The translations under genes were made by a program, and so were the position numbers. The notes beneath the pieces are model-generated. The model had not been told where the DNA came from. It saw nothing but the letters and a program-made list of their open reading frames with translations, and searched no databases. From Pelagibacteraceae bacterium AG-365-D07 (GTDB taxonomy: Bacteria > Pseudomonadota > Alphaproteobacteria > Pelagibacterales > Pelagibacteraceae), in the NCBI GenBank assembly GCA_003280005.1, contig QCGH01000003.1, positions 1 through 64,000 on the forward strand: a stretch of 64,000 nt of DNA, in the 5' to 3' direction. Shown here piece by piece: positions 1 to 64,000 of this stretch; the first letter of the stretch is position 1, and each line of letters begins with the position of its first letter.

Positions 1-2
1 TG

Positions 3-77
3 AATATTTTATCTAATACAGATAAAGAACTAATTGCTAAATTTAAATCAGGTTTATTAGGTTATGTATTTAAATAA
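3..77 (+). CDS. C-terminal fragment of an upstream protein (start lies outside the window)
   Basis: Frame 3 is open from the window edge (NILSNTDKELIAKFKSGLLGYVFK*) and overlaps the proB start. obgE commonly precedes proB in alphaproteobacteria, but the fragment is too short to identify. Confidence 0.4.
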   Translation, partial: NILSNTDKELIAKFKSGLLGYVFK

Positions 78-1170
78 TTCTAAGCAAATAGTTATAAAGA
101 TAGGTTCTTCTCTATTAATCGATTATAAAAAAAATATAAGAAAAGAATGGTTATTAAATTTTGCAAAAGATATTAAAGAATTAATTAAAAATAAAAAAAG
201 AGTAATTATAGTTAGTTCTGGTGCTATTGCTTTAGGTTGTAAAAAACTCAATATAAGCAAAAAAAATTTAAAACTTGATAAAAGTCAAGCTGTTGCATCT
301 ATTGGTCAGATTGAACTTATGAATCTTTTCAATGAAATATTCAAGAAATCTAAGTTAAATCTTTCTCAAATTCTTTTAACACTTGAAGATACAGAAATAA
401 GAAGAAGGGCAATAAATGCAAAACGTACATTTGATAATTTATTTGATCTTGGATTTATTCCTTTGGTAAATGAAAACGATAGTATCGCTACATCTGAAAT
501 AAAATATGGTGATAATGATAGGTTGGCTTCCCGTGTCGCACAAATTTCTGGCTCAGATTGTTTAATACTATTATCTGATGTAGATGGTTTATTTGATGCA
601 AATCCAAAATTAAATAAAAAGGCAAAACTAATTAACAATGTTAAAGAAATAAATACCAACATTGAAAACTACATTTCAAAAAATATTAGTGAACACGGCA
701 CCGGCGGAATGAAAACGAAGATTGAAGCTGCAAAAATCTGTCAAATATCTGGTTGCTATATGGCTATTGCAAATGGTTTGATTGATAGACCTATAAATAA
801 CATTATTCAAAATAACAACTGCACTTGGTTTTTACCGAAGGTTTCAAAATTAGATGCTAGAAAAAAATGGATAATTAGTTCAATTTCACCAAAGGGAGAG
901 TTAATTATTGATGAAGGCGCTATTCAAGCTTTAAAAAGAGGCAAAAGTCTGCTCGCTGCAGGAATTAAAAGTATAAATGGAAAATTTAATAAAGGAGACC
1001 ATGTTAAAATTTTAGATAAAAATATGAATGAACATGCAAGAGGACTTAGTTCATTTAATTCTGATGAAATTGTAAGGATTAAAGGTCAACACTCTAGTAA
1101 AATAAGTGAAGTTCTTGGATATGTATCTAAGTCTGAAGTTATTCATAAAGATGATATGGTAGAAATATAA
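64..1170 (+). CDS. proB: Glutamate 5-kinase
   Basis: IVIKIGSSLL, VSSGAIALG, NENDSIAT, DGLFDANP and a C-terminal PUA-like domain; next to proA. Confidence 0.95.
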   Translation: MYLNNSKQIVIKIGSSLLIDYKKNIRKEWLLNFAKDIKELIKNKKRVIIVSSGAIALGCKKLNISKKNLKLDKSQAVASIGQIELMNLFNEIFKKSKLNLSQILLTLEDTEIRRRAINAKRTFDNLFDLGFIPLVNENDSIATSEIKYGDNDRLASRVAQISGSDCLILLSDVDGLFDANPKLNKKAKLINNVKEINTNIENYISKNISEHGTGGMKTKIEAAKICQISGCYMAIANGLIDRPINNIIQNNNCTWFLPKVSKLDARKKWIISSISPKGELIIDEGAIQALKRGKSLLAAGIKSINGKFNKGDHVKILDKNMNEHARGLSSFNSDEIVRIKGQHSSKISEVLGYVSKSEVIHKDDMVEI

Positions 1171-1171
1171 T

Positions 1172-2422
1172 ATGACATTAAATCTTCAAAAAATTACAAA
1201 AAACTCTAGAAAAGCTTTTGATACCAAAGTTGATCCATTAAAAAAAAACAAAGTATTAAAAAAATTTTCAAACTTATTAAAGAAAAATAAAAGAAAAATT
1301 ATACTGGAAAATCATAAAGATATAAAATTTGCTAAAAAAAAAAAAATTAAAGAAAATTTAATAAAAAGACTTGAGTTAGATGAAAAAAAAATTAATAATA
1401 TTATTAAATCTATAAATCAAATTATTAAAATAAAAGACCCTACTAATAGAATTCTTGAAAAGTGGAGAAGGCCGAACGGTTTAATTATCAAAAAAGTTAC
1501 AGTTCCAATTGGCGTAATAGCTGTAATTTATGAGAGTAGGCCGAATGTAACTTCAGATATTGCTAGTCTTTGTTTTAAATCAGGGAATGCTGTTATTTTA
1601 AGAGGTGGATCAGAAGCATTTAATACAAACAAAATAATTTCAAATTTATTTAGAATATCTTTAAAAAATTGTGGAGTTGATCAGAATTATGTTCAATTTA
1701 TTTACAAAAAAGATAGAAAAATAGTAGATAAATTGCTTTCTAAAATGAAAGGTTACATCGATTTAATAGTTCCAAGAGGAGGAAAATCATTAGTTAAAAA
1801 AGTAGATGAATTATCTACGGTTCCATATATAGGACATTTAGAAGGAATTTGTCATACTTTTATAGATAAAAAGGCAAAAATGAAAATGGCTATAGAGGTT
1901 TTAGAAAATGCAAAAATGAGAAATACAAGCATATGTGGAGCAACTGAAACAGTATTATTTCATGAGAATATTGCTAAAAAATTTATTAACCCTGTTTTAA
2001 AAAATTTACAAAAAAAAGGTTGTAATATTTTTGGAGACAAAACTGTAAAAAAATTATTTGCTGGCAAATCTAATTTAATAAATAATAAAAACTGGTCTAT
2101 AGAATACTTGTCAGCAAACATTTCAGCAAAAGTAGTTAAAAATTTAAATGAAGCAGTTAAACATATCAATCAATTTGGAACCATGCATACCGATGCTATC
2201 ATTACTGATGATAAAAGAGCAGCAGATTATTTTTTAAAAAATATCAAAAGTTCAATAGGAATTCATAATTCATCGACTCAATTTGCAGATGGTGGTGAAT
2301 TTGGCTTCGGAGCTGAAATCGGTATATCAACAAATAATCTACCTCCAAGAGGTCCTGTTGGATTAGGGCAGCTTGTAAGTTATAAATATGAAATTTATGG
2401 CAAAGGTCAAATAAGAAAATAA
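1172..2422 (+). CDS. proA: Gamma-glutamyl phosphate reductase
   Basis: VIYESRPNVTSDIASLCFKSGNAVILRGG, ICGATETVLFH, GAEIGISTNNLPPRGPVGL. Confidence 0.96.
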   Translation: MTLNLQKITKNSRKAFDTKVDPLKKNKVLKKFSNLLKKNKRKIILENHKDIKFAKKKKIKENLIKRLELDEKKINNIIKSINQIIKIKDPTNRILEKWRRPNGLIIKKVTVPIGVIAVIYESRPNVTSDIASLCFKSGNAVILRGGSEAFNTNKIISNLFRISLKNCGVDQNYVQFIYKKDRKIVDKLLSKMKGYIDLIVPRGGKSLVKKVDELSTVPYIGHLEGICHTFIDKKAKMKMAIEVLENAKMRNTSICGATETVLFHENIAKKFINPVLKNLQKKGCNIFGDKTVKKLFAGKSNLINNKNWSIEYLSANISAKVVKNLNEAVKHINQFGTMHTDAIITDDKRAADYFLKNIKSSIGIHNSSTQFADGGEFGFGAEIGISTNNLPPRGPVGLGQLVSYKYEIYGKGQIRK

Positions 2423-2423
2423 A

Positions 2424-2948
2424 TTGATTAGAAAAATAAAAAAAGTAGGAATTCTTGGTGGAACTTTTGATCCTTGTCATTTAGGTCATTTAAAAATATC
2501 AAAGGAAGCAAAAATAAAATTTCAACTATCAAAAATAATTTGGGCAATAACAAAGAAAAACCCATTTAAAAAAATTAGTAATGCGAAACTTACCCAAAGA
2601 ATAAAGGCCTCAAAAAAATTTACAAAAAAATATAAATTTATTAAAGTTAATTATTTTGAGAAATATACTAAATCGAACAAAACATATGATCTTCTAAACT
2701 ATTTAAAAAAGAAACTTATAAATACAGAATTATATTTAATATTAGGTGCTGACAATTTAATAACTTTTCATAAATGGAAAAAATGGAGAGATATTTCTAA
2801 AAAGTGCAATATACTTGTATTTGATAGATACCCTTATAAATCTAAAGCTTTGAAATCATTAGCTTTTAAGCAAATAGATAAAAATAAACTAAAATTTATT
2901 AGTTTTAAAAAAGTAAATATTTCATCTTCTCAATTAAGAAAAATTTGA
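2424..2948 (+). CDS. nadD: Nicotinate-nucleotide adenylyltransferase (TTG start)
   Basis: GILGGTFDPCHLGHL nucleotidyltransferase motif; ILGADNLITFHKWKKW; NISSSQLRK. Confidence 0.93.
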   Translation: MIRKIKKVGILGGTFDPCHLGHLKISKEAKIKFQLSKIIWAITKKNPFKKISNAKLTQRIKASKKFTKKYKFIKVNYFEKYTKSNKTYDLLNYLKKKLINTELYLILGADNLITFHKWKKWRDISKKCNILVFDRYPYKSKALKSLAFKQIDKNKLKFISFKKVNISSSQLRKI

Positions 2949-2965
2949 TACTGTATTTATAATTA

Positions 2966-3316
2966 ATGGATAATTCCTTAGATTTAAAAAATAAAATAAT
3001 CAAAAAGTTAGACTCCAATAAAGCCCTCGATATCGTTTCTATAGATCTAGAAGGTAAATCTTCAATTGCTGACTATATGATAATAGCTAGTGGAACATCA
3101 TCTAGGCATATTCAAGCGTTATCTGAGCAAGTTTACGAAGAATTAAAAAGTAATGGAATTTTAAATTGTAAAATTGAAGGAAAAGATTCTAAAGATTGGA
3201 AATTAGTAGATGGCATAGACTTAGTTATACATATCTTTAATCCTGAAAAAAGAAAATTTTACGAATTAGAGAAAATGTGGTCTGAACTAATTCCCAAAGA
3301 AAGATTAATGATATGA
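2966..3316 (+). CDS. rsfS: Ribosome silencing factor RsfS
   Basis: DIVSIDLEGKSSIADYMIIASGTSSRHIQAL, DSKDWKLVDGIDLVIHIFNPEKRKFYELEKMW. Confidence 0.94.
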   Translation: MDNSLDLKNKIIKKLDSNKALDIVSIDLEGKSSIADYMIIASGTSSRHIQALSEQVYEELKSNGILNCKIEGKDSKDWKLVDGIDLVIHIFNPEKRKFYELEKMWSELIPKERLMI

Positions 3317-4452
3317 AAAAAATATCATACACTTTTTTTTTTTTGATATTCATTTTATCTAATTTCAAAATATTATTAGCGAATGAAACTGATATTTACA
3401 AAAAAATTGACTTGTTCAGTGAAGTCTTAGAAAAAATAAATAAAGAATATGTAGAAGATATAAATCAAAGTGATGCTATGGATGCTGCAATTAATGGGGT
3501 GTTGCAATCATTAGATCCTTATTCCTCATACATGTCTCCTGAAATGCTTAAAGAAATGCAAACAGAAACTAAAGGTGAGTTTGGTGGATTGGGTATTGAG
3601 GTAGGTATGGAAGCAGGAGTAGTAAAAGTAATTTCTCCCATCGATGGTTCTCCTGCAGAGACAGTTGGTGTTAAAGCTGGAGACTACATTGTAAAAATCG
3701 ATGGTATACAAGTTCAAGGAAAAACCTTATCCGAAGCTGTTGATTTAATGAGAGGTCCAGTTGGTAGCGAAATTGAAATTACAGTAAGAAGAATTGGTAC
3801 TAAAAAAGCTCTAACTTTTAATATTGTTCGTGATATTATTGAAATCAAATCAGTTAAATCAAAAGTATTAGAAGACAGTATAGGATATGTAAGATTAACA
3901 TCTTTTAATGATAACAGCTCAGATCAACTTGAAGATATTGTTAAAGATTTTAAAAAAAATAAAAATATAGATAAATATATTTTAGACTTACGGAATAATC
4001 CTGGAGGATTATTAAATCAAGCAATTAGAATTACAGATTTCTTTTTAGATAATGGTGAAATAGTTTCTACAAAAAGTAAAAAAAAATCAGATAATCGAAA
4101 ATGGTTTGCAAAAAAAGGTGACTTGATTAATGGAGATACTTTAATAGTACTTATAAATTATGGGTCTGCTTCAGCATCAGAAATAGTTGCTGGCGCTTTA
4201 AAAGATCACAAAAGAGCAATCATACTTGGAGAAAGTTCTTATGGTAAAGGTTCAGTTCAATCAATAATTTCTCTAAAAAATAATGGAGCAATTAGATTGA
4301 CAGTTTCTAAGTATTATCTTCCATCTGGAGACTCAATATCTGAGGTTGGAGTTAGTCCAGATATCTTTATAGCTGAAAGTTCAGATGAATTTAGAATTGA
4401 TACTGATACTGATAATCAATTAGAGTTTGCATTAAAATTACTTAATGGATAA
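3313..4452 (+). CDS. ctpA: C-terminal processing peptidase (S41), PDZ-containing, with signal peptide
   Basis: N-terminal hydrophobic signal, PDZ GLGIEV..GSPAE, NYGSASASEIVAGALKDHKRA, GKGSVQ catalytic region. Confidence 0.93.
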   Translation: MKKISYTFFFLIFILSNFKILLANETDIYKKIDLFSEVLEKINKEYVEDINQSDAMDAAINGVLQSLDPYSSYMSPEMLKEMQTETKGEFGGLGIEVGMEAGVVKVISPIDGSPAETVGVKAGDYIVKIDGIQVQGKTLSEAVDLMRGPVGSEIEITVRRIGTKKALTFNIVRDIIEIKSVKSKVLEDSIGYVRLTSFNDNSSDQLEDIVKDFKKNKNIDKYILDLRNNPGGLLNQAIRITDFFLDNGEIVSTKSKKKSDNRKWFAKKGDLINGDTLIVLINYGSASASEIVAGALKDHKRAIILGESSYGKGSVQSIISLKNNGAIRLTVSKYYLPSGDSISEVGVSPDIFIAESSDEFRIDTDTDNQLEFALKLLNG

Positions 4453-4918
4453 AAAATTTAGTAATTTACCACTTAGAAAAGGTGTAGGAGTGGCTTTATT
4501 AAATAAAAATAATCAAATATTTGTAGCAAAACGAATTGATAATCCAGATGATTTTTGGCAAATGCCACAAGGTGGAATAGATAAAGGAGAAGATCCTTTA
4601 AAAGCTGCTTACAGAGAATTAAACGAAGAGACAAGCATAAAAACCGTAGAATTAATTCAGGAAATTGAAGATGAAATAACCTACCATCTACCAGATAACT
4701 TGTTGGGCATTATTTGGAAAGGGAAATTTAAAGGACAAACTCAAAAATGGTACATTATGAGATTTTTAGGTGAAGATAATGAAATCAATCTAAATACTAA
4801 GCACCCTGAATTCTTAGAGTGGAAATGGATTAACTATGAAAATATCACAGATAAAGTGGTTAAATTTAAGCTTCATGTATATGAAAAAATTAAAAATGAA
4901 TTAAATAAACTAATTTAG
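4445..4918 (+). CDS. rppH: RNA pyrophosphohydrolase (Nudix)
   Basis: RKGVGVALLNKNNQIFVAKR, Nudix box GGIDKGEDPLKAAYRELNEETS. Confidence 0.93.
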   Translation: MDKKFSNLPLRKGVGVALLNKNNQIFVAKRIDNPDDFWQMPQGGIDKGEDPLKAAYRELNEETSIKTVELIQEIEDEITYHLPDNLLGIIWKGKFKGQTQKWYIMRFLGEDNEINLNTKHPEFLEWKWINYENITDKVVKFKLHVYEKIKNELNKLI

Positions 4919-5307
4919 ACTTAAAGATTTTAATACTTCAACCTTTTGAGAAATAATAAATCTTTTTTGATCATCAAGTTTGTCGCTGGAAAGATCTTTC
5001 TCTGCTTCCTTAATCATATCTTGAATTTTAGATTTATCAGAGTTTTTTATATCAAAAATATTACTAGTCAGTATAGAAAGAGTATTATCTTTGAATTCCA
5101 CTATTCCATCATCTACATAAAAACTATTTTCTTCATTCCCTGAGCTAATTTTTATGATACCCGGTTTTAAAAATGAAATAATTGAAATGTGATCTTTCAA
5201 GATTCCCATTTCACCTTCAAAAGCTGGCACAACTACTTCTTTAACGTTATCTTTTTTTAAGAAAGATTTTTCCGGACTAACAATTTCTAAATTAAAATTT
5301 TCGCTCA

Positions 5308-5308
<1 letters not shown>
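4910..5308 (-). CDS. atpC: ATP synthase F1 epsilon subunit
   Basis: SPEKSFLKKDNVKEVVVPAFEGEMGILKDH; downstream of atpD. Confidence 0.93.
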
Positions 5309-7604
<2,296 letters not shown>

Positions 7605-7609
7605 ATTTT

Positions 7610-9142
7610 TTAATTAAAGTTTTTTTTAAGTTCAACAATCAATTCAGTTAGTGCTTTTTCACTATCTTCCTCTAACTTTCCAGAAGCGTTAATTGAATTA
7701 ATTATATCTTGCTTTTCTGATTTACATTTTTCGATAATTTTATTTTCAAAATTCCCTATATCTTTTTGTTCAATATCGTCTAAATAACCTCTAACACCAC
7801 AGAAAACTGAAATTACTTGTTCCGCAACTGTCATCGGTGAATATTGTCTTTGTTTTAGAAGTTCAGTTAATTTTGAACCTCTATTTAATAGTTTCTGAGT
7901 AGATGCATCTAAATCTGAACCGAACTGAGCAAATGCTGCCATCTCCCTGTATTGTGCCAGCTCAAGTTTCATTGAACCTGAAACTTTTTTCATTGCTTTA
8001 GTTTGTGCTGAAGATCCAACTCTTGACACTGATAATCCCACGTTAATTGCGGGTCTTATACCCTGGTTAAAAAGTTCAGTTTCTAAGAATATCTGGCCGT
8101 CTGTAATGGAAATCACGTTTGTTGGTATAAAAGCTGAAACGTCTCCTCCTTGAGTTTCAATTATTGGAAGTGCCGTAAGAGATCCACCACCATGTTCATC
8201 ACTTAATTTTGCGGCCCTTTCAAGTAGTCTGCTATGAAGATAAAATACATCTCCCGGATATGCTTCTCTTCCCGGGGGCCTTCTAAGCAATAATGACATT
8301 TGTCTGTATGCCACAGCTTGTTTCGAAAGATCGTCATAGATGATAAGTGCGTGCATTCCATTATCTCTAAAATATTCTCCCATAGCGCAACCTGTATATG
8401 GAGCTAAAAACTGAAGAGGAGCAGCATCTGATGCAGTTGCGGCAACAATTGTTGTGTATTCCATTGCTCCAGCTTCTTGTAAAGTTTTTTCTATTTGCCT
8501 TACTGTTGATCTTTTCTGACCTATTGCAACATATACACAATATAATTTTTGTTTTTCATCACCAGACTCATTAATTTTTTTTTGGTTAATTATTGCATCA
8601 ATTGCAACTGCTGTTTTTCCAGTTTGTCTATCTCCAATAATTAATTCTCTTTGGCCTCTTCCAATAGGAACCAAACTATCAATTGATTTCAATCCAGTTT
8701 GCATTGGTTCACTCACTGATTTCCTTGGAATAATTCCTGGTGCTTTAATTTCAACCCTGCTTCTTTTTATATCTTTATCTAAAGCTCCTTTACCATCTAT
8801 AGGATTTCCTAATCCATCAACTACTCTTCCTAATAATTCTTTTCCGACTGGAGTATCAACAATTGCTCCAGTTCTTTTTACAGTGTCTCCCTCTTTTACA
8901 GCTCTATCATCTCCAAATATTACAACACCAACATTGTCACTTTCCAAGTTTAGTGCCATTCCTTTAGATCCATCAGAAAATTCTACCATTTCTCCAGCTT
9001 GAACATTGTTCAAACCATATATTCTTGCAATACCATCGCCTACTGATAGCACTTGTCCAACCTCTGATACCTCTGCCTTGTCACCAAAGTTTTTTATTTG
9101 TTCTTTTAGTATCTTTGTAACTTCTGAAGGATTTATTTCCAT
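7610..9142 (-). CDS. atpA: ATP synthase F1 alpha subunit
   Basis: [22 protein letters not shown]-equivalent core; [25 protein letters not shown]. Confidence 0.99.
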
Positions 9143-9697
9143 TTATGCCTCTATCATTTTTGTTTCTAATTGTTTTAATTTACTCTTTATAGATGTATCA
9201 ATCATAGTACTTTCAACTTTTATGATTAAACCGCCTATTAAACTTGGGTCATATTTATAGTTTAATTTTATATTTGCTCCAAAATTAGAAGCTAATTCGT
9301 CTTTAATTTTTAATATTTCTGTTTCATTTAATTCTTTAGATGATGAAAGGTCTGCTGTTATCTCACCTCTATTTTTTGAACAAGTATCGATAAAGTCTTC
9401 AATTATTTTTTCTATATAAAATAGTCGTCTTTTGGTAATTACAAAGTTTAAAAATGTTTTTAATAATTTATTTAAATTTAATTTGTCTGAAATTAAATCA
9501 AAGGCAGCTGCTTGTTGTTCAATTTTATTTGTTGGATTTTTAATAAAGTTTTTAACTTCTTCATTTTCTGAAACCAATTTAAGGATAGCTATAGCTTGTT
9601 GCTCAATCTCACTTAATGAGCCAGTTTCATTTCCAAGCTCATACAATGCCTGAGAATAACTATTTGTGCTCGCAAATGTTACTTTTTGATCAGTCAA
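9143..9697 (-). CDS. atpH: ATP synthase F1 delta subunit
   Basis: YSQALYELGNE..., SSKELNETEILKIK, DPSLIGGLIIKVESTMIDTSIKSKLKQL; first gene of the atp block. Confidence 0.94.
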   Translation of the reverse strand: MTDQKVTFASTNSYSQALYELGNETGSLSEIEQQAIAILKLVSENEEVKNFIKNPTNKIEQQAAAFDLISDKLNLNKLLKTFLNFVITKRRLFYIEKIIEDFIDTCSKNRGEITADLSSSKELNETEILKIKDELASNFGANIKLNYKYDPSLIGGLIIKVESTMIDTSIKSKLKQLETKMIEA

Positions 9698-9740
9698 TAT
9701 GTTCCTTATTTTCTTAAGAATTATTTTAAAATTGCCGATT

Positions 9741-9769
9741 AAATACCATACGAAATAATTCTGTTCAAG
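9741..9769 (-). promoter_or_regulatory. Candidate sigma70-like promoter for atpHAGDC
   Basis: Minus strand reads TTGAAC (comp. 9764-9769), 17-nt spacer, TATTTA (comp. 9741-9746), upstream of atpH. Confidence 0.45.
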
Positions 9770-9780
9770 TTACAGAATTT
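9758..9780. repeat. Perfect 8-bp inverted repeat AATTCTGT-N7-ACAGAATT upstream of atpH and downstream of priA
   Basis: Read directly: aattctgt tcaagtt acagaatt. Confidence 0.6.
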
Positions 9781-9803
9781 AAAAAAAGGCTTATTTTATA
9801 GGG

Positions 9804-11762
9804 CTAATTGAAGCTAATTGGGTCAACATCAACTATTAGTTTTATTCCACTTGTAGACTTATGGATCTTAAGAATTTCAGACAATTTTTTTTGAATATTC
9901 ATATCCTTTTTTGCTCTAATTAAAATTCTGTTTCTATAATTCCTTTTAATTTTAAATATTGGAGCCTCTACAGGCCCAAGAACCCTGCAGTTTAAATTTT
10001 TGTTTAATTTCTCTTGTAAGATGAACGATTCTTTTTTTAACTTATCCTCGTCTGGTGATGTAATTATTATACCAATAAATCTTTCGAATGGAGGTAGTGA
10101 GTAGTTTTTTCTTAAGATTAATTCTTTATCTAAAAATAGAAAAGGATCTTCATCAGTAATTTGAGAAATTATATCTGAGTTTATATTATAAGTTTGAAAA
10201 TAAACCTTAGCAGGCTTGCCAGCTCTGCCTGCTCTACCAGAAAGCTGGTGGTATAATTGTAAGTTTTTTTCAGCTGCACGTAAATCGTGTCCTTGTGATG
10301 TTAGGTCAATATCCAAAACAACAATACAATTTAAATTAGGAAAATGAAATCCTTTAGAAACCATCTGGGTTCCAATAAGAATATTAATTTTATTTTCAAT
10401 AATATCATCTAATATTTTTATTGATGATTTTTTATTCATTGTATCGCTTGAAAAAATTACCGACTTATATTCTGAAAAAATTGATTTTACTTCCTCTGAT
10501 ATTTTTTCAACTCCTGGACCAGAAAAGGCTAATTCGCATTTTTTATCATCAATACAATTTCTATCTAAACCTGTTTTATATCCACAATAATGACAGAGTA
10601 ACTGATTTTTTTTTTTATGAAAAACGAGATTTATTGAACAATTAGGACAAGAAAAAACATTAATACATTTTTTACATAATACAAAAGGAGAAAACCCTCT
10701 TCTATTTAAAAAAAATAAAACCTGATCTCCTTTATCTAAATGTGATTTTACTTTTTCAATTGTCTTTGAAGAAATCCACTTTTGTTTTACTAAATTATAT
10801 TTTTTTAAATCAATTATTTCATGATCTGGTAGATTAGCATCTTTATATCTATTAATTATTCTTGAGTATTCATATTTTTTTAATTTGATATTATTGTATG
10901 TTTCCAGAGAAGGAACTGCGCTTATAAGGTTGATGGGAACATTCTCAAACTTCGCTCTAGAAATTGCCATATCACGTGCATTATAAATAACTCCTTCATC
11001 TTGCTTGTAGGATTGATCATGTTCCTCATCTACAGTGATTAAACCTAAATTATTAAATGGTAAAAATAATGCTGATCTTGCACCTATAACAACTTTAATT
11101 TTGTTTGAAGATAATCCACTCCAAATAATTTTTTTATTTTTTTTTGTAATAGATGAGTGCCAAATAGCAGGTTTAAAACCAAAAAAATCGATAAATTTTT
11201 TTTCAAAATCATTTGTCAAACCTATCTCTGGTAATAAAATCAATGCTTGATACCCTTCTTCAATTTTTTTCTTAATTGCATTAAAGTATACAATTGTTTT
11301 ACCTGATCCCGTAGTTCCTTGAAGAACATGCGTCCTAAATTTTTTATCTTTTATTATTAAATCTTTGTATGCATAATGTTGTTCTTTACTTAATTCATAT
11401 TTGTTTGATTTAAAGTTATCATTAAATTTCAGATATTCTTTATCTTTCAAACTTTCTATAGCTTCACCGCTTAATAAATGAAGCTTTAAAGCCATACCCT
11501 TTGGCACAATATTGTATTCTGAAAACCAATTTAAAAATTTTATGGTATTTATTTTTAACCTAGGAATCTGTAAGGTTTTTTTTATTTTTTTTATTTTAAA
11601 TTTTTTTCTGTTTTTTTCTTTTTCAAATTGGTCCCAAACAACACCAATTGCTTCACTTTTTCCAAATGATACTATCACATATTGCCCAATTTTAGCCTGT
11701 TCGCTAGACTCATAGGTAAAAGGATGATCAAAAATATTAGGTAATAAAACAGGAATTTTCAT
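9804..11762 (-). CDS. priA: Primosomal protein N' (replication restart helicase)
   Basis: GTTGSGKTIVYF, DEEHDQSYKQDEG, zinc-binding Cys pairs, LIGTQMVSKGFHFPNL, LSGRAGRAGKP. Confidence 0.97.
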   Translation of the reverse strand: MKIPVLLPNIFDHPFTYESSEQAKIGQYVIVSFGKSEAIGVVWDQFEKEKNRKKFKIKKIKKTLQIPRLKINTIKFLNWFSEYNIVPKGMALKLHLLSGEAIESLKDKEYLKFNDNFKSNKYELSKEQHYAYKDLIIKDKKFRTHVLQGTTGSGKTIVYFNAIKKKIEEGYQALILLPEIGLTNDFEKKFIDFFGFKPAIWHSSITKKNKKIIWSGLSSNKIKVVIGARSALFLPFNNLGLITVDEEHDQSYKQDEGVIYNARDMAISRAKFENVPINLISAVPSLETYNNIKLKKYEYSRIINRYKDANLPDHEIIDLKKYNLVKQKWISSKTIEKVKSHLDKGDQVLFFLNRRGFSPFVLCKKCINVFSCPNCSINLVFHKKKNQLLCHYCGYKTGLDRNCIDDKKCELAFSGPGVEKISEEVKSIFSEYKSVIFSSDTMNKKSSIKILDDIIENKINILIGTQMVSKGFHFPNLNCIVVLDIDLTSQGHDLRAAEKNLQLYHQLSGRAGRAGKPAKVYFQTYNINSDIISQITDEDPFLFLDKELILRKNYSLPPFERFIGIIITSPDEDKLKKESFILQEKLNKNLNCRVLGPVEAPIFKIKRNYRNRILIRAKKDMNIQKKLSEILKIHKSTSGIKLIVDVDPISFN

Positions 11763-11867
11763 TTAATTTAGTTTAAATCATATTATATAAAATATGTATT
11801 TAAGATCGAGAATGTATTGTTCTTTATACAATCTTTTCAGAATCAAATAAATGATATAATAAGAATT

Positions 11868-13568
11868 ATGTGTGGTATTGTAGCTTTATTCAGCAAAAAA
11901 CTTTATAGAGAAGATTTAAATTTTGCAAAGACCGCTCTAAGGACAATTGCACACAGAGGTCCCGATAACAGAAGTTTAATAAATTATAATAATAGATGTA
12001 TTTTAGGACACAATCGCCTTTCAATAATTGATCTAAATAAAAATTCAAATCAGCCTATGGAAAATAAAAATTTTTCATTGGTGTATAATGGAATGTTGTA
12101 CAACTATATTGAATTAAAAAAAGAACTTCAAAGGAGAAATTATCTTTTTAAAACAAATTCTGACACCGAAGTTATACTTAATTCATATATGGAATGGGGT
12201 GTTAGCTCATTTAAAAAATTTAGAGGAATGTTTTCTATTGTTATATATGACTTAAAAAAACATAAAATTATATTTTCAAGAGATCACCTTGGTATTAAAC
12301 CGCTTTATTATAAAATTGTAAAAAAAAAGATATTTATTTGTTCTGAAATCAAACCTCTTACAGAAATAGATAATATTAAATATAACGACAAGGCAATTTA
12401 TAACTACTTAAAACACGATTTCTATGAAACTCAGGAAAATACTTTTTTTAAAAATATATTTCAAGTAATGCCTGGTTATGCTTACATTTATAAACTTAAT
12501 TCAAAATTTAAAAAAGAAAAGTATTGGTCTCTTTATGAGACAATTAAGAATAATAAAAATTATTTTAGTTTGAAAAAGACAAAGTTGATTTTAAAGAGTC
12601 ATTTTAAAAATATTTCAGAGATGTATATTAGATCAGATGTTAAAAGCGGTTTACTTTTATCCTCAGGTATAGACTCAAATGTTCTTAAAAAAATATTAGA
12701 AACCAAATATAAAAATTTAAATTATTTTACTTTTGGTTTTAAAAATTCAAATAATGACGAGATAAAAAAAATCAAATTACATAAAAAAAAACGCCAAAAT
12801 CATCATACACAAAGATATGACCTTAAAAAAACTTTGCACAATCTTAATTTCATTCAAAAAGTTCAAGAAATGCCATTTGGAGGGTTTAACGTTGTATTTC
12901 TAACTTTGTTAATGAAAATTGCTAAAAAAAAAGGCAACAAAGTGATGTTTATTGCAGACGGCGCAGATGAATTATTTGGTGGATATAAAAAATATTCGAA
13001 ATGTAATATTAATCAAAAAGATTATTACCTTAGGTCAATTGATGGTACAAAAAGTGAAAAACTATATATAAAAAATAATTTTGAAAAAAAATTCAAACAC
13101 AAAATTTCAATTAAATATCCTTCAAAAAATAATTTAATTAATCAAAGATACTTTGATTTTGTTTATAATAAACTCCCAAGAAACTTTAGATTTTCAGATA
13201 GATACAGTATGATAAATTCAATTGAATTAAGATATCCGTTTTTAGATTATAAACTAGTGGAAGACTCCTTTAGAATAAATCCAAAACATTTAATTAAAAA
13301 TGATAATTATAAAAAAATTATTACCGATATTTTTAATATTAAACAGAAAAAACAACATTTAAATAGTCCCCAAATAGATTGGTTTTATAATATAAAATTT
13401 AAAAAATTTTTATCTAGTAAATTAAAAAATTCTGCCATATTTAGCAAATATCTTGATAAGAAAAAAACAATGAAACAAATAGAAGAATATTATAATTCAA
13501 AATCAAAAAATTCTTTTCATATTTGGAAAATATTAAACTTACATTTATTTTTAGAATTATATAAATAA
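11868..13568 (+). CDS. Asparagine synthase-like glutamine amidotransferase (class II GATase plus AANH synthetase domain); start moved from 11817 to ATG 11868
   Basis: MCGIVALF places the Cys nucleophile at position 2; HRGPDNR, HNRLSIIDL, LLSSGIDSN PP-loop, DGADELFGGYKKY, ELRYPFLD. Confidence 0.9.
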   Translation: MCGIVALFSKKLYREDLNFAKTALRTIAHRGPDNRSLINYNNRCILGHNRLSIIDLNKNSNQPMENKNFSLVYNGMLYNYIELKKELQRRNYLFKTNSDTEVILNSYMEWGVSSFKKFRGMFSIVIYDLKKHKIIFSRDHLGIKPLYYKIVKKKIFICSEIKPLTEIDNIKYNDKAIYNYLKHDFYETQENTFFKNIFQVMPGYAYIYKLNSKFKKEKYWSLYETIKNNKNYFSLKKTKLILKSHFKNISEMYIRSDVKSGLLLSSGIDSNVLKKILETKYKNLNYFTFGFKNSNNDEIKKIKLHKKKRQNHHTQRYDLKKTLHNLNFIQKVQEMPFGGFNVVFLTLLMKIAKKKGNKVMFIADGADELFGGYKKYSKCNINQKDYYLRSIDGTKSEKLYIKNNFEKKFKHKISIKYPSKNNLINQRYFDFVYNKLPRNFRFSDRYSMINSIELRYPFLDYKLVEDSFRINPKHLIKNDNYKKIITDIFNIKQKKQHLNSPQIDWFYNIKFKKFLSSKLKNSAIFSKYLDKKKTMKQIEEYYNSKSKNSFHIWKILNLHLFLELYK

Positions 13569-13574
13569 TTAAAA

Positions 13575-14273
13575 ATGAAAAATATTCTATGTTTAATACC
13601 TGCCAGAAAAGGTTCAAAAGGAATAAAAAATAAAAATTTTTTAAATGTAAATGAAAAAATGATAATCCAATACACTATAGATAGTGCAAAAAAGATAAAA
13701 AAATATTGCGACATTGTAATATCTTCCGACTCAAGAAAAATTATAGAAATTTGTAAGTTAAATAACTTAGATTTTCATGGCCTAAGGCCAAAAAAACTTA
13801 GCGGTGATAAAGCTCAAACTATTGACGTAGTAAACTACGAGTTAAAAAAAATCGAAAAAAAATATAAAAAAAAATATAAATTTATTTTAATTTTACAACC
13901 TACGTGTCCATTTAGGAATTTAAAAGATTTAAAACTCGCTATTAAAAAAATTTCTTCAAAAAAATATGACTCAGTAGTTTCGGTTAAGGATGTTAACGAG
14001 TATCATCCCTTGAGAATGAAAATTATTAAGAAAGGTTATTTAGTTAACTACACAAATATGAAAAGAGAAAATTTTGTACCAAGACAATATTTGCCAAAAA
14101 TTTATATTAGATCTGGATCAATATATTTACTAGAAAGAGATGTTTTGCTTAAACACAAATCTCTTGTTGGCAATAAATGTTTTGGATTAGTCTTGGGTGG
14201 TAAACAAGCCTTAAATATTGATACTAATTCGGACTTAATATACTTTAAGGAGACTGTTGGAAAATTTAAATAA
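13575..14273 (+). CDS. neuA: Acylneuraminate cytidylyltransferase family (CMP-nonulosonate synthetase)
   Basis: LIPARKGSKGIKNKN, YTIDSAKK, VISSDS, LQPTCPFR, VVSVKDVNEYHP; followed by neuB- and neuC-like genes. Confidence 0.88.
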   Translation: MKNILCLIPARKGSKGIKNKNFLNVNEKMIIQYTIDSAKKIKKYCDIVISSDSRKIIEICKLNNLDFHGLRPKKLSGDKAQTIDVVNYELKKIEKKYKKKYKFILILQPTCPFRNLKDLKLAIKKISSKKYDSVVSVKDVNEYHPLRMKIIKKGYLVNYTNMKRENFVPRQYLPKIYIRSGSIYLLERDVLLKHKSLVGNKCFGLVLGGKQALNIDTNSDLIYFKETVGKFK

Positions 14274-14312
14274 CTTTTAATTAAAATATTAAAAAGTTGA
14301 TATTATAATAAC

Positions 14313-15284
14313 ATGAGAGTGCTGTTACTTGATTATAAACAATATAGTAAAGAAAATATTTTAAGGCTAGAAAATAACTTTACTGAGGTTTATAAAAAAA
14401 ATTTTTCTAGCATTGTGGGACTTAAAAAATTTCTAAGGGACAAAAAGGAAAGCAAAAAACCGATTAGTATTATATTTACTTCGTTTGGTTTTTATTTTGA
14501 TAAAAGCTTAATAAAATATATGGATAACAAAAAAAGGATTCTAGCTAGCCCTACTACATCATTAACACATATCGATTATAATAATTTAAAAAAAAACTGT
14601 AAGATTTTAAGTTTGAAAGATAGAAATACAAAAGTAGTATTAAAAAAAATAACATCAACAGCAGAACTTACTATAGGTTTAATTCTTAGTCTCTATAGAA
14701 AAATAAATGAAGCGACAAAGAGTGTAAATCAAAAACGTTGGGATAGAAATTCTTTTATTGGAAATCAGGTGTACGAAAAAAAAATAGGAATAATTGGTTT
14801 TGGAAGGATAGGGAGAATGGTTGCAACTACTCTTAAGGGTATGGGTGCAAAAATATATCTATACGACAAAAAAAAAATTCGTATTCCAAAAAGTTATATA
14901 AAAAAAAATATTTTTTATATTTTTAAAAATTGTGACATTATTTCTTTACATATAAGTTCTGAAAAAGAAAATTATAAATTTATAGGAAGAAAATATCTTA
15001 AATTAATGAAAAAAAATTCTATTATCATTAATACAGCAAGAGGTGAAATAATAGATGAAAATTTTTTGTATAAAATTCTTAAGAAAAAGAAAATAAGTGG
15101 CGCTGGATTAGATGTTTTGATTGGTGATAGTAAATGGAAAAAAGTTGGAAATAACAAACTAATAAATTTTTCAAAAGCAAATAAAAATTTGATTATTACA
15201 CCTCATATTGGTGGTTGCACATTTGAAGCCTCAAAATTAACAAAAACAAAATTAATTGATAGTGTTATAAATATTTCAAAATGA
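14313..15284 (+). CDS. D-isomer-specific 2-hydroxyacid dehydrogenase family protein
   Basis: GIIGFGRIGRMVATTLKGMGAKIYLYDKK, NTARGEIIDENFL, GAGLDVL, ITPHIGGCTFEA. Confidence 0.88.
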   Translation: MRVLLLDYKQYSKENILRLENNFTEVYKKNFSSIVGLKKFLRDKKESKKPISIIFTSFGFYFDKSLIKYMDNKKRILASPTTSLTHIDYNNLKKNCKILSLKDRNTKVVLKKITSTAELTIGLILSLYRKINEATKSVNQKRWDRNSFIGNQVYEKKIGIIGFGRIGRMVATTLKGMGAKIYLYDKKKIRIPKSYIKKNIFYIFKNCDIISLHISSEKENYKFIGRKYLKLMKKNSIIINTARGEIIDENFLYKILKKKKISGAGLDVLIGDSKWKKVGNNKLINFSKANKNLIITPHIGGCTFEASKLTKTKLIDSVINISK

Positions 15285-16318
15285 TAAATTTTAATAAAAT
15301 TAAAAAAAAATTGATATGTGCTGAAATTGGTCTTAGCCATCACGGTTCAATTAAAAAAACAAAAAAAATTATTGATAAGTTAAGTTTGACTGGAGCTGAC
15401 ATTGTTAAATTTCAAACACATATTGCTGAGCATGAATCTACATATAATGAAAAATTTAGAAAAGGGTTTAATTTCAAGTCAAAAACTCGTTATGATTATT
15501 GGAAAAAAAGTGAATTTACAAAATCGCAGTGGCTTCAAATAAAAAAGTACTGCACCAAAAAAAATCTTATTTTTTTAAGCTCACCTTTCTCTGTTGAAGC
15601 CGTTAAACTATTGAGTTCAATTGGTCAAAAAATGTGGAAAATTGGTTCTGGAGAATTTTTTTCTAATGATCTTAATAATTATATCTATAAAAAAAAAAAC
15701 CCGATTATAATTAGCACTGGTATGTCCAGTATTTCTGAAATTAATTTAAAAATTAAAGAGTTAAAAAAAAATAATGTTAAGAATTTTATTATTTTACAAT
15801 GTACCAGCAAATATCCCGTTCCACTTGAAGAAGTTGGTATAAATGTCATAAAAGAGTTATCAAAGAAGTATAATTGTCCTGTTGGATTATCTGACCATTC
15901 AGGAACTATCTATCCATCATTGCTTGCGATAAGTGACGATACAACAAAACTAATTGAAGTACATATAAGTGAAGAAACAAACTTAAGGAATCCTGATAGA
16001 AAAGCTTCGATTAATTTTGAAGATTTAAAGCTTTTGTGTACTTATAGAGATAAAGTAGAAATATTAAAAAAAAATAAAGTCAACAAAAATAAAATTGCAA
16101 AAGATCTTTTAAATATTAGACAGTTATTTACTAAAAGTATTGCTCCTAAATATAATTTAAAGAAAGGAACATTGCTTACTAAAAATAATCTTACTTTTAA
16201 AAAACCTGGAAATGGAATACAAATACATAAGTTAAAAAAAGTCCTTGGAAAAAAAACTAGAAAGAATATTTCTAAACACTTTCTACTAAAATGGAGTGAT
16301 ATTGAAAAACAAAACTAA
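15281..16318 (+). CDS. neuB: NeuB-family nonulosonate (sialic/legionaminic/pseudaminic-type) synthase
   Basis: CAEIGLSHHG, ADIVKFQTH, SPFSVEAV, KIGSGEF, IISTGMSS, C-terminal SAF-like domain. Confidence 0.9.
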   Translation: MINFNKIKKKLICAEIGLSHHGSIKKTKKIIDKLSLTGADIVKFQTHIAEHESTYNEKFRKGFNFKSKTRYDYWKKSEFTKSQWLQIKKYCTKKNLIFLSSPFSVEAVKLLSSIGQKMWKIGSGEFFSNDLNNYIYKKKNPIIISTGMSSISEINLKIKELKKNNVKNFIILQCTSKYPVPLEEVGINVIKELSKKYNCPVGLSDHSGTIYPSLLAISDDTTKLIEVHISEETNLRNPDRKASINFEDLKLLCTYRDKVEILKKNKVNKNKIAKDLLNIRQLFTKSIAPKYNLKKGTLLTKNNLTFKKPGNGIQIHKLKKVLGKKTRKNISKHFLLKWSDIEKQN

Positions 16319-17468
16319 AATTGCGGTTGTAATAAACAATAGAGCAAATTATGCCAGAATAAAAAGCTTTTTAAAAGAGGCACAAAAAAACTCTAAAGTA
16401 GAGTTAAAAATTATTTTAGCAGGTTCTAGTCATTTAGAAAAATTTGGAAATATATCTAACATTTTAAAAAGAGATGGTATTAAAATTGATTTTAAACTTC
16501 ATACTGTTGTTGAAGGAAATGATCCACTTTGTATGGCCAAAACTACATCTAATACTCTAAGTGAAGTTTCTACTGCACTTTCTTCAATTGATCCGGATGT
16601 CGTTATAGTGATTGCGGATAGATATGAAAATTTAGCTGTTGCTATAGCCGCTAGTTACATGAATTATACGCTTGCACATATTCAAGGTGGAGAAGTAACT
16701 GGATCAATAGATGAAAGTGTAAGGCATGCAATTACTAAATTATCACATATACATTTTGTTTGTACAAAAAGGGCTAAAAAGTTTTTAATAAAAATGGGAG
16801 AACAAAAAAAAAATATCTATTTAACTGGTTGTCCATCACTAGACTTTATTAAAAATCTTAATAAGAGAATTGATAAAAAATTTCCAAAGAGGAATCCTTA
16901 TGCTGGTGACAAAATATCATTTAAGGATGAATATATAGTTTTCTTATTTCACTCAGTAACGACGCAATTTAAAGAAAATAGAAAGTTTATTAAAAACTTA
17001 ATTAAATCAATTAAGTTTTTTAATAAAAATTATCAAGTTGTTATATTATGGCCGAATATCGATGCTGGAACAGACTTTATATCAAAAGAAATTAGAATAT
17101 TAATGAATTCTAAGAGGATAAATTCAATTGCTACTTATAAGAATTTCTCGCCTGAAGACTATGTTAGATTAATTTATAATTCAAAATGTTTGGTTGGAAA
17201 CTCATCTTCAGGAATAAGAGAGTCTTCATATATGGGTTTACCTGTTGTAAATATAGGTAAACGACAACAACATAGAGAAAGAGGAAAAAATGTAATTGAT
17301 GTTGATAATTCATCAACAAAAATAATCAGTGCAATTAAATTTCAATTAAACAAAGGGAAATATAAAAAAGAATATATTTACGGAAAAGGCGGTGCAGGTA
17401 AAAAAATTCTTAGTTTATTATTAAAATCCAAAATAGAAATTCAGAAAAAATTAAATTACTTAAACTAA
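16296..17468 (+). CDS. neuC: NeuC-family hydrolysing UDP-HexNAc 2-epimerase; GTG 16296 or TTG 16302 start
   Basis: VVINNRANYARIKSFL, ADRYENLAVAIAA, HIQGGEVTGSIDESVRHAITKLSHIHF, GNSSSGIRES, VNIGKRQQHRERG. Confidence 0.88.
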   Translation: MILKNKTKIAVVINNRANYARIKSFLKEAQKNSKVELKIILAGSSHLEKFGNISNILKRDGIKIDFKLHTVVEGNDPLCMAKTTSNTLSEVSTALSSIDPDVVIVIADRYENLAVAIAASYMNYTLAHIQGGEVTGSIDESVRHAITKLSHIHFVCTKRAKKFLIKMGEQKKNIYLTGCPSLDFIKNLNKRIDKKFPKRNPYAGDKISFKDEYIVFLFHSVTTQFKENRKFIKNLIKSIKFFNKNYQVVILWPNIDAGTDFISKEIRILMNSKRINSIATYKNFSPEDYVRLIYNSKCLVGNSSSGIRESSYMGLPVVNIGKRQQHRERGKNVIDVDNSSTKIISAIKFQLNKGKYKKEYIYGKGGAGKKILSLLLKSKIEIQKKLNYLN

Positions 17469-18869
17469 CTAAGAGTGTATCTGACGTTTTTCTATAGATA
17501 AAGCAGCTTCTTTTACTGCTTCTGAGAAGGTTGGATGTGCATGACAAGTGCGAGCTATATCCTCAGAGCTAGCACCAAATTCCATTGCTATAGCAATTTC
17601 TGCAATTAATTCTCCTGCATGAGGACCAATAATATGAACTCCAAGAACACTATCAGAATTAGTGTCTGCTAAAAATTTTACAAATCCTTCTGGTTCATCA
17701 ATCGCCTTAGCTCTAGAGTTTGCCATAAAAGGAAATTTTCCAACTTTATAATCTATTTTTGCTTCTTTAAGTTGTTCTTCTGTTTTACCAATTGAAGCGA
17801 CTTCTGGTGAAGTATAAATAACTCCAGGGATTATATCATAATTTACATGACCAGACTGACCTGCAATGATTTCTGCAACAGCTATACCTTCTTCTTCAGC
17901 TTTATGAGCTAACATTGGACCTTGAATAACATCTCCAATAGCATAAATATCTTTAATGTTTGTTTGAAAGTTTTTATTTATTTTAATTCGTCCTTTTTTG
18001 TCTGTCTCAACTCCGATTTTATCTAAGTTTAAATTACTTGTATTTGGTTTTCTTCCAACAGAAACGAGAACTACATCACATTCAAATTTCTTGTTATTAC
18101 CTTTGTTGTCACTAGTATTTACAATAATTCCACTTTTATTTTTTAAAATACTTTCTACTTTTGTATTTAAATTAAAATTAATCCCTTGTTTCTTAAGTAT
18201 TTTTTGAAATTCATTAGAAATTTCTTTATCCATGCCAGGTGTAATGTGGTCAAGAAATTCTACAACCTGAACTTCAGACCCTAGTCTTGACCAGACAGAT
18301 CCCATTTCTAACCCAATATATCCTCCACCAACTACAACTAATTTTTTAGGAACATTTTTTAAAGAAAGAGCGCCCGTGGACGAAACTATTTTTTCCTCAT
18401 CAAATTTAACACCTGGCAAAGATACTGGATCAGAACCTGTTGCTATAATAATATTTTTCGCCTCTATATTTTCCTTTTTGTTATCTTTAGATATTACTGA
18501 TATTTGATTATTTTCAGTAATTGAACCTATGCCTTTGAAATAAGTAACTTTATTTTTTTTAAATAAAAATTCTATTCCCTTAGTTAAAATTGTTACTGCT
18601 TTTTCTTTATTCTTCATCATTTTAGGAAGATTTAACTTTAAAGAACCAATCTCTATTCCAATTTTTTCAAAGTTTTTTGCCTTATGAAAATTTTCAGATA
18701 AATTTAATAGACTTTTTGAAGGAATACATCCTACGTTTAAACATGTTCCACCTAATGAACCCCTAGACTCTACGCATGCTGTTTTTTTTCCAAGTTGAGC
18801 TAACCTGATAGCGCAAACATATCCACCTGGTCCACCTCCAATAACAACTGCATCAAATTTTTCTGACAT
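17469..18869 (-). CDS. lpd: Dihydrolipoamide dehydrogenase
   Basis: VVIGGGPGGYVCAIRLAQLG, GGTCLNVGCIPSK, VGGGYIGLEMGSVW, CHAHPTFSEA. Confidence 0.97.
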   Translation of the reverse strand: MSEKFDAVVIGGGPGGYVCAIRLAQLGKKTACVESRGSLGGTCLNVGCIPSKSLLNLSENFHKAKNFEKIGIEIGSLKLNLPKMMKNKEKAVTILTKGIEFLFKKNKVTYFKGIGSITENNQISVISKDNKKENIEAKNIIIATGSDPVSLPGVKFDEEKIVSSTGALSLKNVPKKLVVVGGGYIGLEMGSVWSRLGSEVQVVEFLDHITPGMDKEISNEFQKILKKQGINFNLNTKVESILKNKSGIIVNTSDNKGNNKKFECDVVLVSVGRKPNTSNLNLDKIGVETDKKGRIKINKNFQTNIKDIYAIGDVIQGPMLAHKAEEEGIAVAEIIAGQSGHVNYDIIPGVIYTSPEVASIGKTEEQLKEAKIDYKVGKFPFMANSRAKAIDEPEGFVKFLADTNSDSVLGVHIIGPHAGELIAEIAIAMEFGASSEDIARTCHAHPTFSEAVKEAALSIEKRQIHS

Positions 18870-18871
18870 AA

Positions 18872-20176
18872 TTAAATATTTAAAAATAATCTTCTTGGAT
18901 CCTCTAAATTTTCTTTAACTGTTTTTAAAAAAGAAACTGAGTCTTTCCCATCAATTATTCTATGATCATAAGATAAAGCAAGATACATTACTGGTCGTAT
19001 TTGTATTTGACCCTCAACTACTATTGGTCTTTCAATTATATTATGCATGCCGAGTACTCCGGATTGCGGAGGATTTAAAATAGGCGTTGAAAGCATAGAT
19101 CCGTAAACTCCACCATTACTTATAGTAAAGGTACCTCCTTGCAGATCATCAATAGTTAAATTCCCATCTTTAGCCTTTTCAGAAATTGATTTAATATTTT
19201 TTTCAATATCAGAAAAAGATAATTCATCGGAGTTTCTTAAAACAGGAACAACTAAACCTCTTTCAGTTCCAACAGCAAAACTTATATTATAATAATTTTT
19301 ATATATTATATGATCATTATCTACCTCAGCATTAATACTTGGGTAAAGTTTTAACCCTAGAACACATGCCTTTACAAAAAACGACATAAATCCTAGTTTA
19401 ATTCCAAAAGTTTTTTGAAAATCTTCCTGATTATCTTTTCTCATTTGTATTATTGCGCTCATGTCAACTTCGTTAAAAGTTGTCAGCATTGCTGCAGAAT
19501 TTTGAGCTTCTTTTAATCTTGTAGCAATAGTTTGTCTTAGTCTAGTCATTTTGACACGTTCTTCTTGACCTTTTTCTAATTTCCTCTCGTTTGGCTTAGG
19601 CTTTACTGACATTAAATTAATTAAGTCACCTTTTAATATTCTGCCATCTCTTCCTGTTCCTTGAACTTCTGAAATATTTATATTTTTTTCTTCAACAATT
19701 TTTCTAACAGCAGGTGATAATTTCAAATTAGTATTTGTTTTTGGTGTCTCTACTTTTTTTACTTCATCTGTTAAAATCAATGGCTTTTCTATATTTTTTT
19801 CCTCAAAAATTTTTGGTTCTGAAGATTTATTTTTTTCAAAATTTAGTACATTGGATTTTTGTTTTAAGGTTTTTTTATTTTCTTTTTCAATTTTTCCCTC
19901 TGGTTTTATTTTTTCTATCTTTGTAGTTTCTATTTTTTCTGTCTCTGTTACTACGCCTAATAGGGCGCCGACTTTTACAGTTTCTCCTTCTTTTGTTTTT
20001 ATATTTGACAAAATTCCATTTATTGGAGATGGAACTTCAAGATTAACCTTGTCAGTCTCTAGTTCTACTATTGGCTCATCAGCTTTTACATTTTCTCCTG
20101 ATTTTTTTAACCATTTAGAAACAGTAGCTTCTGTAATACTTTCGCCTAAAACTGGAACAACAATTTCTTCACTCAT
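18872..20176 (-). CDS. sucB: 2-oxoglutarate dehydrogenase E2 (dihydrolipoyl succinyltransferase)
   Basis: Lipoyl domain [14 protein letters not shown], peripheral subunit-binding domain, catalytic SYDHRIIDG. Confidence 0.97.
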
Positions 20177-20178
20177 TT

Positions 20179-23076
20179 TTATTTAAATACCTCATCTATA
20201 ATTTCTTTTTGCTGGGCCAAATGTCTTTTAGCATAACCTGTTGCGGGTGTTGAAGCAAATTCTCTTCCAATATAAGAAATTTTATTATTCTTAGCTTTTA
20301 TATAATCTAATGTCCAATCAATATAATCTCTTACAAAAAACCACCCACCCATGTTCTTTGGTTCCTCTTGGCACCAATAAAACTTAGCATTTTTAATATA
20401 TGGTTTTAATTCTTTTGCTAAAGATTTTGCTGGAAAGGGATAAAGTTGTTCAATTCTAAGTAACAACACATCATTTTTTTTTGTTTTTTCTCTTTCTTCT
20501 AGTAAATCAAAGTAAACCTTTCCCGAACATATAATTACTTTATTAATTTTTTTAGCTTTTTTAAGTTTTATAAATCCGTACTTTGAATCAAGCGCATGAT
20601 CCCATAAAATTCTATGAAATGAATTTGTTTTGCTAAAATCTTCTAAATTCGAAACACAATACTTGTGCCTTAATAAAGATTTTGGCGTCATTATTACCAA
20701 AGGTTTTCTGAAATCTCTTGTTATTTGTCTTCTTAAAGCATGAAAGTAATTAGCAGGAGTAGTTATATTCATAACTTGCAAATTATCTTTTGCACATAAT
20801 TGTAAAAATCTTTCTAATCTAGCAGAAGAGTGTTCGGGCCCTTGACCTTCATACCCGTGGGGCAAAAGTAAAACTAGTCCTGATGCGCGTGACCATTTTC
20901 TTTCTCCAGAAGCAATGAATTGATCAATAATAACCTGAGCACCATTAGCAAAATCTCCAAACTGTGCTTCCCAAAGAACCAATGTTTCAGGTTCGACTAA
21001 ACTATAACCATACTCAAATCCTAATACTGCAAATTCAGACAATAAACTATCAACGACTTCAAAATTTTTTTGATCTTTAGAAATATTATTTAAAGGAATA
21101 TATCTGCTGTTATCGATCTGGTTTCTTAAAACTGAATGCCTTTGACTAAAGGTTCCCCGTCCTGTATCTTGACCAACTAATCTTACTGGATTTCCTTTTT
21201 TCAAAAGAGATCCAAATGCAAGAGCTTCTGCAGTAGACCAATCTATATTTTTTCCCTCAAGGACTGATTTACGTCTATTTGCAAAAATTTTTGCTATTGT
21301 TTTATGAACACTCAATTTTTCATCTAATGTATGAATTTTTTCTGAAATTGCGGTTAATTCTTTAGTATCAAAGCCACTAACTCCTCTTATATCCTTTCCT
21401 TTTTGAGGTTTGTACCTTGACCAAGTTCCCTCAAACCACTCTATTTTTGGCTTGTAATTTTTTGCTGTTTGAAATTGTTGATCTAACAAATTTTTGAAAT
21501 CAGATTTTTGCTTTTCAAATTCATCAGCTGTAATTGTATTTTCTTTTACTAATTTTTCTCCATATATACTTAAACTCGTTTTATGACTTTTAATTTTTTT
21601 GTACATAAGTGGCTGTGTAAATGACGGTTCATCTCCTTCATTATGACCAAATCTTCTGTAGCAAATTAAATCTATTACTACGTCTCTATTAAATTGAAGT
21701 CGAAATTCTGTAGCTATTCTCGCGCAATATACAACAGCTTCAGGGTCATCTGCATTCACATGCAATATTGGAGCCTCAACCATTTTTGCAACATCGGATG
21801 GGTACGGTGATGATCTTGCAAAACGTGGGCTTGTTGTAAATCCGATTTGATTATTTACAATAATATGAATAGTACCTCCTGTATTATGGCCTGGAAGACC
21901 TGACATTGCAAAACATTCAGCAACTATACCCTGGCCTGCAAATGCGGCATCTCCATGTAATAAAATTGGAATAACTTTTTTCCTTTTAAGATCTTTATGA
22001 AAATATTGTTTTGCCCTTGTTTGTCCTAACACAACAGGATTTACCGCTTCTAAATGGGATGGATTATCAGTTAAACTTATATGTACTGAATTTCCATCGA
22101 ATTCCCTGTCTGAAGATGCTCCTAAATGATATTTTACGTCTCCTGTACTATCTTTAGACATATTTCCATATTCGCCCGCAAACTCGTTGAAAATTCTTTT
22201 ATAAGATTTTTGTAGAAGATTTGCTAAAACATTTAATCTACCTCGATGCGGCATTCCTATTTTCAATTCTTTTACTGAATTCTGACCACCAACCTTTATA
22301 ATTTGCTCTAATGCTGGAATTAAAGACTCCCCACCATCTAAACCGAATCTTTTAGTTCCAACATATTTTTTTGCTAGATATTTCTCAAATCCTTCTGCTT
22401 GAATTAATTTATTAAGGATTGCCATTTTACCATTTTTTGTAAATGAAATTCCTTTTTCATCTAATTCAATTCTATCTCTGAACCATTTTCTTTCTAAAGG
22501 ATCAGAAAGGTGCATAAATTCATATCCAACCGATCCACAATAAGTTTTTCTCAAAAATGATAATATTTCTTTAATTGAAGAATAGTTTTTATTTATTGTA
22601 CCATTTAAAAAAATTGGCTTATCGTAACTTTCTTTTTTAAAACCATAAAAATCTGGATGCAGCTCATCTAAATATTCTGTGGTAGACAAACCCAATGGAT
22701 CTAATTTAGCAAGAAGATGACCTCTTATTCTGTAAGCTCTTATTAATGCAATTGCTTTTATAGATTGATTGCTCGCCTCTTTAAAATCTGCAGTATTATA
22801 ATTTTCATTTTTACTAAGGCCATTTTCTTTATTTTCTAAAGCTATATTTTCCAGTTGTTCAGATTTAAATTTTGTTTTTTTACCCCAAGACGGTCCCTCT
22901 AGCTCTTTTATAGCTACAGAAGTTTCTTCATTTAATTTTTCAAAATAATTTTTCCATTCAACTGATAAGTTCGTATCTTTATTAAGATACTTAAGGTACA
23001 TCTGTTCTATAAAAGTACTATTTGACTTACTTAAAAAGGAAGTTTCTTCGAGTTTACGATTACTGGAAATACTCAT
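20179..23076 (-). CDS. sucA: 2-oxoglutarate dehydrogenase E1
   Basis: [65 protein letters not shown]. Confidence 0.98.
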
Positions 23077-23109
23077 TTTTAATTATTATATTGATGATAT
23101 ATAAATATT

Positions 23110-23985
23110 TCAATTAGACAATTTGTTTAACAAAGTTTTTCCAATATCTGCTGGTGATTTTGCGATTGTAATACCTGCATCTTCCATCATTTTTATTTTT
23201 TCTGAAGCGCCACCTTTTCCTCCTGATATTATGGCACCTGCATGGCCCATTCTTCGACCTGGTGGAGCGGTAACTCCTGCAATAAATCCAACCATTGGTT
23301 TTTTAATTTTATGATTTTTAATAAAATCAGAGGCTTCTTCTTCTGCTGTTCCACCAATTTCACCTATCATTAAAATGGACTCAGTTTCAGGATCATTCAA
23401 AAATAAATCTAAACAATCGATAAAATTTGTTCCATTAATAGGATCTCCACCAATACCTATGCAGGTTGATTGTCCTAAACCGTTTGATGTTGTTTGAGCT
23501 ACAGCTTCATAGGTTAAAGTTCCCGATCTTGAAACTATTCCTACTGATCCTTTTTTATGAATATTTCCTGGCATTATTCCAATTTTACATTCATCTGGAG
23601 TTATAATCCCAGGACAGTTGGGTCCTATTAATCGGGAATTAGATCCCGATAATTTCTGCTTAACCTTGAGCATATCTAAAATGGGTATTCCTTCAGTTAT
23701 ACAAACAATTAGCTCCATAGAAGCATCTATTGCCTCGATGATTGCGGCTGCTGCAAATTTTGCAGGAACATAAATCATAGTTGCATTTGCTCCTGTTTCT
23801 TTCTTTGCTTCTTGAACTGTGTTAAAGACTGGTCTTTCCAAATGTGTTTGCCCTCCTTTTTTTGGAGTAACACCTCCTACAAGATTGGTTCCATATTTAA
23901 TAGATTGCTCAGAATGAAAGGTGCCATGCGAACCTGTAAATCCTTGGCATATTACCTTTGTATCTTTGTTGACTAAAACTGACAT
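23110..23985 (-). CDS. sucD: Succinyl-CoA synthetase alpha subunit
   Basis: [55 protein letters not shown]. Confidence 0.98.
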
Positions 23986-25145
23986 TATTTAATTTCCTTA
24001 ACAATTTTTTTTGCTGCGTCGGATAAATCTGAGGCTGAAATTATTTCCAAACCTGAATTATCCAAAATTTTTTTTCCTTCTAAAAAATTAGTTCCAGCTA
24101 ATCTTACAACTAACGGTACATCGATTTTAATTTCTTTTGCAGCATCAACAACTCCTTGGGCAAGAACATCGCATCTCATGATACCACCAAATATATTAAT
24201 TAATATTCCTTTAACATTTTTGTCTGAAAGAATAATTTTAAATGCAGCAGAAACTTTTTCTTTTGATGCTCCACCACCAACATCTAAAAAATTTGCAGGC
24301 TCTTCTCCGTATAACTTAATAATATCCATTGTTGCCATAGCTAAACCAGCTCCGTTCACCATGCATCCAATACTTCCATCTAACTTTATATACGCTAAAT
24401 CATGTTTGCTTGCTTCTATCTCAGTTGGATCTTCTTCATTTAAATCTCTTAATTCTAAAATTTCTGGATGTCTAAATATCGAATTATCATCGAAATTCAT
24501 TTTAGCATCTAGACAAAGTAAATTATTTTCTTCTGTCAAAATTAATGGATTAATCTCAACTAAATTTGCATCTGTAGAAATAAACATTTTATATATAGAT
24601 TTTATTAATTTAATTCCCTGTAGGGATGTTTTTTCGTCTAAATTAAATATTTTATTTATTTTTTTACAATCTTCCTCTTTTATTTCATCAAGTAAATCTA
24701 CTTTTGTAGTTATAATTTTTTCTGGGTTTGATTTTGCAACTTCTTCAATATCCATTCCCCCTTGATCACTTGATATGAATGCTATCTTCGAGCTCGCACG
24801 ATCAACTAAACAAGAAAGATAAAACTCTTTTTTTATGCTTGAAGATTCCTCAACATATAATCTTTTTACTTCCTTCCCAGCAGGTCCAGTTTGATGTGTA
24901 ATCAAAACTTTCCCCAACATTTCCTTTGAAGCTGACGTTAAATCTTGAATATTATCTAGTATTTTAACCCCTCCAGCTTTTCCTCTTCCACCAGCATGAA
25001 TTTGAGCTTTCAGAACATATTTTTCTGTATTTAGTTTTTTAGCTTTTTCGACAATTTCGTCAGATGATAATCCGAAAACCCCGTTTGGTACAGCAACACC
25101 ATATTTTTTCAAAATCTGTTTTGCTTGATGCTCGTGAATATTCAT
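23985..25145 (-). CDS. sucC: Succinyl-CoA synthetase beta subunit
   Basis: [50 protein letters not shown]. Confidence 0.98.
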
Positions 25146-26105
<960 letters not shown>

Positions 26106-26123
26106 TTATTTCCTTGTTATGAT

Positions 26124-27617
26124 TTACTTCATTGTAGGCATTACAAATTCTGGATTTGATCTAACACCAGAGGGCCATCTTGAAGTTATCGTTTTCAATT
26201 TTGTATAAAACCTTACCCCTTCAGGACCATGCATATGTTGATCCCCAAATAATGATCTTTTCCAACCACCAAAGCTGTGAAACGCAACTGGCACAGGTAT
26301 AGGAATATTTATACCTACCATACCAACTTTAATTTTACTTGCGAAAGTTCTTCCCACATCTCCATCTCTAGTGTAAATACTCGTACCATTTCCAAATTCA
26401 TGTTCATTGATAAGTTTTGTAGCCTCATCAAAATCTTTAGCTCTTACCACTGATAAAACTGGACCAAATATTTCTTCTTTGTAAATTCTCATATCTTTTT
26501 TTACATTATCAAATAAACACCCTCCTATATAAAAACCATTTTCATATCCTTGGAGTTTAATATTTCTTCCATCAACAACTAAATTTGCTCCTTCTTTCAC
26601 TCCTAAGTCAACATATCCCTTAACTTTTTCTAGATGTTCTTTAGTTACTAGGGGGCCCATCTCTGAATTTTTATCCATACCTGGGCCAACTTTTAATGCT
26701 TCTACTTTTTTTGCTAATTTATTAACAAGTTTATCTCCGACATTGCCAACGGCTACTGCAACTGATTGTGCCATACATCTCTCTCCAGCTGAACCATATG
26801 CAGCCCCCATTAATCCATTTATGGCCTGATCCAAGTCACAGTCTGGCATTATAACACAATGGTTTTTAGCTCCTCCCAATGCTTGAACTCTTTTTTCATT
26901 TTTTGCAGCTGTTTCATAAATATATTTTGCAATTGGAGTTGATCCTACAAAACTAACTGCTTGAATATCTTTATTAGTTAATATTGCATCTACAACTTCT
27001 TTATCACCGTTTACTACATTTAGAACTCCTTCTGGTAATCCAGCTTCGGTAAATAATTCAGCCAATCTAATTGAGCATGATGGATCTTTTTCTGAAGGTT
27101 TTAATATAAATGTATTTCCACATGCTATTGCCATTGGAAACATCCACATAGGTACCATAGCTGGAAAATTAAATGGTGTTATTCCAGCACAAACTCCTAA
27201 TGGTTGTCTTATTGACCAACTATCAATATCCGTTCCAACATTCTCAGTAAACTCACCTTTTAACATTTGGGGAATTCCACAAGCAAACTCAACTATCTCT
27301 AAACCCCTTGTAAGTGAGCCTTTAGCATCTTCATAAACTTTGCCGTGCTCGGAAACGATTAGCTTTGTAAGTTCGTCAGAGTTTTTTTCAATTAATTCTT
27401 TATATTTAAACATGACTCTTGCTCTTTGAATTGGTGGTTTTGTCGACCAACTTAAGAATGCTTTTTTTGCATGATCAACTGCTTTATCTAAATCAGATTT
27501 TGTTCCTAATAAGACCTCAGAGTCCTGATTTCCAGTTGCAGGATTAAATACTTTACCTTTTCTTTTTGAGTCTCCTGAAACAACTTTACCATCAATGTAA
27601 TGTTGTATTAAATTCAT
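26124..27617 (-). CDS. mmsA: CoA-acylating methylmalonate-semialdehyde dehydrogenase
   Basis: GVCAGITPFNFPAMVPMWMFPMAIACGNTFILKPSEKDP, GGAKNHCVIMPD, AGERCMAQSVAV. Confidence 0.95.
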   Translation of the reverse strand: MNLIQHYIDGKVVSGDSKRKGKVFNPATGNQDSEVLLGTKSDLDKAVDHAKKAFLSWSTKPPIQRARVMFKYKELIEKNSDELTKLIVSEHGKVYEDAKGSLTRGLEIVEFACGIPQMLKGEFTENVGTDIDSWSIRQPLGVCAGITPFNFPAMVPMWMFPMAIACGNTFILKPSEKDPSCSIRLAELFTEAGLPEGVLNVVNGDKEVVDAILTNKDIQAVSFVGSTPIAKYIYETAAKNEKRVQALGGAKNHCVIMPDCDLDQAINGLMGAAYGSAGERCMAQSVAVAVGNVGDKLVNKLAKKVEALKVGPGMDKNSEMGPLVTKEHLEKVKGYVDLGVKEGANLVVDGRNIKLQGYENGFYIGGCLFDNVKKDMRIYKEEIFGPVLSVVRAKDFDEATKLINEHEFGNGTSIYTRDGDVGRTFASKIKVGMVGINIPIPVPVAFHSFGGWKRSLFGDQHMHGPEGVRFYTKLKTITSRWPSGVRSNPEFVMPTMK

Positions 27618-27638
27618 TGAAATTATTTAATTATATAA

Positions 27639-28412
27639 TTACCCAGTTGCAAGCATTTTTTTAATAGAAGCTATAGCTTTTGCAGGGTTTAAACCTTTGG
27701 GACATGCATTAGTACAGTTCATAATTGTATGACATCTATAAAGCTTTAACTCATCAGCAACTTTTTTTAATCTTTCTTTTCTATCCTCATCTCTACTATC
27801 TATTATCCATCTATAAGCCTGTAATAAAACTGCAGGACCTAAGTATTTTTCACCATTCCACCAATAACTTGGACATGAAGTCGAACAACACGCACACATT
27901 ATACACTCATACAAACCATCTAATTTTGATCTATCGTCTTTAGTTTGTAAATGCTCTGTATTATCTATTTTTTTTGTTGTTTTTAACCATGGTTCAACAG
28001 ACTCGTATTGTTTGTAAAGCGTGCTTAAATCTCCGATTAGATCTTTTAAAACTTTTAAATGTGGTAGTGGATAAATATTTATATCACCTTTGATTTCTGA
28101 ATGAGGCTTGGTGCAAGCTAACCCATTTTTCCCATCCATATTCATTGCACAAGAACCACAAACTCCATGAGCACATGATCTTCTATATGCAATGGAAGGA
28201 TCAATTTCATTTTTAATTTTATTTAATAAATCAAGAACTTTGGATGGACAATTATCCATGTCAACTTCGTAAGTATCTATTCTGGGATTCTCTTCTGTTA
28301 CTGGGTCCCATCTATAAATGTTAACTTTTCTAATATTTTTAGAACCAGTTTTATCTTTATAGTAATGTCCTTTTTTAATTTCTGAATTTTTTGGAAGATT
28401 AATTTGGACCAT
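27639..28412 (-). CDS. sdhB: Succinate dehydrogenase iron-sulfur subunit
   Basis: [55 protein letters not shown]. Confidence 0.98.
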
Positions 28413-30187
28413 TAATAAATTCTTTCTTGTGGTGGAAAATATTGTACTTCATTTGTGAGTGTAGATTTATGAACATCTCTATAGGCAATTTTTGATTTAC
28501 TCCCTTCACACCACGATAATGTATGTTTCATATATTTCTGATCATCTCTACTAGGAAAATCTTCCCTAGCATGAGCTCCTCTACTCTCTTTTCTGCTATA
28601 TGCAGAATCCATTGTGGTAATTGCTTGTCTTATTAGATTGTCAAATTCTAAAGTTTCTACTAAATCAGTATTAAAAATTAACGATTTATCTTTGACATTT
28701 ATATTATCCATTCCTTCAAAAGGCTTTCTAATTTCATTTACTCCCTCTTTTAAAGTTTTTTCTGTTCTAAAAACTGCACATTTTGATTGCATAGTTTTTT
28801 GCATTGAAATTCTTAAATCCGCTGTTCTATTATCTCCATTTCCATTTCTTAAATTATCAAATCTTTCTAGACATTTTTCTGTCTCTGAATTTGAAATAGT
28901 TTCATGAGGCATGCCCGGTTTAACTAACTCTGCGGCTCTTTTTGCGGCGGCTCTCCCAAAGACAACTAAATCTATTAAAGAATTTGAACCTAATCGATTA
29001 GCACCATGAACGGAAACACATGCAGCTTCTCCAATCGCCATTAGTCCTGGAACGGTTTTCTCTGAACCATTAACTGTCAGAACCTCGGCTTTATAATTTG
29101 TTGGTATTCCACCCATATTATAGTGAACAGTTGGGACTACAGGAATTGGTTCTTTGGTTACATCAACGTTAGCAAATAATCTTGATGACTCTGCTATCCC
29201 TGGCAATCTTTCATCAATTACTTTTGGATCTAAATGATTTAAGTGTAGATGGACATGATCTTTTTCTTTTCCAACTCCTCTACCTTCGTTAATTTCAATT
29301 GCAATTGATCTACTTACAACATCCCTTGAAGCTAAATCTTTTGCCTTAGGAGCATATTTTTCCATAAACCTTTCGCCTTTAGAATTTAAAAGATATCCTC
29401 CTTCACCTCTTACTCCCTCTGAGATTAAAGTTCCATGGCCATAAATTCCAGTCGGATGAAACTGAACAAATTCCATATCTTGCAGGGGAAGACCTGCTCT
29501 TAATACCATTGCATTCCCATCGCCAGTACAAGTGTGTGCAGAAGTAGCTGAATAATAAACTTTTCCATATCCACCTGTAGCAATAATTGTAATATGTGAT
29601 TTAAAACGATGTAGAGTTCCATCATTTAAATTCCATGCAATTAATCCTTTGCATTGACCATCTTTCATTAAAAGATCTAAAGCAAAATATTCAATGAAAA
29701 ACTCGGTATTATGTTTTAGTGCTTGACCGTAGAGCGTATGAAGAATTGCATGTCCAGTTCTATCTGCTGCTGCACAAGTTCTCTGAACGGTACCATTTCC
29801 ATAATTTTTTGTCATTCCTCCAAAAGGTCGTTGATAAATTTTTCCATCTTCTGTCCTACTAAAAGGTACACCATATTGCTCTAATTCAAGTACTGCTCTT
29901 GGTGCTTCTTTGCACAAATATTCTATTGAGTCCTGATCTCCTAACCAGTCTGATCCTTTAACAGTGTCATACATATGCCAACGCCAATCATCTTCCCCCA
30001 TATTTCCTAGTGCTGCAGAAATTCCTCCTTGTGCAGCTGAAGTATGGCTTCTGGTCGGAAATACTTTTGAAATGCAGGCAGTTTTTAATCCAGCTTCACT
30101 CAATCCAACCGCTGCTCTTAGACCTGAGCCTCCAGCTCCTAAAACTACAACATCATAAGTGTGATCAATAATTTTATAAGATTTCAT
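28412..30187 (-). CDS. sdhA: Succinate dehydrogenase flavoprotein subunit
   Basis: [63 protein letters not shown]. Confidence 0.98.
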
Positions 30188-30190
30188 ATT

Positions 30191-30514
30191 CTATAGTTTA
30201 TAAAGAGTGATTATTGTAATTGTAGGAATAATAAAAGATGACAAATAAACCATCATATTGGCAAATTTTCTTGTCTTTTCGCTGTTAATATAATCTTCAA
30301 ATATTTCACTTATAGTTAGTGCAGAATTGAAGAAAGTAATAATAATAAATATTGTAAAAATTATCGAGCACGTTGGATCTGAAAAAAATTCTAAAACATT
30401 TGAATGATTTTCATCATAAATAGTTAAAAACTTCAGTAAGAACCATATCATAAAAGGAACCATAATTACTGAGCTCAGTTTAATGGATAACCATTTTTTT
30501 GTAGCACTCAACAT
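30191..30514 (-). CDS. sdhD: Succinate dehydrogenase membrane anchor subunit
   Basis: Three-TM small protein between sdhC and sdhA. Confidence 0.85.
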   Translation of the reverse strand: MLSATKKWLSIKLSSVIMVPFMIWFLLKFLTIYDENHSNVLEFFSDPTCSIIFTIFIIITFFNSALTISEIFEDYINSEKTRKFANMMVYLSSFIIPTITIITLYKL

Positions 30515-30894
30515 TATAATAATATCCCTCTCATTGAATATAAAACAGCTGTTATAATTATTGACCCTAAGATTACCAATATTCCAGTTATTCTAGAAGT
30601 CTTCAACTCAAAACCATATCCTAAATCCCAAAACCAATGTCTAATTTCACTAAGAATTTGAAAGGAATAAGACCAAACAAAACTAATAATAAAAAGTTTT
30701 CCAAAAATTGAATTAAAAAAATTAAATATAACTTGATAATTTTCATTACCCAAAAGTAAAATCCATACCCAAAAGCAAACTAATGTTAAGGCTAAAATAT
30801 TAACTACCCCTGTTATCCTATGTGAAATAGAAACTAATGATGAAATATGCCAGTTATATATTTGTATGTGAGGTGATAGTGGATTGTTATTCAT
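30514..30894 (-). CDS. sdhC: Succinate dehydrogenase cytochrome b556 subunit
   Basis: PLSPHIQIYNWHISSLVSISHRITGV, HWFWDLGYG. Confidence 0.94.
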   Translation of the reverse strand: MNNNPLSPHIQIYNWHISSLVSISHRITGVVNILALTLVCFWVWILLLGNENYQVIFNFFNSIFGKLFIISFVWSYSFQILSEIRHWFWDLGYGFELKTSRITGILVILGSIIITAVLYSMRGILL

Positions 30895-31889
30895 TGCTTT
30901 GTTTTAATATATGCCTCTGCTATTTCTACAGCGTTTAGAGCCGCACCTCTTAGTAAATTATCAGAAACTATCCAAAGATTTATGGCCTTTTCATTTGTAT
31001 TGTCTTTTCTTATTCTAGAAATAAACGTTTCATCCTTACCTGCTGCTTCGAGTTGTGTCATATATCCACCATCTCTTTGATCATTTACAACTTTACAGCC
31101 ATCTGCATTTTCCAATAAATTTATTATTTTTTCTAAAGTAAACTCTTTTTCAAATTCAATATTTAAAGATTCTGCATGAGAAACCAGCACTGGAACTCTT
31201 ACACAAGTTGCCGTTACATCAATACTTTTATCTAATATCTTCTTTGTCTCATTAATCATTTTCATTTCTTCTTTTGTATAACCATCATTTGAAAAATCAT
31301 CAATATGTGGAATTGCATTAAATGCAATTTGTTTTGTGAAATTTTTAGAATTAATTTTTTTATTTTCCAGAGCAAATTTTGTTTGATCTATTAACTCATC
31401 CATTGGATCTTTGCCAGCTCCAGAAACTGATTGATATGTTGAAACAACTATTCTTTTTATCTTAAATATTTCATGTAACGGTTTTAAAGCAATTACCATT
31501 TGAATAGTTGAGCAATTTGCATTTGCAATTATATTCTTTTTAATATTATTAAGATCATGTGGATTAACTTGTGGAACAATTAATGGAACATCAGGATCCA
31601 TTCTAAAAAAACTTGAATTATCAATTACAATTGAATGTCTGGCTGCTTTTTCTACAAATTTTTCTGCTATTTTTCCACCTGCTGAAAAAAAGGCGATATC
31701 ACATTTAGAAAAATCAAATTCTTCTAAATTGGATACTACGTACTCCTTTTTTTTGAAAAGGATTTTTTTTCCCACACTTTTTTCTGAAGCAAGTAGATAG
31801 AGTTGATTAAAAGAAAAATTTTTTTTATCTATTACATCTAAAATTTTTCTACCAACGTTTCCTGTTGCCCCTACAATACAAATATTCAT
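30891..31889 (-). CDS. asd: Aspartate-semialdehyde dehydrogenase
   Basis: VGATGNVGRKILDV, FSAGGKIAEKF, NANCSTIQMV, STYQSVSGAGK, RVPVLVSHAESL. Confidence 0.96.
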   Translation of the reverse strand: MNICIVGATGNVGRKILDVIDKKNFSFNQLYLLASEKSVGKKILFKKKEYVVSNLEEFDFSKCDIAFFSAGGKIAEKFVEKAARHSIVIDNSSFFRMDPDVPLIVPQVNPHDLNNIKKNIIANANCSTIQMVIALKPLHEIFKIKRIVVSTYQSVSGAGKDPMDELIDQTKFALENKKINSKNFTKQIAFNAIPHIDDFSNDGYTKEEMKMINETKKILDKSIDVTATCVRVPVLVSHAESLNIEFEKEFTLEKIINLLENADGCKVVNDQRDGGYMTQLEAAGKDETFISRIRKDNTNEKAINLWIVSDNLLRGAALNAVEIAEAYIKTKQ

Positions 31890-31909
31890 GATAATTATGC
31901 GATGTTATA

Positions 31910-33019
31910 CTAAATGAATGGTAAATCACAAACTTTTCCGTTGCAAATATTACCATTTATATCAACTTTCACATTTTGAGATGGTGTATAAAATGGCTTG
32001 TTAATCATAGCTATGCCAATGACTTTATTAAAATGCGGTGAAAAACATGCCGATCTTAACTCACCAATCACATTGTTATTTTCATCTTTTACATCCAAAG
32101 ACTTTGTCATGCTTATTTCATTTGCATCAATAATAAGACCCATCAACTTTCTATTAATTCCCTCTGCCTTTATCTTTTTTAATTTATCTTTACCTAAAAA
32201 ACTAACATCAGAGTCTAAATTCACGTATTTATCAAATCCACACTCATAAGGATTATCATAAAGATCCATATCATTACCGTAAGATAAAAGTCCACTTTCT
32301 ATTCTCTCAATAAGGTTTGGACATCCTGGCTTTACATTAAATTCTTTTCCTATTTCGAATAAACGATCGTAAAGTTCTAATCCAGATTTTGTATTTTCTA
32401 CATAAATTTCATAACCACCCTGCTTAGACCAACCAGATCTTGCAATTAAATGTTTTGTTCCTTTAAAGTCAAAATAATCAAAACCAAAAAATTTTAAATT
32501 AGTTATTTTTTCTCCAAAAATTTTTTCCATCAATCCAAATGACTTGGGACCTTGAATGGCCATTATATCTACATTTGGTTCAAATATTTTTACGTCAAAT
32601 TTATTTCCAATAGCTAAACCCTTTGCAAATAAAATTACATCAGAGTCTGCAATTGAAATCCACCATCTATCTTCACTTAGTCTAAGTACAACAGGATCAT
32701 TTATTATACCTGCATCATCATCAATAATTGGACAATAATAACATCTGCCATTTTTAGACTTTGACAGATCTCTACAAGTCATCATTTGAACTAATTTTGC
32801 TGAATCTTTTCCACGCACCTCGACTTGCCTTTCGCCAGCAACATCCCAAATTTGAACATTTTTTTTTAAATGGTGGTAAGAATCCTCCAAGGATCCAAAA
32901 GCTGCCGGCAATAACATATGATTATATGTTGTATAAGCTGTAACACCTTGCTTTTCGATTCTTGATGTATAAGGCGTACTTCTTAACCTTCTTGATTTAG
33001 CAATAGAAAAAGTTTTCAT
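31910..33019 (-). CDS. dmdA: Dimethylsulfoniopropionate demethylase (GcvT-like)
   Basis: GcvT-fold; [59 protein letters not shown] resembles the SAR11 DmdA family as I know it; adjacent dmdB/dmdC-like genes. Confidence 0.92.
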
Positions 33020-34648
33020 TTAATTTAAATTCCTAGCAATTTTTCTTAGTTCAAATTTTTGTATCTTACCTGTAGATGTTTTTGGCAGTTCTCTAAAGTC
33101 AATTTTTTTTGGAACTTTAAATCCAGCTAAAGTCTCTTTACAAAAATCTATAAGTTCTTTTTCTGAAACATCTTTATCTTTTACCTTTTCAATAAAAGCG
33201 CAAGGTACCTCTCCCCATTTTTCATCAGATTTTGCAACTACTGCAGCAATTGAGACTGCAGGATGCTTTGCTAAAGTATTTTCAATTTCAATGGAAGAAA
33301 TATTTTCACCTCCAGAAATAATTATATCCTTTGATCTGTCCTGTATCTTTATATACCCATCAGGATGCATTACTGCCAAATCTCCAGAATGAAACCATCC
33401 ATTTGCCATAGCTTTTTCAGTAGCTTCTTTGTCCTTAAAATAACCTTTCATAACGATATTTCCTCTAATCATTATTTCACCCATTGACTTTCCATCTTTC
33501 GGGACTGGTTTCATAGTATCTGGATCAATAACCATTGCATCTTCAGTATTTGGGTATCTCACACCTTGTCTTGCCTTTATTTCATTTTGTTTATCTTCAT
33601 CAAAAGAATTCCAATCATCGTTCCATGCACATTGAGTTATATGTCCGTATGTTTCAGTTAATCCATAAACATGCATAACTTCAAAACCCAATGCTTTCAT
33701 TTTTTTGAAAATTATACTTGGTGGGGGAGCACCAGCTGTAAGAACATGAACTTTATGATTTAATTTTTTTTGATCAGATTTAGAGGCTCCAGTAATCATA
33801 TTTAATACTATAGGTGCTCCACCAAAATGTGTGATTTTATGTTTTTCAATCACTTCAAATATTTTTTTTATATCAATAGTTCTTAAACAAACTGTCTTTC
33901 CGTTTAACATAGGTATAGTCCATGGATAGCCCCATCCATTGCAATGAAACATTGGTACAATAGTTAGAAAATTTAATCTATTTGGCATATTCCAAGCAAC
34001 AGCACTTCCTGTAGACATTAGATATGACCCTCTGTGGTGATAAACTACACCCTTGGGATTTCCAGTAGTTCCAGAAGTATAATTCAATGAAATTGCATCC
34101 CACTCATCTTTTGGTCTTTTCCAAACATAATTTTCATCTCCAGATTTCAAAAAACTTTCATATTCATGTTCACCTATTTTTTTTAATAATTTTTGATCTG
34201 CAAAATCATCTTGAATATCAATAATGATAGGTTTTTTCTTTACTGTTGTTAGTGCTTTCTCAATAATCGGATGTAGTTGTCTATCAACGATAAATACTTT
34301 GGCTTCACTGTGGTCAAGAATATAAGAAACGGTTTTTGCATCTAGTCTTACATTAATTGTATTTAAAACTGCACCTGTCATAGGTACAGAATAGTGTGCT
34401 TCGAAAATTTCTGGAGTATTAAATGCCATTACTGAAACAGTATCTCCCTTGCCAATACCAATTTTTTCTAGAGCGCTTGCAAATTTAATACATCTTTTGT
34501 ACACCTCAGTCCAAGTATAGCTTCTTGTCTCATAAACTAGAGCTTCATAATTTGGATAGATATCTTTTGCTCTTTCTAAAAAACTCAATGGAGTTAAAGG
34601 AATAAAATTTGCATTATTTTTTTCCAGATTTTTTTCGTAGTTATTCAT
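33020..34648 (-). CDS. dmdB: Acyl-CoA synthetase, predicted 3-methylmercaptopropionyl-CoA ligase
   Basis: AMP-binding SLNYTSGTTGNPKGVVYHHRG, HVYGLTETYGH, HSGDLAVMHPDGYIKIQDRSKDIIISGGENISS; position next to dmdA. Confidence 0.85.
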   Translation of the reverse strand: MNNYEKNLEKNNANFIPLTPLSFLERAKDIYPNYEALVYETRSYTWTEVYKRCIKFASALEKIGIGKGDTVSVMAFNTPEIFEAHYSVPMTGAVLNTINVRLDAKTVSYILDHSEAKVFIVDRQLHPIIEKALTTVKKKPIIIDIQDDFADQKLLKKIGEHEYESFLKSGDENYVWKRPKDEWDAISLNYTSGTTGNPKGVVYHHRGSYLMSTGSAVAWNMPNRLNFLTIVPMFHCNGWGYPWTIPMLNGKTVCLRTIDIKKIFEVIEKHKITHFGGAPIVLNMITGASKSDQKKLNHKVHVLTAGAPPPSIIFKKMKALGFEVMHVYGLTETYGHITQCAWNDDWNSFDEDKQNEIKARQGVRYPNTEDAMVIDPDTMKPVPKDGKSMGEIMIRGNIVMKGYFKDKEATEKAMANGWFHSGDLAVMHPDGYIKIQDRSKDIIISGGENISSIEIENTLAKHPAVSIAAVVAKSDEKWGEVPCAFIEKVKDKDVSEKELIDFCKETLAGFKVPKKIDFRELPKTSTGKIQKFELRKIARNLN

Positions 34649-34652
34649 TTTT

Positions 34653-36416
34653 TTAATTAAATTTAAAGTTCATTATGTAATCACTTCCAGTTGATGCTGT
34701 TTTAAAATGATTTTCAGCTCTAGGTAGCACTCTTTTAAAATAAAACTTAGCGGTTTGGATTTTGTCTTCATAAAAAGTTTTATTATTATCATAATCTTCA
34801 AAACAAATTTCCAACACTTTTATCCAAGAATGAGCAATAGAAACAAAACCTAGAGCTTTCAAATAATCATTGCATGCTGCGCTTGCATCATCTTTTGAAT
34901 TATTAAGTTTATCTTTTATCCAAAGTGTGAACTTATTTAATGTATCTAAGCTATTATTAAAATCATCAATAAATGGTTTAATTTTTTGTCCAGACTTATT
35001 AAAATCATTTCTGATCATATTCAAATATTTATCAATTATATCTCCATTTTTATTAACTAATTTTCTAAAAACTAGATCTAAAGCTTGAACAGAATTTGTT
35101 CCTTCATAAATTGGGGTTATTCTGTTGTCTCTATAAAGCTGCTCAATACCTTGGTCTTTAGTGTATCCATAGCCACCATGGACTTGCATCGCATCACTGG
35201 TGATTTCCATTCCTAAATCGGTAAACATTGTTTTAACCACTGGAGTCATTAATGAAACATAATCAGATGCTTCTTTTCTAATGGCCTCATCACTATGATA
35301 TAGACTCACCTCAGTTTGTTGTGATAACCAAAAACATAGCGCTCTCTCACCTTCAATTATGGATTTCATATTAAGAAGTGATCTTCTAATATCAGCGTGC
35401 TCAATTATTATATCTGCACCATTTGATGATTTGCTACTATTTGTTTTTCCTTGTTTTCTTTCTTTGGCATAACTTAAAGAGTTTTGGTATGCTGTTTCTG
35501 AAATTCCTAGCCCTTGAATTCCAACAACAATTCTCTCTAAATTCATCATTGTGAACATTGAATTTAAACCTTTATTTTTTGGACCTATCATATATCCAAC
35601 AGCATCATCAAAATTTAAAACACATGTTGCAGATCCTTTTATGCCCATTTTGCTTTCAATAGAGCCAGTTGAAATTCCATTTCTTTGTCCCAATGAACCA
35701 TCGTGATTTACTTTAAATTTTGGCACCAAGAATAAACTAATTCCTTTAGTTCCCTTGGGAGAGTCAGTTGCTCTTGCAATAACAAGATGAATAATATTTT
35801 CTGTCAAATCATGATCGCCAGATGTAATAAATATTTTTTGACCATTAATTTTGTAAGTTCCATCCTTCTGTTCTTCTGCCTTTGTTTTAAGTAAACCTAA
35901 ATCTGTACCACATACCGGTTCTGTCAAACACATGGTCCCACTCCACTTACCTTCTACCATTTTAGGTAAGTATTTATCTTTTATTTCTTCGCTCGCATGG
36001 TGATTAATACAATTGTACGCACCAATACTTAGTTCGCTGTATAGCTTAAATGATAAACTTGCAGATGATAACATTTCATCAAAAAATGCACTCACTGTCT
36101 TTGGCATTCCCTGACCTCCATATTTGGGGTCACATGATAAAGAGGTCCATCCATCTTCTATAAATTTTGTATAAGCTTCTTTATATCCTGGAGGTGTTCT
36201 AACAATACCATTTTCTAAAACTGTTGGATTTTCATCTCCTATTTTAGCAAGAGGTAAAATTATATTTTGATTTATTTTAGCTGCCTCATCTAATATATTT
36301 TTTACAAGTTCTGAATTAACTTCTTTATACTTTTCAATTTCATTATAATTTTTATTATTTCTTAACTTATCGAAAAGAAACATCATGTCTTCAACAGGTG
36401 CAGTATAATTTGGCAT
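34653..36416 (-). CDS. dmdC: Acyl-CoA dehydrogenase, predicted 3-methylmercaptopropionyl-CoA dehydrogenase
   Basis: Long acyl-CoA dehydrogenase with MCLTEPVCGTDLGLLKTKAE, MQVHGGYGYTKDQGIEQLYRDNRITPIYEGTNSVQALDLVFRK; dmd cluster context. Confidence 0.85.
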   Translation of the reverse strand: MPNYTAPVEDMMFLFDKLRNNKNYNEIEKYKEVNSELVKNILDEAAKINQNIILPLAKIGDENPTVLENGIVRTPPGYKEAYTKFIEDGWTSLSCDPKYGGQGMPKTVSAFFDEMLSSASLSFKLYSELSIGAYNCINHHASEEIKDKYLPKMVEGKWSGTMCLTEPVCGTDLGLLKTKAEEQKDGTYKINGQKIFITSGDHDLTENIIHLVIARATDSPKGTKGISLFLVPKFKVNHDGSLGQRNGISTGSIESKMGIKGSATCVLNFDDAVGYMIGPKNKGLNSMFTMMNLERIVVGIQGLGISETAYQNSLSYAKERKQGKTNSSKSSNGADIIIEHADIRRSLLNMKSIIEGERALCFWLSQQTEVSLYHSDEAIRKEASDYVSLMTPVVKTMFTDLGMEITSDAMQVHGGYGYTKDQGIEQLYRDNRITPIYEGTNSVQALDLVFRKLVNKNGDIIDKYLNMIRNDFNKSGQKIKPFIDDFNNSLDTLNKFTLWIKDKLNNSKDDASAACNDYLKALGFVSIAHSWIKVLEICFEDYDNNKTFYEDKIQTAKFYFKRVLPRAENHFKTASTGSDYIMNFKFN

Positions 36417-36442
36417 TTGAGAACCTTAAAATAAATGAATAA

Positions 36443-37549
36443 TTATTGCAATTTTGAAATTATCGCATCACCCATTTGGGATGTAGATACTTCTTTTTTT
36501 CCTTTAGAAATTATATCTTTTGTTCTTAAACCATCATTCAATACATCCTGGACAGCTTTCTCAAGTGAATTTGCCTCTTTATCTAAATCAAGAGAATATC
36601 TCAATGCCATCGCAAAACTTAAGATAGTTGCAATAGGATTTGCTATACCTTTTCCTGCTATGTCAGGTGCAGATCCATGAATTGGTTCGTACATAGCTCT
36701 CATCTGGCCCTCTTTATTTTTTGCACCTAGTGAAGCCGATGGTAAAAGTCCTAGAGATCCAGTTAACATTGACGCTTGATCCGAAAGCATATCTCCAAAC
36801 AAATTATCTGTAACTATCACATCAAACTGTTTAGGATTTCTTAATAACTGCATTGCACAATTATCAGCTAACATATGATCTAGTTTTACATCTTTAAATT
36901 CTTTTTCATGTAAATCTTGGACTTCTTCTCTCCAAAGCAATCCTGCTTCCATAACGTTTGATTTTTCGCATGATGTTACTTTATTTTTTCTTTTTTTTGC
37001 TAAATCGAAAGCTACTCTTGCAACTCTTTGTATTTCACTTGATGTATAACTATGAGTATTAATTCCTTTTCGCTCTCCTTTGTCTATTGGCTTAATTCCC
37101 CTTGGTTCTCCAAAGTATATTCCTCCTGTAAGTTCTCTTACTATCATAATATCTAATCCCGAAACTATTTCAGGCTTAAGTGTTGATGCCTCGACCAATT
37201 GTTCAAAACAAATTGCTGGTCTTAAATTTGCAAAAAGCTTCAATTCTTTTCTTAATTTCAACAATGCTCTTTCTGGTTTTTTTGAAAATTCAACGTTATC
37301 CCATTTAGGACCACCAACAGCACCCAATATTACTGCTTCTGACTCAAGAGCTTTATAAAAAACCTCATCAGTAATGGGAGTGCCATGTTTATCATATGAA
37401 ACACCTCCTGCTAAGTCCTCATCTATTTCAAAATCTAAAGACTTATTTTTATTTAACCAAAAAATTATTTTTTTAACTTCTCCAACAACTTCTGGGCCTA
37501 TACCATCTCCAGGTAATAATAGAAATTTCCTTTTTTTTATTTTAATCAT
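36443..37549 (-). CDS. leuB: 3-isopropylmalate dehydrogenase
   Basis: [53 protein letters not shown]. Confidence 0.97.
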
Positions 37550-38147
37550 TAAATATCCAGGGTTTTAAATTTTTTAGATTTTTTTCAAAAGACAATATTT
37601 TATCAGTTTTCTCTAATGATAATGCGATATCATCCAAACCTTCAAGAAGACATTTTTTTTTGAAAGTATCTATATCAAAACTAATTTTATTATTACCAAA
37701 TACAATTTTTTGATTGCTTAAATCTACCTCTATTTCTTCTTTTCTTTTTGAGTATTCTGAAATTTGTTTAATTTTTTCATCATCTAAAATTATTGGTAAA
37801 ATTCCATTTTTAAAACAATTATTATAAAAAATATCAGCATAACTCGAACTAATTATACATGTAATTCCAAAATCTAATAAAGCCCAAGGCGCGTGTTCCC
37901 GTGAAGAACCACATCCAAAGTTTTTGCCGGCTATCAAGATTTTTGAATTATTAAATGGGTCCTGATTTAAAATAAATTCATTATTTTTTTTTCCTTTGTC
38001 ATCATATCTCATTTCAAAAAATAAATTTTTACCAAGGCCAGTTCTTTTAATTGTTTTCAAAAATTGCTTTGGAATTATCATATCGGTATCAATATTTACA
38101 ATTGGCAAATATGCTGGGATACTTTTTAATCTATTAAATTTTCGCAT
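37542..38147 (-). CDS. leuD: 3-isopropylmalate dehydratase small subunit
   Basis: [30 protein letters not shown]. Confidence 0.97.
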
Positions 38148-39550
38148 TAGTTTTTATACTTTCTAACATCATCTAAATTTCCAGAAATTGCTGCAGCGGC
38201 TGCCATACCAGGACTAACTAGATGTGTTCTGCCACCTCTGCCTTGTCTACCCTCAAAATTTCTGTTTGATGTAGACGCACATCTTTCCTCGGGCTTAAGT
38301 TTGTCAGCATTCATAGCTAAACACATTGAACATCCGGGCTCTCTCCATTCAAAACCTGAATTTATAAATATTTTGTCTAATCCTTCTTGTTCTGCTTGTT
38401 GTTTTACTAAACCTGAGCCTGGTACCACCATTGCATTTACATGATCGGCAATTTTTTTATCTTTTAAAATTTTGGCTGCCTCTCTTAAATCTTCAATTCT
38501 ACCATTAGTGCAACTTCCAATAAAAACTTTATCAATTTTTATATCTTTTAACTTTGTATTAGGCTTTAAACCCATATATTTCAAAGATCTTTCGATAGAA
38601 TTTTTTCTATCCAAATCTGTTTCGGACTCTGGATTTGGAACTTTTTCATCAATAGTTAATACGTCTTGTGGTGAAGTACCCCAAGTAACCATTGGTTTAA
38701 TATCTTTTCCGTCAAGATTTATCTCTTTATCAAATTGCGCTCCTTCATCTGATTTAAGAGTATTCCAATACTCAAGTGCTTTATCCCAATTTTTGTTTTT
38801 TGGGGACATTGGTTTGTCTTTCAAATAATCAAAAACTTTTTTATCTGGCTCTATTAACCCCGCTCTCGCTCCACCCTCAATTGTCATGTTGCAAATAGTC
38901 ATTCTATTTTCAACACTTAAAGATGAAATCAAATTACCAGCATATTCTATGACATAACCAGTTCCACCAGCAGTACCTATTTTTCCAATAATTTGTAAAA
39001 TTACATCTTTGGAAGTCACTCCAATTGGCAAAGTACCATTGACGTTTATTCTAAAATTTTTAGATTTCTTTTGAACTAAAGTTTGTGTTGCTAAAACATG
39101 CTCGACCTCAGACGTTCCAATCCCAAAAGCTAACGCTCCAAACGCTCCATGCGTTGCAGTATGACTATCACCACACACAATTATTGTGCCTGGCTGTGTA
39201 AAACCTTGTTCAGGACCAATTATATGAACAATGCCTTGTCTCTTATCATTCATTCCAAAAATTTGAATGCCATATTCTTTACAATTAGCATCTAAGGTAT
39301 CAACTTGAATTTTTGATTCCTCATCAGAAATTCCTTTTGACCTATCTGTTGTTGGTACATTGTGATCTGCAACAGCCAAGGTAAGACCTGGTTGTCTTAC
39401 TTTTCTTTTAGAATTTCTCAAACCCTCAAATGCCTGCGGACTTGTTACTTCATGAATTAAATGTCTATCAACAAACAATAATGTAGTACCGTCTTCTTGT
39501 TGATGTACAAGGTGTTCATTCCAAATTTTATCGTAAAGGGTTTTAGGCAT
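38147..39550 (-). CDS. leuC: 3-isopropylmalate dehydratase large subunit
   Basis: [66 protein letters not shown]. Confidence 0.98.
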
Positions 39551-39572
39551 TTAGAAAAAATCTTATCTTTTC

Positions 39573-40166
39573 TTATTTTTGAGGCACTTCTTCTTTCTTC
39601 GGCACGGCTTTATCATGAGGTTTGGCTTCCTCTTTTTTTACTTCTACTTTTGTAGCCTCAGTTTTAGGTTCAACCTCTTTTTTTGGGGATTCAGTAGATT
39701 TAGCCACTTCCTCTTTGGCTTCAGCCTTAACCTCTCCTACTGCTGGTGCGACTACATTTTGATCTGTGACCTGTTGAATTTTTGTTTCTAAATCAATTCC
39801 AATTTTCTTTTTAATTTTCTCAGAAATTCTTGCAGATTTACCTGTTCTATTCCTTAAATAATAAAGTTTAGCTCTTTTTACTTTTCCTGATCTAATTACT
39901 TTAATTGTGCTAACTGCTGGACCATAAAGAGCAAATGTTCTTTCAACACCTTCTCCGAAAGAAATTTTTCTAACAGTAAAAGATGAGTTGATATCTCTAT
40001 TTTTTTTTGCAATACAAACACCTTCAAAATATTGAATTCTATCTCTTTTACCTTCTGTTATTCTAACTCCAACTTTAACAATATCGCCTGGAAAAAATTC
40101 AGGATGTTTCTTTTGAGCAATAATTTGTTTAACTTTTAAGTTGTTTATTTCTTCAATGTTTTTCAT
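39573..40166 (-). CDS. rplS: 50S ribosomal protein bL19 with long Ala/Glu/Lys/Pro-rich C-terminal extension
   Basis: [72 protein letters not shown]; low-complexity tail. Confidence 0.96.
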
Positions 40167-40170
40167 TTAA

Positions 40171-40860
40171 TTAATTTTTCTTATTATGTTTTTGCCACAA
40201 ATCTGGTCTTCGGTCGCGTGTTATAGCCTCAGATTGGGATAAACGCCAGTGTTTAATTTTAGCATGATCACCTGATAATAAGACTTCTGGAACCTTATTT
40301 TCTTGCCAAATTTGAGGTTTTGTATATTGGGGATATTCCAAAAGTCCATTTTCAAAGCTTTCATCTACTAATGAATCCTTGTTTCCTAATACCCCGGGTA
40401 TTAATCTGAGCACACTATCAAGAATAATATAGGAAGCAGTTTCTCCACCAGAGATTACATAATCACCAATGCTGATCTCTTCGATATTTCGCTTATCAAG
40501 AACTCGTTGATCAACTCCTTCAAAATGACCACATAAAATATTTAAATATTTATCTTTTGAAATTTTTTTTGCAATCTCTTGGTTTAAAAGTTTTCCTCTT
40601 GGACTTAAATAATATACTTTCTCATTAGACTCTAAATTTTTATCTAACGAATTTGCAACTACATCTGCTCTCATTACCATTCCAGAGCCACCTCCATAAG
40701 GGGTGTCATCAACTGTTTTGTGTTTATCTTCTGCAAAGTCTCTTATGTTTACAATATTCAAATCCCAAATTTTTTTTTCAAGTGCATTTCCATAAATTCC
40801 TTTTTCAAAAGGACCAGGAAAAAACTCTGGATAAAGTGTAAATATTTTGACTTTGAACAT
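40171..40860 (-). CDS. trmD: tRNA (guanine37-N1)-methyltransferase
   Basis: IFTLYPEFF, DDTPYGGGSGMVMRADV, YLSPRGKLLNQ, GDYVISGGE, SGDHAKIKHWR. Confidence 0.97.
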   Translation of the reverse strand: MFKVKIFTLYPEFFPGPFEKGIYGNALEKKIWDLNIVNIRDFAEDKHKTVDDTPYGGGSGMVMRADVVANSLDKNLESNEKVYYLSPRGKLLNQEIAKKISKDKYLNILCGHFEGVDQRVLDKRNIEEISIGDYVISGGETASYIILDSVLRLIPGVLGNKDSLVDESFENGLLEYPQYTKPQIWQENKVPEVLLSGDHAKIKHWRLSQSEAITRDRRPDLWQKHNKKN

Positions 40861-40872
40861 TAGTGCTACTCT

Positions 40873-41289
40873 TTACTTAGCTTCTTCCTTTTTAGCTTCT
40901 GCTGCTGGTTTAGCTTCTTCCTTTTTAGCTTCTGCTGCTGGTTTAGCATCTGCTGCCTTTCCTTCTTTTGGAACATCTGCCTCTTTGTTTCGTTCTTTTT
41001 TAGGAATAGCTTTATTTGGATTATTTCCGGATTTTGGCATTGGAATAAAATTATTTTCACCTAAAATTCTAGCAACTCTAGTTGTTGGTTGTGCACCCTG
41101 ACTTAGCCAATATTTTATTCTTTCACTTTCCAAACCTATTCTTTCTTTTTTCTCTTTTGGAAGTAGAGGATTAAAAAAACCTAATTTTTCTATAAATCTA
41201 CCATCTCTTGCAAATCTACTTTCTGCAACAACGATTTTATATACAGGTCTTTTTTTTGTTCCCCCTCTTGATAACCTTAGTTTTAACAT
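40873..41289 (-). CDS. rpsP: 30S ribosomal protein bS16 with Ala/Lys/Glu/Pro-rich C-terminal extension
   Basis: MLKLRLSRGGTKKRPVYKIVVAESRFARDGRFIEKLGFFNPL; repetitive tail AEAKKEEAKPAAEAKKEEAK. Confidence 0.96.
   Translation of the reverse strand: MLKLRLSRGGTKKRPVYKIVVAESRFARDGRFIEKLGFFNPLLPKEKKERIGLESERIKYWLSQGAQPTTRVARILGENNFIPMPKSGNNPNKAIPKKERNKEADVPKEGKAADAKPAAEAKKEEAKPAAEAKKEEAK
40879..40944. repeat. Two perfect tandem copies of a 33-bp unit in the rpsP tail
   Basis: agcttcttcctttttagcttctgctgctggttt occurs back-to-back (40879-40911, 40912-40944). Confidence 0.9.
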
Positions 41290-41304
41290 ATGTTATTCTC
41301 CTTT

Positions 41305-42663
41305 TTATTTAAGTTGATTAAAAAGTTCAGGTGGAATTCCTTTATCCGCCATTCCTTTTATATTCCCTTTTGACATCTTCTTCATCATTTCAGACATCAT
41401 TTTGAATTGTTTTAACAGTTTATTGATAGTGGCAATGTCGGTTCCTGAGCCATTAGCAATTCTTTTTTTTCTAGAGCCGTCAATAATTTTTGGATTGGCT
41501 CTTTCTTTTTTAGTCATAGATAAAATTACCGCTTCATTTTTAGAAATTATTTTTTCATCAACACCAGCTTGATCCATTTGTGATTTCATTTTTGAGACAC
41601 CTGGCAAGAAAGACATTACACCTTCAATTCCTCCCATTTTTTTCATTTGACGTAGTTGAGATAAATAATCTTCAAGAGTAAATTGTCCTTTTCTTAAATT
41701 CTCTTCTGCTTTTTTAACGTTTTCTTGATCAAGGTCTTCTGTAGCCTTTTCTACAAGAGATACTATATCTCCCATTCCTAAAATTCTATTTGCTATACGA
41801 TCTGGATGGAAAACTTCCAGATTTTCAATTTTTTCTCCAACTCCTAAAAATTTTATCGGTACTTCTGCAACGTATTTCATACTTAAAGCTGCACCACCTC
41901 TACCATCACCATCTGATCTTGTTAAAATAATTCCTGTCAATGTGACTGTACTTTTGAATTCTTTCGCTACATTTGCTGCAACTTGTCCTGTAAGTGAGTC
42001 TGCCACCAAAATTACTTCTGTAGGATTAATTATGCCCTCAATTTGCTTTATCTCACTCATCATTTGCAGATCTATTTGTGTTCTTCCTGCGGTATCAAAT
42101 AAAATTACATCACTACCATTAAGTTTGGCAGCGTTAATTGCTCTTTGGCAAATATCAGTGGGCAATTGTCCTTCAATTACTGGCAGTGTATTAATATTAT
42201 TTTGTTCTCCAAGAAGCCTCAATTGTTCCTGAGCTGCTGGTCTGTATATATCTAAACTGACCATCATGACCTTTTTTTTCTTATTTTTTTCTAAATAGCT
42301 AGCAAGCTTAGCCGTTGAAGTTGTTTTTCCAGATCCTTGAAGGCCAACCATCATAACAGTAATGGGCGGAACTGCATTTAGATTAACCTCTGCATTTTTT
42401 TCTCCTAGCAAATTTACTAATTCATCATAAACAATTTTTACAACCATCTGTCCTGGAGATGTTGATCTAATTATTTCTTGTCCAAGTGCTTTTGGTTTGA
42501 CTTTATCTACAAAGTCTTTAGCGACATCTAAAGAGACATCAGCTTCTAACAAAGCTTGTCTAATTCCTCTCAAGCCCTCGTCTACTTGAGCTTCATTTAA
42601 TGAAGGTGCCTTTTTTAAAGAAGAAAATATTTCTTCAAATTTATTTGTTAAATTTTCAAACAT
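41305..42663 (-). CDS. ffh: Signal recognition particle protein Ffh (track ORF starts at 42675; MFENL start preferred)
   Basis: MFENLTNKFEEIFSSLKK, GLQGSGKTTSTAKLA, DTAGRTQID, GGAALSMKYVAEVPIKFLGVGEKIENLEVFHPDRIA, M-rich C-terminal domain. Confidence 0.96.
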   Translation of the reverse strand: MFENLTNKFEEIFSSLKKAPSLNEAQVDEGLRGIRQALLEADVSLDVAKDFVDKVKPKALGQEIIRSTSPGQMVVKIVYDELVNLLGEKNAEVNLNAVPPITVMMVGLQGSGKTTSTAKLASYLEKNKKKKVMMVSLDIYRPAAQEQLRLLGEQNNINTLPVIEGQLPTDICQRAINAAKLNGSDVILFDTAGRTQIDLQMMSEIKQIEGIINPTEVILVADSLTGQVAANVAKEFKSTVTLTGIILTRSDGDGRGGAALSMKYVAEVPIKFLGVGEKIENLEVFHPDRIANRILGMGDIVSLVEKATEDLDQENVKKAEENLRKGQFTLEDYLSQLRQMKKMGGIEGVMSFLPGVSKMKSQMDQAGVDEKIISKNEAVILSMTKKERANPKIIDGSRKKRIANGSGTDIATINKLLKQFKMMSEMMKKMSKGNIKGMADKGIPPELFNQLK

Positions 42664-42680
42664 AATTTTACCCAACAGCT

Positions 42681-42760
42681 ATCGCACCAGTGGGCGAACC
42701 CTCGCTGACTGGTGTCGATCTCTTTGTTTCCAAAGACACCGCAAAATGCTGTATTTGCGG
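42681..42760 (-). ncRNA. Candidate structured 5' leader RNA of ffh with three stem-loops
   Basis: Hairpin 1 (42681-42719): ATCG/CGAT and CACCAGT/ACTGGTG around inner GCGA/TCGC. Hairpin 2 (42711-42740): CTTTG-GAAA-CAAAG (minus strand) within GGTGTC/GACACC. Hairpin 3 (42739-42760): CCGCAAA/TTTGCGG. By eye only. Confidence 0.55.
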
Positions 42761-42822
42761 AAATTGCGATAAACTATAATAGAGGTTCAAAATGTCAACA
42801 AATAAGATAAACATTAAAATAT

Positions 42823-43647
42823 ATGGAATTTAATGCATTTAAAATGGATGGCCTAGGAAATGATTTTGTTATCATTGACCAAAGAGTGAAGACTATAAAT
42901 TTGAGTAAAGAAAATATTGTGAAAATTTGTAGTAGAGACTTTATTGGTTGTGATCAATTAATCTATATTAATAAAAATAAAGATAATAAAGATAAACTTA
43001 TTTTCTATAATTCTGATGGAAGTATTTCTGGTGCTTGTGGGAACGGTACAAGATGTGTGGCTAAACTTTTATCAAAAGAATATGGAAAAAAGGAAATAAA
43101 TTTAGAGACATCGTCTGGAAATTTACATTCACTGATACTAAAAGAAAATTTGGTTGAAACTAATATAGGTATACCCTCTTTGGAGTGGGATAAAATTCCT
43201 TTAATCAAAGAAATGAATACTAAAAACTTAAATATAACCATTAATGATATCAATGGAGAAAAATTCAATGGCGGTATCGCAATTAACGTCGGCAATCCCC
43301 ATATAATCTTTTTTGTAGAAAATAATGAAAATTATGAGATAGAAAATATAGGACCTACAATTGAGCAACATGAATATTTTCCGGAAAAATGCAATGTAAC
43401 TATAGCAACAATTAAAGATGAAAATTTGATTGATGTTAAAGTTTGGGAACGAGGCGCAGGATTGACAAAAGCTTGTGGGACAGCAGCATGCGCAACAGCT
43501 TACGCGGCTTTTATAACAAAAAAAGTTTCCAATAATGTTGATATAAAATTTTCTACAGGGATTTTATCGATAAGAATAGAAGATGATAATTCTATTTTTA
43601 TGAAAGGCCCAGTTTCAAACGTAGAGGAGATCAAAATAAAATTATAA
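42823..43647 (+). CDS. dapF: Diaminopimelate epimerase
   Basis: FKMDGLGNDFVIID, SGACGNGTRCVA, VGNPHIIFF, WERGAGLTKACGTAACAT. Confidence 0.97.
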   Translation: MEFNAFKMDGLGNDFVIIDQRVKTINLSKENIVKICSRDFIGCDQLIYINKNKDNKDKLIFYNSDGSISGACGNGTRCVAKLLSKEYGKKEINLETSSGNLHSLILKENLVETNIGIPSLEWDKIPLIKEMNTKNLNITINDINGEKFNGGIAINVGNPHIIFFVENNENYEIENIGPTIEQHEYFPEKCNVTIATIKDENLIDVKVWERGAGLTKACGTAACATAYAAFITKKVSNNVDIKFSTGILSIRIEDDNSIFMKGPVSNVEEIKIKL

Positions 43648-44564
43648 TGGGTATTTTTGAAAAGTTTAAAATAGGATTTCAAAAGAGTGCTTCAAATTTA
43701 ACAGCAGGATTAAAAGAAATAATTCTTAAAAAAGAAATAGATGATCATACTTTAAATAAAATAGAAGATTTTTTAATTTCTTCAGATGTTGGAGTAGAAG
43801 CTGCGAGTGATATTAAAGATATTATATCCCAAAATAAAATTGATCCTTCAAGAGATATAATTGATGAGGTCAATGATTTATTAAAAAAATATATTCTGAG
43901 TTTAATGCGGCCCTTAGAAAGAAAGGATTTTTTTAATACACGAGATAAACTAAATATAATTTTAGTATCTGGAGTTAACGGAGTAGGTAAAACAACATCG
44001 ATAGGAAAAATTGGAAAAAGATTTAGAGAAAATAATAGTAAAGTTTTATTTTCTGCCTGTGATACATTTAGAGCAGCAGCTATCGATCAACTAGAGCAAT
44101 GGGCAAATAAAATAAATGTAGAAATAGTTAAATCTGACCCTGGCTCAGACCCAGCTTCCGTAGCATTTAAATCTTTAGATGAGGCAAAAAAAAATAATTA
44201 TAACCAAGTTATAATTGATACCGCCGGCAGACTTCAGAATAAAAAAAATCTTATGGAAGAGTATAAGAAAATAGCAAAAGTGATTAACAAGTTTGATGAT
44301 ACTGGTCCACATGAGGTTCTATTAGTTTTAGATGCTACATCTGGACAAAATGTAATTAATCAGGTCGAAGAATTTAACAAAATTATTCCTTTAACAGGTT
44401 TAATCATGACTAAATTGGATGGAACTGCAAAAGGTGGAATTCTTATTGCAACAGCAAAAAGATTTAAAATTCCTATTGTTGCTCTAGGATTGGGTGAAAA
44501 AGAAGATGACTTAGAAATTTTTGACTCAGAGAGTTTTGCAAGTGCTTTTGTAAGAACTAATTGA
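43647..44564 (+). CDS. ftsY: Signal recognition particle receptor FtsY
   Basis: VSGVNGVGKTTSIGKIGKRF, FSACDTFRAAAIDQLEQWA, IDTAGRLQNKKNLMEE, TKLDGTAKGG. Confidence 0.97.
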   Translation: MGIFEKFKIGFQKSASNLTAGLKEIILKKEIDDHTLNKIEDFLISSDVGVEAASDIKDIISQNKIDPSRDIIDEVNDLLKKYILSLMRPLERKDFFNTRDKLNIILVSGVNGVGKTTSIGKIGKRFRENNSKVLFSACDTFRAAAIDQLEQWANKINVEIVKSDPGSDPASVAFKSLDEAKKNNYNQVIIDTAGRLQNKKNLMEEYKKIAKVINKFDDTGPHEVLLVLDATSGQNVINQVEEFNKIIPLTGLIMTKLDGTAKGGILIATAKRFKIPIVALGLGEKEDDLEIFDSESFASAFVRTN

Positions 44565-45108
44565 TCAAATTTGTGGATATTAAAGGTTTATAAATTTTAC
44601 AGTTAAGTGTACTTGATATGTCCTTAAAACCGCAGTTTTTTGCATAAGAAGAAATGATAAAACTGATTTTTCCCTTTTCTTTTATTTTGCTTATTTTTTT
44701 AAGGGCAATATCAAATTTTAAATTTTCAAAAAAATTTTTATTCGCACTTACTAAAATTAAAGTATTATTATCTTCCATTAAGTAATATGCAAAGTCTTCG
44801 GGGAATACTGGATAATCATAATTTTGGGATAGTCTTTTAATGTATGAGGGGAACCATTCATAAGTAATCAATGGTTCATCAGTTTTTAATTTATGATTAT
44901 AAATATATAAGTCCTGAGGATAGTCGGTTATATAATTATAATCTTCACCCCTTGATAAAATAGCTTTTTCTCTAGTTTTAAAATAGAGTGTGAAATCTTT
45001 GTTATAGGAAACCATTTTTCCAACAAAAAAATAATCGTCTTCATTATTTTTGGTATCAGCAAAAGTTGAGTTAAATATAAAAAATAAAAAAATAATTAAA
45101 TATTTCAT
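44557..45108 (-). CDS. Predicted secreted hypothetical protein
   Basis: Full ORF with N-terminal signal-like MKYLIIFLFFIFNSTFADT; no family recognised. Confidence 0.7.
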   Translation of the reverse strand: MKYLIIFLFFIFNSTFADTKNNEDDYFFVGKMVSYNKDFTLYFKTREKAILSRGEDYNYITDYPQDLYIYNHKLKTDEPLITYEWFPSYIKRLSQNYDYPVFPEDFAYYLMEDNNTLILVSANKNFFENLKFDIALKKISKIKEKGKISFIISSYAKNCGFKDISSTLNCKIYKPLISTNLIN

Positions 45109-45156
45109 TAACTTAATTATGAATTTATTAATGGAAATGATTTGTTTTAATTATGT

Positions 45157-45966
45157 CTAATTTAAGTTTTTAATAAATTGATTTATTGAATTAATTAAAG
45201 CTTCATTAAAATCCATCATATGATCATCATTATCAATAAAGTAATTATATTTTGGCTTATTTGCCTGTTTAAATAAAGCCTCTCCCATTTCAAACGGAAC
45301 AATATTGTCTTTTTTACCATGTAAAATTAATATTGGAGAAAAAACTTTATTTATTTTCTTATCTGTTTCATATTTATCTTTGAGCAATAATCCAGTTGGT
45401 GCCCAAGGATAATATTTTCTTGAAAGCTTCAACATGGATGTAAAAGGGGACTCCAAAATTACCCCTGCAAATTTATGGTCTTTTGCAAGATCTATTGCAA
45501 CAGCGGTACCCAAAGACTCACCGTAAACTATAATATTTTGGTCGCTTATATTATTTAAGTTTAGCCAATACTTTGCGGCTCTAGCATCTTTGTATAATCC
45601 TTGTTCTGATGGGCTTCCTTTGTTGCCGCTGAAGCCCCGATACGCAACAATTAAGTAATTTAAATCTAACTTTGAAAGGTCATTTAATTTATATATTCTA
45701 TTCTCTAAACTTCCTGCATTTCCATGAAAAAATAACAATGTTTTAAAATTTTCATTTTTTTTATAATACCAAGAATTTAGTTCATCATCGGATGCAATTT
45801 TTATTTTTTCTATTTTGTGATTTAATTGATTTTCATCTAAATAATTATTTTCACTAGGATGATACATCAATGATCTTTGGGAGAAATAAATTACTACGAG
45901 TATTGCAAGATAGATAAATAGTAAAAATAAAAATATATATCCAAAAGTCATTTTGTTTAATTTCAT
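45157..45966 (-). CDS. Membrane-anchored alpha/beta hydrolase
   Basis: N-terminal TM, LFFHGNAGSLENR, YRGFSGNKGSPSEQGLYKDA, VYGESLGTAVA nucleophile elbow, LHGKKDNIVP. Confidence 0.87.
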   Translation of the reverse strand: MKLNKMTFGYIFLFLLFIYLAILVVIYFSQRSLMYHPSENNYLDENQLNHKIEKIKIASDDELNSWYYKKNENFKTLLFFHGNAGSLENRIYKLNDLSKLDLNYLIVAYRGFSGNKGSPSEQGLYKDARAAKYWLNLNNISDQNIIVYGESLGTAVAIDLAKDHKFAGVILESPFTSMLKLSRKYYPWAPTGLLLKDKYETDKKINKVFSPILILHGKKDNIVPFEMGEALFKQANKPKYNYFIDNDDHMMDFNEALINSINQFIKNLN

Positions 45967-46863
45967 TTATTTTTTTTTAACTAAATATATTCCCATAAAT
46001 ACTAGTAACGCCCCTAAATAATGAAAATATTGAAGTTTTTCTCCAAAAAATATTATCCCAAAAAAAGAACCATAAATAGTAAATAAATACAAAGTAAATC
46101 CTGTCACTGTTGCACCAAGATATTTTTGGGTAATTGTGTACAGACTAAAGGCAATAATGCCCGGTGATATCGCTGCAAATAAAGTCCATTTGAAAAAATC
46201 TGCATTAAATGTTGTTGATGCTAAATTTATTTCTTCAAATAAATAAAATGGAAAAAGACTAATAGCACCAAATAACGCTATCAATGTAAATCTTGGAAAA
46301 ACTTTTAAAGTTGACTTCCAATTATATAAATAAATTGAATAAATAGCCCATCCAATTGCGGCTCCTAACATCCAGATATCACCTGGATTAAATGTCAAAT
46401 TTAATAATAAATTTATATCTCCTCTAATAATAATTATAAAAACTCCAATCAAACAAAGGAGGAGGCCTATAATTTTTATTAAGTTAAATTTTTCTTTAAA
46501 GAATAAGCATGAAATCAGAATAATAAATATAGGAGATGAAGTGTATATAATTCCCATATTAACTACTGTTGTTGTTTGTCCTGCAATAAATGGAAATGCA
46601 CCACAAATTCCACACCCAGTTGCTCCTAAAATGAAAAGTTTAAAATATTCTTTTTTATTATTTATTTTTATTAAACCTTTTCTTAAAACTGAATAATTAA
46701 ATAGCAATAGTATTAAAAAAACAAATAGCCATCTCCAAAATGCAAGTGAAATAGGTGGAACAAATTCAACACCTCCTCGAGCAACAATTAAGTTGCTAGC
46801 CATAAATATTGGCTGAATTAATAATAAAAAAAATGGGTAAATATTTTTTTTTGAGTAACTCAA
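45967..46863 (-). CDS. DMT-superfamily (EamA) transporter
   Basis: About 10 TM segments with duplicated EamA pattern (SLAFWRWLFVF; IIGLLLCLIGVFIII; YLGALLVFMGIYLVKKK). Confidence 0.88.
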   Translation of the reverse strand: MSYSKKNIYPFFLLLIQPIFMASNLIVARGGVEFVPPISLAFWRWLFVFLILLLFNYSVLRKGLIKINNKKEYFKLFILGATGCGICGAFPFIAGQTTTVVNMGIIYTSSPIFIILISCLFFKEKFNLIKIIGLLLCLIGVFIIIIRGDINLLLNLTFNPGDIWMLGAAIGWAIYSIYLYNWKSTLKVFPRFTLIALFGAISLFPFYLFEEINLASTTFNADFFKWTLFAAISPGIIAFSLYTITQKYLGATVTGFTLYLFTIYGSFFGIIFFGEKLQYFHYLGALLVFMGIYLVKKK

Positions 46864-46882
46864 TTTAAAAAATTAATTTTGA

Positions 46883-47059
46883 TTATTTTTTATCAAAAAA
46901 AGCTTCGTAGATCATCATGATGATTGCTGCTCCCATAAGAATATATACTGGAAGAACATCTAAAGCAGTAATCAACATTGATCTTGTTAAGGTAGTTGCT
47001 AACCCAACAAGAAAAAATATTGCAAACCCTAATCCTATAATTGTTGTAATTCTACTCAT
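46883..47059 (-). CDS. Small membrane protein of 58 aa, below the supplied ORF-track length cutoff
   Basis: Manual reverse translation: MSRITTIIGLGFAIFFLVGLATTLTRSMLITALDVLPVYILMGAAIIMMIYEAFFDKK*; two hydrophobic segments; fills an otherwise empty gap. Confidence 0.6.
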   Translation of the reverse strand: MSRITTIIGLGFAIFFLVGLATTLTRSMLITALDVLPVYILMGAAIIMMIYEAFFDKK

Positions 47060-48386
47060 TAAATTTAATACTTTCTTTTTCTAACCAATTAGCAATACCC
47101 ATAAATCTTAAATCATCATATTTATTACCAATTAATTGAACGCCTAATGGTAAATTATTTTCTCCTTGTAGTAAAGGTAAAGAAATTGAAGGTGTTCCCA
47201 TAAAAGACCAAACAGTACAAAATTCAGGACTACCAGTATTCGATAATCCTTTGTCTGCTACCCCAGTACTTGAAGGAGAAATTACTCCATGGTAATCCTC
47301 AAACACTTCTTTATATGAATCATAGCTTCTTGTCATAAAATCTCTTGCCTCTGCATAATCCTTTGCTGAATATTTAATCCCTCTTGAAATTGCATCTTGC
47401 ATTTGCTTTGATAATTTTTTTTTACTTTTTTTAAAGTAATTATAAAAATTATTTGCCATGTCTGTTTCATGAATTATTTGGTGATATTTTTTTATATCTT
47501 TAAAATAACTTGGTGTATCAAAAACCTCGATATTTTTTTTAAATGATTTTATGAAATACTCAAAAGCATCTCTTGATTTTTTATCTATTTTTTTCCAACT
47601 CTCAGTTTTATAAAATATAAATTTTGGTTCAAATGTTGGGATCTTGTTACTCTCATCAAGCATTGTACTTGCAGAAAAATGTATTGTTGATTTATCATAA
47701 GAGTCTTTTTTGATTAGCACTTTTGCTAATAGAGCAACATCTTCTACTGATTTTCCAAATATACCTACATGATCTAAATTTTCAGAAGTTTTTAAAACTC
47801 CATTTCTAGATATTAAACCAAATGATGGTTTGTATCCAACTACTCCACAATAAGAAGCTGGTCTTATAATTGAGCCACCTGTTTGAGATCCTATTGATAA
47901 CGGAGCCATATGCGCAGCTACTACAGCTGCCGATCCGCTAGAGGAACCACCGGGTGTTCTTGTGTAGTCATGCGGATTTTTTGTTTTGCTCGGGCTGTAA
48001 TAAGCTAATTCAGACGTTGCGGTTTTACCCATGACAATTGCGCCTTCTGATTTAAGCAAATCAACTATTTCAGCATCTTGAGAAGCGGACATTCCTTTTC
48101 TTAAAATAGTTCCACACTCAGTTGGCATATCAAAAGTTCCAATAATATCTTTTAATGCAACAGGAATTCCATGCAATAAACCCAAAGGTTTTCCAGACCT
48201 CCTATGATTATCTGACTCTTCAGCCTTTTCTAACAAAACTTTTTTGTCAAAATGAGCCCATGCATGAATATCTTTTTCAAATTTATTTATTCTTTCAATA
48301 TAAGCTTTACATAGATCAACTGAAGTTAGTTGTGCGTCTTTTATATTTGTTGCTAGTTGTTTTACAGTTAAATTTAAAACATCCAT
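47052..48386 (-). CDS. Amidase-signature family amidase
   Basis: LLHGIPVALKDIIGTFDMPTECGT, GGSSSGSAAVVAAHMAPLSIGSQTGGSIIRPASYCGVVGYKPS. Confidence 0.93.
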   Translation of the reverse strand: MDVLNLTVKQLATNIKDAQLTSVDLCKAYIERINKFEKDIHAWAHFDKKVLLEKAEESDNHRRSGKPLGLLHGIPVALKDIIGTFDMPTECGTILRKGMSASQDAEIVDLLKSEGAIVMGKTATSELAYYSPSKTKNPHDYTRTPGGSSSGSAAVVAAHMAPLSIGSQTGGSIIRPASYCGVVGYKPSFGLISRNGVLKTSENLDHVGIFGKSVEDVALLAKVLIKKDSYDKSTIHFSASTMLDESNKIPTFEPKFIFYKTESWKKIDKKSRDAFEYFIKSFKKNIEVFDTPSYFKDIKKYHQIIHETDMANNFYNYFKKSKKKLSKQMQDAISRGIKYSAKDYAEARDFMTRSYDSYKEVFEDYHGVISPSSTGVADKGLSNTGSPEFCTVWSFMGTPSISLPLLQGENNLPLGVQLIGNKYDDLRFMGIANWLEKESIKFNE

Positions 48387-48388
48387 TT

Positions 48389-49750
48389 TTAATCAGCAAA
48401 CAATGTTTCTGGCAGCCAAAGTGCTATGCCAGGGAACATATACATTAAAAACATCGCAAGAATTACGATCGCTAAAAATGGCATAATTCCTCTAAAGATG
48501 TCTAATAATTCTACATTTCTTGATTGGACACCCTTCAGATAATAGGCGGACATTGCCATTGGCGGTGTTAAGAAAGAGGTTTGTAAATTTAAAGCAATTA
48601 GCATTGCAAAAAAATATGGGTTTACTCCAAAAAACTCTACTAAAGGTAAAAATATTGGAACAAAAATAATTAATATTTCTGTCCATTCTAGTGGCCAACC
48701 TAGTAAGAAGATAATTATCTGCGTAATAACCAAGAATTGCCACGGTTGTAAATTCATAGATTTAAAGAAATGTTCAAACACCTCATGACCGCCTAAATAA
48801 GAAAATACTGCAGCGAATGTCCAGGATCCAATGAATAGCCACATAATCATTGCTGTTGTTTTTGCCGTTAGAAAAACAGATTCTTTAAAATTTTTCCATT
48901 TAAGCGTTTTATAAAAATAAGATAATACAAGTGCACCAAATGCACCAACCGCAGCAGCTTCTGCAGGAGTAGCTATCCCAGCTAATATTGTTCCAAGAAC
49001 TAATATAATCAACGAGAATAGAGGTAAGAATGAAACTAAAACTTCTTTTAAGATAACTGCTCTTGGTGGTATTTCTTCTTTTGGCGGTTTTGGAGCAATA
49101 GAAGGATTTAACCAACCTCTAAAAATTGCATATCCAATATATAAGCCAGCTAACATTAAACCTGGAAATATGGCAGCTGCAAAAAGTCTTAAAGGCGACA
49201 ATTGAGCAATTACAGCATATACAATAAGCATAATGCTTGGTGGAATTAATATTCCTAAACAACCACCTGAACAAATAATTCCTGATGCAAATTTTTTATC
49301 ATAACCGGCTTTGATCATTGCTGGCCAAGCTAATAACCCCATTAAAGTAACTACGGCACCAATAATTCCAGTTGCTGTAGAAAACAATGCACAAGTTACT
49401 AAAGCAGCAACCGCCATAGAAGCTGGTAAACCGTGTGAAGCTAATCTTATAGCGAAAAATAATCTTGCTACTATTCCAGCTCTTTCAACCAAATACCCCA
49501 TAAACAAAAATAATGGCACGGCTGTAAGAACTGTATTGTCCATAACCGAATAGGTATTATTTATAAATAATCTAAAGATCCTATTATCAAAAATATTTTC
49601 CATTAAGGCTGGATCGTAATAGGCATAATAACCAAAACCTATTCCCATAGCCATTAATGTGAAAGCAATTGGAAATCCTAATAATACCGCAAACAGGAAA
49701 AGGCCCATCATCATAATTGCAATTTCTGGATTAGTTAGCTCAAATAACAT
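48389..49750 (-). CDS. dctM: TRAP transporter large permease (DctM family)
   Basis: Multi-TM; GSGGCLGILIPPSIMLIVYAVIAQLS-like TRAP motif; follows dctQ- and dctP-like genes. Confidence 0.94.
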   Translation of the reverse strand: MLFELTNPEIAIMMMGLFLFAVLLGFPIAFTLMAMGIGFGYYAYYDPALMENIFDNRIFRLFINNTYSVMDNTVLTAVPLFLFMGYLVERAGIVARLFFAIRLASHGLPASMAVAALVTCALFSTATGIIGAVVTLMGLLAWPAMIKAGYDKKFASGIICSGGCLGILIPPSIMLIVYAVIAQLSPLRLFAAAIFPGLMLAGLYIGYAIFRGWLNPSIAPKPPKEEIPPRAVILKEVLVSFLPLFSLIILVLGTILAGIATPAEAAAVGAFGALVLSYFYKTLKWKNFKESVFLTAKTTAMIMWLFIGSWTFAAVFSYLGGHEVFEHFFKSMNLQPWQFLVITQIIIFLLGWPLEWTEILIIFVPIFLPLVEFFGVNPYFFAMLIALNLQTSFLTPPMAMSAYYLKGVQSRNVELLDIFRGIMPFLAIVILAMFLMYMFPGIALWLPETLFAD

Positions 49751-50333
49751 CTTTTTGATCCTGATCTTGTGAAGTTCTCATTAAAATTTTTTCCGTCTCT
49801 TCTGCGTCAGCAGATGCTCTTTTTGGCCAATGACCGGTTTGAATACAAATTATTGATCTAAACACCTCACTAATTCCTTGAATAATTAGTAATATACCAG
49901 CGAGTGGTATCATTGATTTTGCCATATAAATTTGAATTTGAGCTGGACTGTTCCAACTTGTCTCTTTTATCTTCCATGCCTGAGCTGCATAATCCCAACC
50001 ATAAAAAGCTAGCGCTAAAACGCCGGGAAAGAAGAAAATGAAATACAATACTAAATCGATTGAACCTTGAACCCTCACTGGAAAAAGTCGGTAAATCACA
50101 TCTCCTCTAACATGTGCTTCAGTACTAAGTGTATAGGCTCCAGCCATCATAAAAATCGCTCCATACATTTGCAAACTAAAATCAAAATTCCAAAGTGTTG
50201 GTGCATTTAATGCATAGGCCATAAATACCTCATAGCAAGTACCGCCCATTAAAACTACAATACACCAAGAAAATGCTTTTCCCATTGATGTACTGAGCGC
50301 ATCAGCAAATTTTATGAATGACCTCATGAGCAA
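49740..50333 (-). CDS. dctQ: TRAP transporter small permease (DctQ family)
   Basis: Four-TM protein, FSLQMYGAIFMMAGAYTLSTEAHVRGDVIY; between dctP and dctM. Confidence 0.92.
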   Translation of the reverse strand: MLMRSFIKFADALSTSMGKAFSWCIVVLMGGTCYEVFMAYALNAPTLWNFDFSLQMYGAIFMMAGAYTLSTEAHVRGDVIYRLFPVRVQGSIDLVLYFIFFFPGVLALAFYGWDYAAQAWKIKETSWNSPAQIQIYMAKSMIPLAGILLIIQGISEVFRSIICIQTGHWPKRASADAEETEKILMRTSQDQDQKDVI

Positions 50334-50378
50334 ATCAATATCTACTATAATTTAAAAAATTCAACTATTTATAATAAA

Positions 50379-50400
50379 AAGGGGGGCAAAAACCCCCCTT
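50379..50400 (-). terminator. Terminator/attenuator-like hairpin in the dctP-dctQ gap
   Basis: AAGGGGGG-N6-CCCCCCTT, followed on the minus strand by TTTATTAT. Confidence 0.75.
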
Positions 50401-50427
50401 AATATAAATTTATAAACTAAGTATTAA

Positions 50428-51585
50428 TTAGATTTTAACCTTAGCTAGTGAACCAAACTCATTTTCATAAGCAAGTCTGTAGTTCGGCTGATTCATCAGC
50501 AAATACTTCATAACTCTTTTCGCATATGATTTTTGTGAGTCTACGATCTTTTTAAAGAATGGATCTTTTTTATTAAAGTCGCCGATCACTTTATCCCAAC
50601 CTTTTAGTTGTTCAGCTAGGATTTCATCTGAAGTTTGGTAAACGTTTACCTTATGCTCATTCATCAATTTAGATAAATCAGCTGAATATCTTACTAACGC
50701 TTTGAAGTAGTTATCAGAGTTAGCAGCATATGCAGCATTTTTCAAAATTGCTTGATGCGCTGGAGATAAGCTGTTTAGTTTTTTCTTGTTAATCGGAATC
50801 TCAAACATCTCTTGAGATTGGTGGAATGATCCTAAGTGATAATGCTTAGAAACATCCTGCATACCAAATTGAGAGTCTGAAGTTGGGTTGTTAAACTCAG
50901 CAGCTTCAATCAATCCAGTTTTCATTGCTGGTTGAATTTCACCACCTGGTAATTGTCTGACTACCATTCCCATTGCAGTAAGAACGTTTGTTGCAAGACC
51001 AACTGTTCTATACTTCATTCCTTTAACATCAGAAACTTTTGTTACGTTCTTTTTGAACCATCCAAAAGGCTGAGCTGGCATTGGCATGTGGAAATATCCA
51101 ACATAGTCATATCCAACTTTTGCTAAAGTTTCTTCGTATAGAGCTCTTCCTCCACCGTATTCCATCCATCCCATTACTTCTTGAGATGACATACCGTAAG
51201 AAGGTCCAGTTCCAAATAATGAAGCTGCAGCGTTTTTACCATACCAGTATGCAGTCACCCAGTGACCCATATCTAATACACCTGAACTTACAGCATCACC
51301 AATTTCTGATGTCTTAACAACAGCACCAACTGGTTGAAGGTCTATTTTTAAAGTTCCACCTGACATATCGCTAACCATTTTCGCATAGTCTCCTGCCATT
51401 TCGAAAAATATGTTAGCTCCACTTGGCCAAGCGGCTTGCATTTTAAGTGTTACATGTCCACTTCCTAATGCAAGGTTAGGCATAGCTACAGCTGCTGTTG
51501 CTGCTGCACCAGTTGCTGCTGCTGCCTTAAAGAACTTTCGTCTTGAAGAAATTTTCTTCAAAGACTTTTTATTTTCTTTAACCAT
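50428..51585 (-). CDS. dctP: TRAP transporter substrate-binding protein, DctP/TakP-like, with Tat-type signal
   Basis: SSRRKFFKAAAATG twin-arginine motif; LKMQAAWPSG, TAYWYGKNAAASLFGTGPSYGMSSQEVMGWMEYGGGRALYEE, LPGGEIQPAMKTGLIEAAEF. Confidence 0.92.
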   Translation of the reverse strand: MVKENKKSLKKISSRRKFFKAAAATGAAATAAVAMPNLALGSGHVTLKMQAAWPSGANIFFEMAGDYAKMVSDMSGGTLKIDLQPVGAVVKTSEIGDAVSSGVLDMGHWVTAYWYGKNAAASLFGTGPSYGMSSQEVMGWMEYGGGRALYEETLAKVGYDYVGYFHMPMPAQPFGWFKKNVTKVSDVKGMKYRTVGLATNVLTAMGMVVRQLPGGEIQPAMKTGLIEAAEFNNPTSDSQFGMQDVSKHYHLGSFHQSQEMFEIPINKKKLNSLSPAHQAILKNAAYAANSDNYFKALVRYSADLSKLMNEHKVNVYQTSDEILAEQLKGWDKVIGDFNKKDPFFKKIVDSQKSYAKRVMKYLLMNQPNYRLAYENEFGSLAKVKI

Positions 51586-51605
51586 TTTCTCTCCTCTTTT
51601 TCTTA

Positions 51606-51636
51606 TTGAAGTTAATTAATTAACTGTTGAAGTTAA
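51606..51636. promoter_or_regulatory. Phased direct repeats TTGAAGTTAA, 21 bp apart, upstream of dctP
   Basis: ttgaagttaa at 51606-51615 and 51627-51636 with attaattaact between; just 5' of the dctP ribosome-binding region. Confidence 0.4.
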
Positions 51637-51735
51637 GCATAAAAAACCCAAATTGTCCTTAGAAAGATACTAATTAACATGGGCTAAATTTTCCCTTTCT
51701 TACTTTTTTTACAATTACAGATTGAAATTTTGGTT

Positions 51736-52689
51736 TTAGTTGACTTTGTTTTTACACTTTCCAGTTTTGAAAAACTCGTCAATGTTGTCTATTGCAAGAT
51801 TTGCCATTGCAGTTCTTGTTTCTTTTGTTGCACTGCCGAGATGCGGAAGAATAAAAGCACTTTTATGTTTTAAATATCCAGGATTTAAATTTGGCTCATT
51901 TTTGTAAACGTCTAAGCCAACTGCGTAAACTTTTCTACGATTTAATGCATCTATTAATGCTTCGTCCTCTACAATATCACCTCTTGCAACATTCGTAACA
52001 ACTGCTCCTTTAGGTAGAAATTCAATTGTATCTTTATTTATCATATCAACCGTTTCTTTTGAGGCTGGACAACAAATTGATAAAACATCTGAAACTGAGA
52101 GTAAGTCTCGCAAATTATCGTGATAGGTTGCACCTTGTTCCTTTTCTTCACTAAGTTTTGAACGATTGTGATAATGAATAATCATTCCTAAAGATTTTGC
52201 AATTTTTGCAATTTTTTGCCCAATTCTACCCATTCCAAGAATACCTAGTCTAGCGCCAGTTAATTGTTTTCCAATTAAATAATCTGCAGACCATTTCCAA
52301 TTACTTTCCTTAGCGCTCTCAATACCCTCGGACGCTCTTCTACACGCTCCCAGAATTAGTAATATTCCAATTTCTGCTGTCGCATCTGTAAGCACATCTG
52401 GTGTATTTGTAACAGCTATCCCTCTTTTCTTAGCAGCCTCTAAATCTATATTTCCAAACCCAACTGCAAAATTTGATAATATTTTTACACTCTCGGGTAA
52501 TTTATTGATTGTTTCAGCGTCCATTTTATCTGTCAAAGATGTCAAAATTCCATCACATCCCTGACTCATTTCAATTACTTTAGATTGAGAATATAATTCA
52601 TCGTTATCATTAAAGTTTACTTCAAAAATTTTTGAAGCTTTTTCTTCACAAGATTTTAGTAGCCTTCTAGTAATTAAAATTTTTTTCAT
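51736..52689 (-). CDS. D-2-hydroxyacid dehydrogenase (glyoxylate/hydroxypyruvate reductase-like)
   Basis: FAVGFGNIDLEAAKKRGIAVTNTPDVLTDATAEIGILL, LGILGMGRIGQKIAK, NVARGDIVEDEAL, LPHLGSATKETR. Confidence 0.9.
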   Translation of the reverse strand: MKKILITRRLLKSCEEKASKIFEVNFNDNDELYSQSKVIEMSQGCDGILTSLTDKMDAETINKLPESVKILSNFAVGFGNIDLEAAKKRGIAVTNTPDVLTDATAEIGILLILGACRRASEGIESAKESNWKWSADYLIGKQLTGARLGILGMGRIGQKIAKIAKSLGMIIHYHNRSKLSEEKEQGATYHDNLRDLLSVSDVLSICCPASKETVDMINKDTIEFLPKGAVVTNVARGDIVEDEALIDALNRRKVYAVGLDVYKNEPNLNPGYLKHKSAFILPHLGSATKETRTAMANLAIDNIDEFFKTGKCKNKVN

Positions 52690-52692
52690 AAT

Positions 52693-54066
52693 TTAGTTTA
52701 AATCAAATATTTTTCCAGGATTCATTATATTATTTGGGTCTAAAGTTCTTTTAATTGATTTCATTACTGGAATATTGTCAGGATGCTCCTCTAATAAATA
52801 TTCTTTTTTATGAAGTCCTACTCCATGTTCGCCAGTAATGGTTCCCTTTAACTCTAATGCTTTTTTAATTAACGTATCATTAAATGCTCTAATTTGTTTA
52901 TACATTTCTTTTTTTTCTGGATCAAAAGGCAATATAACATGAAAGTTCCCATCTCCTAAATGACCTACCATTGGAGCTCTAACTCCAAATTTTTTTGCTT
53001 GTTCCTCTGCAAATTTTACACATTCTGTTATTTTTGATATTGGAACACAAACATCTGTTGAATAAACTCTGCCATTATTTATAAGTGCTTTCACAGAATA
53101 ATATACATCCCATCTTGCTCTCCAAAGTTTATTTCTCTCTTCTAAATCCTTAGCCCATTTAAAAGAGCTGCCATTATTTTCTTTTGATATTTCATCGACA
53201 ATTTTTATATTTTCATTATTAGAATTTTCAGATCCGTGAAATTCAAAAAATAAAGTTGGGACAGCTTTTATGTCTTTTAATTTTGAATAATTAATACTAA
53301 TTCCCATCTGATCTTTATTTAGCATTTCAATTCTTGCAATCGGAACACCGTATTGAATAACCTGTTGAGCAGTTTGAACCGCATCTTCTAGTGTAGGAAA
53401 ATGACAAACAGCACTCATTATACTTTCTGGTATAGGAGATAATCTTAAATGAACTTCTGTTATTATACCAAGCGTACCTTCTGAGCCGATAAATAAATTT
53501 GTTAAGTTATAACCTGCCGAAGTTTTTTTAGTTCTGCCACCTGTATTTATAATATCGCCATTGGGCAAAACTACTGTTAGTCCAGATATGACAGTTTTCA
53601 TAGTCCCATATTTTACAGCCATCGTCCCTGATGCTGAGGTTGAAGCCATACCACCTATTGCTGCATTAGCCCCTGGATCAATTGGAAAAAAAACTCCATC
53701 CTCTCTTAAGTAATCATTCAATTGTTCTTTGGTAACACAGGCTTGAACTCTACAATCAAAGTCTTCGACATTTACGCTTAAAATTTTATTCATTTTTTCT
53801 AGACAAATAGTTATACCTTTTTCATTTCCTACCACGTTGCCCTCTAAAGATGTGCCAGTTCCAAAAGGTACAACTGGTATCTTATGTTCATTACATAATC
53901 TAAGTATTTTTGAAACTTCTTCGTTTGTCTCTGGAAAAACAACTGCTTTTGATAAAATTGGATCATAAGTATCTTCACCCCTCGCATAATTACCTCGGGT
54001 AGACTCAGATGTTGAATATCTATTATTTAATAAATTTTTAAGTTCTAACTCAACTTGTTCATTCAT
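52693..54066 (-). CDS. FAD-linked oxidase, GlcD/D-lactate dehydrogenase-like
   Basis: VVPFGTGTSLEGNVVG, DPGANAAIGGMASTSASGTMAVKYGTMKTVISGL, VGHLGDGNFHVI, GTITGEHGVGLHKKEYL. Confidence 0.93.
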   Translation of the reverse strand: MNEQVELELKNLLNNRYSTSESTRGNYARGEDTYDPILSKAVVFPETNEEVSKILRLCNEHKIPVVPFGTGTSLEGNVVGNEKGITICLEKMNKILSVNVEDFDCRVQACVTKEQLNDYLREDGVFFPIDPGANAAIGGMASTSASGTMAVKYGTMKTVISGLTVVLPNGDIINTGGRTKKTSAGYNLTNLFIGSEGTLGIITEVHLRLSPIPESIMSAVCHFPTLEDAVQTAQQVIQYGVPIARIEMLNKDQMGISINYSKLKDIKAVPTLFFEFHGSENSNNENIKIVDEISKENNGSSFKWAKDLEERNKLWRARWDVYYSVKALINNGRVYSTDVCVPISKITECVKFAEEQAKKFGVRAPMVGHLGDGNFHVILPFDPEKKEMYKQIRAFNDTLIKKALELKGTITGEHGVGLHKKEYLLEEHPDNIPVMKSIKRTLDPNNIMNPGKIFDLN

Positions 54067-54109
54067 GAATTTATATTACTAAAAATTATATTAAAAAAAT
54101 ATAAAATTT

Positions 54110-55273
54110 TTATCCTAGCATTTTTTTTATATTTTCGAGAGCTTGGGAAATGTTATCCCTAGATGCTGCAAAACTAAATCTAACATAATCATTGCAGCTC
54201 TTTCCAAAAGCAGTTCCGGGCACTATAGCAACACCAGCCTCGTGCATAGCTTTTTTACAAAATTCAGAACCATTCATTCCTGTTCCAATTACTTTAGGAA
54301 AAGCGTAAAAGGCTCCTCCTGGTAAACTACATTCAACGCCGGGCAAACTATTTAATCCCTCATGAATTAGTTTTCTTCTCGCTGTGAATTTTTCCATCAT
54401 CTCATGAATAGAATCGTCTGGACCGTCAAGGGCTGCAATACCAGCAAACTGTGCGGCCGCGTTAACGCAAGAAACACTGTTAATTAATAATTTATTTACA
54501 TGTTCAACTAAATGCTCCGGCCAAAAACTCCAACCTAATCTCCATCCAGTCATTGAATAAGCTTTACTCCAACCTTCGAGCACTATCAATCTATCTCTTA
54601 ACTCCGGATAATTAAAGAAAGTTGGCATTTCCTTTCCATCAAAAATCTGTCGACTATAAATTTCATCACTTAAAATTGTTACGTGAGGGTGTTTTTTTAA
54701 TCCCTCTGCAAGTTTATCGATCTCAGTTCTATCGACAAAACTTCCTGTTGGATTATTAGGATTAATTAAAATTAATAATCTAGTTTTATCAGTTATTAAA
54801 GATAGAATTTTGTCAGCACTAAATTTTAAATCTTTGTCTTCAGTTAAATCGTAAGGTACTGAGGTAGATCCTGTATAATTAATCATAGACTCATAAATAG
54901 GGAATGCTGGTGTTGGGTGAATTATTTCAGCTCCTGGCTCACCGAAACATTGGATAGCATAACTCATAGTCGGCTTTCCGCCTGGCATTATTAATATTCT
55001 CTCAAAATTAACATCGGCGTTATATCGTTTTTTAATCCATCTAGTCACAGCTTGTCTGCATTCAGGAATTCCATTTGACATAACATATCCATGGTGCCCG
55101 TCATCCAAAGCTTTTTTTGCTGCTTCGACTACATGTTTAGGTGTTTTGAAATCTGGTTGTCCAAGACCTAAATGGATCATTGGTTTGCCTTGTGCCTCTA
55201 GTTTCTTAGCTTCCGCCAAAACACTAAAAGCAGTTTCTGTTCCTAATCTTTCTAAACTTTTTGCTAATTTCAT
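54110..55273 (-). CDS. Class I/II pyridoxal-phosphate aminotransferase
   Basis: HLGLGQPDFKTP, NPNNPTGSFVD, LSDEIYSRQIFDG, EGWSKAYSMTGWRLGW. Confidence 0.92.
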   Translation of the reverse strand: MKLAKSLERLGTETAFSVLAEAKKLEAQGKPMIHLGLGQPDFKTPKHVVEAAKKALDDGHHGYVMSNGIPECRQAVTRWIKKRYNADVNFERILIMPGGKPTMSYAIQCFGEPGAEIIHPTPAFPIYESMINYTGSTSVPYDLTEDKDLKFSADKILSLITDKTRLLILINPNNPTGSFVDRTEIDKLAEGLKKHPHVTILSDEIYSRQIFDGKEMPTFFNYPELRDRLIVLEGWSKAYSMTGWRLGWSFWPEHLVEHVNKLLINSVSCVNAAAQFAGIAALDGPDDSIHEMMEKFTARRKLIHEGLNSLPGVECSLPGGAFYAFPKVIGTGMNGSEFCKKAMHEAGVAIVPGTAFGKSCNDYVRFSFAASRDNISQALENIKKMLG

Positions 55274-55286
55274 TTTTTTCTCCAGT

Positions 55287-56438
55287 TTAATTTCTATAAA
55301 TTATTTTTGAGCTATCTAACTCATTTAAATTTTTACATCCCATCAATACCATATTTCTATAGATTTCATCATGCATTATTTTCAATAGATGTTCAACGCC
55401 TTGCTGACCACCTGCGCTCAAAGAGAACAGAAACATTTTTCCAAAACTACATGCCTTAGCTCCAGCTGCTAAAGCTTTAAGTACATGGGTTCCTCTCCTA
55501 ATACCTCCATCTAAAATAATCTCTAGTTTATCGCCAACTGCGTCAGAAATTGCTTTAACCTGATCAAATGGGGATCTGGAACCATCTAATTGTCTACCAC
55601 CATGGTTTGAAATCATAATTGCGGTACATCCTATATCTATAGCTCTTTTAGCATCTTCAACAGACATTACTCCTTTTAAAGCAAATGGACCTCCCCATTT
55701 TTTTACGCAATATTCTGCGTCTTTCCAGTTCATTGATGGATCGTACTGTTCGTTAATGTATTCAATTACTGATTTAGCGATATTAGTACCTTTATCAGTT
55801 TTTTTAACAACGTTAGATAGTTCAAATTTTTTATTAGTTAGATAATTAAATACCCATTTAGGCTTAATTGCAAAATTAAATAAACTATTTAAAGTTAATT
55901 TAGGAGGAGTAGTAAACCCAGTTCTATGATCTTTTTCTCTGTTTCCCGCTACTAAAGTATCAACTGTCAAACACATTCCATCAAAGTTTGTTCTTTTACA
56001 TCTTTCTATTAAATCATCGGTTATGGATTTATCTTTATGAACATAAAGTTGAAAAAGTTTAGGACCACTTGAAATATTTGCTATTTCCTCAATTGAATTA
56101 TTTGCCATTGTAGACATGCTGTAAAATGTTCCAAATTTTGCTGCTGCTTTGGCAGATGCCTTATCACCATCTGGATGGTATAATCTCTGCATTGCAGTTG
56201 GAGATAAAAAAATTGGTATATCAATTTTTCTTCCAAATACTGTTGTGGATAAATCAGGTTTACCTACACTCGCAAGGATATTTGGAACTAAATCACATTC
56301 ATCAAATGCACTTGTATTTCTTTTTAAAGTTACCTCGTCATCTGATCCACCATCAATGTAATGAAATATTGGGGATGGGAGTTTTTTTTTAGCTAAATTT
56401 CTAAAGTCCTCAAAGTTATAACAATTCTTTAGACTCAT
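55287..56438 (-). CDS. FMN-dependent alpha-hydroxy acid oxidase/dehydrogenase (LldD/GOX family), copy 1
   Basis: FHYIDGGSDDEVTLKRN, CLTVDTLVAGNREKDHRTGF, ISNHGGRQLDGSRSPFDQ, DGGIRRGTHVLKALAAGA. Confidence 0.92.
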   Translation of the reverse strand: MSLKNCYNFEDFRNLAKKKLPSPIFHYIDGGSDDEVTLKRNTSAFDECDLVPNILASVGKPDLSTTVFGRKIDIPIFLSPTAMQRLYHPDGDKASAKAAAKFGTFYSMSTMANNSIEEIANISSGPKLFQLYVHKDKSITDDLIERCKRTNFDGMCLTVDTLVAGNREKDHRTGFTTPPKLTLNSLFNFAIKPKWVFNYLTNKKFELSNVVKKTDKGTNIAKSVIEYINEQYDPSMNWKDAEYCVKKWGGPFALKGVMSVEDAKRAIDIGCTAIMISNHGGRQLDGSRSPFDQVKAISDAVGDKLEIILDGGIRRGTHVLKALAAGAKACSFGKMFLFSLSAGGQQGVEHLLKIMHDEIYRNMVLMGCKNLNELDSSKIIYRN

Positions 56439-57590
56439 TTATGATCTAAATCTCAAGTTACTTCTGTTTAGATCTTTAATTTTTTTACATCCCATAAGCT
56501 TCATATCTCTTGTTAACTCTGTTTTATATTGTCCCAAAGCCCTTTCAACACCAGCTTGTCCAGCTGCCGCTAATGCATAAAGATATAGCCTGCCACCAGC
56601 ACACGCCTTTGCACCAAGTGACAAAGCTTTAAGCATGTGTGTTCCTCTTTGAAAACCTCCTTCACAAATAACATCTAATTTATCTCCAACTGCATCAACA
56701 ATTTCTGCGAGTTGATCAAATGGAGATCTGGAGCCATCAAGTTGCCTACCTCCATGATTTGAAACCATTATCCCTGTGCAGCCAATATCTACAGCTCTTT
56801 TAGCATCTTCAACGCTCATCACACCTTTCAAAGCGAAATGACCACCCCATTGGGAACATAATTTTTCAGCATCATTCCAATTCATAGATTGATCCAACAT
56901 TGTAGAAAAATAATTACCTATTGATGTATTGGTACTAGTGCCCTCTTTTACATAATCTTGAAGATGAGGTAGTTCAAACTTTCCCTTTGTTAAATAGTTT
57001 ATTCCCCACATTGGTTTAGTTGCAAAGCTGAAGAGGCTAGATAATGTTAGTTTTGGTGGGGAGGTAAAGCCAGTTCTTAAATCTCTTTCACGATTTCCTC
57101 CAGTTATTGTATCAACTGTTAAAGCCATTACATCAAATTTGGCAGCTTTTGCTCTTTCTAAGCAAGAGTCATTTAAACCTCTATCTTTATGAAAATAGAA
57201 TTGAAACATTTTTGGTGTATCAATCATTGAAGATATTTCTTCAACACTCACTGTAGCTAGAGCTGAAACTCCAAACATAGTATTAAATTTTTGAGCAGCC
57301 TTACCTACTGCTCTTTCTCCATCGTAGTGAAAAAGTCTTTGTAAAGCTGTGGGTGAACAATAAAAAGGTAAATCAATTTTTTTTCCAAAGATTGTTGTAG
57401 ATAAATCTATTTCTTCTACTCCTCTTAAAACATTTGGCACCAAATCTACATCATTGAAAGCGCTAGTATTTCTACCATATGTGATTTCGTCATCTGCAGC
57501 CCCATCAATATAATGAAAAATTGGAGAAGGTAATTTTTTCTTTGCTAGTTTTCTAAAATCATTAAAATTGTGACAATCTTTTAATCTCAT
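56439..57590 (-). CDS. FMN-dependent alpha-hydroxy acid oxidase/dehydrogenase (LldD/GOX family), copy 2
   Basis: FHYIDGAADDEITYGRN, ALTVDTITGGNRERDLRTGF, VSNHGGRQLDGSRSPFDQ, EGGFQRGTHMLKALSLGA; same length as copy 1. Confidence 0.92.
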   Translation of the reverse strand: MRLKDCHNFNDFRKLAKKKLPSPIFHYIDGAADDEITYGRNTSAFNDVDLVPNVLRGVEEIDLSTTIFGKKIDLPFYCSPTALQRLFHYDGERAVGKAAQKFNTMFGVSALATVSVEEISSMIDTPKMFQFYFHKDRGLNDSCLERAKAAKFDVMALTVDTITGGNRERDLRTGFTSPPKLTLSSLFSFATKPMWGINYLTKGKFELPHLQDYVKEGTSTNTSIGNYFSTMLDQSMNWNDAEKLCSQWGGHFALKGVMSVEDAKRAVDIGCTGIMVSNHGGRQLDGSRSPFDQLAEIVDAVGDKLDVICEGGFQRGTHMLKALSLGAKACAGGRLYLYALAAAGQAGVERALGQYKTELTRDMKLMGCKKIKDLNRSNLRFRS

Positions 57591-57605
57591 AAAATAAATC
57601 TTATT

Positions 57606-58127
57606 TTAGAACCGTTTTAGAAAATTAAACATGTAACTATTGGCCCCAGGATTTTTATCACCTAAACTGGCATTTGAGATGTGATTGTAAGAAAAACCTA
57701 ATTCACTATTAGAAAAGATATCCAAAGAAAGTTGAACTTCACTTTTAAATTCTAAAATATGGCCAAGATCTTTTCCATTTCCTTCTCCGTATAATCCCGG
57801 AGTAAAACTTGGAATAATATTTAACTTACCTATTTTATATTGTGCTTGAACACCTGTATAAGCATAAGTTGCGTTATCAGCTGTCATCATAAATCCTGTC
57901 ACAGGAGATAGTGTACCTAAAAAACTTTCTCTTGTTAAATTTTCATTCTGATGTTGGATGCCAAACAAAGATGCTCTTTTCCCATCATCACTAAAATCAA
58001 AAGTCCCTGAGTAAAAATTCCACTCATGATCTTTTTCAATGATATTTTTATCATCACTAGATACATTTTGAATGATTAGGAAAATTAGAATTGGACAAAT
58101 ATTTAATAATTTAATTATACTTTTCAT
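57606..58127 (-). CDS. PagL-like lipid A 3-O-deacylase (acyloxyacyl hydrolase family)
   Basis: Signal peptide; C-terminal FSYNHISNASLGDKNPGANSYMFNFLKRF resembles the PagL H-S active-site region. Confidence 0.75.
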   Translation of the reverse strand: MKSIIKLLNICPILIFLIIQNVSSDDKNIIEKDHEWNFYSGTFDFSDDGKRASLFGIQHQNENLTRESFLGTLSPVTGFMMTADNATYAYTGVQAQYKIGKLNIIPSFTPGLYGEGNGKDLGHILEFKSEVQLSLDIFSNSELGFSYNHISNASLGDKNPGANSYMFNFLKRF

Positions 58128-58503
58128 TTTTAACTCTATTTATAAGTAATTTTCTTTTAATTAAAAGACCTCCAAAAATAAACAAAAATAAAGGTAATAA
58201 CCATAGTAATAAAGTATATTTATTAATTTCAGGTTCGTAAACGATCCATTCACCATATTTCGATTTAAGAAAATTGTAAATGTCTTCTTCAGAATTACCC
58301 GAAGCTAATTTTTGAGAAATTAATGTCTTTAAGCTTAAAGCAAATTCTGAATTAGAATCATAAACTGATTGTCCTTGGCAAATTAAACATCTTAGATTTT
58401 TGGCAATTTCATCAACTTGAGGGTTTTGAGCATTAACATTATAAGAAAATAATAAATTCAAGAAAAATAAAAAATAAAACAATTTTAATAGTTTTTTAGT
58501 CAT
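58111..58503 (-). CDS. ccmH: Cytochrome c maturation protein CcmH (thioredoxin-like, N-terminal type)
   Basis: LRCLICQGQSVYDSNSEFALSLKTLI, IYNFLKSKYGEWIVYEP. Confidence 0.95.
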   Translation of the reverse strand: MTKKLLKLFYFLFFLNLLFSYNVNAQNPQVDEIAKNLRCLICQGQSVYDSNSEFALSLKTLISQKLASGNSEEDIYNFLKSKYGEWIVYEPEINKYTLLLWLLPLFLFIFGGLLIKRKLLINRVKNEKYN

Positions 58504-59015
58504 TTTATAAATTTTTTAATTTCAATTTCATTTTCCAAATTTATAGGTCCAATATATTTTTTTAAAATACTTAAGTCCCTACCAATTATAAATGTTTCTG
58601 GAACACCATATGCCCCTAAAAAAATAGACTTTGTACCATTTGAATCTATCAAAATTGTATCATATGGATTGCCAAGTTCGTCTAAAAATTTTTGTGCATT
58701 ATCCTTTTTATCTTTATAATTTAGACCTATCATTTTTATATTAGCAATTTCTGAAATATTCTTTATATGTTTATGTTCTTGTCTACAAGGTATGCACCAA
58801 GATGACCAAATATTAATTATAATGAATTTTTCATTACCAAATAATTGTTTTAATTTTAAATCATTACCTGAATGAAATTCTTTGATCGAAATATTTTCTA
58901 TTATATTTATTTTTTTTGGAATATAATTTTTATTTTCAAATAAACTCTTTAAAAAAATTATTAAAGTGAATATGATTATTAATAAAATAAATATGAATGA
59001 AAATTTAACTTTCAT
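58500..59015 (-). CDS. ccmG: Thiol:disulfide interchange protein CcmG/DsbE
   Basis: INIWSSWCIPCRQEHKHI, GVPETFII. Confidence 0.94.
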   Translation of the reverse strand: MKVKFSFIFILLIIIFTLIIFLKSLFENKNYIPKKINIIENISIKEFHSGNDLKLKQLFGNEKFIIINIWSSWCIPCRQEHKHIKNISEIANIKMIGLNYKDKKDNAQKFLDELGNPYDTILIDSNGTKSIFLGAYGVPETFIIGRDLSILKKYIGPINLENEIEIKKFIK

Positions 59016-60874
59016 TTAAAATTTTTCCTTAAACCTAAAAATCCTCCTACCGCGAGCATAAATGCAGAAAGCCAGATAAAAAGCATAAACGGTTTTTTCT
59101 GATATCGGATATTTAAGTAATCAGTATTCTTCAAATAATTTACAACTACAAGATTATCACTAAATAAGTTTGTTTTGATATCTGCCTCACTAGTTATAGT
59201 TTCAGGAACTTTATATAACCTTAGTTCAGGAAAGAATTTCAATTTTTGATCACTTTGGATAACATGAATTTCCGCTTTTAAAGATGTAAAATTATCAATT
59301 TGGCTTCGAGATATATTCTCAAATTTTAAGAGGTAATTGGATAATTTTTTTTCTTCACCTTTTTTTAAATTAACCGATACCTCTTCGCTAAATAAACTAT
59401 TTAAAATAATACTTATTATTAAAATACTAAATGATAAATGCGAAATTTTTTGAGATATTTTTAAACTTTTATTTTTTAAATCAATTATAGAAATAAAAAA
59501 CAAATATATCGCTGAAGAAATAAGAAGTGTTGAATATAACACTTGTGTATTAAAATTTTTTGCAATCAGATATGAGATAAGTATTGATATAAAAAATAAG
59601 ACTATTTTTATTATTTTTATCTCTAATTTTTTGTTTTTTATCCAATCTAACTTTGGACCAATGGACATTATAAGCAAAAATGGAATTAAAAAGGGAATTA
59701 TTAATTGATTAAAATAAGGTGGTCCAACTGAAATTTTTTCTGTTGTAATTGCTTCTAAAAAAATTGGGTAAACTGTGCCTATCAAAACAACTGCGAGAAA
59801 ATACATCATAAACCAGTTGTTAATTACAATTGCTGTTTCTTTACTTAGTAGATATGATTTTGAAAATTTTTCAATATTATTAAATTTAAAATATATTATT
59901 AAAGCAATAAAAATTAGAACAGTTAAAAAAATTAAAACAAATATTCCTCTTTCGGGATCATTTGCGAAAGTGTGAACTGAATTTAAAATCCCAGATCTCA
60001 CTAAAAATGTTCCACTCATACTTAAAATAAAAGTGCTTAGCGCAAGTATAACTGTCCAGGATTGTAAATTTGATCTTTTTTCTAAAACTGATGTACAATG
60101 TAACAATGCGGATAAACAAAACCAAGGCATCAGTGAAACATTCTCTACGGGATCCCAAAACCAAAAACCACCCCAACCTAACTCATAATAAGCCCAAATA
60201 GATCCTAACAAAATACCTATTGTTAGAAAAATCCAAGAAATTAAAGTCCATTTTTTTAAATCATTTGCCCAATCTTTGTTTGTATAGTTGCAAACTAATG
60301 CCGCTAACGATGAAGAAAAAATTATGGAAGATCCTACGTAGCCTAAATATAAAATAGGTGGATGAATTGCTAAAGCAGGATCTTGCAAGATCGGATTTAA
60401 CCCTAATCCTTCAATTGGTGTTGGTATAATTAGCTGAAAAGGATTTGATGTAAATATGATGAATAATAAAAAGCCTAAAATAATAAGTTGTTGAAAAAAA
60501 ATTGTTAAAATTCTAAACGAGTCTAAAAGTTTTTTTGATTTAAAAAAGAAAATTACAATAAATAAACTTAAAACAAATAACCAAAGCAACAAACTGCCTT
60601 CATGATTCCCCCAAGTTCCTGATATTTTGTAGAATAGGGGCTTAGCGGTATGAGAGTTATTGTATACAGCTAAATTGCTGAAATCTGAATTTATAAAAGC
60701 TAATAACAAAGTTATAAAACTTACACAAATTAAAAAAAATTGTACTGAAATAGTTGCAAAAATACTTAAATTCAAAATCGATTTTGATTTAAAATTCTTA
60801 AAAGTTAGAATTAGAATTATAAATGAAGTTATCAGAGCTAAAATTAAGGAATAATTTCCGATTAAATTTAACAC
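59012..60874 (-). CDS. ccmF: Cytochrome c-type biogenesis protein CcmF
   Basis: SGTWGNHEGSLLLW, LGWGGFWFWDPVENVSLMPW, LVRSGILNSVHTFANDPERG. Confidence 0.97.
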   Translation of the reverse strand: MLNLIGNYSLILALITSFIILILTFKNFKSKSILNLSIFATISVQFFLICVSFITLLLAFINSDFSNLAVYNNSHTAKPLFYKISGTWGNHEGSLLLWLFVLSLFIVIFFFKSKKLLDSFRILTIFFQQLIILGFLLFIIFTSNPFQLIIPTPIEGLGLNPILQDPALAIHPPILYLGYVGSSIIFSSSLAALVCNYTNKDWANDLKKWTLISWIFLTIGILLGSIWAYYELGWGGFWFWDPVENVSLMPWFCLSALLHCTSVLEKRSNLQSWTVILALSTFILSMSGTFLVRSGILNSVHTFANDPERGIFVLIFLTVLIFIALIIYFKFNNIEKFSKSYLLSKETAIVINNWFMMYFLAVVLIGTVYPIFLEAITTEKISVGPPYFNQLIIPFLIPFLLIMSIGPKLDWIKNKKLEIKIIKIVLFFISILISYLIAKNFNTQVLYSTLLISSAIYLFFISIIDLKNKSLKISQKISHLSFSILIISIILNSLFSEEVSVNLKKGEEKKLSNYLLKFENISRSQIDNFTSLKAEIHVIQSDQKLKFFPELRLYKVPETITSEADIKTNLFSDNLVVVNYLKNTDYLNIRYQKKPFMLFIWLSAFMLAVGGFLGLRKNFK

Positions 60875-60875
60875 T

Positions 60876-61298
60876 TTATTTTTCCTCTAACGCCTCTTTC
60901 ACTTCAGGAGGTATATAATTTTCGTCATGTTTAGCTAAAATCTTTAATGCATTTAAAAAATTTCTATCCTGAAGAAATCCTTCAGCCACAACTCCTTTGT
61001 CTTCAGCGAAAAGATTTGGAATTACTCCAGAAAATTTTACTTTAATTTCGTTCTTGAAGTCAGTAATCACAAAATTAACCTGATCTGTGCTCATAGAAAC
61101 AGAATTTTTCTTTACCATACCGCCAACTCTATATTTTTTATTATAATTAATTTCCCCTAATTCTTTAATATCTGATGGTGAGATGAAATAAACAACATTA
61201 TCCTCTAAAGACTTTAAAACCAAATAAGTAGTTAGTATTAATACGATTAATATTAATGAAAGAAATAAGAACCTTAGCTTAACTTTTTTACCATACAT
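60876..61298 (-). CDS. ccmE: Cytochrome c maturation heme chaperone CcmE
   Basis: [46 protein letters not shown] heme-binding HxxxY. Confidence 0.96.
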
Positions 61299-61310
61299 GA
61301 AATATTAAAG

Positions 61311-61541
61311 TTAAATTTTTGAGCCAGAATGTTTCAAAATTTCTTTATGAATATCTTGACTGATAGCAACACTATATTGCTTTTCTGATAATGTTGAGAA
61401 ATTTTCTTCAAATCTTTTTTGCTCTTTTTTTAACTGTAAATTTATTATGAAATATAAACTTAAAAAACTTATTAATGTAAACGAAAAAGCAGACCAAACA
61501 TAAATCCCATAACCATTCATTAAAATTAGATCTGATATCAT
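61311..61541 (-). CDS. ccmD: Cytochrome c maturation protein CcmD
   Basis: Small single-TM protein GYGIYVWSAFSFTLISFLSLY between ccmC and ccmE. Confidence 0.85.
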   Translation of the reverse strand: MISDLILMNGYGIYVWSAFSFTLISFLSLYFIINLQLKKEQKRFEENFSTLSEKQYSVAISQDIHKEILKHSGSKI

Positions 61542-62245
61542 AATCTTTTTAAACCTTTGTTTTTAATCTTTATCAGTTCTGTATTATATTTCATTAAAAA
61601 AATCAAAACTGAAAATAGGGCAAATGCCGCAGTCATTATTATAAGCGGTATTAACATAGACGAATGTATTGCCGATTTCTCAGTTAAACTAATTGAAGCA
61701 GGCTGATGTAGTGTGTTCCACCAATCTACAGAAAATTTAATTATAGGTATATTTATTGCTCCAAATATTGCAATTATCGAAGATATTTTATTTGACTTAT
61801 CTGGATCTTTAAAAGTTCTGAAAGATAAAATGTAAAGTGCGTAAAGAATGAATAATATTAACATTGATGTAATTCTGGCATCCCATGCCCACCAAGTCCC
61901 CCAGGTTGGCTTTCCCCAAATAGATCCTGTTACTAAAGCAATTAAGGTAAATAGAATTCCTGATGGTGCAAAGCTTTTTGAAATTAAAATCAAATTTTTA
62001 TTCTTAAATAAAAATACTGAAACAGATATTAATGCAATTAAACAAAATATTCCTAAAGAGATCCAGGCTGCTGGAACATGAACATACATAATTCTAACTG
62101 AGTCTTTTTGCAAATAATCTTCTGGGGATAAAAATAATGCTTCAACTAAACCAACTGTTAGAACTGTTATAAAACAAAAGAAAACAATCTTTTGTAAAAT
62201 CGAATTTATTTTAAAAATTCTATAAGGATTAAAAAATTTAAACAT
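61538..62245 (-). CDS. ccmC: Heme exporter protein CcmC
   Basis: YVHVPAAWISLGIF, GSIWGKPTWGTWWAWDARITSML, NTLHQPASI. Confidence 0.97.
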   Translation of the reverse strand: MFKFFNPYRIFKINSILQKIVFFCFITVLTVGLVEALFLSPEDYLQKDSVRIMYVHVPAAWISLGIFCLIALISVSVFLFKNKNLILISKSFAPSGILFTLIALVTGSIWGKPTWGTWWAWDARITSMLILFILYALYILSFRTFKDPDKSNKISSIIAIFGAINIPIIKFSVDWWNTLHQPASISLTEKSAIHSSMLIPLIIMTAAFALFSVLIFLMKYNTELIKIKNKGLKRL

Positions 62246-62286
62246 TATTTTTTATAAAATATTTTAATGGAATATTATTTTTAATC

Positions 62287-62345
62287 ACTTTGATCAAGAG
62301 CTCTGAGGGAGATAAATTGGGAATGTTTGAACTCCTGATCAAAGT
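62287..62345. ncRNA. Candidate structured RNA or regulatory hairpin between hspQ and ccmC
   Basis: ACTTTGATCA (62287-62296) pairs perfectly with TGATCAAAGT (62336-62345); GAGCTC/GAACTC extends the stem with mismatches. Confidence 0.45.
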
Positions 62346-62413
62346 ATTATTTATAATAAAACTAATTTTTGTCTTTGTTTGGGATTAAATGTGTTTAAAT
62401 ATTGACCAATATT

Positions 62414-62734
62414 TTAGTTTGAGGGTTTAAAATAGCTAGATCCCTTTTTTCCACTAAAAATCTCATTTAGCAGCGGGTGTTGAATTGGTTCTCCTGAGTC
62501 ATCTGGTAATAAATTTTGCTCAGACACGTAAGCCTCATATGTTATTTCCTCGTTCTCTGCTAACAAATGGTAGAAAGGTTGGTCCTTTCTAGGCCTAACG
62601 TTCTTTGGGATGGACTGATACCATTCCTCTGAATTATTAAATTCAAAATCTACATCGTAAATGACTCCTCTGAAGTCAAAGTGTCTATGCTTTACTATAT
62701 CACCTATTGAAAATTTAGCTTTTTGAATTGGCAC
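62414..62734 (-). CDS. hspQ: HspQ/YccV-like hemimethylated-DNA-binding/heat shock protein
   Basis: KFSIGDIVKHRHFDFRGVIYDVDFEFNNSEEW, QPFYHLLAENEEITYEAYVSEQNLLPDDSGEPIQHP. Confidence 0.94.
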   Translation of the reverse strand: MPIQKAKFSIGDIVKHRHFDFRGVIYDVDFEFNNSEEWYQSIPKNVRPRKDQPFYHLLAENEEITYEAYVSEQNLLPDDSGEPIQHPLLNEIFSGKKGSSYFKPSN

Positions 62735-62812
62735 ATACTTAGTATGGGTATTTGAAAAAAAAAATCAATAGAAAAGATATTAATGATTTGTTAATCTGTT
62801 AATAAATACACA

Positions 62813-63364
62813 GTGAATAAATCTTTTGTAAAATTTGTCACAGACTTTGGGCCTTTAGCACTATTTTTATACATATATTATAGTAGTGGCAAAGATATCA
62901 AGGTTGCATTGATTCCATTTATAATAGCAACGATACTTGCTGTTATTTTAGTTTGGTTTATAGAAAAAAGAGTACCAATGGTTCCTTTGTTGGGTGGTTT
63001 TTTTATAACATTTTTCGGAGGATTAACTGTATACTTTGATAATCCAGTTTTTATTTACATTAAACCAACAATAATAAATATTCTCTTTGGCTTAGCGCTT
63101 TTGTTTAGTAAATATTTTACGAATGAACCAATACTTAAAAAAATACTTGGTAATGCTTTAAATTTAAATGAAGAGGGTTGGAAAATTTTAAATGTTAGAT
63201 GGATGTATTTTTTCTTTTCATTAGCATTGTTAAATGAAATTGTATGGCGTACTCAATCTGAGGAGTTTTGGGTAAATTTTAAAGTTTGGGGGCTACTACC
63301 TATTACATTTATTTTTACTGCTTTCCAGATTAAATTAATTAATAAATACAAAACAAATGAGTAA
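62813..63364 (+). CDS. yciB: Inner membrane-spanning protein YciB (intracellular septation protein A); GTG start
   Basis: FVTDFGPLALFLYIYY, RVPMVPLLGGFFITFFGGLTVYFDNPVFIYIKPTIIN, NEIVWRTQSEEFWVNFKV. Confidence 0.94.
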   Translation: MNKSFVKFVTDFGPLALFLYIYYSSGKDIKVALIPFIIATILAVILVWFIEKRVPMVPLLGGFFITFFGGLTVYFDNPVFIYIKPTIINILFGLALLFSKYFTNEPILKKILGNALNLNEEGWKILNVRWMYFFFSLALLNEIVWRTQSEEFWVNFKVWGLLPITFIFTAFQIKLINKYKTNE

Positions 63365-63695
63365 TTATCTAAAATTAGTAGTAAACAATCCTCAATCAAA
63401 TAAAAAACAAGAATATTTTTTTGAAAAAGAGGAACTTAAAATTATTTTAGATTTATATGCTAAGATGGTTTCAAATGGCTCGTGGAAAGATTATGGGCTA
63501 AAAATATCCAGCAAACAGGTTGCTTTTAGCGTTTTTAAAAATTCATCAGAAAACGCAGTCTATAATATTTGTAAAACTTTCAAGCCAGTTAATAAAAATC
63601 TTAAATATTCTATAACAGATACCAAGGGAAGAATTATAAAAAATTCATATCTTTTAAAAGAATTAATTAAAAATATTAACTGGAAGAAACTTTAG
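63357..63695 (+). CDS. DUF2794-like conserved hypothetical protein
   Basis: FEKEELKIILDLYAKMVSNGSWKDYGLKISSKQVAFSVFKNSSENAVYNICK; adjacency to yciB. Confidence 0.75.
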   Translation: MSNYLKLVVNNPQSNKKQEYFFEKEELKIILDLYAKMVSNGSWKDYGLKISSKQVAFSVFKNSSENAVYNICKTFKPVNKNLKYSITDTKGRIIKNSYLLKELIKNINWKKL

Positions 63696-63697
63696 AT

Positions 63698-64000
63698 TTA
63701 TCTTCTTTGACCAAATAATCTCAACAGCATTATAAATAAATTTATAAAATCTAGATATAATGTTAACGCGCCCATAACAGCTTTTTTACCCATTATTTCA
63801 CCACTATCAGATGAAACATACATATTTTTTATTTTTTGGGTATCGTAAGCAGTTAAACCAACAAAAATTAAAACACCTAAAATTGATATTATAAAATACA
63901 TCATTGAAGACTTTAAAAAAATATTTACTAATGAGGCTATAATTATTCCAATCAATCCCATAAACAGAAAAGAGCCAAGTTTCGTTAAATCTCTTTTAGT
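63698..64000 (-). CDS. Bax inhibitor-1/YccA family membrane protein, C-terminal part (runs off the window)
   Basis: Frame stays open to the edge: TKRDLTKLGSFLFMGLIGIIIASLVNIFLKSS...GLTAYDTQKIKNMY...GALTLYLDFINLFIMLLRLFGQRR. Confidence 0.92.
   Translation of the reverse strand, partial: TKRDLTKLGSFLFMGLIGIIIASLVNIFLKSSMMYFIISILGVLIFVGLTAYDTQKIKNMYVSSDSGEIMGKKAVMGALTLYLDFINLFIMLLRLFGQRR

Follow-up and report, generated by a model that had tools for sequence, protein, structure and literature searches.

A five-gene cassette between priA and lpd in a Pelagibacter genome, most likely for a Neu5Ac-type CMP-nonulosonic acid, at a recurrent lineage-specific insertion site

The window analysed here, a stretch of 64,000 nucleotides, belongs to an assembly of 1.05 Mb in 31 contigs, a MAG of the genus Pelagibacter (SAR11) that is ~85% complete. 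The first-pass annotation had described five plus-strand genes with tiny or overlapping gaps, set between minus-strand core genes; all five ORFs are present at 11868–17468 between priA and lpd, and every gene assignment is backed by Pfam and NCBIfam profiles. The features of the locus are as follows.

9804–11762, minus strand: priA, the left flanking core gene (652-aa ORF; orthologues in genus-mates at 61–68%, mostly adjoining lpd)
11763–11867, no strand: divergent intergenic region between priA and asnB, containing the priA-proximal insert junction (junction comparison)
11806–11819, minus strand: possible degenerate copy of the lpd 3' end, CAATACATTCTCGA (13/14 against CAATACTTTCTCGA, same position in G302)
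11868–13568, plus strand: AsnB-like class-II glutamine amidotransferase, 566 aa (GATase_7 and Asn_synthase; TIGR01536, 337 bits)
13575–14273, plus strand: NeuA-like cytidylyltransferase for CMP-nonulosonic acid (NulO), 232 aa (CTP_transf_3; PseF, 119.5 bits; PDB matches)
14313–15284, plus strand: D-2-hydroxyacid dehydrogenase (HADH), 323 aa (2-Hacid_dh_C, E 1.4e-46)
15281–16318, plus strand: NeuB-family NulO synthase, 345 aa (PF03102 and SAF; residue map against Neisseria NeuB)
16296–17468, plus strand: NeuC, GNE-like hydrolysing UDP-GlcNAc 2-epimerase, 390 aa, GTG start (TIGR03568, 363 bits; tree)
17469–18869, minus strand: lpd, the right flanking core gene (3' end at ~17469–17483, an attachment-like site in relatives)

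The genes are separated by 6 bp (AsnB/NeuA) and 39 bp (NeuA/HADH) or overlap by 4 bp (HADH/NeuB) and 23 bp (NeuB/NeuC), and the stop codon of NeuC directly abuts that of lpd. The AsnB start was placed at the ATG at 11868 (MCGIV), because translation from it puts Cys at position 2 (Cys2), as class-II glutamine amidotransferases require; a longer ORF with a TTG start was rejected as an over-extension. The GC content of the block is 24.2%, against 30.9% in the remainder of the window, of which it forms the lowest-GC 5.7 kb, and the insert consists of the five genes only.

Focusing on the gap itself, priA was located in genus-mates and its distance to lpd was measured, which gave 43 informative genomes including the window. 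The two genes are adjacent in 27 of them, with a gap of 20–36 bp, and an insert is present in 16, the window included, with unrelated cargo in the others; inserts at the lpd 3' end range from 0.7 to 9 kb. The cargo comprises a TylF-type methyltransferase (four genomes), an FkbM methyltransferase, a TPR-sulfotransferase, a TPR/GT41 protein, a GT4–epimerase–DegT set, a DegT–epimerase–WbqC set, a DMSP_lyase-domain cupin (G078), an EgtD-like protein with PhyH and a methyltransferase (G324 and G327), a 1531-aa AAA-domain protein (G301), PrsW (G333) and an 8.8 kb integrase element (G328). In the sister genus g4 the gap is empty in 30 of the 30 genomes examined, and the comparison of occupied and empty gaps between the two genera gives a Fisher P of 8e-5, which becomes 1.6e-3 when each cargo type is represented by a single genome; both values are rough, given that genomes sharing ancestry are not independent samples. 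In g4 the end of lpd is CAATTCATTTTTAA or a close variant, as against CAATACACTCTTAA in the window's genus. A single NeuB was found in this assembly, and no copy with more than 42% identity was found in 297 family genomes; a contig scan returned only one distant locus, in Neomarinimicrobiota, at 33%, and tblastn against phages and plasmids gave matches of only ~24–34%. The comparison of the gap across relatives, together with the absence of close NeuB copies from the family, bears out the earlier suggestion that the block is an accessory insertion, and the priA–lpd gap is a recurrent, genus-specific insertion site. No published account of a SAR11 priA–lpd insertion site or NulO cassette was found among the papers searched by title and abstract.

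Two of the relatives carry small, virus-like integrase elements at the lpd end, namely G328 (8.8 kb) and G405, the latter found via its integrase and lying outside the 43-genome count. In both, an integrase gene (PHROG 1; 60% identity between the two) comes first, just past the stop of lpd, and each also encodes a DNA polymerase together with a protein resembling the terminase small subunit, confirmed by Pfam in G328 and matched only by eye in G405; among the proteins scanned, no structural gene was recognised in either element. The lpd end (CAATACACTCTTAA) is repeated right before the original intergenic sequence and priA in G328, G301 and G333, which also have in common four CTTGGTA repeats after lpd. 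No integrase was recognised in the G301 and G333 inserts, G405 contains no exact copy of the lpd-end repeat, and neither annotated phages nor the scanned viral contigs yielded a match to the lpd-site integrase.

The lpd 3' end may serve as att site for a family of small integrase elements in SAR11, with cargo-only inserts brought in by this family or by its non-autonomous relatives, a proposal that we hold tentatively and with the odds somewhat against it. The cargo-only inserts concerned are the NulO cassette, the DMSP-lyase-like gene, the EgtD-like methyltransferase set, the sulfotransferase and the glycosyltransferases. If the proposal is true, the window cassette would be mobile surface-sugar cargo, a NulO pathway needing a dehydrogenase and an amidotransferase. 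In the window insert itself there is neither an integrase nor an arm repeat. On its priA side, CAATACATTCTCGA is the closest match to the lpd end of the window and is not significant (P = 0.29); its near-identical counterpart in G302 stands beside unrelated cargo, and the motif is a possible att relic, in a suggestive sense only. The pattern CAATACWTTCTCGA occurs at five places in 300 genomes, the two source sequences and three in unrelated coding sequence, and since it was derived from the window and G302 the search adds no independent support. We treat mobility of the window cassette itself as a lead and not as a result.

Arrival by homologous recombination across the conserved flanks or by illegitimate recombination, instead of site-specific integration, stands at about an even chance. 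Such a route would suit a window insert that lacks an integrase, arm repeats and a significant core, as well as several other inserts without a repeat (L044, L045 and L063–L065), and exchange of the Pelagibacter O-chain cluster island by homologous recombination is reported (PMC4033161). It is less readily reconciled with the integrase elements at the same site, with the lpd end repeated in three inserts, with the 13/14 motif at the same position in the window and G302, and with the empty site in g4, where the lpd 3' end is different. The question concerns the arrival of the cassette and not its chemistry, and recombination is compatible with a NulO cassette as set out below.

Turning to the enzymes, NeuC passes the curated cut-off of TIGR03568 (363 bits against 236). 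Its best PDB match is human GNE (4zht, E 1.7e-70), above the diacetylbacillosamine epimerases 5xvs and 5zlr, with pairwise scores of 243 bits with GNE versus 169 bits with 5xvs, and in a FastTree phylogeny it clusters with GNE and with the NeuCs of the SAR11 loci L003, L004 and L006. NeuB contains PF03102 (1.1e-56) and PF08666 (SAF/antifreeze-like, 4.8e-06); it scores 269 bits against the N-acetylneuraminate synthase equivalog TIGR03569 (NnaB; cut-off 399.65) and 196 bits against the pseudaminic acid synthase equivalog TIGR03586 (PseI; cut-off 340), below both cut-offs and nearer NnaB by 73 bits. The placement of both proteins in NulO families, as the first-pass annotation had it, is borne out by these results. 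In an alignment to Neisseria NeuB (1xuu), whose numbering is used here, all checked catalytic and metal positions are kept (E25, K53, Q55, K129, S132, E134, S213, H215, E234, H236 and D247); Asn29 is replaced by Ser, and Arg314, a substrate-contacting residue of the SAF domain, by Lys. Lys at this position is shared by the NeuBs of L003, L004 and L006, and Arg is found in 26 of 33 aligned sequences; each of the four NeuBs of this subclade with Lys314 is accompanied by a GNE-like NeuC. According to a published account (PMC6795526), Arg314 of Neisseria NeuB contacts ManNAc, and, from earlier work cited there, R314K retains some activity and R314A does not. Since the R314K mutant is partly active, Lys314 is compatible with ManNAc and does not fix the product.

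NeuA contains PF02348 (CTP_transf_3, 1.1e-17) with the motifs PARxGSKG and LQPTxPxR; its best NCBIfam model is PseF (TIGR03584, 119.5 bits, below the cut-off of 205.7), and its best PDB matches are CMP-NeuNAc synthetases. Relatives of the HADH, sought in 247 family genomes, adjoin a NeuA-like gene in G069, G149, G209 and G156, and in G013 HADH and NeuA are fused into a single protein of 576 aa that combines CTP_transf_3 and 2-Hacid_dh_C domains. Other top matches (G198, G023, G167 and G048) have no NeuA neighbour, so that the NeuA-linked HADHs form a subset of a large family. The order NeuA–HADH–NeuB of the window recurs in G156, with an AsnB-like gene (32%) downstream, and in G209 AsnB adjoins NeuB. 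Judged from these gene neighbourhoods, the HADH is a recurring partner of NeuA and not a stray gene. A second, stronger Asn_synthase match lies elsewhere in the genome (G000:C5), and the cassette AsnB is therefore probably other than the housekeeping asparagine synthase-type copy.

The GNE-like character of NeuC favours a route from UDP-GlcNAc via ManNAc to a Neu5Ac-type CMP-NulO over a legionaminic or pseudaminic one. In such a pathway NeuC would convert UDP-GlcNAc to ManNAc or a close relative, NeuB would condense the ManNAc-type sugar and PEP into a 2-keto acid of nine carbons, and NeuA would activate this acid with CTP. AsnB may act in tailoring, by amidating a carboxyl group with glutamine nitrogen, and the HADH may reduce or oxidise a 2-keto or 2-hydroxy acid, for instance in forming a hydroxyacyl substituent. 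Transfer of the activated acid to a surface glycan would fall to unlinked glycosyltransferases; glycosyltransferases, DegT enzymes and sugar-nucleotide genes are carried on other contigs, and a search of the genome for a GT42 sialyltransferase (PF06002) gave no match, as did its control, which likewise matched nowhere. We give a probability of roughly 0.7 to the main reading, an accessory cassette for a GNE/Neu5Ac-type CMP-nonulosonic acid that occupies, as cargo, an insertion site specific to the lineage at the 3' end of lpd. Points against it are the NeuB score below the NnaB cut-off, Lys314 and Ser29, the PseF model as the best (though sub-cut-off) match of NeuA, the DegT and NDP-sugar dehydratase-type genes elsewhere in the genome, which might supply legionaminic or pseudaminic precursors, the window insert's want of an integrase, of arm repeats and of a significant match to its own lpd end, and the fact that no transferase was identified.

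A legionaminic- or pseudaminic-type product, with NeuC acting on a diacetylbacillosamine nucleotide supplied by dehydratases and aminotransferases encoded elsewhere in the genome, is unlikely. It would account for the PseF-like NeuA and for Lys in place of Arg314, and DegT aminotransferases and Polysacc_synt_2-like (NDP-sugar dehydratase-type) genes do occur outside the window's block; however, NeuC clearly resembles GNE more than it does 5xvs, NeuB has its 73-bit preference for NnaB over PseI, and the precursor genes are absent from the block, in which no LegB-, LegC-, PseB- or PseC-type genes occur. More doubtful still is a different CMP-activated acid, no classical NulO, in which the HADH would act directly on a 2-keto or related acid and the Lys314 NeuB on a non-N-acetyl sugar. 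The linkage or fusion of HADH to NeuA at five loci in SAR11, of which some show no NeuC in the part examined, and the occurrence of Lys at this position across a NeuB subclade point in this direction, but the GNE-like NeuC beside all four Lys314 NeuBs indicates an N-acetylhexosamine, and the Neisseria R314K enzyme is still partly active according to the account cited above (PMC6795526). An assembly chimera that misplaced the block, conceivable in a fragmented MAG of 31 contigs, is very improbable, since conserved gene order runs on through both flanks (atpH–priA on the left and lpd–sucB–sucA on the right) and inserts lie at the same point in other genomes.

In conclusion, the priA–lpd block is a real accessory CMP-NulO cassette in a genus-specific insertion site; its product is most likely of GNE/Neu5Ac type, with HADH and AsnB as the tailoring enzymes. 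SAR11 bacteria rank with the most abundant cells on the planet and are preyed on heavily by phages, which gives weight to how their surface sugars vary. Here a minimal genome encodes a NulO core of three enzymes together with a new pairing of dehydrogenase and amidotransferase, a pathway open to testing, and the gap itself, one short interval that is empty in most relatives and elsewhere holds single-trait cargo or small integrase elements, offers a system for studying gene gain in streamlined genomes.

Compared with the bacterial sialic, legionaminic and pseudaminic acid clusters, the cassette has the same NeuC–NeuB–NeuA core in one compact block and conserved NeuB catalytic residues, whereas it adds a D-2-hydroxyacid dehydrogenase and an AsnB-type amidotransferase, has Lys instead of Arg314 in NeuB, and is without an acetyltransferase, a transferase or an exporter. 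The epimerase domain of human GNE (4zht) is the top solved-structure match of NeuC, far ahead of 5xvs, although the window protein is a bacterial NeuC-type protein without the kinase domain. Within SAR11, seven surface-glycan clusters with NeuB (G156, G069, G149, G013, G209, G257 and G231) likewise have an HADH near NeuA and/or NeuB, and two of them AsnB; they differ in being sited in larger glycan clusters and not at priA–lpd, and their NeuBs are just ~28–37% identical to that of the window. The inserts of relatives resemble satellites and small genomic islands, elements with a tyrosine integrase that sit at the 3' ends of genes, in having an integrase beside lpd, a duplicated lpd end, a terminase-small-subunit-like gene, a DNA polymerase and no recognised structural gene, in contrast to the window insert, which is without an integrase or clear repeats. 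With the replacement flexible genomic islands, or hypervariable regions, of Pelagibacter, as portrayed in PMC4033161, the site shares surface-glycan cargo that can be exchanged while the core genes on either side are conserved; the O-chain island described there is large and lies by the rRNA operon, whereas the present site is the 3' end of lpd, with inserts of 0.7–9 kb.

In the genomes of two SAR11 relatives (L085 of G257 and L086 of G231), the D-2-hydroxyacid dehydrogenase (HADH) adjoins an ATP-grasp-like gene, with a PylC-like N-terminal domain in G257, and the nonulosonic acid (NulO) synthase gene NeuB, and this is a second NulO-linked HADH arrangement. A fusion of HADH to the cytidylyltransferase NeuA is listed below with the other features.

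Features in relatives (G numbers) and in the window's own genome (G000):
L130 (G013:C1), 6776-8506: NeuA-HADH fusion protein, 576 amino acids
L079 (G078:C1:14000-24900), 10194-10778: DMSP_lyase-domain cupin
L069 (G301), 3339-7934: AAA-domain protein, 1531 amino acids, between lpd and priA
L077 (G328:C1:169000-178300): integrase element, ~9 kb, lpd 3' end
L096 (G405:C1:290000-309000): integrase element, ~9 kb, lpd 3' end
L148 (G000:C4:4900-6584): Phage_integrase-family gene

The cupin is the only lpd-priA cargo of G078, a single-contig genome, and in G324 (L082) and G327 (L083) an EgtD-like histidine methyltransferase shares the gap with another methyltransferase and a protein of the PhyH family. 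The AAA-domain protein may be a defence gene; its insert also carries a copy of the lpd 3' end before priA.

The L148 gene overlaps a gene of no known identity, with glycosyltransferases nearby, and this region is possibly another cargo site. Both ~9 kb elements contain integrase, DNA-polymerase and terminase-small-subunit-like genes, no structural gene was recognised among the proteins scanned, and the two are possible SAR11 phage satellites.
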